From positions 620,001 to 684,000 of the forward strand of contig NZ_AMRX01000001.1 of NCBI RefSeq assembly GCF_000300815.1: a DNA stretch of 64,000 bases, read 5' to 3'. Both the position numbers and the translations under genes were made by a program. Source of the DNA: Gayadomonas joobiniege G7. Lineage in GTDB: Bacteria > Pseudomonadota > Gammaproteobacteria > Enterobacterales > Alteromonadaceae. Numbering within the stretch: position 1 is the first letter of the stretch; every line of letters starts with the position of its first letter. Under the pieces are notes generated by a model, which saw nothing but the letters and a program-made list of their open reading frames with translations, was not told the DNA's origin and did no database searches. This document shows, in pieces, positions 1-64,000 of the stretch.

Positions 1-952
1 AGATACCACCTAAACCACCGAAGATAGTGGCTTCTAAAGCACTAGGTGTTGACGGTTCAGCTGTGATAGCAACTAGACCAGCTAACGCACCGTTTAATGC
101 CATGGTTAAGTCTGCTTTTTTGAATAAGATGCGGGCAGTAATTAAGGCTGCAATGGCACCACCAGCTGCGGCTGCGTTTGTATTTAAAAATACCATAGCA
201 ACTGAGTTCGCGTTGGCGATATCGCCTAATTTTAAAACAGAACCACCGTTAAAGCCGAACCAACCCATCCATAAGATGAAAGTACCTAAAGTAGCTAATG
301 GCATGTTCGCACCTGGGATCGCATTGGCACGACCGTCGGCAGAATATTTACCTTTACGAGCACCTAGTAATAATACACCCGCTAATGCTGCAGCAGCACC
401 TGCCATGTGAACAATACCTGAACCAGCAAAGTCAGAAAAATCACCTAAACTGAATAAACCAAATACTTCTTGGCCACCCCAAGTCCAGCTACCTTCTAAT
501 GGGTAGATAAAACCAGTCATAACCACTGCAAACGCTAAAAACGCCCACAGTTTCATACGCTCAGCAACTGCACCAGAAACAATTGACATTGCAGTTGCAA
601 CAAAAACAACTTGGAAGAAGAAGTCAGAAGCACCAGAATAAATAGAGCCCCCTTCAAAACCGTCTTCGCGACCTGCAAAATCACTTAAAGTAGAAGCTAC
701 GTCAACATCAGCGATGCCGCTTAGGAAGATGTTTCCACCGTACATGATAGCGTAACCGCAAACTAAGTACATGGTGCAAGAAATCGCAAATAACGCGACG
801 TTTTTAGTTAAAATTTCGGTGGTGTTTTTTGAGCGAACTAAACCCGCTTCCAGCATTGCAAAACCTGCGGCCATCCACATGACTAGCGCGCCACAGACCA
901 GGAAATAGAAGGTATCCATTGCATACTGCAAGTGAAATACATTGTTTTCCAT
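1..952 (-). CDS. amtB: Ammonium transporter AmtB (3' part missing, runs off left edge)
   Basis: Inner-membrane ammonium channel. About 317 codons are visible on the minus strand from the ATG at 952; the C-terminus lies outside the window. The translation is a run of hydrophobic helices with Amt family landmarks: an N-terminal M-A-A-G-F-A-M-L-E-A-G-L-V-R segment, A-M-S-I-V-S-G-A-V-A-E-R, and G-S-G-I-V-H-M-A-G with the pore histidine. A good ribosome site (AGGAG) lies 6 bases before the ATG. It sits 35 bp after glnK in the same direction, the usual glnK-amtB operon in which GlnK plugs AmtB when nitrogen is plentiful. No stop codon or frameshift is seen in the visible part. Confidence 0.95.
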   Translation of the reverse strand, partial: MENNVFHLQYAMDTFYFLVCGALVMWMAAGFAMLEAGLVRSKNTTEILTKNVALFAISCTMYLVCGYAIMYGGNIFLSGIADVDVASTLSDFAGREDGFEGGSIYSGASDFFFQVVFVATAMSIVSGAVAERMKLWAFLAFAVVMTGFIYPLEGSWTWGGQEVFGLFSLGDFSDFAGSGIVHMAGAAAALAGVLLLGARKGKYSADGRANAIPGANMPLATLGTFILWMGWFGFNGGSVLKLGDIANANSVAMVFLNTNAAAAGGAIAALITARILFKKADLTMALNGALAGLVAITAEPSTPSALEATIFGGLGGI

Positions 953-987
953 TGTCGTCTCCTAAAATTTATTTATTAAATTATTTA

Positions 988-1338
<351 letters not shown>

Positions 1339-1372
1339 CTAAGTAGTTTTATTGAATTGGCAAAGTCTTTCT

Positions 1373-1389
1373 TACAATTGCTGTGCCAA
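1373..1389 (-). promoter_or_regulatory. Sigma-54 (-24/-12) promoter of glnK-amtB
   Basis: Minus-strand sequence TTGGCACAGCAATTGTA closely fits the sigma-54 consensus YTGGCAC-N5-TTGC. The -24 TGGCAC is exact; the -12 element is TTGT instead of TTGC. It ends about 46 bp before the glnK start codon. Read by eye, no matrix score was computed. Confidence 0.8.
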
Positions 1390-1450
1390 TATTGTTTTTA
1401 TCTTTAAAATCAATGCACTACATTAGCAGGTTTGCTTTTTTTATTTTTTT

Positions 1451-1467
1451 TGCATCTTTTTGGTGCG
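1451..1467. promoter_or_regulatory. NtrC-like enhancer site, proximal
   Basis: TGCATC-TTTTT-GGTGCG matches the NtrC dyad TGCACC-N5-GGTGCA at 10 of 12 defined positions. It lies upstream of the sigma-54 promoter at a normal enhancer distance (centre about 70-75 bp from the -24 element). Confidence 0.65.
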
Positions 1468-1522
1468 GTGAAAAAGACATCAGGCACAAGATTGGTGAGA
1501 AAAACAGCTAAGCAAAAAATTA

Positions 1523-1539
1523 TGCACCGAAGCGATGCG
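1523..1539. promoter_or_regulatory. NtrC-like enhancer site, distal
   Basis: TGCACC-GAAGC-GATGCG has a perfect left half and a 4 of 6 right half of the NtrC dyad. It is 72 bp (about seven helical turns) from the proximal site, so two NtrC dimers could lie on the same DNA face. It is also close to the mutM start on the other strand. Confidence 0.5.
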
Positions 1540-1609
1540 CTGTGCTGCTTTGATTTGGCTAACTTTTTAAGTATCATGTACTAAAATTGTTAACACTTAA
1601 GGCCTGTAA

Positions 1610-2422
1610 ATGCCAGAGTTACCCGAAGTAGAAGTGACCCGCATGGGGGTTGAACCCTGGTTACTGAATCAACAGATAGAGTTGGTTAATCTGTTCCACA
1701 AAACATTAAGATGGCCTTTGTCAACTGAGTTATATCAGCTCAAAGGACAAACAGTTAGCTCAGTTGAGCGGCGAGCAAAATATTTATTAATTCGAACTCA
1801 AAGCTACATTGTGCTTATTCATTTAGGGATGTCTGGTAAGCTTTGTGTGGTGGATAAAGACCAACCTAGGATTAAACATGACCACTTTACGATTGAACTC
1901 GCGTCGGGTAAAAGTTTGCGATTAAATGATCCGCGCCGCTTTGGTGCAGTTTTATTGTTCCATTCACAGGCTGAGTTGAACCAACACATGCAAAACTTAG
2001 GGCCTGAACCCTTTGATGCAAGTTTTAATGCCGATTATCTGTATCAGGTGTCACGAAGCCGCAAAACGCCTGTTAAAGCTTTTATTATGGACAACTCTGT
2101 GGTGGTTGGCGTTGGCAATATATATGCGACCGAAGCCCTCTTTTTAACCGGTATCCATCCCGCTCGGGCTGCTGGCAAAGTGAGTTTGCAGCGCTACCAG
2201 CTGTTAGTTGACAATATTCGCAAGATTTTAACACATGCTATTGAACAGGGCGGTACAACCTTAAAAGACTTTACCAAAGCGGATGGTAAACCTGGTTATT
2301 TTGCTCTGCAATTAAAGGTGTATGGTAAAGCTGGTCAGCCTTGCCCGAGCTGCGAAACTCTGCTCAAGGTTAAATCTATTGGCCAGCGTGCCAGTGTTTA
2401 TTGCAGTCATTGCCAAAAATAA
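1610..2422 (+). CDS. mutM: Formamidopyrimidine-DNA glycosylase (Fpg/MutM)
   Basis: Base-excision repair enzyme that removes 8-oxoguanine and formamidopyrimidines and nicks the abasic site. It has 270 residues, the normal length. The N-terminus M-P-E-L-P-E-V-E supplies the catalytic Pro2 and Glu3; the conserved lysine lies in E-R-R-A-K-Y near residue 58. The C-terminal zinc finger shows C-P-S-C (about residue 244) and C-S-H-C (about 264). The last 16 bases overlap the 3' end of the convergent chrA-like gene. Confidence 0.97.
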   Translation: MPELPEVEVTRMGVEPWLLNQQIELVNLFHKTLRWPLSTELYQLKGQTVSSVERRAKYLLIRTQSYIVLIHLGMSGKLCVVDKDQPRIKHDHFTIELASGKSLRLNDPRRFGAVLLFHSQAELNQHMQNLGPEPFDASFNADYLYQVSRSRKTPVKAFIMDNSVVVGVGNIYATEALFLTGIHPARAAGKVSLQRYQLLVDNIRKILTHAIEQGGTTLKDFTKADGKPGYFALQLKVYGKAGQPCPSCETLLKVKSIGQRASVYCSHCQK

Positions 2423-3597
2423 CCACAGCAACCCGCGCCAATCACAACCAACCAGACAGGTACTAAGCGGCTGAACACGAGCAGAGACAAACCGATAAAT
2501 ACCACCAGTTGAAATAAATTAGTCACACTGCTGGACAATACAGGATCCCATAAAGCGGCTGCTAATAACCCAACCACAGCCGCGTTAATACCACTTAAAG
2601 CTCGTTTTAAATGGCGATTGTGACCAATTTTATGCCAGCTATAAAAAACACCATTAATTAATAAAAAGGACGGAGCAAAAATCGCGACTAAACAAATCAC
2701 TGCTGCTAGCACTGGATGAATACCAATTTCGTTTACCGCACCTAAAAAAGCCGAAAAACTGAATATAGGGCCCGGCATAGCTTGGGTAATACCATAACCG
2801 GCTAAAAAGTTTTCATTGTTTACCCAGCCTGCCGCCACTATATCTTGCTGCAATAAAGGTAAAACGACATGACCGCCGCCAAAAACACTGGCGCCGATTC
2901 TAAAAAATCGGCTAAACATGTCCACTTGATTTAAATCCGTCTGAGCTGCGGCAAAAGGCAATAAAAAAAGTAGGCTGATCAACAGCACAATACTGACGAT
3001 GCTTTGCCCACGTGAGATCGGCAGTTTAATGGCTTGCGAAGCTTGCATCTGTTGGTTATTTTGCGAACTAAAACGACTACTGATTAAACCCGCCGCTATG
3101 ATTATGATAAATTGAGTCCACCAAAACGATAAAGATAACATCAGTAACATAGCCACCACAGCTAATATCCGGTTTAGCCAGCTATTGCAAAAGCTATTAA
3201 ACATAGTGACAGTTGCATGCAGCACTATAGCCGCCGCGGCCAGTTTTAATCCACTAATAGCGCCGGCTAAATTATCGTCGGTTAGGCTAAGTAGGCCATA
3301 AGCAGTGAGTACAAGTAAAATCGCGGTTGGTAGCGTAAATGCCAGCCAGGCAATAAAACCGCCTAATTGACCTGCGCGTTTGATGCCAATACTGATTCCT
3401 ACCTGACTACTGGCGGGGCCAGGCATAAACTGACAAATTGCCATGATTTGAGCAAACTCACTGTCAGTGAGCCATTTTTTTTCATCAACAAAGGTTTTTT
3501 TAAATAAACCTAAATGTGCGGCAGGCCCCCCAAAAGCTATCAGACCCAGTTTAAAAAACTGCATAAACAGGCTACAAATATCTGATAATTTTGGCAT
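2407..3597 (-). CDS. chrA: Chromate transporter, ChrA family
   Basis: Inner-membrane CHR-family transporter, about 396 residues with two homologous halves. Each half carries the family's F-G-G-(P/G) motif: F-F-K-L-G-L-I-A-F-G-G-P near residue 20 and A-S-V-F-G-G-G-H-V-V-L-P in the second half; the first half also has Q-F-M-P-G-P and the second Q-A-M-P-G-P. I chose the ATG at 3597 because a GGAG ribosome site precedes it; an ATG at 3663 would add 22 atypical residues. Long-chain CHR proteins export chromate, but many homologues are untested, so the substrate is inferred. Confidence 0.88.
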   Translation of the reverse strand: MPKLSDICSLFMQFFKLGLIAFGGPAAHLGLFKKTFVDEKKWLTDSEFAQIMAICQFMPGPASSQVGISIGIKRAGQLGGFIAWLAFTLPTAILLVLTAYGLLSLTDDNLAGAISGLKLAAAAIVLHATVTMFNSFCNSWLNRILAVVAMLLMLSLSFWWTQFIIIIAAGLISSRFSSQNNQQMQASQAIKLPISRGQSIVSIVLLISLLFLLPFAAAQTDLNQVDMFSRFFRIGASVFGGGHVVLPLLQQDIVAAGWVNNENFLAGYGITQAMPGPIFSFSAFLGAVNEIGIHPVLAAVICLVAIFAPSFLLINGVFYSWHKIGHNRHLKRALSGINAAVVGLLAAALWDPVLSSSVTNLFQLVVFIGLSLLVFSRLVPVWLVVIGAGCCGYFWQ

Positions 3598-3703
3598 ACT
3601 TCGTATCTCCATCGGTAGGGGTATATGCATTAAGTCGTATTTTTGCGTTTTATCATTTGCCAATCAACCTCAATGGGTATTTTTAATAAGGTTTATCTGT
3701 ATA

Positions 3704-5017
3704 GTGCGCGTTTTATTTGGCTTGTTTAAAACACTGTTTATTTTGTTTACCGTTGCGGTGATTGCTGCAGCTGCTGTTTTTTATTTTTCGTTGCAAAATA
3801 CCGCTCATATCACAACAGACCCCCAAGTGAGCGCAGAGCGCGCCGACAATGCAGGTCGATCCCTATCTGAGTTAGCCCGCAAGTTAAATAACAGCACAGG
3901 TTTGGTTCATTTAACATTTAGTCAAACTCAGCTTGATGAAATTACTGAAGTTTTGTCATATGCATTAACATCCAGTCAGTTCAAAGCAGATATTAGTGCG
4001 GAGCGACTTTCGCTAAAAATGAGCCACCAATTAAATGTGCCAATTGACCGCAATTACCTAAATGTGGAATGTTTGTTTTCTGAAAAAGCAAAACCAATTC
4101 CCATTAAATTAGAGCAATGCTCAGCGGGTGATATCAATTTGCCAACATGGGCAATTGAATTATTGTTTAGGGCGGGTTTGTATAAAGTGTTTAATAAAGA
4201 GCTAGCGCTAGACATACAACATTTAGTGCAAGAATTTGCAGTGAATAAACAAACCTTAGCGGTCAGTTTAAATATTAAAAAAGGAATGCGCGAGCAAGTA
4301 CTCGCCGCCTTGCAACAAGCGTCTGGCCGTTACAGTGATTTGTTTAATCCAATGCAAGTTGCCGTTGAGCCAGATGTTGTTAAAACTTATTTACAGCATA
4401 TTAAGCAGCTTAAAGCAGATAATCCCGAGCAACAAAGTTTAGTTTTTTTCCTCAACCGAGTATTTAGTTTTGCTGCACTGCGTAGTACACCAGAAACGGC
4501 CGCGGGTGAAAATCACGCTGCTTTGTGGGCATTAACTATTGCTTTTGGTAATCACAAGTTTGGTCATTTTATTGGTTTGCCGCGATCCTTAGTGCGCTCC
4601 TTTAACAATATCAATACTCAACTGGCTGGGCGGCAAGATTTAAGCAAACACTTTTTATATTCGATTTTATTGCAGCGATTATTAGATGAAAAAATGGGCC
4701 TAAAAATTGGTGAATTAAAAGAAATTATCGACAGTGATGAAGGGGGGAGTGGTTTTAGTTTTGTTGATCTGATGGCTGATAAAGCAGGACTAAAGTTTGC
4801 GATGTTTGTTTTAGACAAACCAATAAAAGCACAGCAAAAGTTAGCAGCACAGATTACAGAAGCTGATATTTTTCCATCAATATCGGGTTTGCAAGAGGGG
4901 TTCAGCGAAGCTGAATTTAAGCGGCTTTTTGGTAGTAGCCAAGATCCAAGGTATCAGCAGGTTGAACAAAAAATCGATCAGCGGATAGACAAGTTACCTC
5001 TTTATCAAAGTTTATAA
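3704..5017 (+). CDS. Uncharacterised membrane-anchored protein
   Basis: About 437 residues with a GTG start at 3704. The open frame extends upstream to 3467, but that part overlaps the divergent chrA-like gene and is atypical. Residues 1-30 form one membrane anchor or uncleaved signal (L-F-G-L-F-K-T-L-F-I-L-F-T-V-A-V-I-A-A-A-A-V type), followed by a large soluble, probably periplasmic, part. I do not recognise a family. Two cysteines (in N-V-E-C-L-F-S and L-E-Q-C-S) might form a disulphide. It is convergent with the MscS gene and shares a terminator with it. Confidence 0.75.
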   Translation: MRVLFGLFKTLFILFTVAVIAAAAVFYFSLQNTAHITTDPQVSAERADNAGRSLSELARKLNNSTGLVHLTFSQTQLDEITEVLSYALTSSQFKADISAERLSLKMSHQLNVPIDRNYLNVECLFSEKAKPIPIKLEQCSAGDINLPTWAIELLFRAGLYKVFNKELALDIQHLVQEFAVNKQTLAVSLNIKKGMREQVLAALQQASGRYSDLFNPMQVAVEPDVVKTYLQHIKQLKADNPEQQSLVFFLNRVFSFAALRSTPETAAGENHAALWALTIAFGNHKFGHFIGLPRSLVRSFNNINTQLAGRQDLSKHFLYSILLQRLLDEKMGLKIGELKEIIDSDEGGSGFSFVDLMADKAGLKFAMFVLDKPIKAQQKLAAQITEADIFPSISGLQEGFSEAEFKRLFGSSQDPRYQQVEQKIDQRIDKLPLYQSL

Positions 5018-5027
5018 CGCTAAAACC

Positions 5028-5057
5028 AAAAGATAGGCGGCTAAGGCCTATCTTTTT
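5028..5057. terminator. Bidirectional terminator between convergent genes
   Basis: AAAAGATAGGC and GCCTATCTTTT form an 11-bp perfect stem around a 7-base loop, with A and T runs on the outer flanks so that it can work in both directions. It overlaps the end of the MscS gene. Confidence 0.75.
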
Positions 5058-6231
5058 GGATGTCACCAAACTGATGCACCCGTAAATCAAAATAATCAGC
5101 GGCACAAAGAATATGGTCTAAAATGTCGGCCTGAATACCTTCGTAACGCTTCCAATCGACTTCGGTAAAACAATAAATTTCTAGAGGAAGCCCATGCTCA
5201 GTTGGCGCAAGCTGGCGACACATAATTAACATGTCTGAACGTATTTCTTTTTTATTGTCTAGGTACTTTTCTATGTAAGCACGAAAAGTGCCTAAATTAG
5301 ACAAACAGCGCTGCTCGGGTAATTTATCCGGTTTCGCAATGCAAGCGCCTGAGGCTATTTTTTCTTCAATATATGCGCTCATAAAAGGGTGATCTTTAAA
5401 ACGCTGGTACTTCTCTTCGGTTAAATAAGTGACAGAGTTTTGATCGATAAAAATGGCTCGTTTAATTCGTCGTGCGCCAGTTTCTTGCATGCCGCGCCAG
5501 TTCGTAAAGCTGTTAGAAACGAGATCATAAACAGGGATAGAAGTAATGGTTTTATCAAAGTTACGTACTTTGACCACGGTTAAACCGACAGAAATAACAG
5601 TGCCATCTGCTCCGCCTTTGTTAAATACAATCCAGTCGCCCACCCTGACTAAGCGGTTTAGCGATAATTGGACACCCGCAACAAATCCTAAAATAACGTC
5701 TTTAAAAATTAATAAAACCAAAGCCATTGCTGCTGATAAACCAGTCAGCAGGGCCAGTGGTGATTTGTCAAAAATAATAGAGACAATAAATATGGTTGCG
5801 ACTAAGTATATAACTAACACAGCCAATTGGCGGATATTGTCGAAAGGGATAGATTTTAATGACGGCGTTTTTTCAAACACATCACGAATGGTATTAATAA
5901 GCGCTAAAATAACCGCCGCTACCAGCATGGTGATCGCAATACTCACGGTAGACTTTAATATGACGTGCTCACCATCAATATCAAACAATAAGCGGCTTAA
6001 GCGATCGCCTGCAATAATAGGGATAATCCATAAAATCCGGCTAAAAAAGCGATTTTTAATCAGCAAATCATCCCATTCGATACGGGTTTTAGTAACCGCT
6101 TTACGAATAATGGGCAAAATTATTTTGAACGTAATTAAACAAATTACCAGCAAGGCCGCTAATAATACCCCAATGCGTGAGCTGAGATAAAACGAGCCTT
6201 CGGTAGGTAAAAAACTAAGTATTTCCAACAC
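5041..6231 (-). CDS. Mechanosensitive channel, MscS family (YbdG/MscM-like)
   Basis: Inner-membrane channel of 396 residues that opens on osmotic downshock. Five hydrophobic segments occupy roughly residues 15-190, followed by the MscS beta domain (L-V-R-V-G-D-W-I-V, then G-T-V-I-S-V-G-L-T-V-V-K-V-R-N-F-D) and a C-terminal alpha/beta domain. The length and the insert N-K-G-G-A-D-G in the beta domain resemble E. coli YbdG, the miniconductance channel. The start is a GTG at 6231 with AGAGG upstream. It is the last gene of a run with NfeD and QmcA 12 bp upstream. Confidence 0.9.
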   Translation of the reverse strand: MLEILSFLPTEGSFYLSSRIGVLLAALLVICLITFKIILPIIRKAVTKTRIEWDDLLIKNRFFSRILWIIPIIAGDRLSRLLFDIDGEHVILKSTVSIAITMLVAAVILALINTIRDVFEKTPSLKSIPFDNIRQLAVLVIYLVATIFIVSIIFDKSPLALLTGLSAAMALVLLIFKDVILGFVAGVQLSLNRLVRVGDWIVFNKGGADGTVISVGLTVVKVRNFDKTITSIPVYDLVSNSFTNWRGMQETGARRIKRAIFIDQNSVTYLTEEKYQRFKDHPFMSAYIEEKIASGACIAKPDKLPEQRCLSNLGTFRAYIEKYLDNKKEIRSDMLIMCRQLAPTEHGLPLEIYCFTEVDWKRYEGIQADILDHILCAADYFDLRVHQFGDIQKDRP

Positions 6232-6243
6232 TAGATCCTCTGA

Positions 6244-6702
6244 TTATACGACAGGTTTGACCCAAAAAGTGCCAACTTCGGCGCGAACGACAGTCACTTC
6301 GCTGCCAGCAGCAATGGGTTGTTCGCTTTTTAGTTTCCATTGAATGCCAGAGTAACTATGGGTGCTCAATCCTTGTCTATCAATAGGGTGTTGGGTAAAA
6401 AAGGTGATGCCAACAAAATCACTATGAACATTTTTCTGCTCAGTTGTGTTTTGTAACCGCTGTAAAGGTTTCCATAATACGAGCGCAAGCACCGCACTAA
6501 GCAGGGCTGTGGTCAATAAGATCCAGCTAAGCTGATCAGGCACAATCGTAAGCCAGATTAAAATGCCATTAATAATGAGCGCAAGGCCGATAAAAAACAA
6601 AATAAAAGTGGCAAAACCTAAAATGCCAACCTCAATTGCTAATAAGATGATGCCTAGCGCAATGAGCGCCTCGGCACTGTAGTTAGATAGGTTTTCTATC
6701 AT
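6244..6702 (-). CDS. NfeD-like membrane protein (YbbJ type)
   Basis: Short NfeD protein of 152 residues: two or three membrane helices (residues 10-80) followed by a small OB-fold domain (about 95-150: D-F-V-G-I-T-F-F, then G-S-E-V-T-V-V-R-A-E-V-G-T-F-W-V-K-P). Proteins of this type partner SPFH/stomatin proteins in membrane microdomains. The ATG overlaps the stop of the upstream qmcA-like gene by 4 bases, so they are translationally coupled. No catalytic serine protease domain is present, as expected for the short form. Confidence 0.88.
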   Translation of the reverse strand: MIENLSNYSAEALIALGIILLAIEVGILGFATFILFFIGLALIINGILIWLTIVPDQLSWILLTTALLSAVLALVLWKPLQRLQNTTEQKNVHSDFVGITFFTQHPIDRQGLSTHSYSGIQWKLKSEQPIAAGSEVTVVRAEVGTFWVKPVV

Positions 6703-7643
6703 GTGGGTGTTTTCCGGTTAAGCGTATTAATGATGCTGGTTGCTTGAGCAACAATGTTGGCTGCTTCAGTGCCGTTATCTGGTAATAATACTATGCTGGA
6801 CTCTTTTGCAATAGCTTGTTTGGCTTCGATTGCTTTACTGGCCAAATCGAGCTGCACGGCTTTTTGGCCTTCTTCGGTTGCAGCACTTTTACCTACGACA
6901 GTTAATGCTTGTGCTTGTGCATCGGCAACTGCCATAATCGCGGATGCTTCACCTTGTGCAGCCAGTACTTGTTCTTGTTTTTCGGCTTCAGCGGCCAATA
7001 CGCGGGCTTGTTTTTGACCTTCGGCAATATTGATTGCCGCTTGTTTTTCACCTTCTGATTCTAAAATTTTGGCGCGCCGTTCGCGTTCAGCTTTCATCTG
7101 GGATTCCATTGCATCCATAATAGTAGCAGGGGGTGTGATATCTTTTATCTCGTATCTGAGTACCGCCACCCCCCAAGATTCGGATGCTTGGTTAATGGAT
7201 TCTACAATTTTGCTATTCAGCATATCCCGCTCTTCAAAAGTTTTGTCTAAATCTATTTTACCTATTTCGGAGCGCATGGTGGTTTGAGCTAATTGGGTCA
7301 CGGCAAATACATAATCTTCAACACCATAGGTGGCTTTGTATGGATCTAGCACTCTAAAATAAAGCACACCATCAACGGTTAGTGAGATATTGTCTTTGGT
7401 AATAGCAGCTTGGCTAGGTACATCAAAAGCCTGCTCTTTAAGTGAGCGGTCGGCTGCAACACGGTCAACAAAAGGGATAATAAAGTTCATGCCTGCTTCA
7501 CGGGTTGACTGGTATTTGCCAAATCGTTCAATGATCCAAGCACGGTTTTGTGGGACAAATTTGATAGATGATTTTAAAACCACCAATACCAAAACAAAAA
7601 GCGCAAACTGCACGCTAATAATGTAATTTAACAGCTGATCCAT
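6699..7643 (-). CDS. qmcA: SPFH/band 7 protein QmcA (stomatin-like)
   Basis: Membrane-anchored stomatin/prohibitin-family protein of 314 residues. One N-terminal hydrophobic anchor (residues 5-25) precedes the SPFH domain (R-A-W-I-I-E-R-F-G-K-Y, then I-P-F-V-D-R-V) and a long Ala/Glu/Gln-rich coiled coil (about residues 175-265), ending with Q-A-T-S-I-I-N-T-L-N. It is coupled to the NfeD-like gene, the standard YbbK-YbbJ pairing. Its role in membrane organisation or protease regulation is known for the family, not shown here. Confidence 0.93.
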   Translation of the reverse strand: MDQLLNYIISVQFALFVLVLVVLKSSIKFVPQNRAWIIERFGKYQSTREAGMNFIIPFVDRVAADRSLKEQAFDVPSQAAITKDNISLTVDGVLYFRVLDPYKATYGVEDYVFAVTQLAQTTMRSEIGKIDLDKTFEERDMLNSKIVESINQASESWGVAVLRYEIKDITPPATIMDAMESQMKAERERRAKILESEGEKQAAINIAEGQKQARVLAAEAEKQEQVLAAQGEASAIMAVADAQAQALTVVGKSAATEEGQKAVQLDLASKAIEAKQAIAKESSIVLLPDNGTEAANIVAQATSIINTLNRKTPT

Positions 7644-7698
7644 AAGTAAGTTCCTTTGTTAGGGGCTACTTTATTATGGATCAGTTTTATCAGCAGTG

Positions 7699-7983
7699 TT
7701 ATTCCTGCTCAGTTAATTTTTTTGTTTCAGTCGGTTCGTCTTGCAGGCGAGCTTCTAAATCAGACATTTTTTGTTCTAAATCGGCTAATTTTTCTCGGGT
7801 ACGCATCAGTACTCTGGTTTGCACATCAAATTCTTCACGAGTCACCAAATCAAGCTGAGACAATTTATTTTGCAAAATTTGTTTGGTTTTGCTTTCCATA
7901 TCATCGGCGAATTGGCGCACACCAGGCGGCAATGATTCATTGATTTGTCTGGCAATTTCTTCAAGTTTTTTGGGGTTTATCAT
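7699..7983 (-). CDS. ubiK: Ubiquinone biosynthesis accessory factor UbiK
   Basis: Small protein of 94 residues (former YqiC/BMFP family) that helps the Ubi complex make ubiquinone under oxygen. It begins [14 protein letters not shown] and has the family pattern [20 protein letters not shown], an amphipathic helix and coiled coil. The open frame reaches back to 8019, but homology begins at the ATG at 7983. Confidence 0.92.
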
Positions 7984-8019
7984 AATTTGTCTTCTGTTCT
8001 CTAAACTGACTGGCAGCAA

Positions 8020-8134
8020 GTATAGCCATTATATTATCTGATTACGACTGGGATGCAATTGAGGTTCAAGTTTAACTTTATTATTGCGTTTTTTTAATGG
8101 CAAAAAAAATATTAAATAAATTAAAAATTATTTT
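8020..8134. other. AT-rich gene-free stretch upstream of candidate sRNA 1
   Basis: Very AT-rich DNA with runs of A and T and no credible reading frame. It probably holds the ubiK promoter (minus strand) and the promoter of the first candidate small RNA (plus strand). I could not fix -35 and -10 boxes with confidence. Confidence 0.4.
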
Positions 8135-8236
8135 GAACTAAAGCGAATGCTTGCTGGTCTTTATTAATGTGTTTTATGTGTTCCTGTTGTATCTCCCTTG
8201 TACACCGCCGTTGGTTTCCTTCGGCGGTTTTTTTTT
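8135..8236 (+). ncRNA. Candidate small RNA, copy 1 of a tandem pair
   Basis: A roughly 100-bp unit beginning GAACTAAAG and ending in a textbook terminator (CCGCCG, loop TTGGTTTCCTT, CGGCGG, then nine T). The next unit (8308-8410) is nearly identical over the last 70 bases. No reading frame is conserved, and the terminator orientation (plus) is opposite to both flanking genes, so it does not end either one. A free-standing small RNA is the simplest reading. I do not recognise a known RNA family. Confidence 0.55.
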
Positions 8237-8307
8237 GCCTATTACACCCAGCCCATGTTTATATTGTTAGCGCGAATAAAAAATTTAAAAAAATAGCAAA
8301 TAATTAG

Positions 8308-8410
8308 GAACTAAAGTGCAATGGCTTGAGTCTTTATTAATGTGTTTTACATGTGTTCTTGTTGTATCTCCCTTGTACACCGCCGTTGGTTTCCTTCGGC
8401 GGTTTTTTTT
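8308..8410 (+). ncRNA. Candidate small RNA, copy 2 of a tandem pair
   Basis: Second copy of the unit at 8135-8236. From TCTTTATTAATGTG to the terminator the two differ by only a few bases, while the DNA between the units is unrelated. The hairpin is CCGCCG/CGGCGG followed by eight T, and the T run touches the stop codon of the convergent response regulator. Conservation of the internal segment TTGTATCTCCCTTGTAC between copies suggests a seed or protein-binding region. Confidence 0.55.
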
Positions 8411-9287
8411 ATTCTGCGTCTAATATTTTTATTGCAGCGGCCGCCGCAGCGGTTCGGTTTTCAACAGCTAACTTTTTAAATACCATTTCTAAATGTTTAT
8501 TGACCGTTCGCGGGCTCATTGACAATATTTGCGAGATTTCCCAATTTGTTTTGGCATGTGATAGCCAGAATAAAACTTCCGCCTCGCGTTTTGTTATTGG
8601 CAAAGCGGCTTGCAGCAGCTCAGCGGTCGGCGCTGGTTTATGTTTGCTTAAGCGCAATAAAAAATGATCTTGCTCTTGGCGTTCATAGTGTAAGGTGAGC
8701 TGTGGTTGGCTGTTAGATAATACCAGAGGCTGCTGATGGCCGCTTTGCAGCCAGCTATCTATCTCTGTTTTTAAGTGCTGCCAAATATCGGCTTGTTGTG
8801 CAAAAGAGTTAGAGATGAGTTCGTACACTTGCGGCGTTGCCCAGGCCATTTCGCCCGATTTGTCTACGCTAAATACGTTTTTACCCGCATGATCTAGCGC
8901 ATTTTGCGCACTGCGAGCCAAACGAGCAGTGCTTAGATGTGCTTTAATACGGGCCAATACTTCATCTGGCGCAATAGGTTTAGTGACATAATCTACGCCG
9001 CCGGCATTAAAGCCTCTGACCACATCGTCTGAATCTGTTAGCCCCGTCATAAAAATCACAGGTACATTGGGCAGCATTTTTTTAAACTGTCGGCAGGTTT
9101 CAAAGCCATCCATATTGGGCATAACCGCGTCCATTAAAACAATTTCAGGGGTTACTTTTTCTGCAATCGATAAGGCTTGTGTTCCATCTAAAGCCACCAA
9201 CGCCGTATAACCTGCTTGGTTAAGCGCTACATTTAACATACCCAAAGATTCGGGCGAGTCGTCGACAACCAGTACTATATTATCCAT
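8409..9287 (-). CDS. Response regulator, REC + LuxR-type HTH
   Basis: Two-component regulator of about 292 residues. An N-terminal receiver domain has the acidic pair D-D-S and the phospho-acceptor Asp in V-L-M-D-A-V-M-P-N-M-D-G (about residue 53), and the conserved Lys in V-T-K-P-I-A. A middle segment of about 80 residues carries no motif I recognise. The C-terminal LuxR/FixJ helix-turn-helix is I-T-K-R-E-A-E-V-L-F-W through S-P-R-T-V-N-K-H-L-E. I prefer the ATG at 9287, which overlaps the kinase stop; an in-frame ATG at 9299 is also possible. It is the evident partner of the fused permease-kinase. Confidence 0.9.
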   Translation of the reverse strand: MDNIVLVVDDSPESLGMLNVALNQAGYTALVALDGTQALSIAEKVTPEIVLMDAVMPNMDGFETCRQFKKMLPNVPVIFMTGLTDSDDVVRGFNAGGVDYVTKPIAPDEVLARIKAHLSTARLARSAQNALDHAGKNVFSVDKSGEMAWATPQVYELISNSFAQQADIWQHLKTEIDSWLQSGHQQPLVLSNSQPQLTLHYERQEQDHFLLRLSKHKPAPTAELLQAALPITKREAEVLFWLSHAKTNWEISQILSMSPRTVNKHLEMVFKKLAVENRTAAAAAAIKILDAE

Positions 9288-12200
9288 TGTTCGCTTCAAT
9301 TTTATTGTGTATAAATTGACAGATTTTTTGAAAATGACAGCGTTTGCTCAATTCTAATAACTGCTGATGATCGTCCTCTGAGATTTTATTTGCCTGAACA
9401 TATGTTTCTAATGCTTCACTAAACCCTGATAAATAGCCAATCTCTGCAGGGGACAATAAATTTTGCCAGTCGTCATTCAACATCTTTTCAGCCACCGCTC
9501 GCTGCTCAGGTTTATCTGGCATTGCGGGCGGCTGGATTTTTTTATTTTCTTCAATGTATTGATACATCCACTCTAAGTTGAGTTGCTGACCAATTTTTAT
9601 TAATAAGGTATCTAGATTAATAGGTTTTGCAAGATAATCGTCGTGATAGCGAGCATTTTGCTCAGTGTTTTGCGTTTCTCGTGCATTGGCCGAAATCATA
9701 ATAATCGGCATTATGTGTTTATCTTGACGAATTTTTTCGGCTAATTGCCAACCACTCATTTGTGGCATCATGATATCCATTAAAATGAGATCAACCGATT
9801 GTTTGGCGACTATATCAAGTGCTTGCATAGGATCGGCCGCCAAACTTAAATTAAAACCCAACGGGGAAAGAATATCTTCCATTAACCTGCGCTGGTTTGG
9901 ATCATCGTCAACAACCAAAATATTGCGGCGATCCCCATCATAGGCAATTGCACGGGCCGGTTGGTAGTCATTTTCTTTGGTAAAATTAAACACCCCAGGC
10001 AACATCAGACTGAGTTTAAAAGCGCTGCCTTGACCTAATTGGCTGCGTAAACTAATTTCACCGCCCATGAGTTCAGCTAATGACTTAGAAATAGTTAAAC
10101 CTAACCCTGTGCCTTTAATCGCTCGGTTTTTATCACTCTGCACACGTTCAAAGGGTTTAAAAATATTTTTTTGATCTGTCTCGCTGATGCCAAGTCCAGT
10201 GTCTTTAATTATAAAGTGCGCAACTTCATTGCGGTAATTAACTTCTAAGGTGACTTTGCCTTGTTCAGTGAACTTGATGGCATTAGATAATAAATTAATC
10301 AGTATTTGGCGAAACCTTTGTTTGTCTATGGTGACAGTTTCTGGCAAACGCTGACAAGGTTTGTATTCAAAGTCTATATCTTTATTGCGAGCCTGCATGC
10401 TAAACATGTCTACTAGTTGATCTAAAAAGGTATGTATTTGCAGCGTATCTTTTTGCAAATGCATGCGACCTGCTTCAATTTTAGATATCTCTAACAAACC
10501 TTCTATTAAATCAGCTAAATGTTCGCCGTTACGCTTCATGATAGCAATAGACTCACGTTGCCGGCTAGGAATTGCATTGTCTTGGTTTAACAGTTGTGCA
10601 TAACCCAAAATAACGTTTAGCGGCGTTCTTAACTCATGGCTTAAACCCGTTAAATATCGGCTTTTTGCTTGGTTGGCTGACTCGGCCGCCTCTTTTGCTT
10701 TTTGCAGTGCTTGAAAGGTATTCTGGTGCGCTTGAATTTCACTTTCGAGGATACGAGTTTGTACCCGCAGCTCTTTTAACGCTAAGCGGTTACTGCTGCG
10801 TGCTAAAATAAACAACCAGCTGACAATGCCAATGATGATCAGCAATAAAAAGAATATTTTAATCAGAGTTAGCCCAAATACGCGTTTTAGATCGGGTTCA
10901 TAAGCGGGTATTTGCAGGTAAATTAAAAACAAGATAGCAGCCCCAATAAGGCTTAATAATAAGGTTACACCAATAAATTGGGCCGGTGGTGAGCTTAATT
11001 TTTTTAATAATCGAGTGGTTAAAAAGCGCTTAAAAAACTGCTGTGCTTGGGCAAATAAAGTTGCCTCTTCGCGGCAAACATCACCACATCTAACATCCAA
11101 ACTACAACATAATGAGCAAATGGCACGGCCATAAGCAGGACAAAAAGTCATGTCTTCGCTATCAAATTCATTTTCACAGATATGGCAAGTATGATGGGCT
11201 TGAATATGTAGGTCGTATTGCTGTTTGTTTTTGACCAGATAATAACGGCCTTTTGTCCACCAGCCGATCACAGGCACGGTTAAAAAAGGTAAAAAAAACG
11301 CCAAATAAGAGGCCGCTGCTTGCGCATATTCACCGTACCAGCCAAAATGTGCGGTAAAGCCGATAACTGACGCAATTAACATAGAGCCGACACCAACAGG
11401 GTTAACGTCATACAAATGAGAACGCTTAAACTCTATGCCCTTAGGGCTTATGCCTAAAGGTTTGTTAATTACTAAATCGGCAGTCACCGAACTTAACCAA
11501 GCTAAAACAAACACCGAATAAACTTGCAGCATACTTTCAATGGTTTGGTAAATACCAAGTTCCATTAGTAATAAGGCGATCGCAACATTAAATAACATCC
11601 AGACAACCCGCCCAGGGTGGCTATGGGTGACCCTGGAAAAAAAGTTTGACCAAGCCAGTGAACCCGCATAGGCATTGGCAAGATTGATTTTTAATTGCGA
11701 TATCACAACAAAAGCGGCGGCTAATACAATGGCCAAGGTTTCGTTACTAAACACATAACCAAACGCGACCATATACATGTGCGCTGGATCATCGGCGACA
11801 TTTGCCGGTAATCCTTGTTTTAGCGCAAGCCAAGCCAAGAAAGAGCCTAAAAAGAGTTTACCGGCACCAAAAAAAATCCAACCTGGACCTGCAATAATTA
11901 ACGAGAACCACCACTGTAATTTTTTTTCTTTGGGTTTTTCTGGTAAAAAGCGTAAAAAATCAACTTGCTCACCAATTTGTGCGACCATGGCTAATAGCAC
12001 AGCACTGGCTGCACCAAATAACAAAAAGTTAAAACTTTGCCCGCTTGCACCCGCTTCGCCAGTAAAGTTAAACCACTCGGTAAATTGATTATCAGGATGA
12101 CTAAAAACGTAAATCAGCGGAACTATCTGTAACAGGATCCAAAGCGGCTGGGTAATGACTTGAAAGCGGCTAATATTGGTAATGCCGTGCGTGACCAAGG

Positions 12201-12684
12201 GGATCACAACCAGCGCGCTGATAACATAACCCACAGCAAGCGGGATGCCAAAAAGCAGCTGCAATGCCATTGACATAATGGCAGCTTCGAGGGCAAAAAA
12301 GATAAAGGTGAATGAAGCATAAATAAGCGAAGCTATGGTTGAGCCTATGTAGCCAAACCCGGCACCACGGCTTAATAAATCTATGTCTACGCCATAACGA
12401 GCAGCGTAATAACTAATGGGTAAACCACTAAAAAATATCACTAGGGCAACGGCTAAAATGGCCCACGCGGCATTAACAAAACCGTAGTTTAACGTGATTG
12501 CACCGCCAATGGCTTCTAACACCAAAAACGACACTGTGCCTAATGCCGTGGTAGCAATCCAGCCCGGTGACCAACGGCGAGCCCGTCGAGCGGTGAAGCG
12601 CAGGGCAAAGTCTTCCATCATTTCGTTTGCAACAAGCTTATTGTAAGTGCGGCGGGTAAAACGAATTTTGGGGTTGGAATGCAT
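9280..12684 (-). CDS. NCS1-type permease fused to hybrid histidine kinase
   Basis: A 1134-residue sensor. Residues about 30-490 are a 12-helix permease of the nucleobase:cation symporter-1 type (R-R-W-S-P-G-W-I-A-T-T-A-L-G start). A cysteine-rich segment follows (residues 497-540, eight or more Cys, zinc-ribbon-like), then two more helices (565-630), a coiled linker, HisKA with phospho-His 683 (L-S-H-E-L-R-T-P-L-N), HATPase (N-box near 796-804, D-T-G-L-G-I-S and G-T-G-L-G-L-T-I-S) and a receiver with Asp 970. The layout parallels CbrA/CrbS, where an SLC5 transporter is the input. It overlaps its response regulator and is divergent from the urea porin/urt/ure cluster, so a urea or purine-breakdown compound is a plausible signal; that is inference. 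Confidence 0.92.
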   Translation of the reverse strand: MHSNPKIRFTRRTYNKLVANEMMEDFALRFTARRARRWSPGWIATTALGTVSFLVLEAIGGAITLNYGFVNAAWAILAVALVIFFSGLPISYYAARYGVDIDLLSRGAGFGYIGSTIASLIYASFTFIFFALEAAIMSMALQLLFGIPLAVGYVISALVVIPLVTHGITNISRFQVITQPLWILLQIVPLIYVFSHPDNQFTEWFNFTGEAGASGQSFNFLLFGAASAVLLAMVAQIGEQVDFLRFLPEKPKEKKLQWWFSLIIAGPGWIFFGAGKLFLGSFLAWLALKQGLPANVADDPAHMYMVAFGYVFSNETLAIVLAAAFVVISQLKINLANAYAGSLAWSNFFSRVTHSHPGRVVWMLFNVAIALLLMELGIYQTIESMLQVYSVFVLAWLSSVTADLVINKPLGISPKGIEFKRSHLYDVNPVGVGSMLIASVIGFTAHFGWYGEYAQAAASYLAFFLPFLTVPVIGWWTKGRYYLVKNKQQYDLHIQAHHTCHICENEFDSEDMTFCPAYGRAICSLCCSLDVRCGDVCREEATLFAQAQQFFKRFLTTRLLKKLSSPPAQFIGVTLLLSLIGAAILFLIYLQIPAYEPDLKRVFGLTLIKIFFLLLIIIGIVSWLFILARSSNRLALKELRVQTRILESEIQAHQNTFQALQKAKEAAESANQAKSRYLTGLSHELRTPLNVILGYAQLLNQDNAIPSRQRESIAIMKRNGEHLADLIEGLLEISKIEAGRMHLQKDTLQIHTFLDQLVDMFSMQARNKDIDFEYKPCQRLPETVTIDKQRFRQILINLLSNAIKFTEQGKVTLEVNYRNEVAHFIIKDTGLGISETDQKNIFKPFERVQSDKNRAIKGTGLGLTISKSLAELMGGEISLRSQLGQGSAFKLSLMLPGVFNFTKENDYQPARAIAYDGDRRNILVVDDDPNQRRLMEDILSPLGFNLSLAADPMQALDIVAKQSVDLILMDIMMPQMSGWQLAEKIRQDKHIMPIIMISANARETQNTEQNARYHDDYLAKPINLDTLLIKIGQQLNLEWMYQYIEENKKIQPPAMPDKPEQRAVAEKMLNDDWQNLLSPAEIGYLSGFSEALETYVQANKISEDDHQQLLELSKRCHFQKICQFIHNKIEANNG

Positions 12685-12785
12685 TGCTTAAACCTATTTT
12701 TTTTCTCGCGCGCAAGTTTACCGTTCACACTGGGTTTTGTATATGCGTATAAATGCGTAGATCGGTTTTTAAAACTTAAAATATA

Positions 12786-12813
12786 TATAAATCATGAATT
12801 TACATGATTTATA
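12786..12813. promoter_or_regulatory. 28-bp palindrome in the kinase-porin divergent region
   Basis: TATAAATCATG and CATGATTTATA form a perfect 11-bp inverted repeat around AATTTA. It lies about mid-way between the divergent kinase and porin genes. The same 251-bp gap holds GTAGATC twice (around 12757 and 12825). An operator or the binding site of the LuxR-type regulator is plausible; it could also be a cruciform-prone AT-rich sequence without function. Confidence 0.5.
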
Positions 12814-12935
12814 CGTCATTCTACGTAGATCCTATAGCTGTTTTACGAATATTAACCCTTGCCAAATAGCGCAATACTAAGTCTCGCTGAAAACACAGAT
12901 ACACACTTAAAAACAACAAATACAGGATGACAACC

Positions 12936-13880
12936 ATGAAAGTAGCAAAACTTAAAAGTTTGACCACAGCCGTACTGATGGCGACCTCTGTTGCAGCACC
13001 AGCTGCGTTAGCGGCAGACGATTTTCAATTGTCAGATAAGCTTGCGGTAACTGGTTTTATTGATATGTCGTATGTTTATACCGATTTCGACGGTGCTGAT
13101 TCGGTTTCGTCATCCAGCTTAGACCAATTTGAAATTGACCTCTTATATAGCTTTAGCGACAAGTTAAATGCTCAGGTTGATCTTGAATACAAAGATTCTT
13201 ATGGCGCAGTTGATTTAGAACAAGCATTTTTCACTTATGACTTAACTGACGAATTTATGGTAAAAGCCGGTCGATTTTTAAGTTATTCAGGTTGGGAAAC
13301 TGAAGAGCCAACCGGTTTATTCCAGTATTCAGGAACTGGTTACGCCCCTTATTTTTATGGTTATTACCAACAAGGTGTTTCTGGTTTATATAGCACAGAC
13401 ACATTTTCTGCCGCACTTTCAATTGTAAACAGTCCTTATAATCCAGAAGACAGTGACAGCGAAAACCCAGGCTACGAAATTATGTTGGCACTAACACCCA
13501 CTGATTCAATCACGGTTAAAGGTTTTTATTTAGAAGATGGCGATACCAATACCGCGAATTTCTGGGCGGCCTATTCTGAAGGTCCATTAACCTTGGCGGC
13601 TGAATACAACCTGGGTGATTACGCAGGCGGTGGTGAAGGTTCTGGTTATTTATTAATGGGTAACTATGCCTTTGATAATGCCGGTATTACGTTGCGTTAC
13701 CACGATTTTGAAATTGAAGATGCAGCAGGCAACGTGGTTGACGACGGTAGCGCCATTACCATCTCACCAAGCTATACCGTGAGCGAAAACTTATTAATGG
13801 TATTTGAATACCGTATGGACGACAGCGATACCAATGGCGATAGCGATACTATCGCAGTTGAGGCTTTAATCACTTTTTAA
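12936..13880 (+). CDS. Outer-membrane porin (urea-cluster associated)
   Basis: About 314 residues. A signal peptide (M-K-V-A-K-L-K-S-L-T-T-A-V then A-P-A-A-L-A, cleaved before A-D-D) is followed by alternating beta strands rich in Tyr, Phe and acidic residues, ending in an aromatic terminal strand (A-L-I-T-F), the outer-membrane insertion signal. I chose the ATG at 12936 because CAGGA lies at good distance; the ATG at 12927 is too close to it. It is the first gene of the urea cluster and probably lets urea or short amides through the outer membrane. The role is inferred from position. Confidence 0.85.
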   Translation: MKVAKLKSLTTAVLMATSVAAPAALAADDFQLSDKLAVTGFIDMSYVYTDFDGADSVSSSSLDQFEIDLLYSFSDKLNAQVDLEYKDSYGAVDLEQAFFTYDLTDEFMVKAGRFLSYSGWETEEPTGLFQYSGTGYAPYFYGYYQQGVSGLYSTDTFSAALSIVNSPYNPEDSDSENPGYEIMLALTPTDSITVKGFYLEDGDTNTANFWAAYSEGPLTLAAEYNLGDYAGGGEGSGYLLMGNYAFDNAGITLRYHDFEIEDAAGNVVDDGSAITISPSYTVSENLLMVFEYRMDDSDTNGDSDTIAVEALITF

Positions 13881-13954
13881 TTTAAACCAGCTTAATCAAT
13901 CATAGGCACTCAATGGCGGGTGCCAATTTTGAACAAATACAAAAGGATAGACAG

Positions 13955-15238
13955 ATGAAACTGAAAAAACTCATTGCAGCCGGCACTATTGTCGCAAGTG
14001 GTTTAATGACTTCTATGACGTACGCCGCCGAAACCATTAAAGTTGGCGTATTGCACTCGTTATCAGGCACTATGGCAATCTCTGAAACCACATTAAAAGA
14101 TACCGTATTAATGATGATTGAAGAGCAAAACAAAAAAGGCGGCTTATTAGGTAAAAAATTAGAACCTGTGGTTGTTGACCCAGCATCTAACTGGCCTTTA
14201 TTTGCTGAAAAAACACGAGAGCTTTTATCAAAAGATAAAGTGGATGTTATTTTTGGTTGTTGGACTTCGGTTTCTCGTAAATCTGTTTTGCCGGTTGTTG
14301 AAGAATTAAACGGTTTACTCTTTTATCCCGTTCAGTACGAAGGCGAAGAATCTTCGCGCAACGTATTTTACACAGGTGCTGCGCCAAATCAGCAAGCCAT
14401 TCCAGCGGTTGATTATTTAATGAATGATATCGGTGCAGAGCGTTGGGTATTGTTAGGTACTGACTATGTTTATCCGCGTACTACCAACAAAATTTTAGAA
14501 GCTTATTTAAAAGCTAATGGGGTTGCCGATAAAGACATCATGATTAACTACACCCCATTTGGTCATTCAGATTGGCAAAGCATTGTTTCAGAAGTTAAAA
14601 AGTTTGGCTCTGCAGGCAAAAAGACAGCGGTTGTTTCAACCATTAACGGTGATGCAAACGTACCATTTTACAAAGAGTTAGGTAACCAGGGCATCTCTGC
14701 TGAAGATATTCCGGTGGTTGCATTTTCGGTTGGTGAAGAAGAGCTTTCTGGTTTTGATACAACGCCACTGGTTGGTCACTTAGCCGCTTGGAACTACTTC
14801 CAAAGTGTTGAAAGCGACGCCAACGAAGAATTTATTGCCACATGGCGCGAATTTATTGGTGACGAAAAACGTGTAACCAATGACCCAATGGAAGCGACTT
14901 ATATCGGCTTTAAAATGTGGGCCAAAGCAGTTGAAAAAGCCGGTACAACTAACGTAGATGAAGTTGAGCAAGCCATGATAGGTATTACCGTGCCTAACTT
15001 AACGGGCGGTACTGCAGTGATGAATAGCAACCACCATTTATCTAAGCCGGTATTAATTGGCGAGATTCAAGACAATGGTCAATTAGAAGTGGTTTGGGAA
15101 ACTGCTGGTACTGTTATTGGTGATGCTTGGTCTGACTACTTAGATAGCTCTAAAAACCTGATTTCAGATTGGACCAAACCAGTTAACTGCGGCAACTTTG
15201 ACATTAAAACTGCCAAATGTTCTGGCCAGCAATTTTAA
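13955..15238 (+). CDS. urtA: Urea ABC transporter, substrate-binding protein UrtA
   Basis: Periplasmic urea-binding protein, 427 residues. The signal peptide M-K-L-K-K-L-I-A-A-G-T-I-V-A-S-G ends near T-Y-A-A. The mature part begins E-T-I-K-V-G-V-L-H-S-L-S-G-T-M-A-I-S-E, typical of UrtA/AmiC-type leucine-binding-fold proteins. G-C-W-T-S-V-S-R-K-S and F-Y-P-V-Q-Y-E-G are characteristic of UrtA. A good ribosome site (AAAAGGATAG) precedes the ATG at 13955; the open frame upstream to 13913 is not needed. Followed by urtBCDE and urease genes. Confidence 0.97.
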   Translation: MKLKKLIAAGTIVASGLMTSMTYAAETIKVGVLHSLSGTMAISETTLKDTVLMMIEEQNKKGGLLGKKLEPVVVDPASNWPLFAEKTRELLSKDKVDVIFGCWTSVSRKSVLPVVEELNGLLFYPVQYEGEESSRNVFYTGAAPNQQAIPAVDYLMNDIGAERWVLLGTDYVYPRTTNKILEAYLKANGVADKDIMINYTPFGHSDWQSIVSEVKKFGSAGKKTAVVSTINGDANVPFYKELGNQGISAEDIPVVAFSVGEEELSGFDTTPLVGHLAAWNYFQSVESDANEEFIATWREFIGDEKRVTNDPMEATYIGFKMWAKAVEKAGTTNVDEVEQAMIGITVPNLTGGTAVMNSNHHLSKPVLIGEIQDNGQLEVVWETAGTVIGDAWSDYLDSSKNLISDWTKPVNCGNFDIKTAKCSGQQF

Positions 15239-15277
15239 GCAAAACAAAAATAAATAATTAAAAAACTCCCAAATAGT

Positions 15278-15315
15278 ATCTTGTCTGTTTAAGTTCAGAC
15301 GTACACAGGCAAGAT
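15278..15315 (+). promoter_or_regulatory. Stem-loop between urtA and urtB
   Basis: ATCTTGTCTGT pairs with ACAGGCAAGAT (11 bp with one G-U) around a loop of 16 bases. No T run follows, so it is not a plain terminator. Such hairpins after a binding-protein gene often protect the 3' end of its mRNA and lower expression of the downstream permease genes; that role is inferred. Confidence 0.5.
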
Positions 15316-15357
15316 GCTTCCCAACAATGTAAAACACAAAGTTGAAGGAATATCGCA

Positions 15358-16986
15358 ATGGTGCGCAGATTCTGTTTTATTTTAACTTTGCTGATGATGG
15401 TAGTGTGCCGACCTGCGTTTGCAGCAGACGAGGTAGATAGCCTGATAAATCAGCTTCCGCACAAAACACTCCGCAATATTACTCCGCTATTGGATCAAAT
15501 TGCCGGCCACAAAGATGAAAAAGTTCGTTTTGTTTTAACCGAAATTTTAAATGGCGACCTCTATTACCTTAAATCAAACAGACAGGTGGTTAGTGTACGC
15601 AAAAGTGATTCTGGAGACTATAAGTTAACTGACGTACTTAGCCTAAGTGTATTAACTCAGGACGGCAAACCTAGCATTAAAAAGATCCGTACGAGTAATC
15701 GAATTCGTAGCCATATCCGCGGTTTGTTAGCGCAAATCGACCTAACTCACGATAGCAAAGCCGTTCGTTTAGCCGCGGTACAAGAAATTTTAGAAAACAT
15801 AGATGAAGATACAGTTGCGCTGATTAAAAAGCATCAAAGCAACGAACAGGATTCAGAGATTAAAGAATTAATGGCAACCGCTGTTGCTTTGTATCAACTA
15901 AATGAAGGGGCCGCTAAAGAAAAAATTGCAGCGGTAACAGCACTTAAAGAAAGTTTGCAGCCTGAAGTTCGTAATGCGATGCAGGTGCAATTAAACCGCT
16001 TAGCTGAAATAGAAAAAACTGAATTAACTAAAGATGACCGCGCGCTACAAAAAGCATTAACCAGTGCGGTAGACAGCATTAAACAAAAGCGTAAGTTTTA
16101 TGAGTTTATCGAAAACTTATTTTTTGGTTTAAGTTTAGGCTCGGTACTGTTATTGGCCGCGATAGGTTTGGCGATCACCTTTGGGGTGATGGGCGTTATT
16201 AACATGGCGCATGGTGAGATGATCATGTTGGGTGCTTATACCACTTATGTGATCCAGCAAATGTTTCCGCAGTGGATAGACTATTCGTTATTTATTGCCA
16301 TTCCTGCTGCTTTTATTGTATCTGGCAGCGTGGGTATTTTAATTGAACGCGGCGTTATCCGCTTTTTAAAAGGTCGTCCATTAGAAACCTTATTAGCAAC
16401 CTTTGGTATCAGCCTCATTTTACAACAAGTTGTACGCAGCGTATTTTCACCGTTAAACCGCACCGTAGCTGCCCCTGAATGGATGAGTGGATCGTGGCAA
16501 ATTAACCCTATTTTTTCGTTAACCTTTAATAGGTTGTACATTATTTTATTTGCTTTAGCGGTATTTTTTGCATTGCTTGCGTTTATGAAGCGCTCTTCAC
16601 TGGGTTTGCACGTACGCGCTGTCGCGCAAAACCGAGAAATGGCGCGCGCATTAAGTGTACGTAGTGACCGAGTGGATGCCATCACCTTTGGGTTAGGTTC
16701 GGGCATTGCAGGCATCGCGGGTGTGGTACTGAGCCAGTTAACCAACGTAGGTCCTAACTTAGGTCAGTCTTATATTATTGATTCATTCTTAGTGGTTGTA
16801 TTTGGTGGTGTAGGTAACCTGTGGGGTACGCTCGTAGCGGCCATGTCGCTCGGCACTATTAATAAATTCTTAGAGCCCGTCACTGGATCTGTGTTGGCCA
16901 CTATCATAGTGCTCGTTGGCTTAGTATTGTTTATTCAAAAACGCCCTAAAGGTCTGTTTCCACAAAAAGGGAGAGCAGCAGAATGA
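15358..16986 (+). CDS. urtB: Urea ABC transporter, permease UrtB
   Basis: 542 residues. A cleavable signal peptide (ending A-F-A-A-D) is followed by a helical extracytoplasmic N-terminal region to about residue 240, an extension common in proteobacterial UrtB, and then a LivH-type permease (F-F-G-L-S-L-G-S-V-L-L-L-A-A-I-G onward) with eight or so helices. G-V-M-G-V-I-N-M-A-H-G-E is the family motif. GAAGGAA precedes the ATG. It overlaps urtC by 4 bases. Confidence 0.96.
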   Translation: MVRRFCFILTLLMMVVCRPAFAADEVDSLINQLPHKTLRNITPLLDQIAGHKDEKVRFVLTEILNGDLYYLKSNRQVVSVRKSDSGDYKLTDVLSLSVLTQDGKPSIKKIRTSNRIRSHIRGLLAQIDLTHDSKAVRLAAVQEILENIDEDTVALIKKHQSNEQDSEIKELMATAVALYQLNEGAAKEKIAAVTALKESLQPEVRNAMQVQLNRLAEIEKTELTKDDRALQKALTSAVDSIKQKRKFYEFIENLFFGLSLGSVLLLAAIGLAITFGVMGVINMAHGEMIMLGAYTTYVIQQMFPQWIDYSLFIAIPAAFIVSGSVGILIERGVIRFLKGRPLETLLATFGISLILQQVVRSVFSPLNRTVAAPEWMSGSWQINPIFSLTFNRLYIILFALAVFFALLAFMKRSSLGLHVRAVAQNREMARALSVRSDRVDAITFGLGSGIAGIAGVVLSQLTNVGPNLGQSYIIDSFLVVVFGGVGNLWGTLVAAMSLGTINKFLEPVTGSVLATIIVLVGLVLFIQKRPKGLFPQKGRAAE

Positions 16987-18110
16987 TGTTAGACAAATTA
17001 AAAAAGCTGGGTAGTTTACCCGTGGTTGTGGGCTGCTTATTTATCTCGACCCTTTATGTGGCTATCTGTAACCTGGCCTTCCCAGAAGGCTCTGCACTGC
17101 ATGTAAGCACGTATACGGTTACCTTGTTTGGTAAATACTTGTGTTACGCCTTGTTAGCATTAGCCGTTGATTTAGTTTGGGGTTACTGCGGTATTTTAAG
17201 TTTGGGTCATGGTGCATTTTTTGCCTTGGGCGGTTACGCCATGGGCATGTATTTAATGCGCCAGATAGGTGATCGCGGCGTTTATGGTAACCCTGAGCTG
17301 CCTGACTTTATGGTGTTTTTAAACTGGGATAGCTTGCCTTGGTATTGGGCCGGTACTGACAGTTTTATCTGGACCCTATTTTTAGTATTAGCTGGGCCTG
17401 GTTTATTGGCATACATTTTTGGCTCTATGGCATTTCGCTCGCGAGTCAGTGGGGTGTATTTATCAATTATGACGCAGGCGATGACCTACGCGCTATTATT
17501 GGCCTTTTTCCGCAACGAGATGGGTTTTGGTGGCAACAATGGTTTAACCGATTTTAAAGACATTTTAGGGTTTTCTTTGCAGTCTGATACCACTCGGGTA
17601 GTGCTGTTTGCGGTCACTGCGACTTTTTTAGCGTTAGGGTTTGCGCTGTGCCACTTTATTGTGAACTCAAAAATGGGCCGCGTGGTCACTGCCATTCGCG
17701 ACTCAGAAAATCGAGTACGTTTTATCGGTTACAAGCCAGAGCATTATAAAGTTTGGATTTTTGTTGTATCGGCGATGTTAGCTGGGGTAGCGGGTGCCTT
17801 ATATGTACCTCAGGTAGGTATTATTAACCCAGGCGAATTTTCACCCCTAAACTCAATTGAAATTGTTGTTTGGGTAGCTATTGGCGGACGCGGCTCTTTA
17901 TACGGTGCCATTATTGGTGCGCTGGTGGTCAGTTACGCTAAAACCCGATTTACTGCAATCATGCCAGAAGCCTGGTTATATGCGCTGGGTGGTTTGTTTG
18001 TGCTGGTGACCTTGTTATTACCTAAAGGTTTAGCCGGTTTCGTGCCGCAACTTATCGAAAAATATAAACAAAATAAAACAGATAAAAAACCACAGGAGGT
18101 ACAGTCATGA
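16983..18110 (+). CDS. urtC: Urea ABC transporter, permease UrtC
   Basis: LivM-type inner-membrane permease, 375 residues, second membrane subunit of the urea importer. Typical motifs: D-L-V-W-G-Y-C-G-I-L-S-L-G-H-G-A-F-F-A-L-G-G-Y and the coupling segment A-I-R-D-S-E-N-R-V-R-F-I-G-Y. It overlaps urtB and urtD by 4 bases each, so the permease and ATPase genes are translationally coupled. Confidence 0.96.
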   Translation: MMLDKLKKLGSLPVVVGCLFISTLYVAICNLAFPEGSALHVSTYTVTLFGKYLCYALLALAVDLVWGYCGILSLGHGAFFALGGYAMGMYLMRQIGDRGVYGNPELPDFMVFLNWDSLPWYWAGTDSFIWTLFLVLAGPGLLAYIFGSMAFRSRVSGVYLSIMTQAMTYALLLAFFRNEMGFGGNNGLTDFKDILGFSLQSDTTRVVLFAVTATFLALGFALCHFIVNSKMGRVVTAIRDSENRVRFIGYKPEHYKVWIFVVSAMLAGVAGALYVPQVGIINPGEFSPLNSIEIVVWVAIGGRGSLYGAIIGALVVSYAKTRFTAIMPEAWLYALGGLFVLVTLLLPKGLAGFVPQLIEKYKQNKTDKKPQEVQS

Positions 18111-18916
18111 TGAATAAAGCCGGTTCTCCTTTGTTGGCTGAAGACAATATCAGCCCGGATACACGTCACGGTGTCATCCTATATGTTGAAGATGTGAGTG
18201 TGAGTTTTGATGGCTTTAAAGCGCTGAATGACCTAAGCCTGTATATCAATGACGGTGAACTTAGATGTTTAATCGGCGCCAATGGTGCCGGTAAAACCAC
18301 ATTAATGGATGTGATCACCGGAAAAACCAAACCTGATGTCGGTAATGTTAGTTTTGGTCAACAAGTGAATTTGTTAGGGATGGACGAAACCGAAATTGCG
18401 CGCGCTGGTATCGGTCGTAAATTTCAAAAACCAACTGTGTTTGAAATGCTAACGGTTTTTGAAAACCTAGAGCTGAGCTTAAAAGGTGATAAAGGCATAT
18501 GGACGAATTTATTTCATAAATTGTCCGGTGAGCAAAAAGATAAAATTGATAAAATTTTAACCACAGTGGGGCTTAAAAAAGAGTGTTATCAACAAGCGGG
18601 TGCACTCTCTCACGGTCAAAAACAGTGGTTAGAAATTGGCATGTTATTAGCCGCTGAGCCTAGATTATTACTGGTGGATGAACCAGTAGCTGGCATGACT
18701 GGGCAAGAAACCGAGCGCACCGCCGAGTTATTAACCTCGCTAGCGGGCGAGCATTCGGTGGTTGTGGTTGAGCACGATATGGCCTTTGTGCGCTCAATTG
18801 CGCGTAAGGTCACCGTATTACACCAAGGCAGTGTATTAGCCGAAGGCAGCATGTCAGAAATTCAATCAAACCCTGAAGTGGTTCGGGTTTATTTAGGTGA
18901 AGAGACGGGGGCGTAA
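18107..18916 (+). CDS. urtD: Urea ABC transporter, ATPase UrtD
   Basis: Cytoplasmic ATP-binding subunit, 269 residues (LivG-like). Walker A is G-A-N-G-A-G-K-T-T, the signature motif is L-S-H-G-Q-K-Q-W-L-E-I-G (H in place of the usual G, typical of UrtD), Walker B is L-L-L-V-D-E-P, and the switch His lies in V-V-V-E-H-D-M. It overlaps urtC by 4 bases and urtE by 1. Confidence 0.96.
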   Translation: MMNKAGSPLLAEDNISPDTRHGVILYVEDVSVSFDGFKALNDLSLYINDGELRCLIGANGAGKTTLMDVITGKTKPDVGNVSFGQQVNLLGMDETEIARAGIGRKFQKPTVFEMLTVFENLELSLKGDKGIWTNLFHKLSGEQKDKIDKILTTVGLKKECYQQAGALSHGQKQWLEIGMLLAAEPRLLLVDEPVAGMTGQETERTAELLTSLAGEHSVVVVEHDMAFVRSIARKVTVLHQGSVLAEGSMSEIQSNPEVVRVYLGEETGA

Positions 18917-19611
18917 TGATAGAGCTTAAAAATGTAAACCAAAAATATGGTGGTACTCAGATCTTATGGGATCTTAACATGACCATAGAAAAAGGCTCGC
19001 GCACCTGTATTATGGGCCGTAATGGTGTTGGTAAAACGACACTCTTAAAATGTATTATGGGCATGTTACCGATAAAATCGGGCAGCTTGGTGATTAATGG
19101 GGTGGATGCGGTTAAAAAATCAGTTGAAAACCGCCCTGAAATTGGTGTCGGTTATGTTCCGCAAGGCCGCCACATTTTTGGCCAGCTAACAGTAGAAGAA
19201 AACTTGAAAGTGAGCTTAAACTGTAAACGCCAACCCAGTAAAACCATACCAGAACATGTGTTTGAGTTGTTTCCTGTACTTAAAGAAATGCTGCACAGAC
19301 GCGGCGGCGATTTATCGGGCGGCCAACAGCAGCAACTCGCTATTGCCCGCGCTTTGGTGGTAAATCCAGACATTTTAATTTTGGATGAACCCAATGAAGG
19401 TATACAGCCAAATGTGGTGCAATTAATTCGTGATGTTTTATTAAAACTCAACAAAGAGCAGGGCATGACCATAGTCTTAGTTGAGCAAAAATTGCCTTTT
19501 GCACGCGCTGTCGGTGAAAATTTTCACTTGATGGAAAAAGGTGAGGTGGTAGCATCAGGCGCCATGCAAGAACTAACCGACGAACTGGTTGGCCAATATT
19601 TAGCGGTATAA
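18916..19611 (+). CDS. urtE: Urea ABC transporter, ATPase UrtE
   Basis: Second ATP-binding subunit, 231 residues (LivF-like). Walker A G-R-N-G-V-G-K-T-T, signature L-S-G-G-Q-Q-Q-Q-L-A-I-A-R, Walker B I-L-I-L-D-E-P-N-E-G-I-Q-P. The last three words are typical of UrtE. The start overlaps the urtD stop by one base, and ureD begins 3 bp after its stop, so uptake and hydrolysis genes are probably one transcript. Confidence 0.96.
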   Translation: MIELKNVNQKYGGTQILWDLNMTIEKGSRTCIMGRNGVGKTTLLKCIMGMLPIKSGSLVINGVDAVKKSVENRPEIGVGYVPQGRHIFGQLTVEENLKVSLNCKRQPSKTIPEHVFELFPVLKEMLHRRGGDLSGGQQQQLAIARALVVNPDILILDEPNEGIQPNVVQLIRDVLLKLNKEQGMTIVLVEQKLPFARAVGENFHLMEKGEVVASGAMQELTDELVGQYLAV

Positions 19612-19613
19612 GT

Positions 19614-20471
19614 ATGACAAAAAACTGGCTAGCTCAACTTGAGCTCAGCTTTAAAAAAACGCCAGTGGGCACCCGATTAGCTCAGGTTAAACGGGACGGT
19701 CCGCTGTCGGTACAAAAAGCATTTTATCCTGAAGGGCCCGATGTGGCCCATGTTTATTTATTGCACCCGCCTGCCGGCATAGTGTCGGGTGATAAATTAT
19801 ATATTACCGGTCAAGTGGAAGCGGGCGCACACGCATTATTAACAACGCCTGGCGCAAATCGGTTTTATAAAGCAAGAGACTTAAGCGATGATGATGCGCG
19901 CAAGCAATTGCAGCATACCCACTTTGATTTAGCCAAAGATGCAGTACTTGAGTATTTACCTCAAGAAACTTTAATTTATCCCAATGCAGATGCAATTAAC
20001 CAGTTAACCGTAAAACTGGCGGCCAACAGCATTTATTTAGGCTGGGAAGTACTGTCACTGGGTTTACCTGTGGTTGATAAACCTTTTGCAGACGGTCGTT
20101 TAGTGCAGCAAACTCAAGTGTATATTAATGGTCAGCTAAAATTGCATGATAGATTAAATATAAACCCAGAAAACCAAATTATGCAGCAACTGGCGGGTTT
20201 AAATCAGCAGCCGGTGTTAGGCACTTTTGTGATTGCCAGTAGTGCTCAGCAAAATGACGTATTGGCGTTAGAAGAAAACTTGTGCAACCATTTACAACAA
20301 CTAGAGCTTGCTGAGCAGTTTAGTTTAACGCGTTTAGATGAGATTATTTTGGTCCGTTATTTAGGTGCAAAAACCTCAGACTGCAAAGATGTTTTTAGCC
20401 AATTATGGCATATTGCCAGAGCCACTTTGTGCCAGCGCGAAGCCAGCGCTCCTCGTATCTGGTTAACCTAA
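19614..20471 (+). CDS. ureD: Urease accessory protein UreD
   Basis: Maturation factor that binds apo-urease and, with UreF and UreG, allows nickel insertion. 285 residues, normal length. Motifs include Y-L-L-H-P-P-A-G-I-V-S-G-D, T-T-P-G-A-N-R-F-Y-K and L-E-Y-L-P-Q-E-T-L-I-Y-P. It is placed first in ureDABCEFG, the common proteobacterial order. Confidence 0.97.
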   Translation: MTKNWLAQLELSFKKTPVGTRLAQVKRDGPLSVQKAFYPEGPDVAHVYLLHPPAGIVSGDKLYITGQVEAGAHALLTTPGANRFYKARDLSDDDARKQLQHTHFDLAKDAVLEYLPQETLIYPNADAINQLTVKLAANSIYLGWEVLSLGLPVVDKPFADGRLVQQTQVYINGQLKLHDRLNINPENQIMQQLAGLNQQPVLGTFVIASSAQQNDVLALEENLCNHLQQLELAEQFSLTRLDEIILVRYLGAKTSDCKDVFSQLWHIARATLCQREASAPRIWLT

Positions 20472-20483
20472 AAGGAAACCGTT

Positions 20484-20786
20484 ATGGATTTATTACCCAA
20501 AGAAAAAGACAAACTGCTTATTTTTACTGCGGCGCTGTTAGCAGAGCGACGCTTAAAGCGTGGGGTAAAACTTAATTACCCAGAAGCTATGGCATATATC
20601 ACAATGGAAATAATGGAAGGTGCCCGTGATGGCCGCACTGTAGCCGAATTAATGGATTATGGCCGCACTTTGTTAACGCGTGACCAAGTCATGGATGGGA
20701 TTGCTGAGTTGATCCCAGAAGTGCAGGTAGAGGCCACTTTTCCCGACGGCACTAAGTTAGTGACCGTTCACAACCCAATTGTATAA
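20484..20786 (+). CDS. ureA: Urease gamma subunit UreA
   Basis: 100 residues, exactly the family length. [11 protein letters not shown] start, [21 protein letters not shown] and the C-terminal [18 protein letters not shown]. Structural subunit of the nickel urease. AAAGGAAACC ribosome site precedes the ATG. Confidence 0.98.
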
Positions 20787-20796
20787 GGAAAGCGCT

Positions 20797-21105
20797 ATGA
20801 TCCCCGGAGAAATAAAAAGCCCGGCTGGGCACCATGAGCTGAACGTTGGCCGCCAAAAAATAACAGTTGAGGTGGTTAACGCAGGTGACCGTCCTATTCA
20901 GGTTGGCTCGCACTATCATTTTTACGAAACGAATCCAGCGCTAAAATTTGAGCGCGAAAAAACCAAAGGCTATCGCTTAGATATAACCGCCGGTACCGCA
21001 GTGCGTTTTGAGCCGGGCCAGCAGCGCGAAGTGACTTTAGTGGCATACGTGGGCCGCCGAAGAATATATGGTTTTCGGGGTGATGTGATGGGAGATTTAG
21101 ACTAA
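20797..21105 (+). CDS. ureB: Urease beta subunit UreB
   Basis: 102 residues from the ATG at 20797 (M-I-P-G-E-I), preceded by TAAGGAAA. The frame is open back to 20779, but that overlaps ureA and lacks homology. Motifs: [15 protein letters not shown] and the C-terminal R-R-I-Y-G-F. Stop and ureC start overlap as TAATG. Separate ureA and ureB genes are the usual bacterial arrangement. Confidence 0.97.
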
Positions 21106-22808
21106 TGGCTTCAATTGATAAACACGCATATGCACATATGTTTGGCCCAACTGTGGGTGATAAAGTACGTTTAGGCGATACCGAGCTATGGATTTCACCA
21201 GAAAAAGACTATACCACCTATGGTGAAGAGGTAAAATTTGGTGGCGGTAAAGTGATCCGTGACGGCATGGGGCAAAGCCAAGCAACCAGTGCCGAAACCG
21301 TTGATTTAGTGATCACCAATGCGCTGATCTTAGATCACTGGGGCATAGTTAAAGCCGATATTGGCATTAAAGATGGCCGCATTGCTAAAATTGGTAAAGC
21401 GGGCAACCCAGATATTCAAGACAATATCGACATCGAAGTGGGTCCAGGCACCGAAGTTATTGCCGGCGAAGGCCAAATTATTACCGCCGGTGGCATAGAT
21501 GCGCACATTCACTTTATTTGCCCTCAGCAGGTAGACGAAGCGCTGATGTCTGGCGTGACCACCATGATAGGCGGTGGCACAGGCCCTGCGACCGGCACCA
21601 ACGCAACCACTTGTACCTCGGGCCCTTGGTATATTCATAAAATGCTGCAGGCGACGGATGACTTGCCAATGAATTTTGGCTTTTTAGGTAAAGGCAACGC
21701 CAGCTTACCCGATGCGCTAGTGGAGCAGATTGAAGCCGGCGTTTGCGGCTTAAAATTGCACGAAGATTGGGGTACTACGCCGCAAGCAATAGATAACTGT
21801 TTAGATGTTGCTGAGCAATACGATGTGCAAATAGCCATTCATACCGATACTTTAAACGAATCTGGTTTTGTCGAAGACACCTTAGGTGCATTTAAAGGCC
21901 GCACCATTCATACCTACCATACCGAAGGGGCGGGTGGTGGTCACTCGCCAGATATTATTGTTGCGTGCGGGCATGAAAATGTGTTGCCGTCTTCAACCAA
22001 TCCTACTCGTCCGTACACCATTAATACGATAGACGAGCATTTAGATATGTTGATGGTTTGCCATCATTTAGATCCCTCTATTCCTGAAGACATCGCTTTT
22101 GCCGATTCGCGTATTCGTAAAGAAAGTATCGCTGCTGAAGATATCATGCACGATATTGGCGCGATTAGCATGATAGCGTCCGACTCACAAGCCATGGGTC
22201 GGGTCGGCGAAATGATTTGCCGTACTTGGCAAACCGCTCATAAAATGAAAGTACAACGTGGCCCACTGGCACCAGATAACGAAGAAAATGATAACTTTAG
22301 AGCTAAGCGTTATGTTGCCAAATATACAATAAATCCGGCGATCAGCCATGGTATTAGCCACGAAGTTGGCTCAATTGAAGTAGGTAAGCTAGCCGATTTA
22401 GTGTTATGGAAACCGGCATTTTTTGGTATTAAACCTGCCATGATCCTAAAAAGTGGATTTATTGCAGCCGCGCCAATGGGCGATGCAAATGCCTCTATTC
22501 CAACGCCGCAGCCAGTATATTACCGACCTATGTTTGGTTCGCTGGGCAAGGCGACAGGGCAAACATGCATGACCTTTTTATCGCAAGCCGCGGTGGACAA
22601 ACAAGTGCCAGAAAAAATTGGCATTAAACGTTTAATTGGCGTGTGTAAAAACACCCGCAATATCGGCAAAAAAGACATGATCCACAACGGCGAAACGCCA
22701 GAGGTTAAAGTTGATCCACAAACTTATGAAGTGACCGCCGACGGTGTTTTATTAACCTGTGAACCCGCCACCGAATTACCGCTGGCACAAAGATATAGTT
22801 TATTTTAA
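21105..22808 (+). CDS. ureC: Urease alpha subunit UreC (catalytic)
   Basis: Catalytic subunit, 567 residues, splits urea into ammonia and carbamate. Nickel-site and active-site elements are all visible: H-I-H in G-G-I-D-A-H-I-H-F, the carbamylated lysine in [25 protein letters not shown] and the flap region M-V-C-H-H-L-D with its cysteine and histidine. No key residue is missing, so the enzyme should be active once loaded with nickel. Confidence 0.98.
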
Positions 22809-22818
22809 AGAGAGCAGC

Positions 22819-23268
22819 ATGTTACAAGCGTATCAAAGACTTTCGCACGTTCATCAAGCGGTGAACGATAGCATCACTTTAGACCATGGCACGCGGCAAA
22901 AAGCACGCATTAAAAGTCGTACCGATAGTGGCCACGAAATTGGCATTTTTGTTGAGCGTGGGCACCCGTTAAAGGTTGGCGAAGTATTAAAAACCGAATG
23001 TGGTCAGCTAATAGAAGTAAAAGGTGCCGCCGAGCCGGTGATAACGGCCAGCAGTGACGATTGGCTAACGTTTAGCAAAGTTTGTTATCACCTTGGCAAC
23101 CGTCATACCGTGTTGCAAGTGGGCGAGCGCTGGTTAAGGTTTAAACCCGATCATGTATTAACTGAACTATGTGAAATGTATGGTTTAACCATTAGTGACA
23201 AAGAGGCTGTGTTTGAGCCCGAAAGCGGCGCGTACGGCAGTCATAAAGGGCATAGCCATGCCCACTAA
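22819..23268 (+). CDS. ureE: Urease accessory protein UreE (nickel chaperone)
   Basis: 149 residues from the ATG at 22819 (GAGAGCAGC upstream). The N-terminal domain and metal-binding domain are present (C-Y-H-L-G-N-R-H as the conserved central motif). The tail is short and only modestly His-rich (S-H-K-G-H-S-H-A-H), unlike the ten-His tail of Klebsiella. It overlaps ureF by 11 bases. Confidence 0.95.
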   Translation: MLQAYQRLSHVHQAVNDSITLDHGTRQKARIKSRTDSGHEIGIFVERGHPLKVGEVLKTECGQLIEVKGAAEPVITASSDDWLTFSKVCYHLGNRHTVLQVGERWLRFKPDHVLTELCEMYGLTISDKEAVFEPESGAYGSHKGHSHAH

Positions 23269-23956
23269 TGGCAGTGCTGATATATTACAATTAAGCCGCT
23301 TGTTACAACTGTGCAGCCCAGCGCTGCCGGTCGGGGGCTTTTCGTTTTCGTTGGGGCTAGAATACGCAGTTGATGCGGCTTGGGTGACGGATGATAAAAG
23401 CTGTGCTGATTGGGTACTTGCCGTGATGCAAAACTCTGTGGTGGCCTCAGATCTGGTTATAATTAGAGAAACAATAAAAGCCATAGAAGCGGACGATAAA
23501 GCACAATTTATTTATTTAAATCAGTTGTCTATCGCCCTACGAGAAAGCAAAGAATTAAAGTTAGGTGAAGTGGCAATGGGCCAAGCCATGCTGCGTTTAT
23601 TAAACAACCAACCGCAAGCTAACTGCCGGTGGCTGGAATATTTGCAACAAGCCGATGAAGCCAGCTTTGCTTGTGCGTTTGCGCTGTGTGCACAGCGCTG
23701 GCAAATTAGTTTAAATAACGCACTGGCAGGTTTTTTATGGACATTTTTAGAAAACCAAATCGCGGCCGCCACCAAATTGGTGCCGTTAGGCCAAACCCAA
23801 GCGCAAAACTTACTGTTTGAGTTGTCGCATCAGATCTCGCCCTGTGTTGAAAAAAGTTTAACAATAGCTTTGCAAGACGCGGGCGACAGCATGCCTAACC
23901 AAGTTATGGCAGCAGCAAAACACGAACAACAATATTCAAGGCTGTTTAGGTCTTAA
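23258..23956 (+). CDS. ureF: Urease accessory protein UreF
   Basis: 232 residues. The ATG at 23258 overlaps the end of ureE; the upstream in-frame stretch from 23195 is within ureE. Motifs: [17 protein letters not shown] and the helical C-terminal half (V-P-L-G-Q-T-Q). UreF acts with UreD to gate the GTPase UreG during nickel loading. Confidence 0.96.
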
Positions 23957-23976
23957 CCGTTTTAACTGGAGTACAA

Positions 23977-24597
23977 ATGAAAAAACAAACTTTACGAATT
24001 GGTGTCGGCGGCCCGGTCGGCTCGGGTAAAACGGCGTTATTGCGCGAACTATGCGCAGCCCTGCGTGAAAAATACAATATGGCAGTGGTAACCAACGACA
24101 TTTATACCCGTGAAGATGCCGAGTTTTTAACTCGCCATAGTGCGTTAGAGCCTGATCGCATTTTAGGGGTAGAAACCGGTGGTTGCCCGCATACCGCGAT
24201 CCGTGAAGATGCCTCAATGAACTTAGCTGCGATTGACGAACTGCAAAAGCGCCACGGCCAACTCGATTTTGTTTTGGTTGAAAGCGGCGGCGACAATTTA
24301 TCCGCCACTTTTAGTCCAGAACTGTCTGATTTAACAATTTATGTGATTGATGTGTCGGCAGGTGATAAAATACCTCGTAAAGGCGGTCCAGGTATTACTA
24401 AATCAGACCTATTAATTATTAATAAAATTGATATTGCAGAGTATGTTGGCGCTTCGTTAGAAGTGATGGACAGAGACGCCAAAAAAATGCGTGGTGATAA
24501 ACCATTTTTATTCACCAACATTAAAGCGCAGCAAGGGCTTAAAGAAATTATCAAATTTATTGAAGAAGAAGGTATGCTTACGGTATCCGCCAGTTAA
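23977..24597 (+). CDS. ureG: Urease accessory GTPase UreG
   Basis: 206 residues, SIMIBI-class GTPase. P-loop [12 protein letters not shown]; the nickel-binding C-P-H motif in [18 protein letters not shown]; guanine-specificity N-K-I-D. Completes the set of nickel-insertion factors. Confidence 0.98.
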
Positions 24598-24630
24598 CTT
24601 AAGCAAATTAGCACAATTAGAGGGCAATTT

Positions 24631-24813
24631 ATGAAAACAGTATTATTTATGCTAGTCGCATTTTTTTCGACTCAAGCAATGGCACACCCAGATCATCATT
24701 TAAGCGACAATGCACACGCATTTTATCACGCCGCATTTTGGATTGTTTTTGCAGCCGTTGTTTTTAAAGGCATTAGCTGGTGGCGTAGCCGCAAAAGCCG
24801 CAAGCAAGACTAA
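24631..24813 (+). CDS. Small His-rich single-pass membrane protein
   Basis: 60 residues, 33 bp after ureG. Signal peptide M-K-T-V-L-F-M-L-V-A-F-F-S-T-Q-A-M-A, then a His-rich segment (H-P-D-H-H-L, then H-A-F-Y-H), one membrane helix (about 33-50) and a basic tail (W-R-S-R-K-S-R-K). I do not recognise a family. Position and histidines suggest a link with nickel or urea handling, but this is inference. GAGGGCA precedes the ATG and a terminator follows, so it closes the operon. Confidence 0.75.
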   Translation: MKTVLFMLVAFFSTQAMAHPDHHLSDNAHAFYHAAFWIVFAAVVFKGISWWRSRKSRKQD

Positions 24814-24840
24814 TACAATAAGATAAATCATTCGTTAAAT

Positions 24841-24869
24841 AAAAAAGCCAGCTTTATGCTGGCTTTTTT
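24841..24869 (+). terminator. Rho-independent terminator of the urt-ure operon
   Basis: AGCCAGC, loop TTTAT, GCTGGCT, then six T, with a matching A run before it. It lies 28 bp after the small membrane protein gene. Confidence 0.9.
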
Positions 24870-25005
24870 GTTGCAAAATTGTTTTTTTGTTTATCATTTA
24901 TTTTTTTTTGTTGTTTTCTGCGTTTGGCGTTTTTGTGTAATTAACGGCATGCGCTTTTTAAGTTGTTACAAAGATCTGGATAGGCGTTAAAAATAAGGGT
25001 AAAGG
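24870..25005. other. T-rich gap before the Rhs gene
   Basis: AT-rich DNA with long T runs. Nothing gene-like was seen; it presumably holds the Rhs promoter. AAAGG just before 25006 is a fair ribosome site for the Rhs leader. Confidence 0.4.
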
Positions 25006-28000
25006 ATGAATAAGTATTTTTTATTAGCACTGTGTATTTATAATGCACTTGTGTGCGCTGATGAAGTTGATATGGAGACTATTGGGGTAGTCGGGCAAGC
25101 ACGGGGATCAGGACGCTTACATAGATGACTTTATCTTAGATATGCAAAATGCTCAGGCTGCGCAAAATGAGTCAGAGCTCCAAAGTTTGCAAGCCGATCT
25201 TGACAACATGATGGCGTACTTGAGTAATTGGGGGCGCGATGAGAATGGAAACCTTCAATACAGTTCGGATAACGACCCTAAAACACAGTCTAAAAGCAAT
25301 AATCGTAAATTTTTAGATAAAAATAAGTGCGGAACTAAACCTAAAGAAGGCAACCCGATTGATGTTATATCCGGTGAAAAAACCCAGTTAATTACCGACT
25401 ATACATCGGCTCATCAGATCCTTCCTTTAACTATTCAACGTCTATATAAGCCGCGAGAGTTTAGCGCTTTTTATTATTCCAATCATTTAAATCGATGGGT
25501 CTCTGCATCAAAGTCAAATGATTGGAGTGCCAGACACCTGCCTGATGAAGGTTTTTTGTTGCTGGGATGGCGCAGTAACTGGGATAAGTACTACAAGGTG
25601 AGAAGCCTTCAATCTCAGGTATCTACCTTAATGCATGGAATTGCGGGTTCGTTGCGCATTCAAGAGTCTGAATCTTTCGATTATTCAGATGCTTTTTGGT
25701 ATTCTTGGGAAGAGGAATATTATGGCGAAGCCGATTATGGTGTTATTTCGGAGCGTTTGGATGGAGAGAGTTTAGGGCAAGTTGCAACGAGATATACCAG
25801 TGAAAATACTCAAATCACTGTACCTATCGAAGTAAGCTATACAAGATACAAAAACCGTAAACTTCATGAGTATTACGACACAGGCGAATCTTGGTATGAT
25901 TATCAACTGCCGGATGGCCAGGAGTTCTTTGGGGCAGCTTATACTAACGAAAATGGCATTGTTGATCATTATAATTACATAGGTCAACTTGTTAAAAGAG
26001 AAGATTTAAAAACCGGTATTACGCAGACCATAGATTACGTGACTACTCAGTGGACGAATATTGTTACAAAGCTAACAATCACGCGAAGTGATGGCTCACA
26101 GCTCGTTTTTAACAAAACCTTTTTTGATGAAAATACTAAAAGCGGGCCAGTTAAACAAACCATTGTCACCTTACCAGACAGCAGTACAATAGAGTATAAC
26201 TTTTCATTAATAAATAGTGGTACCAACGTGTGTGGGCCGTATTCAACTTATGGCTGCGGGGATGCATACTTTCATGCGTTGACTTCGGTTGTACACCGTA
26301 ATACTTCTGGAAGTATCATTAAGTCTCAATATTATCAATACCTAGATAACAACGCATTTGATGCAAATGGTGAAGTTAAACCCCGCGCTTTTGCGCTACG
26401 TGCGGTTGGTTTAGGCAATGGCACAAGTCGTTTATATGAAAATGGCGATTTCCCTGAAGTGGTCACCCCTTATGCGACATGGACCTACGACGATAACTTT
26501 AAAAGCATTGGCTCGTACCATTATCTAAACACAGCCAGTGGAGTCCAACAATACCCGTTGGCAACGTTTAACCGTAGCGGTGATCAAATTACCGTGACAA
26601 AAGGTGCTGATACTGTTTATACGGTTGAAGACGGGCAATTAAAAAGTGTTATTGGGCAGCCATCAGGCGCTTGTTTACAAAGCGAAACCCATTTTACTTA
26701 TGACAGCCATAATTACCCATTGGTAAAAAAGACATTATCAGATGACGAAAATGGGGGATATTTAGAAACACATTTCGAAACACGTAATCAGTACGGCTGG
26801 CCAGAACGAGTTACTGTTAAAAAAGAGGGCGCAAGCCATGGGGTTACCACTGAAACAATATGGAAAGACACGGGTGAAAAACTCCCCCTGAGCATAACCA
26901 CGCCAGATGGCACAACCCATTTTGTTTACGAAACGGGTAACCCTAGTTTAATAGATCACACTGTTACACACTACACAGATGGCGACAGTGAACATTATGA
27001 ATACACCCATACCCACCATAGTAATGGTCTATTAAAAAGAACAACAATTTATGGTCCAACTGGCGGGACGTCGGGCAAAGTCCCAATGACCGAATATACA
27101 GAGTTTGATAGTCAAGGGCGTGTGGTTAAACAAGGGATAAATAATAAAGAAGTTAACTACAGTGATTTTGATGCAAATGGCTACCCTCAACTGACAGTTA
27201 GTGCTGATGGCTCTTACCTTTACCAATCGTACGACGCCTATGGAAACGTGACCGGCAAAACCTTTTTTGCAAGTGGTTATTCACCCCCAAGTAGCTTTTT
27301 CCAGGGAATTTATGATTGGTCCTATGAGTATCAATATCCAAGCTATTCTATGCACGGACTGTTAAAAAAAGTTACTTCACCGACAGGAAGAGTGGTTGAG
27401 TACTTTTATACCCCTGATGAAAAAATTGACTATATCGATTATGGAAATGGGGTTATTGAAGCATATGAATACAATAACAGAGGTAAATTGTGGCGCAAAG
27501 CTTATAAAAAGAATGGTATTGAAAAATACCATGTTGAGTATGCCTACAACGCTCGTGGAGAATTAGAAACGACAACAGATGCCATGGGTAATACGACCAC
27601 AGTGCTATATACAGAAATGGGTCGAATTAAATCGATTACTGACGGTGAAAATAATTTAACTCAGTATAACTACGCGATTAACCAAGACAAGTCTGCAACT
27701 CGGGTTTTATTACCAGACAATAGCTATCAAGAGTCGATATTTGATTGGCAAAAGTCATTAGATAAATTAGAAATTGGTATGGACAGTGGAGCGGTCGAAG
27801 GGCTATTTGAGTTTAACTCGAATAAAGCTGGCACAGCGTCAACAGATAAAATAGGTCAGATTTCACCACTTACCTACCAAACTACCAAAAGTGCAGTTAG
27901 TGCAAGTCACTATTCTACAACAATAACCAAGCAGACACCTGGGTTAAGTGGAACCAGAGTCGACACGGTGACTTCAAGCAATTATGGCCAGCAAAAGACA

Positions 28001-29917
28001 CATATGGCGACTCTAAACTATCCGCCAGCTGAATATACTGGGCCAACGAGTCAAAGCTATAGTTATACAGATCACACCTCAGGTACGGGTAAACATCAGC
28101 TTCAGCAAACAAGCGCGACAGGTCAAATTGTATCGATATCCTCAAGTTATCAATACAACAACAAACATGCCTTACTGAGTTCATATACCCAAAGTATCAA
28201 TGGGACCAACTATACAATAGGGTTTAGATACAATACTGAGGCAGAATTAACAAAACTCACTTACCCTTCCAACAGAGCGCTGGAGTACGCTAGAGATAGC
28301 CAAACTGGGGAAATTACCTCATTGACTTTTAATGGTCAGCAAATTATTTATGGTATTGAATATGAGCCAATGGGGCCCCTGAGTTATTATAAAATTAACA
28401 ACCCAGGCAGCGACCAAGTTGTTGACTTTGTATATAACCAAGCCTACCAGCTTACCAGTATCACGGGCAAACTTACTTTAGGGTATACCTATGATAACAA
28501 TGGCAGTATCACCGATATAACAGACAGTACCCATGGCAACCATCATGACTACGGTTATGATGAGGTGAATCGTTTGACCTATGAAGCCTATTCGGGGGAT
28601 AACCAAACGCCACAGGGCTATAGCAGTGCTAATATCTATTATGATGGGGCCAACAATCGCGATTATACCGAACAAAATTTTGCTGGCTTTACCCGGACGC
28701 ACAATTACCAATACACCAACGCTGGTGTCTTAGGAGACATTGATAGCTATCAATCAAACGGCGCGAACGCATCTACCTATGATTTATCATTTAAAAATGA
28801 TGGTCGAGGGAGCCTGTCAATTGACACAGCGGCTGGCTCAAATGTCACGCCAAATTTAACCTTTAACGCCTTTGACCAGCTATACGAAAGCCGTCAGCTA
28901 GACAATAACGGCAATATTATTGGCAAAGTACGTTATGGTTACAATGCAAGCAAACAGCGTGTATTTAAGCAGATAGTCCAAGGCCCTGGCAGCGGCACCA
29001 GTTATCAGTACATTTATGCACCGGGCTCAGAAAAACTATTAGCAGAATATAAAAATGGTGTACTGGACAAAGAATACTTGTATTTGGGTGATAGATTGGT
29101 GGCCATTGCCAAAGGCAGCCAAGTTTACATGGTTTACGGTGACCATTTAGGCCGTCCTCAGGTTATCTATAATCTGACCGACTTGGGCAATGCCAGCCCA
29201 CAACCGGTATGGCGTGCGCGAAATTTTGCATTTAACCGCAAAGTGGTAACGCAAAATAGTAACTTTGGTGAAATGAATATTGGCTTTCCGGGCCAGTATT
29301 ATGATAAAGAGTCGGATTTATGGTATAACTGGCACAGATACTATGATGCAAAACTTGGGCGCTATGTTTCAAGTGATCCGGTTGGCTTAGATGGTGGCAT
29401 TAACGCCTATGCGTATGTGAGCGGCAATCCGGTGATGTTGGTTGATCCAGCGGGATTGGCGGTTGAAACTCCTTGGGATCTGTTTAACGTTGCGTTGGGA
29501 GCAGCTCAAACAGTATCAGATTTTAAAAATGGAAATTATTTAGAGGGCGCTATTAGTGCTGCTGGTACTGTTGTAGATGCTTGTGCGGCTGTTCTTCCAT
29601 TTGTTCCTGGTGGAGTTAGTACAGCAAATAAGCTTAGAAGGGTTACAAAGAAAGCAAACCCTCTCGATGGAACTACGTTTACCGATAAAGTTAAGCGGCA
29701 AATGAACGGTAAGGATACTGATCACAATTTCCCAACCTTAGTTGATAAGCAAGCCGATGCAGCCTCAGTTAAAAAGATTACTGGCGGTGATGGGATTGAG
29801 CGAACCAAGGTTGAACTTCCTGGCAGTATCAATGGAAAAGACGGGAATTTCAGTTGGATAATTGAACCCGATAAAACAATTAACCATCGTCAATTTGAAA
29901 GGCTTAAGAAAAAATAA
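25006..29917 (+). CDS. Rhs/YD-repeat polymorphic toxin (leader frameshifted)
   Basis: Large Rhs protein. From 25006 a signal peptide ([18 protein letters not shown]) is read in one frame; the body is open in another, with a first ATG at 25142. Removing one G of the GGG at 25093-25095 joins them as [15 protein letters not shown]. The body holds an early [10 protein letters not shown] motif, YD-type repeats, and the Rhs core (Y-G-D-H-L-G-R-P, then [12 protein letters not shown], ending near 29457). The last 150 residues are the toxin tip: hydrophobic helices, V-T-K at 29642, then a domain with D-H-N-F-P-T-L-V-D and I-N-H-R-Q-F, which I cannot assign. There is no PAAR domain, so export looks Sec-dependent. 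Confidence 0.88.
29642..29650 (+). repeat. V-T-K joint inside the main Rhs gene
   Basis: GTTACAAAG encodes V-T-K between the tip's hydrophobic linker (V-S-T-A-N-K-L-R-R) and the toxin domain. The same nine bases begin each of the core-less tips downstream. Confidence 0.6.
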
Positions 29918-29918
29918 T

Positions 29919-30251
29919 ATGAGTTACTCGCAATTTAGTGAATATATAAAAAGCTGTGGAGTGCCTAGAACTGAGGCAGAGGGTGGAGAGATAGCTTTGA
30001 CTAAAGCGGATGCTCTCAAGGCTGTTGAGCTTCTATCTGATTCTGAGTTGGGTATATTGGGCGGCGATGTTTATGAGCTTGAAAGTGATGGATATTTTCG
30101 CCCAACTTATGACAATTGGTATTGCAATAAAGATGATCTCCCATCATCTCAGTTTGTTCGCCTTAGTCATGAAAAAGCCATTCAATATTTACAGAATTAC
30201 AAAGAAGCTGATGGCTTGAATATCAGGTATGTTTTAGTTGTTGATGCTTAA
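29919..30251 (+). CDS. Immunity protein, Imm40-like
   Basis: 110 residues from the ATG one base after the Rhs stop. The pattern A-L-K-A-V-E-L-L, G-I-L-G-G-D-V-Y-E-L, then Y-D-N-W-Y-C and a C-terminal Y-V-L-V-V-D agrees with the Imm40 immunity family as I know it. Position directly after the toxin tip supports an immunity role. The family call is from memory and not from a search. Confidence 0.75.
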   Translation: MSYSQFSEYIKSCGVPRTEAEGGEIALTKADALKAVELLSDSELGILGGDVYELESDGYFRPTYDNWYCNKDDLPSSQFVRLSHEKAIQYLQNYKEADGLNIRYVLVVDA

Positions 30252-30274
30252 TTGATATTTTTTAATCTCTCATG

Positions 30275-30314
30275 AAAAAACAGCGGCAAGGTTTTAATCT
30301 TAGCCGCTGTTTTT
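30275..30314 (+). terminator. Terminator after the Rhs-immunity pair
   Basis: AACAGCGGC and GCCGCTGTT form a 9-bp stem with A run before and T run after; the loop is 15 bases. It could serve both strands and sits just past the end of the SymE-like gene on the other strand. Confidence 0.75.
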
Positions 30315-30316
30315 AC

Positions 30317-30511
30317 TTAAACCACAGTAAAAACCAACTTCTTGTCATACACCTCAATGGTGTAAGGCGTCCCAATCTCAAACCCGGCTTGCTCAAGCCA
30401 AAAGCCCCGTAAATTAATCCAAGGAATTTTACGCCAAGCGCCTGCGCCAGTATCGTTTTTTAAAGGTGATCGACAGGGTAAGTAAATGGTGTATTTAAAC
30501 AGATACTCCAA
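30317..30511 (-). pseudogene. SymE-like toxin gene, 5' end replaced by Rhs sequence
   Basis: 64 codons on the minus strand. The C-terminal two thirds match SymE-type proteins (I-P-W-I-N-L-R-G-F-W-L-E-Q-A-G-F-E-I-G, then V-Y-D-K-K-L-V-F). The first eight or so codons are antisense to the Rhs core copy that begins at 30491, so the natural N-terminus has been lost or replaced at that joint. SymE genes are often neighbours of rhs loci. Whether a working protein is made is unclear. Confidence 0.65.
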
Positions 30512-31441
30512 GGCCCAGGCAGCGGCACCAGCTATCAGTACATTTATGCACCGGGCTCAGAAAAACTATTAGCAGAATATAAAAATGGTGTATTGGACAA
30601 AGAATACTTGTATTTGGGTGATAGATTGGTGGCCATTGCCAAAGGCAGCCGAGTTTACATGGTTTACGGTGACCATTTAGGCCGTCCTCAGGTTATCTAT
30701 AATCTCACCGATTTGGGCAATGCCAGCCCACAACCGGTATGGCGTGCCCGCAACTTTGCGTTTAACCGCAAAGTGGTGATGCAAAATAGTAACTTTGGAG
30801 AGATGAATATTGGCTTTCCGGGCCAGTATTATGATAGCGAGTCAGACTTATGGTATAACTGGCATCGATACTATGACCCAGCATTAGGGCAATACATCTC
30901 CAGTGACCCAATTAAGCTTGCAGGTGGCATTAACACCTATGCTTATGTTGGTGGCAATCCAGTGATGAATGTGGATCCGACGGGATTAGTATCTATTCTT
31001 TTAGATGGTGGTGCATCTGGAATTGTCGGTGGAGGTGGTGACGGAGGCTTAGGAATTTGGTTTACATCAGGCGGAGATCAAGGAGATATAGACGCGGGTA
31101 TTTTAGCTAATGGAGGTGGCGGTACTGGCTTCGATATTTCAGCGGGTTTTAATGCTACTTTCTTATTAGGGGGAAGAGAAAATATTGATGGAACAACTAT
31201 TTCTACTACAGGTGACTTTTTAGGTCTTTCAATATCTAGCCATATAAACCCTCAAACTAAAGAATGGACTGGTTTTAGTTTAGGTATTGATGTAACAGGT
31301 ATTCCTGGATATAAAGTTACGGCTAATAATACTGAGACATATAGCATACGAGATTTTCTGAATAGAAAATTAAATTCGCCACATTCTCCGAGGCCAAATA
31401 GTGGTCGCCCTAAACATTTACTTCAATGCCCGACCAGATAG
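30491..31441 (+). pseudogene. Displaced Rhs tip cassette A (core fragment + Gly-rich tip)
   Basis: Begins inside the Rhs core (V-F-K-Q-I-L-Q-G-P-G-S-G) with no start codon of its own and stays open to 31441. The core part is about 95% like the main gene to D-P-T-G-L near 30990. The tip that follows (about 150 residues) is unrelated to the main toxin: rich in glycine (G-G-G-G-D-G-G-L) and beta-prone, then a basic Pro/Arg end. I cannot assign a toxin family. Probably silent until recombined into the main gene through the shared core. Confidence 0.75.
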
Positions 31442-31449
31442 GAGGATTT

Positions 31450-31719
31450 ATGACTTTAGTTCGCAAAGTAAGGCTATCTTTATTAATTCTTTTTTTATGC
31501 TTAATACTATTAACCTTACTGTCTGAGCAATACTCTACGTTAAGGGAATTACAGCCATTACCTGTATTTTCATTATTTATACTATATATAATATATTTTA
31601 TTCGGCTTAAATGTCAGTTTTGCAACAAACCACCTTATCAAGGCAAAGGTGACGGAGTGATTAGAAGTCCAATAGCGTATATTTTAATTAGAGGAAAATG
31701 TCCTAATTGTCATAAATAA
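31450..31719 (+). CDS. Putative immunity protein of cassette A (membrane, CXXC)
   Basis: 89 residues from the ATG at 31450, with a strong GGAGG ribosome site. Two hydrophobic segments (about 8-25 and 37-55) are followed by C-Q-F-C and a terminal C-P-N-C, a possible zinc-binding pair. It directly follows cassette A, the position of an immunity gene. Membrane immunity proteins usually guard against toxins that act at or from the membrane. No family recognised. Confidence 0.6.
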   Translation: MTLVRKVRLSLLILFLCLILLTLLSEQYSTLRELQPLPVFSLFILYIIYFIRLKCQFCNKPPYQGKGDGVIRSPIAYILIRGKCPNCHK

Positions 31720-31726
31720 ATAACAG

Positions 31727-32587
31727 TGTACTGGTCAAGCAATATCGGACACTTTTTGTTTAGAATTTTCAAACTCAATTGGTGATAAGTCGCCGTTAGC
31801 TGAATGTAGCCTTTCTAAGTTGTAATACTTAATGTAAAGAGCAACATTCTGATTTATAAACGTCCTTGTTGGTTGGTTGATCTTTAATATCCAATCATGC
31901 TTCAAACTACCGATGAATCGCTCAACCACTGCATATCCCAACACGCACCTACATCCCCCATGCTGGCCCGCATCCCATAGCGCCCCAACAATTTTTGATA
32001 GTCTTTGCTCGTGTATTGCGAGCCTCTATCACTATGAAAAACCACCCCTTTAGGTGGTTGACGTAAGTTATGCGCCTTTTTTAAGGCTTTAGACACTAGA
32101 TCAACGGTCATACGCTTGTCTATGTGCCAGCCGACAATTCGTCGTGAATATAAGTCCATAACGACGGCTAAATACATCCAGCCTTCACCGGTTTTTAAAT
32201 AGCTCACATCTCCAGCCCACACCTGGTTCGCAGCTGTTGGATTGAAATTCATGTTCAAAAGGTTATCAGCGACTGCATCAGTATGTTTGCGTTTGGTTGT
32301 AACCTTATAAGCAACTCTCTGAGCCACCTTAAGGCGCAAACGGTGCATAATTTTTCTCACAAAATACCGACCAACTTTATAGCCTTCTTTACGTAATCGC
32401 TTTACCATTTCTCGGTTGCCTAAGCTTCCTCGGCTTTTTTAAACAAGTCCCGGACACGCCGGTAAAGCTTCAATGTATTGATATCTATCAGCTGAGCAGG
32501 CCGATTCAGCCAGTCGTAATAACCGGATTTACTTACTTTTATTACACGGCAAAGTAAAAACAACCAGTTTCGCCTACCGACTATTAG
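31727..32587 (-). mobile_element. IS3-family element remnant, broken transposase
   Basis: Minus-strand OrfB-type DDE transposase in three frames: 32587-32420 (V-S-K-S-G-Y-Y-D-W-L-N-R-P), 32408-31950 (W-A-G-D-V-S-Y with the first Asp, F-H-S-D-R-G with the second) and 31944-31735 (V-V-E-R-F-I-G-S-L-K-H-D-W with the Glu). Frame breaks lie at about 32440 (A run one base short before S-R-G-S-L-G-N-R) and about 31940. The lower end begins TGTACTGG at 31727, like an IS3 terminus. OrfA and the other end are missing; the element stops abruptly where a toxin remnant begins. It is therefore dead. Confidence 0.85.
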
Positions 32588-32773
32588 TGGGAGTGGAAAG
32601 GTAAGCAACCCCAAGGAGGTAAATATGGTGGATATAAAGATCCTAATGGACCTAACAGTCTACACCCTGATTTAGAGCATGAAGAACCAATAGGACCACA
32701 TTGGGATTTTAATGATAGAAAATCTCCAGGGTGGAGAATAGATCAGGATGGAAATGTAACACCGAAAAAATAA
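32588..32773 (+). pseudogene. Toxin-tip remnant (W-E-W-K-G / G-P-H-W-D type)
   Basis: 62 codons without a start, in the frame W-E-W-K-G-K-Q-P-Q-G-G then L-H-P-D-L-E-H, I-G-P-H-W-D-F and a final P-K-K stop. This arrangement is a C-terminal toxin type I know from Rhs and other polymorphic toxins (possibly the 'toxin 37' group; from memory). Its core and linker are gone, cut by the IS remnant on the left. An immunity-like gene follows 17 bp later. Confidence 0.65.
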
Positions 32774-32790
32774 CTTTGGGTTTAAATTTT

Positions 32791-33366
32791 ATGAAAGAAA
32801 TATCGTTAAATAATGAAGAATTTAATTACTTCCAGGAAGTATTGTCTGTTGATACTTTAATATGTCGCTTGATAAATAAATTTTGGACTAGTAGTGATTT
32901 TGAATTTAAACTTTTATTACCAAAAAACTTTGATGAAAAGAAAATCAGTAATTATTCTTCGGGTTATAATATTTGTTCCTCTCTTGATGCAGAAACGCCA
33001 ACCGATTGGGTTGCTAAGTATATAGGAAAATCAATATCAATAAGAGGATGTATCGCTGTTTTTGATGATGTAATGGCATCTAAAATAGATGCTAACAAAA
33101 TGAATACAACAGCATTTACGCTTGATGAAAATATTATGCACTTTCTAGCTAAAGCAAATTTAGTTGATTTTATGCAAATTAAATCTCTAATTTATGCGAC
33201 TAGTGTTAGTTGGCATTTTCTAAGTGTCATAATAAATGAGCCTCTTGAAATTAATTTTAAAACAATGAGTGAAATTCAACTTTCTGATTTAATTAGAAAA
33301 CTCGACTCTATTATCCTGGGGGCTTTAGACGGTGAAAGCTATATTATGTGCTGTAAAAACAAATAA
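32791..33366 (+). CDS. Putative immunity protein next to the W-E-W-K-G remnant
   Basis: 191 residues from the ATG at 32791; the frame opens upstream inside the toxin remnant. It is acidic and AT-rich compared with core genes, has no signal peptide and one Cys-containing tail (M-C-C-K-N-K). No family recognised. Its place right after a toxin tip is the only evidence for an immunity role. Confidence 0.55.
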   Translation: MKEISLNNEEFNYFQEVLSVDTLICRLINKFWTSSDFEFKLLLPKNFDEKKISNYSSGYNICSSLDAETPTDWVAKYIGKSISIRGCIAVFDDVMASKIDANKMNTTAFTLDENIMHFLAKANLVDFMQIKSLIYATSVSWHFLSVIINEPLEINFKTMSEIQLSDLIRKLDSIILGALDGESYIMCCKNK

Positions 33367-33390
33367 TAATATCACTATTGTTTAACTTTT

Positions 33391-33418
33391 AAAACGCGGT
33401 GCTCCATAGGGCGTTTTT
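33391..33418 (+). terminator. Possible terminator after the immunity gene
   Basis: AAAACGC and GCGTTTT pair over 7 bp with a 13-base loop and a T run. Modest stability. Confidence 0.5.
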
Positions 33419-33531
33419 CTTTCTACTTTGTTAAATTATCTCCCTGCCCCCTGTGTCAGAGTAGTCTTTGTTCTCATGGTAAGCAATTGGTCAATAAAGC
33501 TAAATTCACTCTCAAGCTTATCGTATTCACT
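33419..33531. other. Gene-free joint DNA
   Basis: No gene seen. Probably leftover joint DNA between unrelated insertions. Confidence 0.35.
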
Positions 33532-33717
33532 CTAAACTTGAGCTTTGGCACGGATTTCAAATAACCCATCGCCCATCGACTTAGTATGAGGAGGCCCCAA
33601 GTTTGCACCATGCTTTTCCATCAGCTCTAAAAGCTTAATCATGCGAGCTTGTATTTTGGGTGGCATATCGAGGATCTTATCCTTAACGCCATCGTAAAAG
33701 TCGATCTTCCAGCTCAT
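33532..33717 (-). pseudogene. RelE/HigB-like toxin, C-terminally truncated
   Basis: 61 codons: M-S-W-K-I-D-F-Y, then K-I-L-D-M-P-P-K-I-Q-A-R-M-I-K-L-L-E-L-M, P-P-H-T-K-S-M-G-D-G-L-F-E-I-R. This is the first two thirds of a phage Gp49/HigB-type RelE-fold toxin; the final strands with catalytic residues are absent because the frame ends at 33532. No antitoxin gene is seen downstream on the same strand. A broken toxin-antitoxin fragment. Confidence 0.7.
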
Positions 33718-33839
33718 TGGTATCCTTAACTTAGGTTATCATAAATGATAACTCTGGTCGCGCGGCTTGTCTAGAACTTAACCGTCTTGTCTGAGTAGAA
33801 CTCTCAAACTTTCAAGGATGGTTTGCAGCTTAAACCATC

Positions 33840-34748
33840 TTTGCCAAAGGCAGCCAAGTTTACATGGTTTACGGTGACCATTTAGGCCGTCCTCAGGTTA
33901 TCTATAATCTCACCGATTTGGGAGATGCCAGCCCACAACATGTATGGCGTGCCCGCAACTTTGCGTTTAACCGCAAAGTGGTGACGCAAAATAGTAACTT
34001 TGGAGAGATGAATATTGGCTTTCCGGGCCAGTGTTATGATAAAGAGTCAGACTTATGGTATAACTGGCACAGATACTATGATGCAAAACTTGGGCGCTAT
34101 GTTTCAAGTGATCCGGTTGGCTTAGATGGTGGCATTAACGCCTATGCGTATGTGAGCGGCAATCCGGTGATGTTGGTTGATCCGGATGGATTAGAGCCTA
34201 TCTATGGAAATTCACCATTTGCAACAACTTCAAATGTAATTGCAATGGAGCACGGGCATTTGCCTCAGTGGACAGGGAAAGATGCTTTAATGGGCACGGC
34301 ATTAAGCCTAGGGCCTGTTGGCTTGGTGATGTGCAATGCATCAGGAGTATGCGCTTGTGCACTAACGGCTGGTTCAATGTCTTCGGGGGAGTTACCTTTT
34401 AGTTTTAGGTTTGGAGTTGTAAAGGCAGCAGGAACACTTCATCCTCTGAGGCAGGCTTATGTTGATGAAGTGGCAGGGCTATCAAGTAAAGCTGCTCAGA
34501 TGCGTAAGGCTGGTTCATCCAGCGAAGATATTGCAAGAGCGCTACATGCAGAAAGACGTAATCTCGGCGTAAAGTACAAGGAGTTAACTCCCGGATACAA
34601 ACGACTGGAGATATACACCCGCAACATCCAGAAGTATGGCGATAAATTAGGCCCTTCAATCGACTATTTACGAAATGTTAAAGGTAAATCGTGGGATCAA
34701 ATTATCGAAAGTGCATCTCGTAGTGGTGGCAAGGATCTAGGGTTTTAG
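33840..34748 (+). pseudogene. Displaced Rhs tip cassette B
   Basis: Core homology begins abruptly near 33843 ([13 protein letters not shown]) and runs to D-P-D-G-L near 34193; the first ATG is at 33864. One core Tyr is changed to Cys (F-P-G-Q-C-Y-D). The tip (about 185 residues) has a short hydrophobic stretch and a soluble toxin-like end: [17 protein letters not shown], then [23 protein letters not shown] and G-G-K-D-L-G-F. That ending recurs in other polymorphic toxins, but I cannot name the activity. Confidence 0.75.
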
Positions 34749-34759
34749 GAGTTAAATGT

Positions 34760-35194
34760 ATGCAATGGTTACAGTCAAAAAAACGTTTTCAAGATGTCGC
34801 CAAATACGATGAGGAATCGGGCGAATTCGAGATTTTGGATCGTAATTCTCCCGATTGTCCAAAAATGTTAGATGGTTCTTTTGAAATTCTCGCGGGGATA
34901 TTTGTGGCGCTTTTTAAGGCTGACCTGAAACTATTTATTGGGATAGGTGATAAAACATTTCAGCTCGATGATGACTTGGTCATAAATGTTAAAGGCGGAG
35001 CATGTGACCGCTTGCTCATTATTGAGAAGGACAATGCTGTGTTAGTAACAGTTGAATACTCCATACAATCTAGGGGTACGACTATTGGTGACACAACAGC
35101 CTTTATTGATGATGAGGATTCTGACTATGGACTCTTTCTGTGTAATATTTCTAAGGACGAAAGTCGGCAGAGGGTTCTTTTAGGTCTTGATTGA
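34760..35194 (+). CDS. Putative immunity protein of cassette B
   Basis: 144 residues, acidic, soluble, starting 11 bp after cassette B with AGGAG upstream. Looks like an alpha/beta or beta-rich protein (L-F-I-G-I-G-D-K-T-F-Q-L-D-D-D-L-V-I, then V-T-V-E-Y-S-I). No family recognised; the call rests on position. Confidence 0.6.
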   Translation: MQWLQSKKRFQDVAKYDEESGEFEILDRNSPDCPKMLDGSFEILAGIFVALFKADLKLFIGIGDKTFQLDDDLVINVKGGACDRLLIIEKDNAVLVTVEYSIQSRGTTIGDTTAFIDDEDSDYGLFLCNISKDESRQRVLLGLD

Positions 35195-35201
35195 TAATCT
35201 A

Positions 35202-35215
35202 ATGTTACAAAGGGG
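35202..35215 (+). repeat. Tip-joint repeat, copy 1 (ATGTTACAAAGGGG)
   Basis: Joint between an upstream immunity gene and a core-less toxin tip; same sequence as at 35781, 39737 and 40658. Its GTTACAAAG part is in frame as V-T-K with the following toxin. Confidence 0.7.
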
Positions 35216-35512
35216 ATAGAGGCAAAAAACGGACTTAAGATTGAAGGTTTTACAGGACATGGTGTTCAACGAGCAGTTGGTAATAACGCTGATCGAGCAG
35301 GCGTCTCCCCTCAAGGAATATTAGATGCACTAAAAAATCCGTTGAAGATTGGTAACATTAAGACTGACCAGCTTGGCAGACCGAGCCAAAGATTTATAGG
35401 CGGTACGGGTGAAGTTGTAGTGAACCCCCAAACTGGAAAGAACATATCTGTTAACCCAACTTCGTCTAAGAAAGCAGCGAGATTAATGCGTCAGTTGGAG
35501 AATTCTCAATAA
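35204..35512 (+). pseudogene. Core-less toxin tip C (V-T-K-G start)
   Basis: 103 codons open from the joint, without a true start: V-T-K-G-I-E-A-K-N-G-L-K, then F-T-G-H-G-V-Q-R-A-V-G, V-S-P-Q-G-I-L-D-A-L-K-N-P, L-G-R-P-S-Q-R-F-I-G and V-N-P-Q-T-G-K. The G-H-G ... A-L-K-N-P ... V-N-P-x-T-G-K layout is a small toxin domain (probably an RNase-type fold) that I have seen at the end of CdiA/Rhs proteins. The exact family is uncertain. Its stop overlaps the next gene's ATG as TAATG. Confidence 0.65.
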
Positions 35513-35751
35513 TGATTCTTAGTCGAGAAGAAGTTCTATATTTGCTCATGATACTCAAGTTAACACCCGATTTGCGTCTGGTATTGGAGGCGATTTCGGC
35601 GGAAGGCGGAGAGTTAAATGAGGATCAAGCTGATGAATTGAGGGATTTGTGTAACGAAAAGTTGGATATTTGTGGTTACGATGAGAACTATAAGCTCAAC
35701 GAAAACGGTAAAAAACTTGAAGCATTGGTAGATAAGCTGTTTATAGGGTAG
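35512..35751 (+). CDS. Putative immunity protein of tip C
   Basis: 79 residues, helical and strongly acidic (E-L-N-E-D-Q-A-D-E-L-R-D-L), overlapping the toxin tip stop by one base. Tight coupling to tip C and size fit a small immunity protein. No family recognised. Confidence 0.6.
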   Translation: MILSREEVLYLLMILKLTPDLRLVLEAISAEGGELNEDQADELRDLCNEKLDICGYDENYKLNENGKKLEALVDKLFIG

Positions 35752-35780
35752 TTACGCCATTTCAAGGTAAATTCCCTCTT

Positions 35781-35793
35781 ATGTTACAAAGGG
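35781..35793 (+). repeat. Tip-joint repeat, copy 2 (ATGTTACAAAGGG)
   Basis: Same joint as at 35202; in frame as V-T-K-G with the GIY-YIG-like tip. Confidence 0.7.
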
Positions 35794-36088
35794 TGCAGGG
35801 AAAACAGTCAAAGAAGGGATATATGAATTTACTGATACCTCTGGGAAAAAATATTGTGGTCAATCGTGCAATATTCCCAATCGCCTTAAGCAGCATCAAA
35901 AGACTGGTAAGTTAGACGCTAATCAGAGTGTTCAAACAACCGAAGTCCTAGGCGGTAAAACCGCACGTGAAATTGCAGAGCATAAACGTATTCAGGAAAT
36001 AACTGGCGGTGTGCCAGCTCGTTTCTCTGACAAAGTATCTAATAAGGTTGATCCCATCGGCCCTAATAGGAGTTATTTACTTGACTAA
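35783..36088 (+). pseudogene. Core-less toxin tip D, GIY-YIG-like nuclease
   Basis: 102 codons from the joint: V-T-K-G-A-G-K-T-V-K-E, then G-I-Y-E-F-T-D, K-K-Y-C-G-Q-S, N-I-P-N-R-L-K-Q-H and a later E-I-A-E-H-K-R-I with a candidate metal-binding Glu. G-I-Y ... Y-x-G, Arg and His spacing is that of GIY-YIG nucleases, so a DNase tip is likely. It lacks its own start and core. The stop overlaps the next gene by 8 bases. Confidence 0.75.
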
Positions 36089-36947
36089 GAATGATCAGTT
36101 TTTTATCGATGATGCTGAAAATAATATGGGGCGCTGTCTTGTTCTAACTGCGCCTTGGTCGGATAGTATTAAATCAATAATCGAAAAGGAAAATATTTCT
36201 GTACTACGATTAAGTCAGTCGGCCGGATGGAAAGGGGATGATATATCCTTTTTAAAAGAGTTGCCGAGTCTCCGAGGTGTGGAGGTTTATTCGTGGGGAG
36301 TTAAAGACTTAACCCCTTTGCAATCGTTAAAAGGGCTGGAGTATTTGGGGTTGCAATGCGAGTTTAGCAAGGCTCCGGATTTTTCTGATTTTAAAAGCTT
36401 GAAAATATGTAAGCTGTTATGGCGCCCGAAAGCGAAAACTGTTTTTGCTTGTAGTGGCTTGAGTCTACTTAATATAGTTAATTACCCTTCTGGTGATTTA
36501 GCTGATATTGAAAGTATGAAGGATTTACAGCGGCTTCAATTAACGTCAAAAAAGCTCGTTTCTCTATCGGGAATTGAAAAGCTGGTGTCACTATCAACTT
36601 TGGACTTGGCAGAATGTTCTAAGTTGGAAAACTTGTCTGGAGTGGAAAGGTGTCAACAGTTGGAAACAGTGGAGCTTGAGGGGTGTAAAAAAGTACATGA
36701 TATATCTTTACTTGGCGATCTAGAGAATATCAAAAATCTAGTGCTAACTGACTGCGGGAAAATCAGATCATTACAACCGCTTGCTAGCTGTCGCTTGCTT
36801 GAGAATATTACTTTTGTTGGTGACACGATTATTGAAGACGGTATTCTGGCCCCACTGTTGGATATACCCCAGTTAAAAAAAATGTGGTTTGTCGATAAGG
36901 AACACTACTCTCATAAGAGGGATCAGGTGGCAACAATATTGTCCTAG
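36081..36947 (+). CDS. Putative immunity protein of tip D, leucine-rich repeats
   Basis: 288 residues from a TTG start at 36081 with AGGAG 8 bases upstream; the open frame back to 36009 lies inside the toxin. Repeats of about 22 residues (L-x-x-L-x-x-L-x-L-x-x-C/N) run from about residue 60 to 270, for example L-S-T-L-D-L-A-E-C-S-K-L and L-E-T-V-E-L-E-G-C-K-K-V. LRR solenoids are known among immunity proteins. Coupled to the nuclease tip by overlap. Confidence 0.7.
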   Translation: MTKNDQFFIDDAENNMGRCLVLTAPWSDSIKSIIEKENISVLRLSQSAGWKGDDISFLKELPSLRGVEVYSWGVKDLTPLQSLKGLEYLGLQCEFSKAPDFSDFKSLKICKLLWRPKAKTVFACSGLSLLNIVNYPSGDLADIESMKDLQRLQLTSKKLVSLSGIEKLVSLSTLDLAECSKLENLSGVERCQQLETVELEGCKKVHDISLLGDLENIKNLVLTDCGKIRSLQPLASCRLLENITFVGDTIIEDGILAPLLDIPQLKKMWFVDKEHYSHKRDQVATILS

Positions 36948-37014
36948 TCCCAGTAGCCCAAGAACGTAAAACTGACTGATTTTTCTGTTCTCAAACCTTA
37001 GGCGAGATAAACTG

Positions 37015-37191
37015 ATGGATAATAAATATGCAGGCATGACGGTAAACGAACGTTTATATGTAAGTGGTTTGATGGGAGAATTTGATGAAGCAGTTAAGCA
37101 AAAAAATTCAGAGACGGTCAGAGCTATTCTTGAAAAGGTTGAGCTTACTGAGGCATCTATAAAACCAATACTGGAAAGACTAGAACTGTAA
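37015..37191 (+). CDS. Small helical protein, probable orphan immunity gene
   Basis: 58 residues: M-D-N-K-Y-A-G-M-T-V-N-E-R-L-Y-V-S-G-L-M, then D-E-A-V-K-Q-K and I-L-E-K-V-E-L-T-E. Two or three helices. Proteins of this kind occur beside toxin genes in my memory, but I cannot name the family. GGCGAGA upstream is a weak ribosome site. No toxin tip of its own remains. Confidence 0.6.
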   Translation: MDNKYAGMTVNERLYVSGLMGEFDEAVKQKNSETVRAILEKVELTEASIKPILERLEL

Positions 37192-37194
37192 TGA

Positions 37195-37215
37195 GCCCCG
37201 AATATCGGGGCTTTT
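37195..37215 (+). terminator. Rho-independent terminator
   Basis: GCCCCGA, loop ATA, TCGGGGC, then TTTT. Perfect 7-bp GC-rich stem just after the 58-residue gene. Confidence 0.85.
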
Positions 37216-37241
37216 CTGTGCCTACGATATATGGGCAAATA

Positions 37242-37902
37242 GCGTGTATTTAAGCAGATAGTCTAAGGCACGGGCAGCGGCACCTACTATCAGTGTGCAT
37301 TTAGGCCGTCCTCAGGTTATCTATAATCTGACCGACTTAGGCAATGCCAACCCGCAACCTGTATGGCGTGCCCGCAACTTTGCATTTAACCGCAAAGTGG
37401 TGATAAAAATAGTAATTTTGGAGAGATGAATATTGGCTTTCCGGGCCAGTATTATGATGCAAAATTTGGGCGATATGTTTCAAATGATCCGGTTGGCTTA
37501 GGCGGTGGCATTAACGCCTATGCGTATGTGAGCGGCAACCCGGTGATGTTGGTTGATCCGGATGGATTGGAAGTAGTGACAGGGCTGGTGTGTGCAGGCG
37601 TCGTATTTTTTACGGATTTGAGCTTGACTATGGCTAGCTTTGAAAGCCTGCAAGCAGGCGATGACGATATGTCGCAACCTTTATTGGAACTAATTGATTA
37701 TCAGTTATCTGATATCGACGATTGTGACAATGACAGCTCCGTTAAGAGAGCACAACTAGAAAAAATTAGGAAAAATGTAGTATTAAATCAAACTAGGATC
37801 GCGGCTTTAGGTCTAGATCCTAGTACTGCAACCTCTTCTTCGGCTTTAGCAGAGTTAGGAGGAGTTGTTTGTGGAATTCTAATATTTACACCTGCAATAT
37901 AA
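37242..37902 (+). pseudogene. Displaced Rhs tip cassette E, core broken
   Basis: Core homology starts at 37242 but is badly damaged: a stop (GTCTAAGGC), a deletion of over 100 bases between TATCAG and CATTTAGGCC, a one-base loss at about 37403 (GTGGTGATAAAAATAG), and a deletion joining Y-Y-D to A-K-F-G. From the ATG at 37426 a 158-residue frame carries the end of the core, [12 protein letters not shown] to D-P-D-G-L, then a new tip with two hydrophobic stretches and an acidic centre ([12 protein letters not shown]). Toxin type unknown. Confidence 0.7.
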
Positions 37903-37911
37903 GGGGGATAA

Positions 37912-38271
37912 ATGAAACAAAAGTTTTTGATGGCTATTGCTTGCTTTGCTTTTTTTGCAGGAACGAGTCTATCAACTAAGTCGTTTATGTACTTAAATTT
38001 CATACAGGATAAATATGGTGCATCTAGTAAGTATGAAGATAGACTATATGATATTCGTTACATTGAATCGCTCGGTTGCGAAGATTTTAAACCAATCCTA
38101 TATAACAGAATAACAACTTATAAAAAGGATCGTGAAATGTTGTTAGGGGCGATGGATAAGTTAAAAATTAATCTTTATATATTGGTATCAATATTCTTTT
38201 TATTTATATTGCTATCGTTAATTAATTACTTAAGCTGGAAGAGATCTCAGCAAAGATTAAAAGTCGATTGA
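37912..38271 (+). CDS. Putative immunity protein of cassette E (two-pass membrane)
   Basis: 119 residues, AGGGGGATAA before the ATG. An N-terminal hydrophobic segment (F-L-M-A-I-A-C-F-A-F-F-A-G-T) and a second at about 85-105 (L-Y-I-L-V-S-I-F-F-L-F-I-L-L) flank a loop of about 60 residues that is probably periplasmic. Suggests a toxin acting at the inner membrane. No family recognised. Confidence 0.6.
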   Translation: MKQKFLMAIACFAFFAGTSLSTKSFMYLNFIQDKYGASSKYEDRLYDIRYIESLGCEDFKPILYNRITTYKKDREMLLGAMDKLKINLYILVSIFFLFILLSLINYLSWKRSQQRLKVD

Positions 38272-38400
38272 TTTTAGATAAGATGGGAATGATGACGGTG
38301 GTCTGATTTTATAAATTATTGTAGTCCATGGTAATATCGACATTCTTGTTTCCTCGCCGTATCGACAGATTGATGGTGAAAATTTATCGATTCGAATGGT

Positions 38401-39428
38401 GTATTGAAACAGATAGTCCAAGGCCCAGGCAGCGGCACCAGCTATCAGTACATTTATGCACCGGGCTCAGAAAAACTATTAGCAGAATATAAAAATGGTG
38501 TACTGGACAAAGAGTACCTGTATTTGGGTGATAGATTGGTGGCCATTGCCAAAGGCAGCCAAGTTTACATGGTTTACGGTGACCATTTAGGCCGTCCTCA
38601 GGTTATCTATAATCTGACCGACTTAGGCAATGCCAACCCACAACCGGTATGGCGTGCCCGCAACTTTGCATTTAACCGCAAAGTGGTGATAAAAATAGTA
38701 ATTTTGGAGAGATGAATATTGGCTTTCCGGGCCAGTATTATGATAAAGAGTCAGGCTTATGGTATAACTGGCACAGATACTATGATGCAAAACTTGGGCG
38801 ATATGTTTCAAGTGATCCGGTTGGCTTAGACGGTGGCATTAACGCCTATGCGTATGTGAGCGGCAACCCGGTGATGTTGGTTGATCCAGCGGGATTGGCA
38901 AATACTGCTGGGGTCTATTATTTTGATTCAACATTTTCACCAAATGAACAAGCTCAGCAAGCTGCAGCGACCGCCAATTTTCTTTATGAATTAAGCCCTG
39001 TTAGCAATGTGGTGGGTGCCTACGGGTGCGCAGCAAACGGAGATGCTAAAGGCGCTTTATGGAACATAGCGACGCTGGCGCCACCACTGAAAGCTGCTAA
39101 AGTTATAAACAAAGAAATGACAACTCTGTATCGCGCCGTCGGTCCTGATGAATTGGCTGACATCAAAGATACAGGAAAGTTAATTAATCGAGGTTCTGCT
39201 GAAGGAAAGTATTTTACAACTTCATCTGAGCATGCATCTGATTATGCCAAACAGGCTGTTAATGCATTTAAGGATCCACCTTACACTACGATTAAGACTC
39301 AGGTACCAACATCTTCATTACCAAAACCCGTAAGTGTTGATGGTGGCATTCCTGCTTATGTTGTACCGAATCAATCCCTAAATGGGCTAAAACCAGAAGT
39401 TCTAAATTCAATGGCGATACCAAAATGA
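38401..39428 (+). pseudogene. Displaced Rhs tip cassette F, frameshifted core, 'LYRAV' tip
   Basis: Core homology from 38401 is intact to about 38690, where a one-base loss (GTGGTGATAAAAATAG, same as in cassette E) breaks the frame. Reading resumes at the ATG 38712 ([10 protein letters not shown]) to D-P-A-G-L and a tip of about 180 residues. That tip has a helical linker and a toxin domain with [15 protein letters not shown] and [14 protein letters not shown], an arrangement like ADP-ribosyltransferase-fold toxins (Arg in strand 1, S-T/T-S strand later). Fold assignment is inference. Confidence 0.7.
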
Positions 39429-39736
39429 TGAAGAAAGAAGCAACCATATTTGTTCGTTTTCTGACTACAGAAGAAGGTGGTCGCCAATCCCCGATTGAGA
39501 GCGATAGATATGGTTGCCCTTTGATGATTGATGATACTCAGGGTTTTGATTGTCGTTTCGTTTTAGATGGAGTTACGATTTTTGAGCTCGGCAAGGAATA
39601 TGAAATAGCGGTTAAGTTTCTTAATCCAGAGAATGCTTTCAGCCACCTAAGTGAAGGTGATGAAATCTCTCTTTGGGAAGGTAAGAAGATAGGCGCCGGC
39701 ATCGTTAAAAAAATTTTTACTGACTCCGAAAATTAA
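39425..39736 (+). CDS. Putative immunity protein of cassette F, EF-Tu domain III-like
   Basis: 103 residues overlapping the toxin stop by 4 bases. [17 protein letters not shown] near the start and [14 protein letters not shown] at the end match the two most conserved stretches of elongation factor Tu domain III (S-K-D-E-G-G-R-H-T-P and R-E-G-G-R-T-V-G-A-G-V-V-A-K), in the same order and at about the same spacing. The GTPase and domain II are absent, so this is a free-standing beta barrel. Position makes it the immunity partner of the LYRAV tip. Confidence 0.7.
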
Positions 39737-39750
39737 ATGTTACAAAGGGG
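39737..39750 (+). repeat. Tip-joint repeat, copy 3 (ATGTTACAAAGGGG)
   Basis: Directly abuts the stop of the EF-Tu-like gene and starts the next core-less tip. Confidence 0.7.
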
Positions 39751-40089
39751 GGAGGAGATACAACCACTTTATATCGCGCGGTATCTCAGGGTGAACTTAA
39801 AGATATTTCCGAGAATGGATTTCGAATGGGCAGCAATGCGATGGGTAATAAGTGGTTTGCAGAAAGCGCAGAAGATGCCGCAGCTTGGGGTAAAAAATTC
39901 TTTAAGTGGGATAAAGAGCCTGTTTGGACTATAAGAGTAACAGTTCCAAAATCACAAGCAGATACATTCATGAGAATGCCTAATTTAGACGGTATTGGGC
40001 CAGCGAGATCGGTGGATGCCCAACAGTTAAAAGCGCTTAACTCGAGTGCTGATGTTGGAGTCCTGATGGGCAATGCGTTTAAAAACTAG
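39739..40089 (+). pseudogene. Core-less toxin tip G, second 'LYRAV' domain
   Basis: 117 codons from the joint: V-T-K-G-G-G-D-T-T-T-L-Y-R-A-V-S-Q-G-E-L-K-D-I, then K-W-F-A-E-S-A-E-D-A-A-A-W-G and P-V-W-T-I-R-V-T-V-P. It is a diverged relative of the domain in cassette F (shared T-T-L-Y-R-A-V, E-L-x-D-I and a later W/Y-F-x-x-S-x-E-x-A). An ADP-ribosyltransferase-like fold is possible. No start codon or core of its own; the first in-frame ATG is at 39826. Confidence 0.65.
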
Positions 40090-40098
40090 GAGTTGATA

Positions 40099-40392
40099 AT
40101 GAATAAATCACTAGTTAAGTTTAATTGGGTTATTGAAAGTGACTTTAGATATCCAAAAGATAGTCGCTTTTTCTGTACTGGCTACACTGGGGAAAATAAA
40201 GCTGATAATCTATTCAGTATAGTAGTTGAACTAGTAAATTTTGATGGAGACGCGAGAAATGCGACTGAGGCGGAAATTCGAGCACTATCTGAAGATATGG
40301 AAGACTTTCTTCCCAAAAAAGGAGAAAAGTTTTTTATCACATCTGGAGCAAAAATAGTCGCAGAAGGTCTTTCACTTGAACGCACGTTTTAG
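40099..40392 (+). CDS. Putative immunity protein of tip G
   Basis: 97 residues from the ATG at 40099, with AGGAG six bases before it (a TTG at 40093 is also in frame). Beta-rich; the end, K-K-G-E-K-F-F-I-T-S-G-A-K-I-V-A-E-G, resembles the last strands of the EF-Tu-like immunity protein of cassette F, so both may share a barrel fold. That link is weak by eye. Confidence 0.6.
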   Translation: MNKSLVKFNWVIESDFRYPKDSRFFCTGYTGENKADNLFSIVVELVNFDGDARNATEAEIRALSEDMEDFLPKKGEKFFITSGAKIVAEGLSLERTF

Positions 40393-40657
40393 AATAATTC
40401 AAGATCTGGTTAGGCTGAGGTTTTCAATATTAATTATGCTTCGGGTATTTTTAAACTTCTTACTTGAACTACTCGGTCTATTCACGCCAGTTGGTGCGAT
40501 AAATGAGATAACGAATTACAGCTACGATGCTTATTTGAATGTTGCAACTATTCATACTAACAATGAGCACAGACTAGGACTTAAATCCGACTCTCGGTTC
40601 GTTGCGGAACAATTATTTACTTTATAACACCTGAGTTAACTCATTGCTGATCCGGTA
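40393..40657. other. Unassigned stretch, possible small gene at 40437-40627
   Basis: An ATG at 40437 opens 63 codons (M-L-R-V-F-L-N-F-L-L-E-L-L-G-L-F-T-P-V-G, then Y-S-Y-D-A-Y-L-N-V-A-T-I). There is no clear ribosome site and no family I know. It could be the debris of another tip or immunity gene. Confidence 0.3.
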
Positions 40658-40670
40658 ATGTTACAAAGAG
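40658..40670 (+). repeat. Tip-joint repeat, copy 4 (ATGTTACAAAGAG)
   Basis: Fourth copy. Here only about a dozen toxin-frame codons follow (V-T-K-S-A-G-Q-I-K) before the next immunity-like gene starts, so the toxin domain itself is missing. Confidence 0.65.
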
Positions 40671-40696
40671 TGCAGGCCAAATAAAGCGGGGATGTG

Positions 40697-41047
40697 ATGA
40701 AATCAATTATACTTATATTAGTTTTATGTTTATTTGTGACCAACGCGTTTTGGCTTTATAACGCTTTAGATAATGGTGTGAGTAATGATTATTCTAAACA
40801 AGCAAATATGGAAAAAGATAGCGCTGTTAAGACATTATTATTATTAAGCAATATTTTTTCTAAAGGACAACCTCTGGATGAAGTGTTATCAAGATTAAAT
40901 TCATACACTTCATCAAATTTAATTAAGGTTAAATCTAGTGCAATTTTTGTAAATTCAGTTGTTTTGGTTTTTCAAAACAATGTACTAGACGAAATAAAAC
41001 TATTGAGTGAGCTTACTGCTGAAGAGTATGAACAGTTTGAAAAATAG
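40697..41047 (+). CDS. Putative orphan immunity protein, signal-anchored
   Basis: 116 residues from the ATG at 40697 (GCGGGG upstream). N-terminal hydrophobic signal or anchor (I-I-L-I-L-V-L-C-L-F-V-T-N-A-F), then a soluble helical part of about 90 residues, probably periplasmic. It follows a joint repeat whose toxin is lost. No family recognised. Confidence 0.55.
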   Translation: MKSIILILVLCLFVTNAFWLYNALDNGVSNDYSKQANMEKDSAVKTLLLLSNIFSKGQPLDEVLSRLNSYTSSNLIKVKSSAIFVNSVVLVFQNNVLDEIKLLSELTAEEYEQFEK

Positions 41048-41257
41048 TTTTTAAAAATAGAAATATAATATACACGATAAACGCCATTAAAAGCTGTTTA
41101 ACTACTCCATTTTTGAGTCAAATTTTTATCCTTTTCCCAGTCTAGTCTCCGGTTCTTTTAAACCATTTGAATACAAAACATCTCGTATTGCATATTATTT
41201 TGTTTATAATATGTGAATTGTGTTTTTTAAATTTAAATTTTTTTGGGGGTGGGTAAA
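41048..41257. other. Gap at the right end of the Rhs region
   Basis: AT-rich DNA without a gene. A TATAAT hexamer near 41201 could be the -10 box for the following cytochrome gene, but no good -35 box is at the right distance. Confidence 0.35.
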
Positions 41258-42595
41258 TTGAGATGTTCGATTCGGTTAATCGCCAGCTTGGCTATTTTTT
41301 TGGTATGTTCGGCGTTTGCGCATAGCTCAGATGAAGAACTCAATGCGTTAAGTTTAAAGCCTGATGTTAATAAAAAAGGTCAAAGCTTATATCTGTCATT
41401 TTGCGCGGGCTGTCATAAAAAAGACCTGTCCGGAGCTGTTGGTTTTAATTTAAAAGATGGTGAATGGATCCATGGCGATAAGCCAACTGACATTTTGCGA
41501 AATTTACAAAATGGGTTTAGCAGTGCGGGTATGCCGGGATTTAAAAATGCGATCTCTTTAGCCGATCAAAAAGCGATAGTTGCTTATATATTATCTAAAC
41601 GCGAAGGTTTTGAGCAGTTAACCTATCAGCTTTATCAGCTAGACAGCGATGATGATTATAAAATCGAAAGCAAAGATATAGTAGCCTCGGGGCGGTTAAA
41701 AAATAACTATCTTGATTTTGAGTTGCCTGAAATTAAACACTATATGATTGAGTTTTCTGGACAGTTTCATGCACCAAAAGATCAGCCGAGTTTTTTATAT
41801 GCGGAAAAAGCAGCAGGCGTGCGCTTAGAGCTATTGGTTAACGGCAAAGCTGCTAAAGTGAGCAAATATGCAGATGTACAACGCTGGCCGCTGTTACCAG
41901 GCAAACAAGCGTTAACACTGCGCTTTTATTCAAACCATGCGAAAGCATGGGTACGTAACCCTGCGGTTTATGTCACCAATGCTAAAGATAAAATAAAGCT
42001 ATTTCCTGTTTCGTTACGGGCGTTGGCCCAAAGCAAAGATGCCACTTTTGAAGTTAAAGCCGAATCAGCTTATCTGGTTGAACAAAAGAAAATTATAAAT
42101 TTACCCCCTTATTCAATTGCGGTGGGTGCGCCACAAAAAGTCAATTTTTCGTTTAATAGCCGCAGTTGTGCTGTTAACGCGCTATGGTTAGGCGATTTAT
42201 TAAATATAGGGCCTAATATCGGCGGGCGCGGTAAAGATGGCAGTATTCCGCTTGGCGATTGGTTATATCATTCACCGCAAGTGCTGCAGCCAAAAATTGC
42301 CGATGGGCAAGTGTGCCAGTTTATTAAATACCGCTTACAAGGTTCACCCGAATTTTATTTCTCGCTTAATGGACTGCAACTCAAGTTAGTTGCTGATACT
42401 CAAGTTGCTGAGCAAATCACTTTTAATTATTTTGTATTAGCTAACCCGCAAGAGGTAACTCAGCTTTCGTTTGAGTTACCAAAAGTTCAAGCCAACAAGC
42501 TATCCGTATCTAGCCAAGAGGCAGTTTTAACAAATGAGCGTTTGCAGTTTGATATTAATAAACATGCAAAGTTTTCAATTAACATGGCGTGGTAG
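41258..42595 (+). CDS. Secreted c-type cytochrome protein
   Basis: About 445 residues. Signal peptide (L-I-A-S-L-A-I-F-L-V-C-S-A-F-A), then a single cytochrome c domain with haem motif C-A-G-C-H near residue 49 and the distal ligand candidate in G-M-P-G-F-K. The following 300 residues are beta-rich and unassigned. No ATG fits: candidate starts are TTG 41243, GTG 41249 and TTG 41258; I chose 41258 because GGGGGTGGG then sits at ribosome-site distance. It lies 9 bp before a beta-propeller protein gene, suggesting an electron-accepting partner. Confidence 0.8.
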   Translation: MRCSIRLIASLAIFLVCSAFAHSSDEELNALSLKPDVNKKGQSLYLSFCAGCHKKDLSGAVGFNLKDGEWIHGDKPTDILRNLQNGFSSAGMPGFKNAISLADQKAIVAYILSKREGFEQLTYQLYQLDSDDDYKIESKDIVASGRLKNNYLDFELPEIKHYMIEFSGQFHAPKDQPSFLYAEKAAGVRLELLVNGKAAKVSKYADVQRWPLLPGKQALTLRFYSNHAKAWVRNPAVYVTNAKDKIKLFPVSLRALAQSKDATFEVKAESAYLVEQKKIINLPPYSIAVGAPQKVNFSFNSRSCAVNALWLGDLLNIGPNIGGRGKDGSIPLGDWLYHSPQVLQPKIADGQVCQFIKYRLQGSPEFYFSLNGLQLKLVADTQVAEQITFNYFVLANPQEVTQLSFELPKVQANKLSVSSQEAVLTNERLQFDINKHAKFSINMAW

Positions 42596-42604
42596 GGCTG
42601 CATT

Positions 42605-44026
42605 ATGTTTACTAAAAAATTTAATAATTTATTTTCGTTTATCTGTGTTTGTGCACTCACTTGGCCAGCCGGTGTGGGTGCTGCTAAGTCAGTATATAAA
42701 CCGGACGGTTATCAAATTCAAACGGTGCAAACCCCCGCCAATATTCGTTTTCATATCACTGGGTTAGACAGTGATAACAAGGGGGACTTATATGTTGCCA
42801 CTCGAATCGGAGACGTTTGGCGTTACCGGCAGCAAACATGGTCTAAGTTTGCATCTGGGCTACATGAGCCAACGGGCTTGTTGGTCGATGATGATGGCTC
42901 AATTTTAGTGGCGCATAAACCTCAGCTCACGCGTCTGGTAGACATAGATAACGATGGTATTGCAGAAGATTATATTCACGTGGCGAGTGGTTGGGAGTTT
43001 CATAACGATTATCACGAATTTAACTTTGGCCCAGTTAAAGATAAACAAGGTTATTTGCATGGTACGCTAAATTTAGGCTTTCAAGGCGGTTATGGCGGGT
43101 ATCGAGGTTTTGCGTATAAAGTCAGCCCGTCGGGAGAGTTTACGCCTTATTCATGGGGCTTAAGATCGCCTGCAGGTATTGGTATTCACCCTAATGGAGA
43201 TATTTTTTATTCTGACAATCAGGGAAGCTGGGTTGGCACCAGTAAAATTCACTTATTAGAAGAAGGTAAATTTTACGGTACCCCAAATTCTTTAAATGAA
43301 GCGCCGGGCGCCAAAGGGCGCTGGCAAGATCAATATACGGTTGCTGAGTTAGACCAAATGCGCGAGACCCCTGTTGTGCTTTTGCCCCATGGCGAAATTG
43401 CTAAATCACCGGGTAATCCAGAGTGGGATTTTACTGGCGGTGCATTTGGGCCTTTTAAAGGGCAAATGTTTATGCCAGATTTAACTATGTCGAATATTTT
43501 TCGGGTGATGTTAGAAAAGGTTAATGGCCAGTATCAGGGTGCGGCTATTACTTTTATGAATGGCTTTCAAAGTGGCAATATTCGTGCTGAGTTTGATACC
43601 CAAGGCCAATTGTGGGTTGGCCAAACGGCGAGAGGGTGGGGAGCCGAAGGCAATAAACCTTTTGGTTTGCAAAAAGTAGTTTGGGATGGCACAAATCCAT
43701 TTGAACTGCTGGATATTAAGCTTACTAAAACCGGTTTTAAATTGTCTTTCACCGAGGCACTTGACGCAGCAAGTGTCAATGCTGCTCAGTTTAAGGTGCA
43801 GCAGTGGCATTATCATTACCATAATAAATATGGCTCAGACAAGGTTGCCTTAAAAGATATTAAAGTGGCTTCGGTTTCACTTGCAAGCGATAACAAGTCG
43901 GTTCAGATCAAGCTGCCACTAACGGCTGGTAAAGTGATGGCGATTGATTTTGCTCAGCTTAAAAGTCAATCAGGGCGCAAGGTTTCTTCTGGTAAGGTGT
44001 TTTATACGCTAAACCAAACTTACTAA
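42605..44026 (+). CDS. Secreted beta-propeller protein, PQQ sugar dehydrogenase-like
   Basis: 473 residues with a signal peptide (ending V-G-A-A). Repeats of the six-bladed type: G-L-D-S-D-N-K-G-D-L-Y-V-A-T-R-I-G-D-V-W, G-L-H-E-P-T-G-L-L-V-D-D-D-G-S and W-G-L-R-S-P-A-G-I-G-I-H-P-N-G-D-I-F-Y-S-D-N-Q-G. This resembles soluble glucose/sorbosone dehydrogenase-like propellers, often paired with cytochrome c. The C-terminal 110 residues look like an Ig-type strand domain. Substrate unknown; whether PQQ is bound cannot be told. Confidence 0.78.
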   Translation: MFTKKFNNLFSFICVCALTWPAGVGAAKSVYKPDGYQIQTVQTPANIRFHITGLDSDNKGDLYVATRIGDVWRYRQQTWSKFASGLHEPTGLLVDDDGSILVAHKPQLTRLVDIDNDGIAEDYIHVASGWEFHNDYHEFNFGPVKDKQGYLHGTLNLGFQGGYGGYRGFAYKVSPSGEFTPYSWGLRSPAGIGIHPNGDIFYSDNQGSWVGTSKIHLLEEGKFYGTPNSLNEAPGAKGRWQDQYTVAELDQMRETPVVLLPHGEIAKSPGNPEWDFTGGAFGPFKGQMFMPDLTMSNIFRVMLEKVNGQYQGAAITFMNGFQSGNIRAEFDTQGQLWVGQTARGWGAEGNKPFGLQKVVWDGTNPFELLDIKLTKTGFKLSFTEALDAASVNAAQFKVQQWHYHYHNKYGSDKVALKDIKVASVSLASDNKSVQIKLPLTAGKVMAIDFAQLKSQSGRKVSSGKVFYTLNQTY

Positions 44027-44060
44027 AGATAAAGCATTTAGGTTTATGGTGGTTTAAAAC

Positions 44061-44091
44061 AAACGAGCTTAGCGCCTTGCTAAGCTCGTTT
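44061..44091. terminator. Bidirectional terminator
   Basis: AAACGAGCTTAGC and GCTAAGCTCGTTT form a perfect 13-bp stem with a 5-base loop between the convergent propeller and ccoG genes. Confidence 0.85.
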
Positions 44092-44101
44092 AATAGCCGT
44101 T

Positions 44102-45532
44102 TTAAAAGCGATTAAAAAATCGACTTTCTTCGTATAAAGTTTCTGGTTTTTGGCCGGGCTGTTTAAATTTCACTTCAAAATAAAAGTCGTTAATATCTTC
44201 AGCCAAATATTCAGGCGCCACTCGAATGCTAATAGGAACACTCGCAACATCACCCGCTTTTACCTTAACTTGCTGCGGGCCAACCCATTCAAACTCATCG
44301 GCTAGCTCGGTAGCGGTTAATAAGTAAGTGCTTTCATGTTGCGACTTATTCATTAATTTTAGCGTAAAGGTGTTTTCTATTCGGCCATCAAAGTTTTCTC
44401 TAAACAGTTGGTTACGATCGCGAATAATATCCACGTCAAACGACTGCAAGTGCAGCATCGCATTGGCAAATAGGGTTAACATCACCAATAAAACAATGCC
44501 ATAGCCGATAATTTTAGGGCGTAACAGCTTGGTTTTACCGCCTTCTAGCTTACGCTCTGTGGTGTAACTAATGAGATCGGGTTGGTAGCCCATTTTATCC
44601 ATAACCCCATTACAGGCATCAATACAGGCTCCACAGTTAATGCATTCGTATTGCAGGCCGTTACGAATGTCGATACCGGTTGGACACACTTGCACGCAGA
44701 GGTTGCAGTCAATACAGTCACCTAAGCCTTTTTCTTTGGGATCGACTTTGCGTGAGCGAGGGCCGCGTTTTTCGCCCCGAGCTGCGTCATAAGAAACGGT
44801 AAAGGTGTCTTTGTCGAACATGGCAGACTGGAATCTGGCGTACGGGCATATGTGGGTACACATAATTTCCCGCATATAACCTGCGTTTCCGTAGGTGCAA
44901 AAGGTAAAAAAGATCACCCAAAAGCTAACCCAAAAGCCGGCTGAAAAAGTAAAAAAGTCGAGGTAAAGATCACCTATTGGAGTAAAGTAGCCAATAAAGG
45001 TTAAGCTGGTGTGTAAGCTAAAAGCAATCCAAAAAAAGTGTTTTAAAAACTTTTTTCTAAACTTTGTTACCGACATGGGTTGTTGGTCTAACTTCATGCG
45101 TTGGTGGCGACTGCCTTCAATTTTTTCTTCAAACCAGATAAAAATAAAGGTCCAAACGGTTTGCGGACACATATAACCACACCACACCCGGCCTAAAAAG
45201 GTGGTCACAAAAAATAACGCAAAAGCAGAAATAATAAATAGCCAAGCGAGCAACATGAGATCTTGTGGCCACAAAGTGACCGAAAAAATGGTAAATTGTT
45301 GTTCGGCAAGGTCTAATAAGATGGCTTGATGACCTTCATACCTAAGCCAGGGCAGCAGCATAAATAGCCCCATAAAGACAAAACCCATGCGCCTACGTAC
45401 GGTTTGGTAAATGCCTTGCACAGCGCGCACATAGATTTGATTACTGCCGCTGCGCGCTTTATCTTTAGAGGATTTTGCTGGCTGTATCTTGACTGGCGTT
45501 GTATCTGATTTAACCTTAATATTGTCTGTCAT
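44102..45532 (-). CDS. ccoG: Cytochrome c oxidase accessory protein CcoG (FixG/RdxA)
   Basis: 476 residues. Cytoplasmic N-terminus, about five membrane helices, two [4Fe-4S] clusters of ferredoxin type (C-I-D-C-N-L-C-V-Q-V-C-P and C-I-N-C-G-A-C-I-D-A-C) and a periplasmic Ig-like C-terminal domain. A C-G-Y-M-C-P-Q-T-V-W motif is typical. It helps copper delivery to cbb3 oxidase. No ccoNOP genes are in the window, so here it stands alone. Confidence 0.95.
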   Translation of the reverse strand: MTDNIKVKSDTTPVKIQPAKSSKDKARSGSNQIYVRAVQGIYQTVRRRMGFVFMGLFMLLPWLRYEGHQAILLDLAEQQFTIFSVTLWPQDLMLLAWLFIISAFALFFVTTFLGRVWCGYMCPQTVWTFIFIWFEEKIEGSRHQRMKLDQQPMSVTKFRKKFLKHFFWIAFSLHTSLTFIGYFTPIGDLYLDFFTFSAGFWVSFWVIFFTFCTYGNAGYMREIMCTHICPYARFQSAMFDKDTFTVSYDAARGEKRGPRSRKVDPKEKGLGDCIDCNLCVQVCPTGIDIRNGLQYECINCGACIDACNGVMDKMGYQPDLISYTTERKLEGGKTKLLRPKIIGYGIVLLVMLTLFANAMLHLQSFDVDIIRDRNQLFRENFDGRIENTFTLKLMNKSQHESTYLLTATELADEFEWVGPQQVKVKAGDVASVPISIRVAPEYLAEDINDFYFEVKFKQPGQKPETLYEESRFFNRF

Positions 45533-45644
45533 AATGTGAGAGGCGTCATTTACGGTTTTAAGATGGATACTAAGTATAACGTGAATTGCCGCATGAGCGG
45601 GCAGTTAATTTTATAAATTTAACTAGATAGTGAGATGGATCAAT

Positions 45645-46013
45645 ATGTCTAAAACATTGATAGTGGTTGTGTTATTAGCCGGGGGATTATGGTACGCAAG
45701 CCAACAACCCGAGTTCCAAAAATATACCGATAAAATTGTTGGAGAGGTCTGGCAAACGGCCGAGGATTCAACATTAAAAACTCGTAAATTGGGACCCGAT
45801 CGTTTGTATTATCACTTTTCTGCTCAGCTAGATTCGTGGTCTAAAGGTGCCGCAGAGGCGCTTGAAGAAATATCAGAAGATAAAGAATCTATCGAGTATT
45901 TTCGCGCCAGTTATTGTAAAGAAGCAGTTAATTATCATCCGGTTTTTTCTGAAGATGAGTTAAAAAAGGTTTGCCAAGAAGCCGGTACAACCTTGAATTT
46001 ACTTAACCGCTAA
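45645..46013 (+). CDS. Uncharacterised small exported protein
   Basis: 122 residues from the ATG at 45645. One N-terminal hydrophobic anchor (L-I-V-V-V-L-L-A-G-G-L-W-Y-A), then a charged helical soluble part with two cysteines (A-S-Y-C-K-E-A and K-K-V-C-Q-E-A). No family recognised. Confidence 0.65.
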   Translation: MSKTLIVVVLLAGGLWYASQQPEFQKYTDKIVGEVWQTAEDSTLKTRKLGPDRLYYHFSAQLDSWSKGAAEALEEISEDKESIEYFRASYCKEAVNYHPVFSEDELKKVCQEAGTTLNLLNR

Positions 46014-46127
46014 AAATCTTAATTTGTCATCAAATTATCAATTTATGTTAGTACGCTAATCAGGTTGCAGTGCTAATGGCATGTGACCTGATTGCATATT
46101 ATTACTTAAAATGGAAAAGGATTAATA

Positions 46128-46625
46128 ATGTTTAAAAAAGTACTTTTGGCTTCTGTATTGGCTGCCTCATCATTTTCATCAATGGCAAACTGGGTTGGTG
46201 GATTAAGTTATGTAAATATGTCTGAAGACGATTTAGACCTCAGCGTGGGCGCTTTAGTAGGTTCAATTTCGTACCAAGTAGAGCAAGAAAACGGCTTATC
46301 TATTTTACCAACCTTTAGAGCAGGTTTTGGCATATCAGATGATACTGTATTTGGTGTTGACCTGGAGCTGGACTCTTTTTATGCATTTTCGGTCAGAGGT
46401 CAGTATATGGCATCACCAGAATTGTATCTGTTTGTTGAGCCCTCGTATGCCAATGCAGAATTTACAGCGAGTAGTGGCGGCGTTTCAGAAACGGAAGACG
46501 ATTGGGAGTTTGGTCTTGGTGGTGGGTTAGGCTATAACTTTAGCTCTCAGGCCGCAGTTGAGTTCCAATATGAACAGTACGATGGTACTGATGTGCTAAG
46601 TTTTGGTTTAAAAGTAGATTTTTAA
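46128..46625 (+). CDS. Outer-membrane beta-barrel protein
   Basis: 165 residues. Signal peptide (M-F-K-K-V-L-L-A-S-V-L-A-A-S-S-F-S-S-M-A), then eight amphipathic strands of an OmpA/OprF-barrel-like type with G-L-G-G-G-L-G-Y-N-F and a terminal aromatic residue (L-K-V-D-F). AAAAGGA ribosome site. Function unknown. Confidence 0.82.
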   Translation: MFKKVLLASVLAASSFSSMANWVGGLSYVNMSEDDLDLSVGALVGSISYQVEQENGLSILPTFRAGFGISDDTVFGVDLELDSFYAFSVRGQYMASPELYLFVEPSYANAEFTASSGGVSETEDDWEFGLGGGLGYNFSSQAAVEFQYEQYDGTDVLSFGLKVDF

Positions 46626-46636
46626 AATACTTATAT

Positions 46637-46667
46637 AAATAAGAGAAGCCAGCGGCTTCTCTTATTT
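46637..46667. terminator. Bidirectional terminator
   Basis: AAATAAGAGAAGCC, loop AGC, GGCTTCTCTTATTT: a perfect 14-bp stem between convergent genes, overlapping the yjaG stop codon. Confidence 0.88.
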
Positions 46668-47259
46668 AGTCTAGGCTAACGCCTAGGTTGCTCACGCCTT
46701 CTGCAAGTGCTTGTGCTTTTAGCGTGGCACAGCTTTCTTTGTTAATGTTTTTTAGCGCCTCAAGGCTGTCTAAAAACTCATTTTGAGTGTCTATCTCCCA
46801 TTGCATATGCGGATGAGTCAAGGCTTCTTGGCTATGCTCAACTTCGGCATTCATGATTAACATGCGCTCTATAGTTGCTTGCGAAAGCACCGCCGGTAGG
46901 GTCACTTCTTTGTGTTTGTATTCGTTGTTTTTATCTAGCAGGTTTAGGGTGGTCAGTAAAGCAACTGCGGCATCAATGGCAGCATATAAACCAATGCTTT
47001 CTGATTCTGCGGTTTGCGGGATCGCAGCTTCTAATTTTTCTTGCTGCACTTCCAAGTTAATTTTCAGCTGCTTATTGTATAGGCTTTGCCATAATAAATC
47101 GTTTAGCTTTTGTAATACGCTGACATCACCTTCACCGCTAATTTCTTGATAAAGTTGATAGTTAGGCAACATGCGTTCGATAAGCATTAAGTTAAATGCA
47201 ATTTGTTTTGCCGCAGACAGCGCTCTAATTCGAGCAAAGGTAGAAGGTTTTTTAGTCAT
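46666..47259 (-). CDS. yjaG: YjaG-like protein (DUF416)
   Basis: 197 residues from the ATG at 47259; the frame is open to 47415, but that part is antisense to homology and overlaps the upstream gene. Helical protein with L-S-A-A-K-Q-I-A-F-N-L-M-L-I-E-R-M-L-P-N-Y and Y-A-A-I-D-A-A-V-A-L, the pattern of DUF416. Function unknown. It overlaps the upstream gene by 8 bases. Confidence 0.88.
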   Translation of the reverse strand: MTKKPSTFARIRALSAAKQIAFNLMLIERMLPNYQLYQEISGEGDVSVLQKLNDLLWQSLYNKQLKINLEVQQEKLEAAIPQTAESESIGLYAAIDAAVALLTTLNLLDKNNEYKHKEVTLPAVLSQATIERMLIMNAEVEHSQEALTHPHMQWEIDTQNEFLDSLEALKNINKESCATLKAQALAEGVSNLGVSLD

Positions 47260-47584
47260 TATTATTCTCTTGTTTTTCGGTTTGGCACTGCCAGCAAACT
47301 TCGAATGAGGCAGCGTTTTTTTCTCCGCACTGCGGACAAAACCAATCTTGGCCTTGCTGAGAATGCATTGCTTTTTCGATGATTTCAAGCGCACGGGCTT
47401 GCTCAGAGTGCTCAACGGTGATTTCTATTTGGATATTCGCTGGGAGTTCACCAATTGCGCCAAATAACGACTCACCACTTAGCTGAGCGGTAATGCCATG
47501 CTGCAATAAAAGGCCTTTAATGCAGTGTGCTTGCAGTGAGTTGTCTGTCTGGTATACGAGTGCTTGTTGAGTTTGGTTTGTCAT
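47252..47584 (-). CDS. DUF2007-type protein with zinc ribbon
   Basis: 110 residues. Residues about 8-70 fit the DUF2007 'putative signal transducing' domain (L-V-Y-Q-T-D-N-S-L-Q-A-H-C-I-K-G-L-L). A C-terminal zinc ribbon follows: C-P-Q-C-G then C-W-Q-C. It abuts the coiled-coil gene by one shared base and overlaps yjaG, so the three are probably co-translated. Confidence 0.8.
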   Translation of the reverse strand: MTNQTQQALVYQTDNSLQAHCIKGLLLQHGITAQLSGESLFGAIGELPANIQIEITVEHSEQARALEIIEKAMHSQQGQDWFCPQCGEKNAASFEVCWQCQTEKQENNND

Positions 47585-48495
47585 TAGCTTTGTAATTTAT
47601 CCAGTTGTGTTTGCAAGCTTTGATTGAGCTTTTTGAGATCTTTATTTTCTAAACTTAGTTTGCTCATTTTTTGTTTAGCTTTTTCATCTGTTAATCTAAC
47701 TTGTTGGATTGCTTCAGAAAGCCGAGCCTGTAATGTACTGATTTCTTGATTTAGTACTTTAATTTCACGCTCTTGTTTTAGTTGTTGCTTACGCGCTTCG
47801 TTCAGTTGATATGATGACTCTTCTTGCAGCCGAGTAAAGGCAGACTGGCTTTCTTTTTGGCTGCGTGCGAGTTCTCGCGTTAAAGCGGCATTCTCATCAG
47901 CGAGTTTGCTTTTTACACTTTCCAACTCCTGAACCAGTTGCGAGCGTTCGTCCAGCTGGTTCTGACGCCAATTAAGTTGATTGGTTAAATCGTCTAAATG
48001 TAGCTTTTTATCTGACTCTAAACTTTTTACTTTTTGTTCGGTAGATTTTAATTGGCTTTGTAAAAGTTTTTGTTGTTCGCTGCTTTGTTTAACTTGCTGC
48101 TCCAGGCTTTGACAGACTTGTGCCAATTCTTGGTTTTTTATTTGCTGCTCTTGCAGTTGCGACGCTAAACTTTGTTGTTTTTGCTGAGCTTGGTGCTCAA
48201 TGACGGCTATCTTTTGTTTTAGATCGGCGCTTTCTTGTTTATAAATTTGTACTAAACGAGTGCAGCTTGCAGAGATTTGACTACGGATATGCTCAAAGTC
48301 TTTTTCTAACATATTTTGTAGTGTTTTAAGCTCAGCATCCGCATTTAAACCTGTTTGGTATTGAGACCAAATTTGCTGGCATAGGGGCAGCTCTGAGGCT
48401 TCAAATACTTCCGCAAAGTGGTTGCTTTCGACAGCCACTCCCTGAGTTTGCAATTTTAGCCCATATTCAATGACCTTGTTCCTAAAGTTACTCAT
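47584..48495 (-). CDS. Coiled-coil protein, unknown function
   Basis: 303 residues. The first 90 are ordinary helical sequence; from about 90 to the end it is an almost unbroken coiled coil rich in Gln, Lys, Glu and Ser (Q-L-Q-E-Q-Q-I-K-N-Q-E-L). No signal peptide. Resembles KfrA-type plasmid/chromosome proteins in general build (short N-terminal part plus long coil), but I saw no clear DNA-binding motif. Confidence 0.7.
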   Translation of the reverse strand: MSNFRNKVIEYGLKLQTQGVAVESNHFAEVFEASELPLCQQIWSQYQTGLNADAELKTLQNMLEKDFEHIRSQISASCTRLVQIYKQESADLKQKIAVIEHQAQQKQQSLASQLQEQQIKNQELAQVCQSLEQQVKQSSEQQKLLQSQLKSTEQKVKSLESDKKLHLDDLTNQLNWRQNQLDERSQLVQELESVKSKLADENAALTRELARSQKESQSAFTRLQEESSYQLNEARKQQLKQEREIKVLNQEISTLQARLSEAIQQVRLTDEKAKQKMSKLSLENKDLKKLNQSLQTQLDKLQS

Positions 48496-48601
48496 TTAAT
48501 GACTCCTTGCTAGAGCAGGTTAGAATCGCTGGGTTCAGCGGCAACTAAGATAACGTTTTAAGCATAGTACACTTAAGTGTTTTATCATGTCACCGACCGC
48601 T

Positions 48602-49066
48602 TCACACTTTATATACAGGGGCTTTAAAATCAGTTAAACGATTAGCTTCGTCTAACACAAGTTCTTTAAAGTCAGCTTCGTGTTGCCAACGCTCCATATC
48701 TTGTCGCATCCGGTCTTTTTTGGCGAGCTGCTTTCGCTCATCCAAAATAGCAAGGTGTTTAATTTTATCGTTCAAAGCATGAATCGACGGGTATTGTTGT
48801 CTATAGTCAGCTTGTTGAGCATCGGATAAGTGGTCTAACAATACGGTTAAACGTAAAACACCTTCACTAATTTCACACTGTTCTTCTTTCATGGCGCTGC
48901 TAATGGTGCGGATGCTTTCTTCTAATCGCTGATTTCGCTGGTTGACCTTTTGCTCTGCCGCTTGTTTTTGTTGTTTTAATTGAAACAACAATTTACCCGC
49001 GTAAAAAGCTAATCCAGCTAAAATAAGAATGGCTGCAATAATTAACAAAATAAGCGTGCTCGACAT
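48602..49066 (-). CDS. DUF2489 membrane-anchored protein
   Basis: 154 residues. One N-terminal membrane helix (residues 4-28) and a helical cytoplasmic part; C-E-I-S-E-G-V-L-R-L-T-V-L-L-D-H-L is a DUF2489-type stretch. It starts 3 bp after the yihI stop, and this pair is conserved in related genomes as I recall. Function unknown. Confidence 0.8.
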   Translation of the reverse strand: MSSTLILLIIAAILILAGLAFYAGKLLFQLKQQKQAAEQKVNQRNQRLEESIRTISSAMKEEQCEISEGVLRLTVLLDHLSDAQQADYRQQYPSIHALNDKIKHLAILDERKQLAKKDRMRQDMERWQHEADFKELVLDEANRLTDFKAPVYKV

Positions 49067-49069
49067 GCT

Positions 49070-49603
49070 TTACTCCTTAGGGTAACTATTTTCAAAGGCG
49101 TCTAATAGGGCTTCATCCTCGTCTAATGTTTCGTCGCTAATACCTAGTTTTTCGGTTAACCAAGCATGTCTATCCTGCTGTTTATTAAAGTAAGCTAGCG
49201 CTTGGGCATCAAGCTGTTCTTCGTTATCTAATTTATCTAGAATACTTTGTAAACGGGGATCTGCTTCGATCTGCTCTAGCTCTTGCCAATACTGAGTGCT
49301 TTTGTCCTCTTTTTTAGAGGCTTTTTTTACACTTGCCTGAGGTTTAGGTGCTTCAGTTTTTTCTGGTTCAGGTTTAGCCACAGGTACAGTTAAAGGGACA
49401 GGTTTTTTACTGCCAACTCTAGGATCCTTTTTATTGTCAGAAGTTGCCTGTGCATTTGTATTTTGTGTGACCGAATGGCGTGAGCCTGATTTTTGGCCTT
49501 TGCGTTGTTGGCTTTTTTTGGCTTGTTTATCTAACGGTTTGCCTTTATCTGATTTGGCAACTCCGATTGCACCGGGTTTACGGCTTTTTTTCATTCGCGT
49601 CAT
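49070..49603 (-). CDS. yihI: Der GTPase-activating protein YihI
   Basis: 177 residues. Highly basic, low-complexity N-terminal half (K-K-S-R-K-P-G, then K-K-S-Q-Q-R-K-G) and an acidic helical C-terminal half (L-D-K-L-D-N-E-E-Q-L-D-A, then D-E-D-E-A-L-L-D-A-F). This two-part build is characteristic of YihI, which tunes the ribosome-assembly GTPase Der. Confidence 0.9.
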   Translation of the reverse strand: MTRMKKSRKPGAIGVAKSDKGKPLDKQAKKSQQRKGQKSGSRHSVTQNTNAQATSDNKKDPRVGSKKPVPLTVPVAKPEPEKTEAPKPQASVKKASKKEDKSTQYWQELEQIEADPRLQSILDKLDNEEQLDAQALAYFNKQQDRHAWLTEKLGISDETLDEDEALLDAFENSYPKE

Positions 49604-49683
49604 GTGATTAGAGCTCTGGCAATAATTAAAAAATGAATTTTAACACGCTTGGGTAACAGTAAGCGATAGATGCAAAAGAAAAT

Positions 49684-49701
49684 AAGCGGCGAATGCCGCT
49701 T
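49684..49701 (-). terminator. Hairpin, probable minus-strand terminator
   Basis: AAGCGGC, loop of four, GCCGCTT. On the minus strand it is followed by ATTTTCTTTT. It would stop transcripts coming from the cytochrome c4 gene before yihI. Confidence 0.6.
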
Positions 49702-49939
49702 TTTGAAAGAGTATAATAGCTGATTCCCGATCCTTGTGAAGTGTGGCTGCCCTAGCCGAGTTCCTATTTTTGTTGATTCTTCCTTGTTATATTTATTATT
49801 GTTGTAATTTTTTATTATTCTTATTAACTCGTCCATCCATGACTTCAATTTGTCCAATAAATTGATTTCCTAGGCTTTATCTTCCTGACGCCGAGTATAC
49901 TAGACAGTTAGTTTGACACTTGTATTAAACAAATGTGTC

Positions 49940-49968
49940 AGAAACTTTATACCTGAGATAAAGTTTCT
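49940..49968 (-). terminator. Hairpin just after cytochrome c4
   Basis: AGAAACTTTAT and ATAAAGTTTCT pair perfectly over 11 bp with a 7-base loop, 10 bp beyond the c4 stop. No strong T run, so it may stabilise the mRNA end rather than terminate. Confidence 0.55.
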
Positions 49969-49977
49969 GCAAGTTTT

Positions 49978-50604
49978 TTAGTGTAATCCGCTAATATAAT
50001 GTGACAGCACTTCAATATCTTTATCTGACATCTTGCTCGCAATGTCGCGCATCATGCCGTTTAAGTCATTGTAGCGCTCACCACTTCTAAAGGCTTTTAA
50101 TTGGTTCGCAATATAGTCTGGGTGTTGGCCAGATAATTTCGGGAAACCGGCTAAGCCCATGCCTTGGCCATTAGGACCATGACAGGCAGTACATCCAGGC
50201 AAACCGCGTTTGGCATCACCCGCGCGATAAAGTTTTTGGCCTGCTGCAACATATTCTTCTGGTGTCGAACCTGGCGTTCCTTTTTGCTCAGAAAAATAAA
50301 CAGCTAAGTCTTTCATATCTTGGTCATTTAAACCAGCGACCATACCGGCCATAATCGCATTTGGGCGTCCATCTTCAGCGGTCGCGCCGGCTTTAAAGTT
50401 TTTTAATTGTTTGTAAAGATACTCAGGGCTTTGACCCGCCAGTTTAGGGTTGGCAGGAATAACGCTGTTGCCGTCGGCATTATGACAAGCGGCACAGGTA
50501 ACTGATTTGGTTTTTCCGGCCTGCGCGTCTCCGTCAATTGTTGAGGCCTGGCTTGTCGCACTTAGGCCAACAAACATGGCTAAAGCAATTGCACTTTTCT
50601 TCAT
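49978..50604 (-). CDS. Cytochrome c4, dihaem
   Basis: 208 residues. Signal peptide (A-L-A-M-F-V-G-L-S-A-T-S-Q-A-S), then two homologous cytochrome c domains with C-A-A-C-H (about residue 36) and C-T-A-C-H (about 139). Met ligands lie in A-I-M-A-G-M-V and G-M-M-R-D-I. Periplasmic electron carrier to terminal oxidases. Confidence 0.94.
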   Translation of the reverse strand: MKKSAIALAMFVGLSATSQASTIDGDAQAGKTKSVTCAACHNADGNSVIPANPKLAGQSPEYLYKQLKNFKAGATAEDGRPNAIMAGMVAGLNDQDMKDLAVYFSEQKGTPGSTPEEYVAAGQKLYRAGDAKRGLPGCTACHGPNGQGMGLAGFPKLSGQHPDYIANQLKAFRSGERYNDLNGMMRDIASKMSDKDIEVLSHYISGLH

Positions 50605-50740
50605 GGCTGTGATTCTCGTTTGTGTTATTTAAATCTGTTGTAAAGGCTATCTAATTATTATAGATAAAATATTGCCCTATTTTACACAATTAACGTGCGG
50701 GTGAAAGCACATCCGAGCAGGATTTGACCTAAAACAAACT

Positions 50741-51142
50741 TTATTCCATAAAGATCAGCAAATAAAGGTGACCACCCCAGACGATCATCGCCGTTAATAA
50801 ACTTAATGCTACAGCGGCAGATGCCATATCTTTGGCACGACCAGCGAGTTTATGATGCTCTAAACTAATGCGATCGACCGTCGCCTCAATGGCTGAATTT
50901 AGTAACTCCACAATTAAAACTAAAATTAAAACCGAAACAAGCGCAACAAATCGAGTCAGTGAGTCACTGGTAAAAAATGCCAGTGGTATTAACACTAAAA
51001 CCAAAATAAGTTCTTGCCGGAATGCTGCTTCGTGTTTAAAAGCGGCTTTTAAGCCTTTAAATGAGCAAGTGGCTGCATTTATAACGCGCGAAAAGCCTGT
51101 CCCGTTTGGTTTAAAAGTTTTGGCTGTGCTTTTTTGATTCAT
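50741..51142 (-). CDS. dgkA: Diacylglycerol kinase DgkA
   Basis: 133 residues, small three-helix membrane kinase that recycles diacylglycerol to phosphatidic acid. Signature E-L-L-N-S-A-I-E-A-T-V-D-R-I-S near the middle and A-F-R-Q-E-L at the first interface. The N-terminus is about 12 residues longer than E. coli DgkA. Confidence 0.95.
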   Translation of the reverse strand: MNQKSTAKTFKPNGTGFSRVINAATCSFKGLKAAFKHEAAFRQELILVLVLIPLAFFTSDSLTRFVALVSVLILVLIVELLNSAIEATVDRISLEHHKLAGRAKDMASAAVALSLLTAMIVWGGHLYLLIFME

Positions 51143-51241
51143 CTTAGGTATTCTAGTGATTAAAAAACCATACTAGTTTCGATGATCTGGACATGGGTTA
51201 CAATAAAAGTTTAATGACATTGTCATGACAAGGGGGCGCAT

Positions 51242-51850
51242 ATTAGCCAAGCATTTTTAGTACCTGCAAAGTTTTGCGAGGTTGAAGAGACAATTAAAAA
51301 TAGTCGTTTTATTACTCAAATCTTTAAGGTGACAGATGCAGAACATGCTCGCCAGATCATCGCTCAACAAAAAGAAACTTATGCCGATGCGCGCCATGTA
51401 TGCAGTGCGTTTGTCGCCGGCCCGCCAAGTGACTCAGCGCAATACGGTTTTTCAGACGATGGTGAGCCGGGCGGGACGGCAGGTAAACCCATGTTCGCTG
51501 TTTTGCAAGGGGCAGGGCTGGGGCATGTACTGGCCATATCTATTCGTTATTTTGGCGGCATTAAACTGGGTACTGGTGGTTTGGTTAAGGCATATGCCGG
51601 TGGTGTAAAAAAGGGTCTACTTGAGTTAAAAACTGAGCAAATGGTTCCTATGCATGACTATCGTCTGGTTTGCGGGTATCATCATTTAGATCGCATCGAA
51701 TATTGGCTAAATGAACTTGATGGTCATATTTTAGATACTGAGTACTCAGATAAACTTGTGATTAAGCTAGCGTTAAGTGAAGCTAGTTATGATCATTTAC
51801 AAAACAAACTCAATGATCTGCAGTTGCAGCTGCAGGCATCGGACGCTTAA
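51242..51850 (+). CDS. yigZ: YigZ/IMPACT family protein, apparent ATT start
   Basis: Homology begins I/M-S-Q-A-F-L-V-P-A-K-F-C-E-V-E-E-T-I-K-N, then S-R-F-I-T, the usual YigZ start, so the initiator codon appears to be ATT at 51242 with AGGGGG at ideal distance. There is no ATG, GTG or TTG in frame between it and the stop at 51217. The first common start is GTG 51329, which would lose 29 conserved residues. Central motif F-S-D-D-G-E-P-G-G-T-A-G-K-P and R-Y-F-G-G-I-K-L-G-T-G-G-L. 202 residues in all, family-normal length. Confidence 0.85.
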   Translation: MSQAFLVPAKFCEVEETIKNSRFITQIFKVTDAEHARQIIAQQKETYADARHVCSAFVAGPPSDSAQYGFSDDGEPGGTAGKPMFAVLQGAGLGHVLAISIRYFGGIKLGTGGLVKAYAGGVKKGLLELKTEQMVPMHDYRLVCGYHHLDRIEYWLNELDGHILDTEYSDKLVIKLALSEASYDHLQNKLNDLQLQLQASDA

Positions 51851-51857
51851 ACTTTTT

Positions 51858-53309
51858 ATGAAATATCGCGCAATAATAAGAATATTAGGCATTTTGGTGG
51901 GTATATTCAGCTTTACTATGCTGCCACCCGCTTTAGTGTCGTTAATTTATAAAGATGGCGGTGGTTTAGCTTTTATTTTGGCTTTTATCGTGAGTTTAAT
52001 TTGTGGTTTGTTTTTATGGTATCCCAACCGCAAACAGGTTAGTGAATTAAAAGCACGAGAAGGATTTTTAATTGTGGTGCTGTTTTGGGTCGTGCTGGGC
52101 TTAGCCGGGGCTTTGCCTTTTGCATTTTTAGATTCGCCGAGTATTAGTACACCCGATGCAATATTTGAGAGTTTTTCTGGTTTAACCACTACAGGGGCTA
52201 CCGTTTTAACCGGTTTAGATTTTTACCCTAAAGCGGTACTTTTTTATCGCCAGCAATTACAGTGGTTCGGTGGTATGGGGATCATTGTATTGGCGGTGGC
52301 CATTTTGCCTATGTTAGGCGTTGGTGGTTTGCAGTTGTATAGAGCCGAAATTCCAGGCCCAGTAAAAGATTCAAAAATGACACCTCGTATTGCTGATACA
52401 GCTAAACATTTGTGGTTTATTTATTTATCTATCACTGTACTCTGTACCTTAGCCTATTGGGCTGCGGGCATGAGTTTTTTTGATGCCATTTGCCATGCAT
52501 TTTCAACCATTGCGATAGGTGGGTTTTCGACCCATGATGCCAGTATGGGGTATTTTGATAACCCGGTGATCAGTTGGATTTGCATCGTATTTTTAATTAT
52601 TTCGAGTGTTAACTTTGCGCTGCACTACGGGGTTATCAAAAGCCGTAATATCTTAAATTATTTTAAAGATACTGAGTTTAAAGCTTTTTTGGCTATTCAG
52701 GGTTTAGTGTTATTAATCTGTTTTGTTATTTTGTGGTCTCAAAGTGTTTATTCAACCCCTGAAAAAGCCTTTAACGAAGCCGCATTTCAGGCGGTTTCTT
52801 ACGCATCTACAGCCGGGTTTGCGACTGAAGATGCTTCTGCATGGCCGCTGTTTTTACCTATTTTATTAATCTTTTCTAGTTTTATTGGCGGCTGCGCTGG
52901 CTCAACTGGCGGTGGTTTAAAAGTTGTGCGGGTTGTTTTGCTTTATTTGCAAGGACTACGAGAACTAAACCGTTTGGTTCATCCTAAAGCCGTTTTTTCA
53001 ATTAAGTTAGGACGACGCGCGTTGCCTGATCGGGTGGTTGATGCAGTTTGGGGATTTTTCTCAGCTTATGCGCTGGTTTTTGTAGTGATAATGATCACCT
53101 GTATTGCCTGTGGTCTAGATGATCTCACGGCGTTTTCAGCAACAGCAGCTTGTTTAAATAACTTAGGCCCAGGGTTGGGCGAGGTCGCTAGTAATTATGC
53201 CGATATTCCGTCTTCAGCCAAATTGACTTTAGTGATTGCAATGTTGTTTGGCCGCTTAGAGGTATTTACGTTATTAGTATTGTTCACACCAACTTTCTGG
53301 CGCTCTTAA
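51858..53309 (+). CDS. trkH: Potassium uptake protein TrkH
   Basis: 483 residues from the ATG at 51858. Four membrane-pore-membrane repeats with selectivity loops ([25 protein letters not shown] and L-N-N-L-G-P-G-L-G). Inner-membrane K+ channel subunit gated by TrkA. The convergent trkA gene overlaps its end by 4 bases. Confidence 0.96.
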
Positions 53310-54691
53310 AAGAAGATCGCCGAAGGTTGGAAGAGTTTTTCAACGTCGCTAATGTGATTTTTTTCGACTAAAAATAAAACCACATGGTCATTTGATTCAA
53401 TAACAGTATTGTTGTGGGCGATAATCACTTCATCTTTGCGCACAATTGCACCAATTGTAGTGCCTGGTGGTAATCTAATATCTTTTATCTGTCGGCCGAC
53501 TACTTTAGACGTTTCTTTGTCGCCGTGGGCAATGGCTTCAATGGCTTCAGCGGCACCGCGTCGTAACGAGTAAACATTCACAATGTCGCCTTTACGAACA
53601 TAGGTTAAAAGCGCCGAAATGGTGGCTTGTTGTGGCGAGATTGCTATATCTATTTCACCGCCCTGAACTAAATCAACATAAGCGGAATGTTGAATCAGAA
53701 CCATAGTTTTTTGTGCACCTAGTCGTTTAGCTAACATAGCGGCCATGATATTGGCTTCATCGTCGTTGGTTACGGCGATAAAAACATCGACTTGCTCTAT
53801 ATGTTCTTCATTTAACAGCTCAGGATCTGAGGCATCGCCGCAAAATACTATGGTGTTTTCTAAATGTTCGGAGAGATAGGCGGCACGTTCAGGGTTGCGC
53901 TCAATAAGTTTAACTCTGTGGGTCGTTTCTAATTGTCGGGCTAAACCTTCACCTATGTTACCACCTCCAGCAATCATAATGCGTTTATAAGAGGCTTCTA
54001 ACTTTTGCAGCTCGCTCATGACAGCGCGTATATGTTTAGTGGCGGCAATAAAAAATACTTCGTCATCGGCTTCGATGACTGTCGTTCCGAGTGGTTTAAT
54101 GGGCCGGCCACGTCGATAAATAGCCGCCACCCGGGTATCTACGTTTGGCATATGTTCACGTAGCGCAGACAGCGCATGACCCACTAACATACCGCCATAA
54201 TAAGCTTTAACCGCGACTAAGCTGGCTTTGCCGCCGGCGAACCCCATTACTTGTAATGCGCCTGGGTAGTCAATGAGCCGTTTTATGTACTTAGTGACTA
54301 GCTGCTCAGGTGAAATAATATTATCGACCGGCATATCATGGTTATGAAACAGCTGAGTTCGGTATTTGGTGTACTGGTGAGAACGGATACGGGCAATTTT
54401 ATTTGGGGTATGAAACAGGGTATAAGCAACTTGGCACGCCACCATATTGGTTTCGTCGCTGTTGGTCACAGCAACCAATAAATCAGCATCTTCAGCCCCG
54501 GCGCGTTTGAGTACATCTGGGTGACTGGCATGGCCGTTAATCACTTGGATATCCAGCTTGTCCTGTAGTTCGCGTAGCCGAATAGAGTTATTGTCGACCA
54601 GTGTAATATCGTTTTTATTTTTATTTTCGCCAACCAGATTTTCGGCTAAAGTAGCGCCAACCTGACCAGCACCTAATATTATAATTTTCAT
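53306..54691 (-). CDS. trkA: Trk system regulatory protein TrkA
   Basis: 461 residues: two RCK_N (Rossmann) and two RCK_C domains. Nucleotide-binding loops G-A-G-Q-V-G at residue 7 and G-G-G-N-I-G near 240. Cytoplasmic gating ring of the K+ uptake system. It lies downstream of rsmB, the common gammaproteobacterial order, and faces trkH tail to tail. Confidence 0.97.
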
Positions 54692-54708
54692 ACCCTGTTT
54701 GCTCTTTG

Positions 54709-56007
54709 TTAGTCGGACGCTTTTATTAAACGAGCATAATAAAAACCATCCATATTTTGGTTGCCCGGGAGTATCTGCCAGCCTGGATCTTGGAGACTTT
54801 CAGTGGCAAATATCGGCAGCAAGCTGGCGTTGTCCTGTCGCTGTAAAAACGCACTAATCTGCTGCTTGTTTTCTTGCGGTAAAATAGAGCAAGTAGCGTA
54901 CAATAAAATACCACCTGGTTTTAACATGGCCCAGAGATTATGCAAGATCTGTTTTTGCAGTGCGACCAGTTGCGCAATATCTTCAGCTCGGCGTAAATAC
55001 ATAATATCTGGATGGCGGCGAATAACGCCCGTAGCGGAGCAGGGCGCATCTAATAAAATGCGATCATACTGGGTGCCATCCCACCATGTTGTTTGGCTGG
55101 CATCACCAGAAATTAAGCGAGCTTTTAGCTTTAGTCGTGTTAGTGTTTTTTCGGTACGAGCTAGTCTCTGCTCGTCTATGTCTAACGCATCTAACTTAGC
55201 CACCTCACTGAGCTCTAAAATATGAGCCGTTTTGCCACCCGGTGCAGCACAGGCATCTAAAATAGTTTGTCCGTCTTTTAGTTCCAATAAACGTGCAGCT
55301 TGCTGAGCTGCTTTGTCTTGAACTGAGCTGCTACCGGCAAAAAAGCCAGGCAGTTTATCAACATTGCAGGGGGGATCAATTTGCACACATTCGCGCTGCT
55401 TAGGGTCTTGTTTAAAGGCGATCTCGGCTTGCGATAATTGCTGACAAAATTCGTCTGCTGTATTGGCTCTGGGGTTGATTCTGAGCCACATTGGTGGCTT
55501 TTGCAAACTGGCTTTGGCAATTTTTTTTACGCCTTTAGGATAGGCATCTTTCAACATTTTTTGCAGCCAGTCCGGCAAGGTTTGGCGGATGGTATTTGGG
55601 TTAGCCGTTAAGTACTGATTTAATGCACTGGCTTCGCGTTGGTAGTTGCGTAATAGAGCATTGACTAAGGCGCTTAACCCATCTTTATTGAGCACTCGAC
55701 TGGCTTCCACTGTTTCTGCAATGGCGGCATGTTCGGCCACTCTCTTACTATCGAGTTGATACATGCCAACAGCAATCAAATAGCGAATAAGATTTAATTC
55801 TGGTTTGAGTTTAGTGTGGCTTAACTGGTTGATAAAATAATTGTATTTAGGGAAAGCCCGCAATACGGCATAAATAAAATCTTGGCATTGACCTTTACCC
55901 GACTCATCTAGATTTTCGGCCAGTCGGGGTAATGCTTGGCTAAGAGATTGTTTGTCATCGATCACTGCTTGAATGGCCAGCGCCGCAACGGCTCGGGTGT
56001 TTTTCAT
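54709..56007 (-). CDS. rsmB: 16S rRNA m5C967 methyltransferase RsmB
   Basis: 432 residues. N-terminal NusB-like domain, then a SAM methyltransferase with [10 protein letters not shown] and the catalytic cysteines in D-A-P-C-S-A-T-G and Y-A-T-C-S. I chose the ATG at 56007, which overlaps the fmt stop as TAATG; the frame upstream to 56034 lies inside fmt. Confidence 0.97.
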
Positions 56008-56948
56008 TATAATTGTGTTCCTTCGGCAAACCACTCAGCACGGCCATTTAATATATCCGCAGCCTGCTGAGGCTTTTTTCCGGCTGGTTGTAATGTGAGC
56101 AACCTGAGTACACCGTCACCTGTTTGCACCTGAATACCAGTTTTATCGGCTGCTAATATAGTTCCTGCCGATGCAGGATTTTTGGGATTGGGTTCAGCGA
56201 CTGCAGCCAGTAATTTTATTTTGTGCTCGTTGATGGTAAAAAATGCAATCGGCCATGGATTGAATGCTCGCACGTTGCGGGAAAGCTGCTCGGCGCTCAA
56301 GCTCCAATCGATTAAGGCTTCTGCTTTAGTTAACTTTTTAGCATAGTTGGCTTCAGCTTCGTTTTGTTTAACCGCAACTGCGCTGCCGTTTTCAATCTGA
56401 CTTAAGCAAGTTAATAAAGCTTGCGGACCTGCTGATGCAAGTTTTTGATATAAGCTTGCTGAGGTATCCGTCGGTTCGATATCGACACTGTGTTTAAGTA
56501 GCATATCGCCTGTGTCTAAGCCTTGATCCATTTGCATAATAGTAATGCCGGTGGTGTTATCGCCCGCCCAGATAGCGCGCTGAATTGGCGCGGCACCGCG
56601 CCATCTTGGCAGCAATGAGCCATGCACATTAATACAACCTAATCTAGGTGTGTTAAGAACTGCCGGCGGTAATAATAAACCGTAAGCAACCACGACCATA
56701 ATATCGGCGTCAATCGCCGCTAATTCGGCTTGTGCTACTTCTGTTTTTAATGTTTCAGGTTGATAAACCGGAATGTTTGCAGCCAATGCGGTTTGTTTAA
56801 CCGCTGAAGCCTGTAACTTTTTACCACGGCCGGCTGGGCGGTCCGGCTGAGTATATACAGCGACTACCTGGTGCTGAGAGTCCAGTAGCGCACTTAGGTG
56901 GTCAGCGGCAAATTCTGGGGTGCCAGCAAAGATAATTTTTAATGGCAA
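56007..56948 (-). CDS. fmt: Methionyl-tRNA formyltransferase
   Basis: 313 residues. F-A-G-T-P-E-F-A start, catalytic [16 protein letters not shown] and D-T-G-D-M-L. Formylates initiator Met-tRNA; the operon def-fmt-rsmB-trkA is conserved. Confidence 0.98.
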
Positions 56949-56966
56949 AGCATTTAACTCCTTGGT

Positions 56967-57473
56967 TTAGCGATTGGCTAAGCGGGCTTCTTTTTCTAAT
57001 TTTTTGCGGATCATCTGGCGTTTTAACGGCGACAGGTAGTCCACAAATAATTTACCGTTTAGGTGGTCAAGTTCGTGTTGAATGCATATAGCCAATAAAC
57101 CGTCAGCGGTTAAGGTAAAACTTTCACCGTCAATATTTAGCGCTTTTACAGTCACTTCGTCAGCACGCTCTACTTTGGCATAAACGCCCGGAAATGACAG
57201 ACAGCCTTCTTCGTGAATTCTGTGGCCTGTCTCGGCAACAATTTCTGGATTGATAAATACCAGTGGCTCGTCTTGATTTTCGCTGCAATCAGCAACAAAA
57301 ATGCGCTCTGCAACATCTACTTGTGTGGATGCTAAACCAACGCCCTGTGCTTGATACATGGTTTCTAACATGTTGTTGCAGATCTCTTTTACCTCATCGG
57401 TAACCTCTGCCACAGGTTGAGCGTTTTTTCGTAATCTTTCGTCTGGGTATTTTAAAACTTGATAAACTGCCAT
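56967..57473 (-). CDS. def: Peptide deformylase
   Basis: 168 residues. The three metal-site motifs are present: [16 protein letters not shown] and Q-H-E-L-D-H-L-N-G. The usual A-Q in motif 1 is S-T-Q here, a common variant in this order. Removes the formyl group from nascent proteins. First gene of the operon with fmt, 18 bp upstream of it. Confidence 0.97.
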
Positions 57474-57590
57474 AATCTTATGTATTTTTCACTATAATGA
57501 ATTAAGCTCGTAACTTATTTCTGTCAATTTAATTTGTATTTTAGCCTTTTCAGGCCAAGATTCATAATAATTAGTCAACAAGGACACCTT

Positions 57591-58733
57591 ATGCATAAAT
57601 ATTTGTGCGGTTTTTTATACATGGTGATCTGTGCGATACCAAGTGTAAGCGCAGATACGTTGCGTTTAAAAAATGATGCGCCCGAACGTTATGTAGTCAA
57701 AAAAGGCGACACTCTATGGGATATTTCGTCGGTTTATTTGCAGTCGCCTTGGAAGTGGCCTGAACTTTGGGGTATGAATGAGCAAATTGAAAATCCACAT
57801 CTTATTTATCCCGGTGATGTTTTAAAACTAGAATATGGCCCCGATGGGCAGCCAAGGTTATTACGTAGTGGGCAAACATTAGGCGCAACTGGAGAAGAAG
57901 AGCAAGGCAAAAAAATAGTCAAATTGTCTCCCGGTAAACGTATCGAATATAAAAACTACGAAGCCATCAATACGTTACCGCTGCACTTAATTGCGCCCTA
58001 TTTAAGCCATGAAATTATTTTATATGAAGCGGATTATCGGGATGCGCCTATGGTCATGGGCGGTGAAACTAATACCAAAAATAAGGTTCAGGGCGATCTC
58101 ATTTATGGCTCGGGTGCACTAGAAACATTGCAGATGTATGGTATTTATCGGCCGCAAAAAGTGTACGAAATGGGTGGGTTATTAACAGGCCGGACAGCTC
58201 ATGAGTTGATTTTGGTGGGCACAGCACGAGTGATAAAACGATCAGATAATGATCCTGAATATCCCGCTAAACTAACGGTACTGTCTAGTCGCCGTGAAAT
58301 TCGTCTAGGTGATAAGTTGATCCCTTTGACAGATGATAAGTCACTGCCGGCGCGGTTTTCGTTACGCAAGCCAGAAAATAAAATCAATGCGAATATTTTA
58401 GCGGCATCAAGCAATGTTTCGCATTTTAGTAAACTAGAAGTAGTGATAATCGATGCGGGCCAGCAAGATGGTTTGCAACCTGGGCATGTGCTCGCAGTGC
58501 AGAGACAAAGTCCTGAAGTGGTTATGGATGAAGACACACCGCAGTTTTCAGAAGATGCAGGGCGGTTTAGTCGATATTTTAATCAGTTCGACTTGGTGCG
58601 GGAATTTGATATGCCATATGAGCAAATTGGTTCTATGGTGGTATTTAAAGTTTATCAGGGGCTGAGTTATGCCTTGATTGTAGATGCGAGTACCGATCTG
58701 AAAGTAGGAGATGAAATAACTCTGCCTCATTAA
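57591..58733 (+). CDS. LysM-domain envelope protein
   Basis: 380 residues from the ATG at 57591 (AAGGACACC upstream). Signal peptide (ending S-V-S-A-D), LysM at about 35-85 (Y-V-V-K-K-G-D-T-L-W-D-I-S then N-P-H-L-I-Y-P-G-D-V-L), and a long beta-rich rest. Divergent from def and upstream of dprA, the standard place for this conserved LysM protein in gammaproteobacteria. Probably binds peptidoglycan. Confidence 0.9.
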   Translation: MHKYLCGFLYMVICAIPSVSADTLRLKNDAPERYVVKKGDTLWDISSVYLQSPWKWPELWGMNEQIENPHLIYPGDVLKLEYGPDGQPRLLRSGQTLGATGEEEQGKKIVKLSPGKRIEYKNYEAINTLPLHLIAPYLSHEIILYEADYRDAPMVMGGETNTKNKVQGDLIYGSGALETLQMYGIYRPQKVYEMGGLLTGRTAHELILVGTARVIKRSDNDPEYPAKLTVLSSRREIRLGDKLIPLTDDKSLPARFSLRKPENKINANILAASSNVSHFSKLEVVIIDAGQQDGLQPGHVLAVQRQSPEVVMDEDTPQFSEDAGRFSRYFNQFDLVREFDMPYEQIGSMVVFKVYQGLSYALIVDASTDLKVGDEITLPH

Positions 58734-58753
58734 TATTTTAATGGGGTGACAAG

Positions 58754-59851
58754 ATGGAAAATATACGCAGTTGGCTTATTATAAGCCAGCTCAGCGGTGT
58801 TAAAGTAAGTGAATGGTTGCAACGCTTGGCGCTTGAGCCACTTCATTTGTTATTAGAAAGTTCACCAGAGAGACTTGCTCAACTTGGATTTGATAAAACC
58901 CAAAGCACTCAATTATTAAATCCAGATGAGCGCTGGTTAGATTCACAATTTAGCTGGCTGGAAAAATCCTCGCTTCATCACTTGGTTGGCTTTGACGACC
59001 CAGACTATCCTGAATTATTAAAACAAATATCTAATCCGCCCTTGGTATTGTATGGTTGTGGTGATTGGTCTTTGGTGCACCAGCCCCAAGTGGGGATTGT
59101 TGGCAGTCGCAATGCGTCAAGGTATGGTTTAGATAACGCATTTAATTTTGCTCAGGACTTGTCAAACAATGGTCTTACTGTCACCAGTGGCCTGGCAATA
59201 GGAATAGACGCCGCAGCGCATAGAGGCGCGTTAGCTGGCGCTGCAAGCACAATTGCTGTGTTGGGTACCGGCGTTGATAGGGTTTACCCCCCGCGTAATA
59301 AATCTTTATACGATACAATAAAAAACGAAGGGCTATTATTGTCTGAGTTTGAACCTGGTACTCAAGTTAGGTCATACTTTTTTCCGCGTCGTAATCGAAT
59401 TATCTCAGGTTTAAGTAAAGGTGTGCTTGTGGTAGAAGGGGTGCCTAAAAGTGGCTCCCTGATCACAGCTCGTTATGCCGCTGAACAAAACCGAGAGGTC
59501 TTTGCGATCCCTGGCAGTATTCACGAAGTTCGTAGTAAAGGGTGCCATGGTTTAATTAAACAAGGCGCTAAGTTAGTTGAAACGACCAAAGACATTCTTG
59601 ATGAATTGCAAATAGAGCCAAAACAGACATTTTTTCCCTTTGATGATAAAAAAGATGAAAAAAATGACGTTGAAAACTTCACAAGTCAAGAATTGTTGGT
59701 TAACTTAGGAAATGAGGTCGTATCAGTTGATGAATTGGTTGCGCTGACTGAGCAACCTATTGATAAGGTCCTTTCACAGTTACTTGATCTTGAATTGCAG
59801 GGTTTGGTAGCACCAGCTCCGGGTGGTTATATCCGATTGAGGAGGGAATAA
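58754..59851 (+). CDS. dprA: DNA-processing protein DprA (Smf)
   Basis: 365 residues. N-terminal helical domain, Rossmann-like DprA domain (G-I-V-G-S-R-N-A-S-R-Y-G, S-G-L-A-I-G-I-D-A-A-A-H, F-F-P-R-R-N-R-I-I-S-G-L) and a C-terminal winged-helix-like domain (about 300-365). Loads RecA on single-stranded DNA in transformation. Confidence 0.96.
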   Translation: MENIRSWLIISQLSGVKVSEWLQRLALEPLHLLLESSPERLAQLGFDKTQSTQLLNPDERWLDSQFSWLEKSSLHHLVGFDDPDYPELLKQISNPPLVLYGCGDWSLVHQPQVGIVGSRNASRYGLDNAFNFAQDLSNNGLTVTSGLAIGIDAAAHRGALAGAASTIAVLGTGVDRVYPPRNKSLYDTIKNEGLLLSEFEPGTQVRSYFFPRRNRIISGLSKGVLVVEGVPKSGSLITARYAAEQNREVFAIPGSIHEVRSKGCHGLIKQGAKLVETTKDILDELQIEPKQTFFPFDDKKDEKNDVENFTSQELLVNLGNEVVSVDELVALTEQPIDKVLSQLLDLELQGLVAPAPGGYIRLRRE

Positions 59852-59854
59852 ATT

Positions 59855-60331
59855 ATGTTTGATATCCTCATGTATCTGTTCGAAAACTATATTCATAGCG
59901 AAACAGAGGTAATGGTTGATCACGACCAGCTAACCGATGAATTGCTAAAAGCAGGTTTTGAACTGGATGAGATTTATAAAGCGCTTAATTGGCTAGAAAA
60001 GCTTGCCGATCTGCAAAATGCAGATAGCATTCCTTATTTAACTAAATCAACTTCGGTTGAAAGTGTTCGTATATATACCGAAGAAGAAGTGATGCGGCTG
60101 GATCTAGAATGTCGGGGATTTATTCTGTTTTTGGAACAAATTAATGTTCTCGATAGCGAAACCCGGGAAATGGTTATCGACAGAGTAATGGCATTAGACA
60201 CACCGGAGTTTATCCTAGATGACTTAAAATGGGTCGTTTTAATGGTTCTCTTTAATGTGCCTGGTCATGAAAACGCCTATAACCAAATGGAAGGGCTGGT
60301 ATTTGAAGAGCCTGACGGTTTGTTGCATTGA
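59855..60331 (+). CDS. smg: Smg protein (DUF494)
   Basis: 158 residues. [16 protein letters not shown] start and W-L-E-K-L-A-D-L are family hallmarks. Function unknown. Fixed neighbour of dprA. Stop overlaps the next start as TGATG. Confidence 0.95.
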
Positions 60332-60885
60332 TGTCTAGTGATGCACAGCTATTTGACTCTATTGAGGAAAAACCTAAATGCCCTGAATGCCAACGCCTGT
60401 TGGTGTTCAGGAATGGTAAAGCAGGACCATTTTTAGGCTGTAGTGGTTATCCGGAATGTCGTTATATCAAACCCTTGCATGCTGAACATGATTCCAGTTT
60501 AGATAAAGTTATTGATGGCTCTGAATGCCCGCAGTGCAGTGCACCTTTATCTGTTAAACATGGTCGGTTTGGTATCTTTATTGGTTGTAGTCAGTTTCCT
60601 ATCTGTCATTACACTGAACAAAAAGAGCAAGTGGAAGAAGCAACGACCGAGGTGCAGTGCCCCCAATGTAAAAAAGGTAAACTGCAACGCAAACAAAATC
60701 GTTTTGGAAAGTATTTTTATCCATGTGAACGATACCCAGGTTGTAAGTATGCCGTTAACAACCCACCACTGGCAGTGACTTGTGAGCTCTGCCAGTGGCC
60801 TGTGATGGTTGAACGTAATTCGAAAACGGGTCTATATTTGCAATGCCCGCAAAAAAAGTGTCAGCATAAACAACAAAAGTTATAA
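60331..60885 (+). CDS. yrdD: Topoisomerase-type C4 zinc-finger protein (YrdD)
   Basis: 184 residues with three clear C4 zinc fingers of the topoisomerase I C-terminal type (C-P-E-C ... C-S-G-Y-P-E-C, C-P-Q-C ... C-S-Q-F-P-I-C, C-P-Q-C ... C-E-R-Y-P-G-C) and a fourth partial one (C-E-L-C ... C-P-Q-K-K-C). No topoisomerase catalytic domain. Probably DNA- or RNA-binding. Confidence 0.93.
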   Translation: MSSDAQLFDSIEEKPKCPECQRLLVFRNGKAGPFLGCSGYPECRYIKPLHAEHDSSLDKVIDGSECPQCSAPLSVKHGRFGIFIGCSQFPICHYTEQKEQVEEATTEVQCPQCKKGKLQRKQNRFGKYFYPCERYPGCKYAVNNPPLAVTCELCQWPVMVERNSKTGLYLQCPQKKCQHKQQKL

Positions 60886-60913
60886 TGCTGCTTTTTGTAG
60901 TGCGAGCAAGACA

Positions 60914-62812
<1,899 letters not shown>

Positions 62813-62829
62813 TACTCTGAAGGTTTTTC

Positions 62830-63633
62830 ATGAATAAATACGCGGTATTTGGCAATCCAATTATACAAAGCAAGTCACCTATTATTCACCAGGCTTTTGC
62901 GCAGCAAACAGGATTGAATTTAGAGTATACCGCTTTGTTGGCGCCGGTGGGAAGTTTTGCCGCCAGTATCGCTGACTTTAAGGCAGCCGGTGGTAAAGGC
63001 TGTAATGTCACTATGCCGTTTAAATTAGATGCTTACCAGTTATCGGATGAGTTAAGTTTGCGTGCGCAGTTAGCTGAGGCAGTAAATACCTTAACCTTTA
63101 AAGACGGCAAAGTGTACGGCGATAATACCGATGGTGCTGGGTTGATTAATGATTTGCTAATTAATGGTGCCCAGCTTAAAAACAAACAGGTTTTATTAAT
63201 AGGCTCTGGTGGTGCGGCTAGAGGGGTTATTAAATCGATATTAGACCAAAACCCGGCTGAATTGGTTATTGTGAACAGAACGTTCACAAAAGCGCAGCAA
63301 CTAGCAGAACACTTTACAGCGTATGGAAATATTATTGCAAAACCAATGGCTGAATTGAATACTAAATTTGATATAGTGGTCAACTCGAGTTCAACAAGTC
63401 TAACTGGTGAGTTGCCCGCAGTTTCGGCCTGCGTTTTTAAACCGGGTTGTTTGGCTTATGATATGGTCTATAAAGATGAGACCACATCATTTAACCTATG
63501 GGCGCTTGAACAAGGTGCCGCTAAAGCGCTCGACGGCTTGGGTATGTTGGTTGGCCAAGCAGCCGAAAGCTATAAAGTTTGGCATGGTGTAATGCCAGAT
63601 ATTAATCCAGTGATTCAGATGTTACGTGGTTAA
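62830..63633 (+). CDS. aroE: Shikimate dehydrogenase AroE
   Basis: 267 residues. Substrate motif N-P-I-I-Q-S-K-S-P-I-I-H, catalytic K in T-M-P-F-K, D in D-N-T-D-G-A-G, NADP loop G-S-G-G-A-A-R-G and N-R-T. Aromatic amino acid pathway. Its 3' 32 bases overlap the next, convergent gene. Confidence 0.97.
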   Translation: MNKYAVFGNPIIQSKSPIIHQAFAQQTGLNLEYTALLAPVGSFAASIADFKAAGGKGCNVTMPFKLDAYQLSDELSLRAQLAEAVNTLTFKDGKVYGDNTDGAGLINDLLINGAQLKNKQVLLIGSGGAARGVIKSILDQNPAELVIVNRTFTKAQQLAEHFTAYGNIIAKPMAELNTKFDIVVNSSSTSLTGELPAVSACVFKPGCLAYDMVYKDETTSFNLWALEQGAAKALDGLGMLVGQAAESYKVWHGVMPDINPVIQMLRG

Positions 63634-64000
63634 GCGGCTCGCCGCTGCGAGCCATTTGTTTAATATACTCATCTTTTAGTTGAACATAATTGTCGGCAGA
63701 TTGCTTTAAAAATTTTATTTCAGCCTCTGTTAAAGTTCTAGCCTGTTTTGCTGGGCTACCCACATATAAATAACCAGAAGCTAATTTTTTACCAGGCGGG
63801 ACCAGAGCGCCCGCGGCAATCATGACATCATCGGCAATAATAGCGCCATCCAGAATAATAGCGCCCATGCCAACTAAAACTCGGTTGCCAATATAACAAC
63901 CGTGAAGCATAGCTTTATGTCCAACAGTCACATCATCTCCAATAATTAGAGGGAAACCATCGGGATTAGTTGGGCTCTGACGAGTCACATGTAAAACTGA
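63602..64000 (-). CDS. yrdA: Gamma-carbonic-anhydrase-like protein (YrdA), 5' end outside window
   Basis: Left-handed beta-helix hexapeptide protein; about 133 C-terminal residues are visible and the frame stays open to the right edge, so the start lies beyond 64000. Hexapeptide repeats with metal-type histidines: V-T-V-G-H-K-A-M-L-H-G-C, I-G-M-G-like V-G-M-G-A-I-I-L-D-G, then P-P-G-K-K-L and G-S-P-A-K. Next to aroE as in many gammaproteobacteria. Enzyme activity of this subgroup is unproven. Confidence 0.93.
   Translation of the reverse strand, partial: SVLHVTRQSPTNPDGFPLIIGDDVTVGHKAMLHGCYIGNRVLVGMGAIILDGAIIADDVMIAAGALVPPGKKLASGYLYVGSPAKQARTLTEAEIKFLKQSADNYVQLKDEYIKQMARSGEPLNHVTSESLD

Follow-up and report, generated by a model that had tools for sequence, protein, structure and literature searches.

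The enterobacterial small RNAs (sRNAs) MicA and RybB are found in genomes that also encode Hfq, and Rfam holds families for both of them as well as for VrrA. MicA and RybB are ~70-80 nt long, end in a terminator and have a sigmaE-type promoter directly upstream, with published boxes reading GGAACTTTT and GTCAAA (Papenfort et al.; PMC1804206). VrrA of Vibrio is longer, at ~140 nt, represses ompA and has a sigmaE consensus promoter that is conserved with the sRNA across the genus (PMC2628432). In Fusobacterium, whose FoxI and FoxJ (~156 nt for FoxJ) act in a host without Hfq, the sRNAs share a -10/-35 motif with the rpoE promoter and carry a C-rich seed, and their overexpression lowers rpoE (PMC11005410). 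StsR of Rhodobacter, an sRNA of 72 nt, forms a negative loop by pairing with rpoE mRNA close to the start of that mRNA, and its own expression depends on RpoHI/RpoHII and not on RpoE directly (PMC8307010). Duplicated siblings are common among sRNAs, and tandem or multi-copy, near-identical genes are described for PrrF1/2, OmrA/B, AbcR1/2 and Qrr (reviewed in PMC4211561). Finally, the duplicated CrcZ and CrcY of Pseudomonas are tied to a sensor-kinase system and depend on sigmaN and CbrB (PMC6296734).

We have analysed a stretch of 64,000 nucleotides from Gayadomonas joobiniege G7, referred to here as the window, which probably carries two tandem copies of an sRNA gene that is largely confined to Catenovulum. 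Each copy has an RpoE (sigmaE)-type promoter and a terminator of its own, and together they probably form an RpoE-dependent RNA arm of the membrane-stress response. On present analogy the sRNAs are best read as Hfq-type RNAs that are analogous, not homologous, to MicA, RybB, VrrA and FoxI. They resemble MicA and RybB in length, in the sigmaE-type promoter directly upstream, in the terminator and in the Hfq-bearing genome, but differ from them in sequence and have no Rfam match to them; only here are the genes multi-copy and tandem, and omp targets are at most predicted here. As with VrrA, the sigmaE-type promoter is conserved together with the sRNA across the genus, although the length differs and Rfam gave no sequence match to the VrrA family. 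The motif shared with the rpoE promoter and the C-rich seed recall FoxI and FoxJ, which come from an unrelated phylum, while the predicted pairing with rpoE resembles the loop of StsR, an sRNA from another bacterial class. In their tandem, multi-copy and near-identical arrangement the units are like PrrF1/2, OmrA/B, AbcR1/2 and Qrr, whose sequences differ from those described here and which are not known to be sigmaE-driven. A literature search combining Catenovulum and sRNA returned no study, among the records it covered, on the sRNAs of this genus.

Results

The two units occupy positions 8135-8236 and 8308-8411, both on the plus strand. They share a gapless direct repeat of 68 nt (8168-8235 and 8343-8410) with 94% identity and a spacing of 175, and their upstream halves (8091-8143 and 8264-8316) are 72% identical. 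In unit 1 an A/T-rich tract (8091-8134) precedes an RpoE-type -35 box, GAACT (8135-8139), the same box as in the rpoE promoter of all eight species, which is followed after 17 nt by the -10 box GTCTTT (8157-8162). The predicted sRNA of ~68 nt (8169-8236), with its start placed ~6 nt after the -10 box, contains the block UGUGUUCC (8177-8184), a predicted complement of the rpoE ribosome-binding site, then the conserved core TTGTATCTCCCTTGTA (8187-8202) with its Shine-Dalgarno (SD)-complementary CUCCC, and closes with a rho-independent terminator (8205-8236) in which the stems CCGCCG and CGGCGG (8205-8210 and 8222-8227) are followed by T9. Unit 2 has the same order, with a similar A/T-rich tract (8264-8307), GAACT within GGAACTAAAG (8308-8312), GTCTTT 17 nt further on (8330-8335), a predicted sRNA of ~69 nt (8342-8410), the core TTGTATCTCCCTTGTA (8362-8377) and a terminator (8380-8410) with the same stems (8380-8385 and 8397-8402) and T8. 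Seven terminator-like sites lie between 7500 and 9000, including those of both units, compared to 2.2 in shuffles.

A first-pass annotation of this DNA had described two near-identical units with perfect terminators, pointing against both neighbours, and we confirm this, as the flanking genes for a BMFP protein (7699-8019) and a LuxR-type response regulator (8409-9299) are both on the minus strand. The T-run of unit 2 overlaps the stop codon of the regulator gene, and a mechanical GTG frame (8353-8667, plus strand) overlaps unit 2 and runs opposite the response regulator. Coding potential was rejected since a 1-nt indel (CC-TG / CCTTG) separates the conserved blocks, so that no frame is kept over 17 aligned copies, in line with the earlier view that the units contain no reading frame. 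The annotation had also put the units at about 100 bp, but some 33 nt at the head of each are better taken as promoter, which would leave an RNA of ~68-69 nt.

A third copy in the same genome (C2:599083-599152, minus strand) lies 29 kb from the pair and adjoins an MFS-like transporter gene. Blastn detected copies in six of the seven congeners; genomes from 52 other genera gave none. A covariance model built from 17 copies and searched over 295 genomes of the family matched 16, namely all eight Catenovulum genomes, G. joobiniege included, and eight others, among which core and promoter are both present only in G080 and G062. The proposal that these are duplicate sRNAs, which was to be judged by a covariance search in relatives, is thus supported by a family conserved in 8/8 Catenovulum genomes, with compensatory changes in the terminator and a conserved promoter. 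The Catenovulum genomes hold 2-6 units each; a third, weak match in G003 (E 0.0087) was not accepted as a member, being a terminator without core or promoter. A search at the level of the order with strict filters (394 genomes, including that of G. joobiniege) gave 13 places in 12 other genomes, and on inspection none of the 13 had a promoter-placed GAAC...TC[TAG] match; in two of them (L137 and L139) GAACT boxes can be made out by eye, which makes these places leads at most. A pattern scan of named genomes returned ten stretches, five in four Catenovulum strains (C. agarivorans DS-2 and YM01, C. sp. 2E275 and C. sediminis WS1-A) and the other five in unrelated organisms.

The gene order at the window locus (BMFP, sRNA, LuxR regulator, kinase) recurs in G006, G003 and G002, in each case with a single copy, and hence the window pair looks like a local duplication. 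All eight species have a copy no more than about 2.2 kb away from an MFS gene, and in G004 this copy belongs to an array of six promoter-bearing tandem units with a period of about 194 bp (stretch L086, 6196-7161, minus strand). G007, G005 and G001 have two further copies each at other places. As a separate observation, the three inner G004 units that were read have lost CTCCC, and their core is changed to TATCTCATGTCTCAC, as if these units were drifting or specialising. The distant member in G062 (stretch L090, 5137-5344, plus strand) directly follows a Spot 42-like RNA, a match of 37.2 bits that is under the gathering score of 80, and is flanked by polA (DNA_pol_A) and an engB-like gene for a small GTPase.

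The near-invariant UGUUGUAUCUCCC is the block best conserved among the 17 copies, with a UGUGUUCC-like sequence before it and a hairpin and then a U-tail after it, and the inner pairs of the hairpin vary with compensation. In the terminator, 98% of cells are paired and 14 cells are changed on both sides (0/500 shuffles as high). Its covariation score was also above all 500 shuffles, with much lower values for slid controls. Of the five measures of covariation, however, those that count pairs changed on both sides and further pair types were not above shuffles. When the 21 predicted RNAs are folded, the core stays open, with a mean unpaired probability of 0.76.

The motif GAAC[TC]-N15-17-[GC]TCT[AT] is present within 160 nt upstream of 19 of the 21 copies, compared to 14 of 12710 background windows (0.11%), which overlap one another and leave out the units of the window itself. 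The two copies that lack the strict motif, those of G080 and G062, both read GTCA, and a looser form ending TC[TA] is found at all 21 copies against 81 of the 12710 background windows; when the background is restricted to A/T-rich windows, the strict or looser form occurs in 1 of 925. The rpoE gene, identified by TIGR02939 above its cut-off in all eight species, is in each of them preceded by GAACTTTTT-N16-GTCTAT (that is, GAACT-N16-GTCTAT) after an A/T-rich tract. A promoter matrix trained only on these eight rpoE promoters gave the 21 sRNA upstream regions a median score of 12.6 (range 1.9-20.3); 2 of the 1354 control windows score that high. With their GTCTTT boxes and a spacing of 17, the promoters of the window units are among the weaker ones, at 10.4 and 7.7 (12 and 36 of the 1354 controls do as well), and those of G080 and G062 do not rise above background, with 481 and 663 controls at their level or higher. 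The motif also matches the published sigmaE boxes GGAACTTTT and GTCAAA (PMC1804206).

Genome-wide, GAACT-N15-18-GTCTA is not enriched (16 matches, against 29 for a reversed control pattern). An exact GAACT-N16-GTCTA is found 258 nt upstream of surA in the G. joobiniege genome, and the same element precedes a SurA-like start, named by eye, in C. sediminis. We set surA aside as support for the motif, since the G. joobiniege site lies in codons of lptD (TVESRIGL) and coding constraint may therefore explain it. The same genome contains ten ECF-like matches besides rpoE, so the motif might also serve another ECF factor; when five of these ten genes were checked, four had no motif near the start and one had two weak GAACA-type matches. 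An hfq gene is present in the genome. Taken as a whole, the promoter evidence is best read as pointing to control by RpoE.

The units match no Rfam family at gathering score, in a search of the units that extended to E up to 5, and the highest match below threshold was suhB/mmgR (20.3 bits, 41 required). No Rfam match to PrrF was found in the window. Elsewhere in the window, 21258-21537 on the minus strand matches the Rfam family 5_ureB_sRNA (120.6 bits) and is antisense to the start of a likely urease alpha-subunit gene at 21105 (plus strand), and this match may reflect only the conserved coding sequence of the other strand.

Discussion

CrcZ and CrcY carry CA motifs (AAnAAnAA), and CbrA has an N-terminal solute-symporter domain fused to its kinase. 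The first-pass annotation had seen a CbrA-like permease-kinase beside the units and had drawn the comparison with CbrAB-CrcZ, while noting that the sequence is not CrcZ, and indeed no Rfam CrcZ match was found for the units. If the comparison held, the sRNAs would be controlled by the adjacent sensor kinase and LuxR-type regulator and would sequester a translational repressor. It can draw on the tandem arrangement, which is that of PrrF or CrcZ/CrcY, and on the copy lying between the BMFP gene and the regulator in four of the eight species (G. joobiniege, G006, G003 and G002). Furthermore, other receiver-domain genes are found near the sRNA at the MFS locus, both in G. joobiniege (Response_reg-GGDEF; L021, 7771-9009, minus strand) and in G004 (Response_reg; L086, 7293-7895, plus strand), and the MFS locus of G002 has a kinase/regulator match of 30-33%. 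However, the presence of receiver genes near the sRNA in these three genomes also means that such neighbours are not rare. In three congeners the regulator and kinase of the window stay side by side (66-75% identity); this pair was found at one sRNA locus only, while copies elsewhere have the same promoter. The regulator is of the LuxR/NarL type (GerE), not the NtrC type, and lacks a sigma54-interaction domain, no sigma54-like site was found on the plus strand of the units with up to two mismatches allowed, and the CA motif occurs in none of the 21 predicted RNAs. The permease part of the claim was not borne out either, as residues 1-535 of the kinase, a stretch that is hydrophobic by eye, match no transporter Pfam at E up to 5. 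Thus a link to the two-component system, left unsupported by these findings, appears very improbable. We consider it just as improbable that the units are a mobile or structural repeat, such as a terminator-bearing element, with no regulatory role. The family is multi-copy and forms a tandem array in G004, as such an element might, but there are only 2-6 units per genome, a copy keeps its place by the MFS gene in all eight species, and promoter and core are conserved while the terminator stems vary with compensation. The membrane-stress response, rather than the neighbouring two-component system, is probably where these lineage-specific, multi-copy sRNAs belong. We also observed that the regulator and hybrid kinase genes adjoin genes for a BBP2 porin and a likely urea ABC transporter (8409-12684, minus strand, and 12927-18110, plus strand).

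What an RpoE-driven sRNA would act upon is less clear-cut, and two compatible readings deserve comparison. It is quite conceivable, at somewhat below even chances, that the sRNA mainly represses mRNAs of outer-membrane proteins (TonB receptors and porins) in the manner of MicA, RybB, VrrA and FoxI, and by that analogy such targets are expected. An RpoE-type promoter fits sRNAs of this kind, and both the best single pairing in the G. joobiniege genome and the best ortholog pair involve TonB receptors. In this 3.9-Mb genome, in which we note 49 matches to the TonB-receptor plug domain, 46 of the 49 starts were used, and these pair better than other starts (P(T<O)=0.626, against 0.548, sd 0.038, for shuffled RNA; 147 of 150 shuffles at or below 0.626, about 3/150 as extreme); at -22 kcal/mol or lower there are 9 of 46 TonB-receptor starts and 16 of 253 others. 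In C. sediminis, however, where 30 of 49 starts were used, there is no enrichment (P 0.548 and 0.546; 93 and 83 of 200 shuffles as high), and complements of the core show no genome-wide excess (54 sites, 3 of them self, against 51 in the control). Of the 54, 30 were inspected (3 self), and one lies just before a plausible start, that of an Agarase_CBM protein, while chance would give about one such site on a rough estimate. Its ribosome-binding site (L191, 1501-1529, plus strand) reads GAAGATACAACAAGGAG, which is close to the core complement and could be chance. The urtC start, second in the G. joobiniege ranking, was dropped as a candidate: its site AAGGGAGAGCAGCAG is within urtB codons, G003 keeps only AAGGGAG, and the other two stretches yielded no orthologue.

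The other reading, which we hold to be possible with slightly less confidence, is that the sRNA pairs with the ribosome-binding site of rpoE itself and closes a direct negative feedback, with UGUGUUCC in the sRNA and GGAGCGCA in the rpoE leader as predicted partners. Among individual mRNAs, rpoE appears to be the likeliest predicted target. Seven of eight rpoE leaders, from related species and thus not independent counts, contain GGAG[CT][AG][CT][AG], the full complement (G-U allowed) of UGUGUUCC/UGUGCUCC, whereas the slightly wider pattern GG[AG][AG][CT][AG][CT][AG] occurs in 10/298 and 5/160 other starts (about 3%), and in 6/118 and 4/37 (5-11%) of those with a strong SD (GGAG/AGGA). The G004 leader lacks the full 8-mer, and unit 2 of the window carries UGUGUUCU, one base off. 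The rpoE duplex energy is matched by 13 of 529 other starts, drawn from sampled stretches, and with folding included 14 of 532 bind as well, or 6 of 171 among GGAG/AGGA-site starts (two of three sRNA copies being used for G005, G007 and G001). None of 600 position-permuted RNAs did as well over the eight leaders, but the permutation removes the anti-SD sequence of the RNA as well, and complementarity to an SD is in itself generic. Moreover, rpoE was chosen post hoc from 28 ortholog pairs, where it is second behind a TonB receptor, with equal pairing energies in both species compared, and an initial ranking of G. joobiniege genes had placed it only 16th of 299. In the open-licence PMC literature StsR came up, and we recognised there no case of an sRNA that is made by RpoE and targets rpoE directly. 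The more elaborate proposal, in which a lineage-specific sRNA made from several tandem or dispersed RpoE promoters pairs with the rpoE ribosome-binding site in a dose-amplified self-shutoff, we hold to be somewhat less likely again. An 8-mer complement of the same kind, GGAGCACA, is also seen at the ribosome-binding site of a gene for a PII-like protein in the window (988-1326, minus strand).

Returning to the RpoE-dependent sRNA as our preferred explanation, envelope stress would lead RpoE to transcribe an RNA of ~70 nt from each unit, and the single-stranded 5' half of this RNA (UGUGUUCC...UGUUGUAUCUCCC) would present two sequences complementary to SD sites. Together with Hfq, the sRNA would pair with the ribosome-binding sites of mRNAs and block their translation, and copies at several loci would raise the sRNA dose. 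The DNA itself provides the promoter match, the conservation, the terminator, the predicted accessibility of the core and the rpoE and hfq genes; drive by RpoE, binding of Hfq and repression by the sRNA are the three steps that we infer.

The units thus probably represent a new lineage-specific, multi-copy sRNA of the sigmaE kind that is driven by RpoE. If this is true, part of the envelope-stress response of Catenovulum is non-coding and matches no known enterobacterial, vibrio or fusobacterial family, and the same design may possibly have had another independent origin. The copy number of 2-6, with its tandem arrays, would offer a natural series on why sRNA genes duplicate, and a direct loop from sRNA to sigma factor can be tested through the pairing predicted with rpoE.
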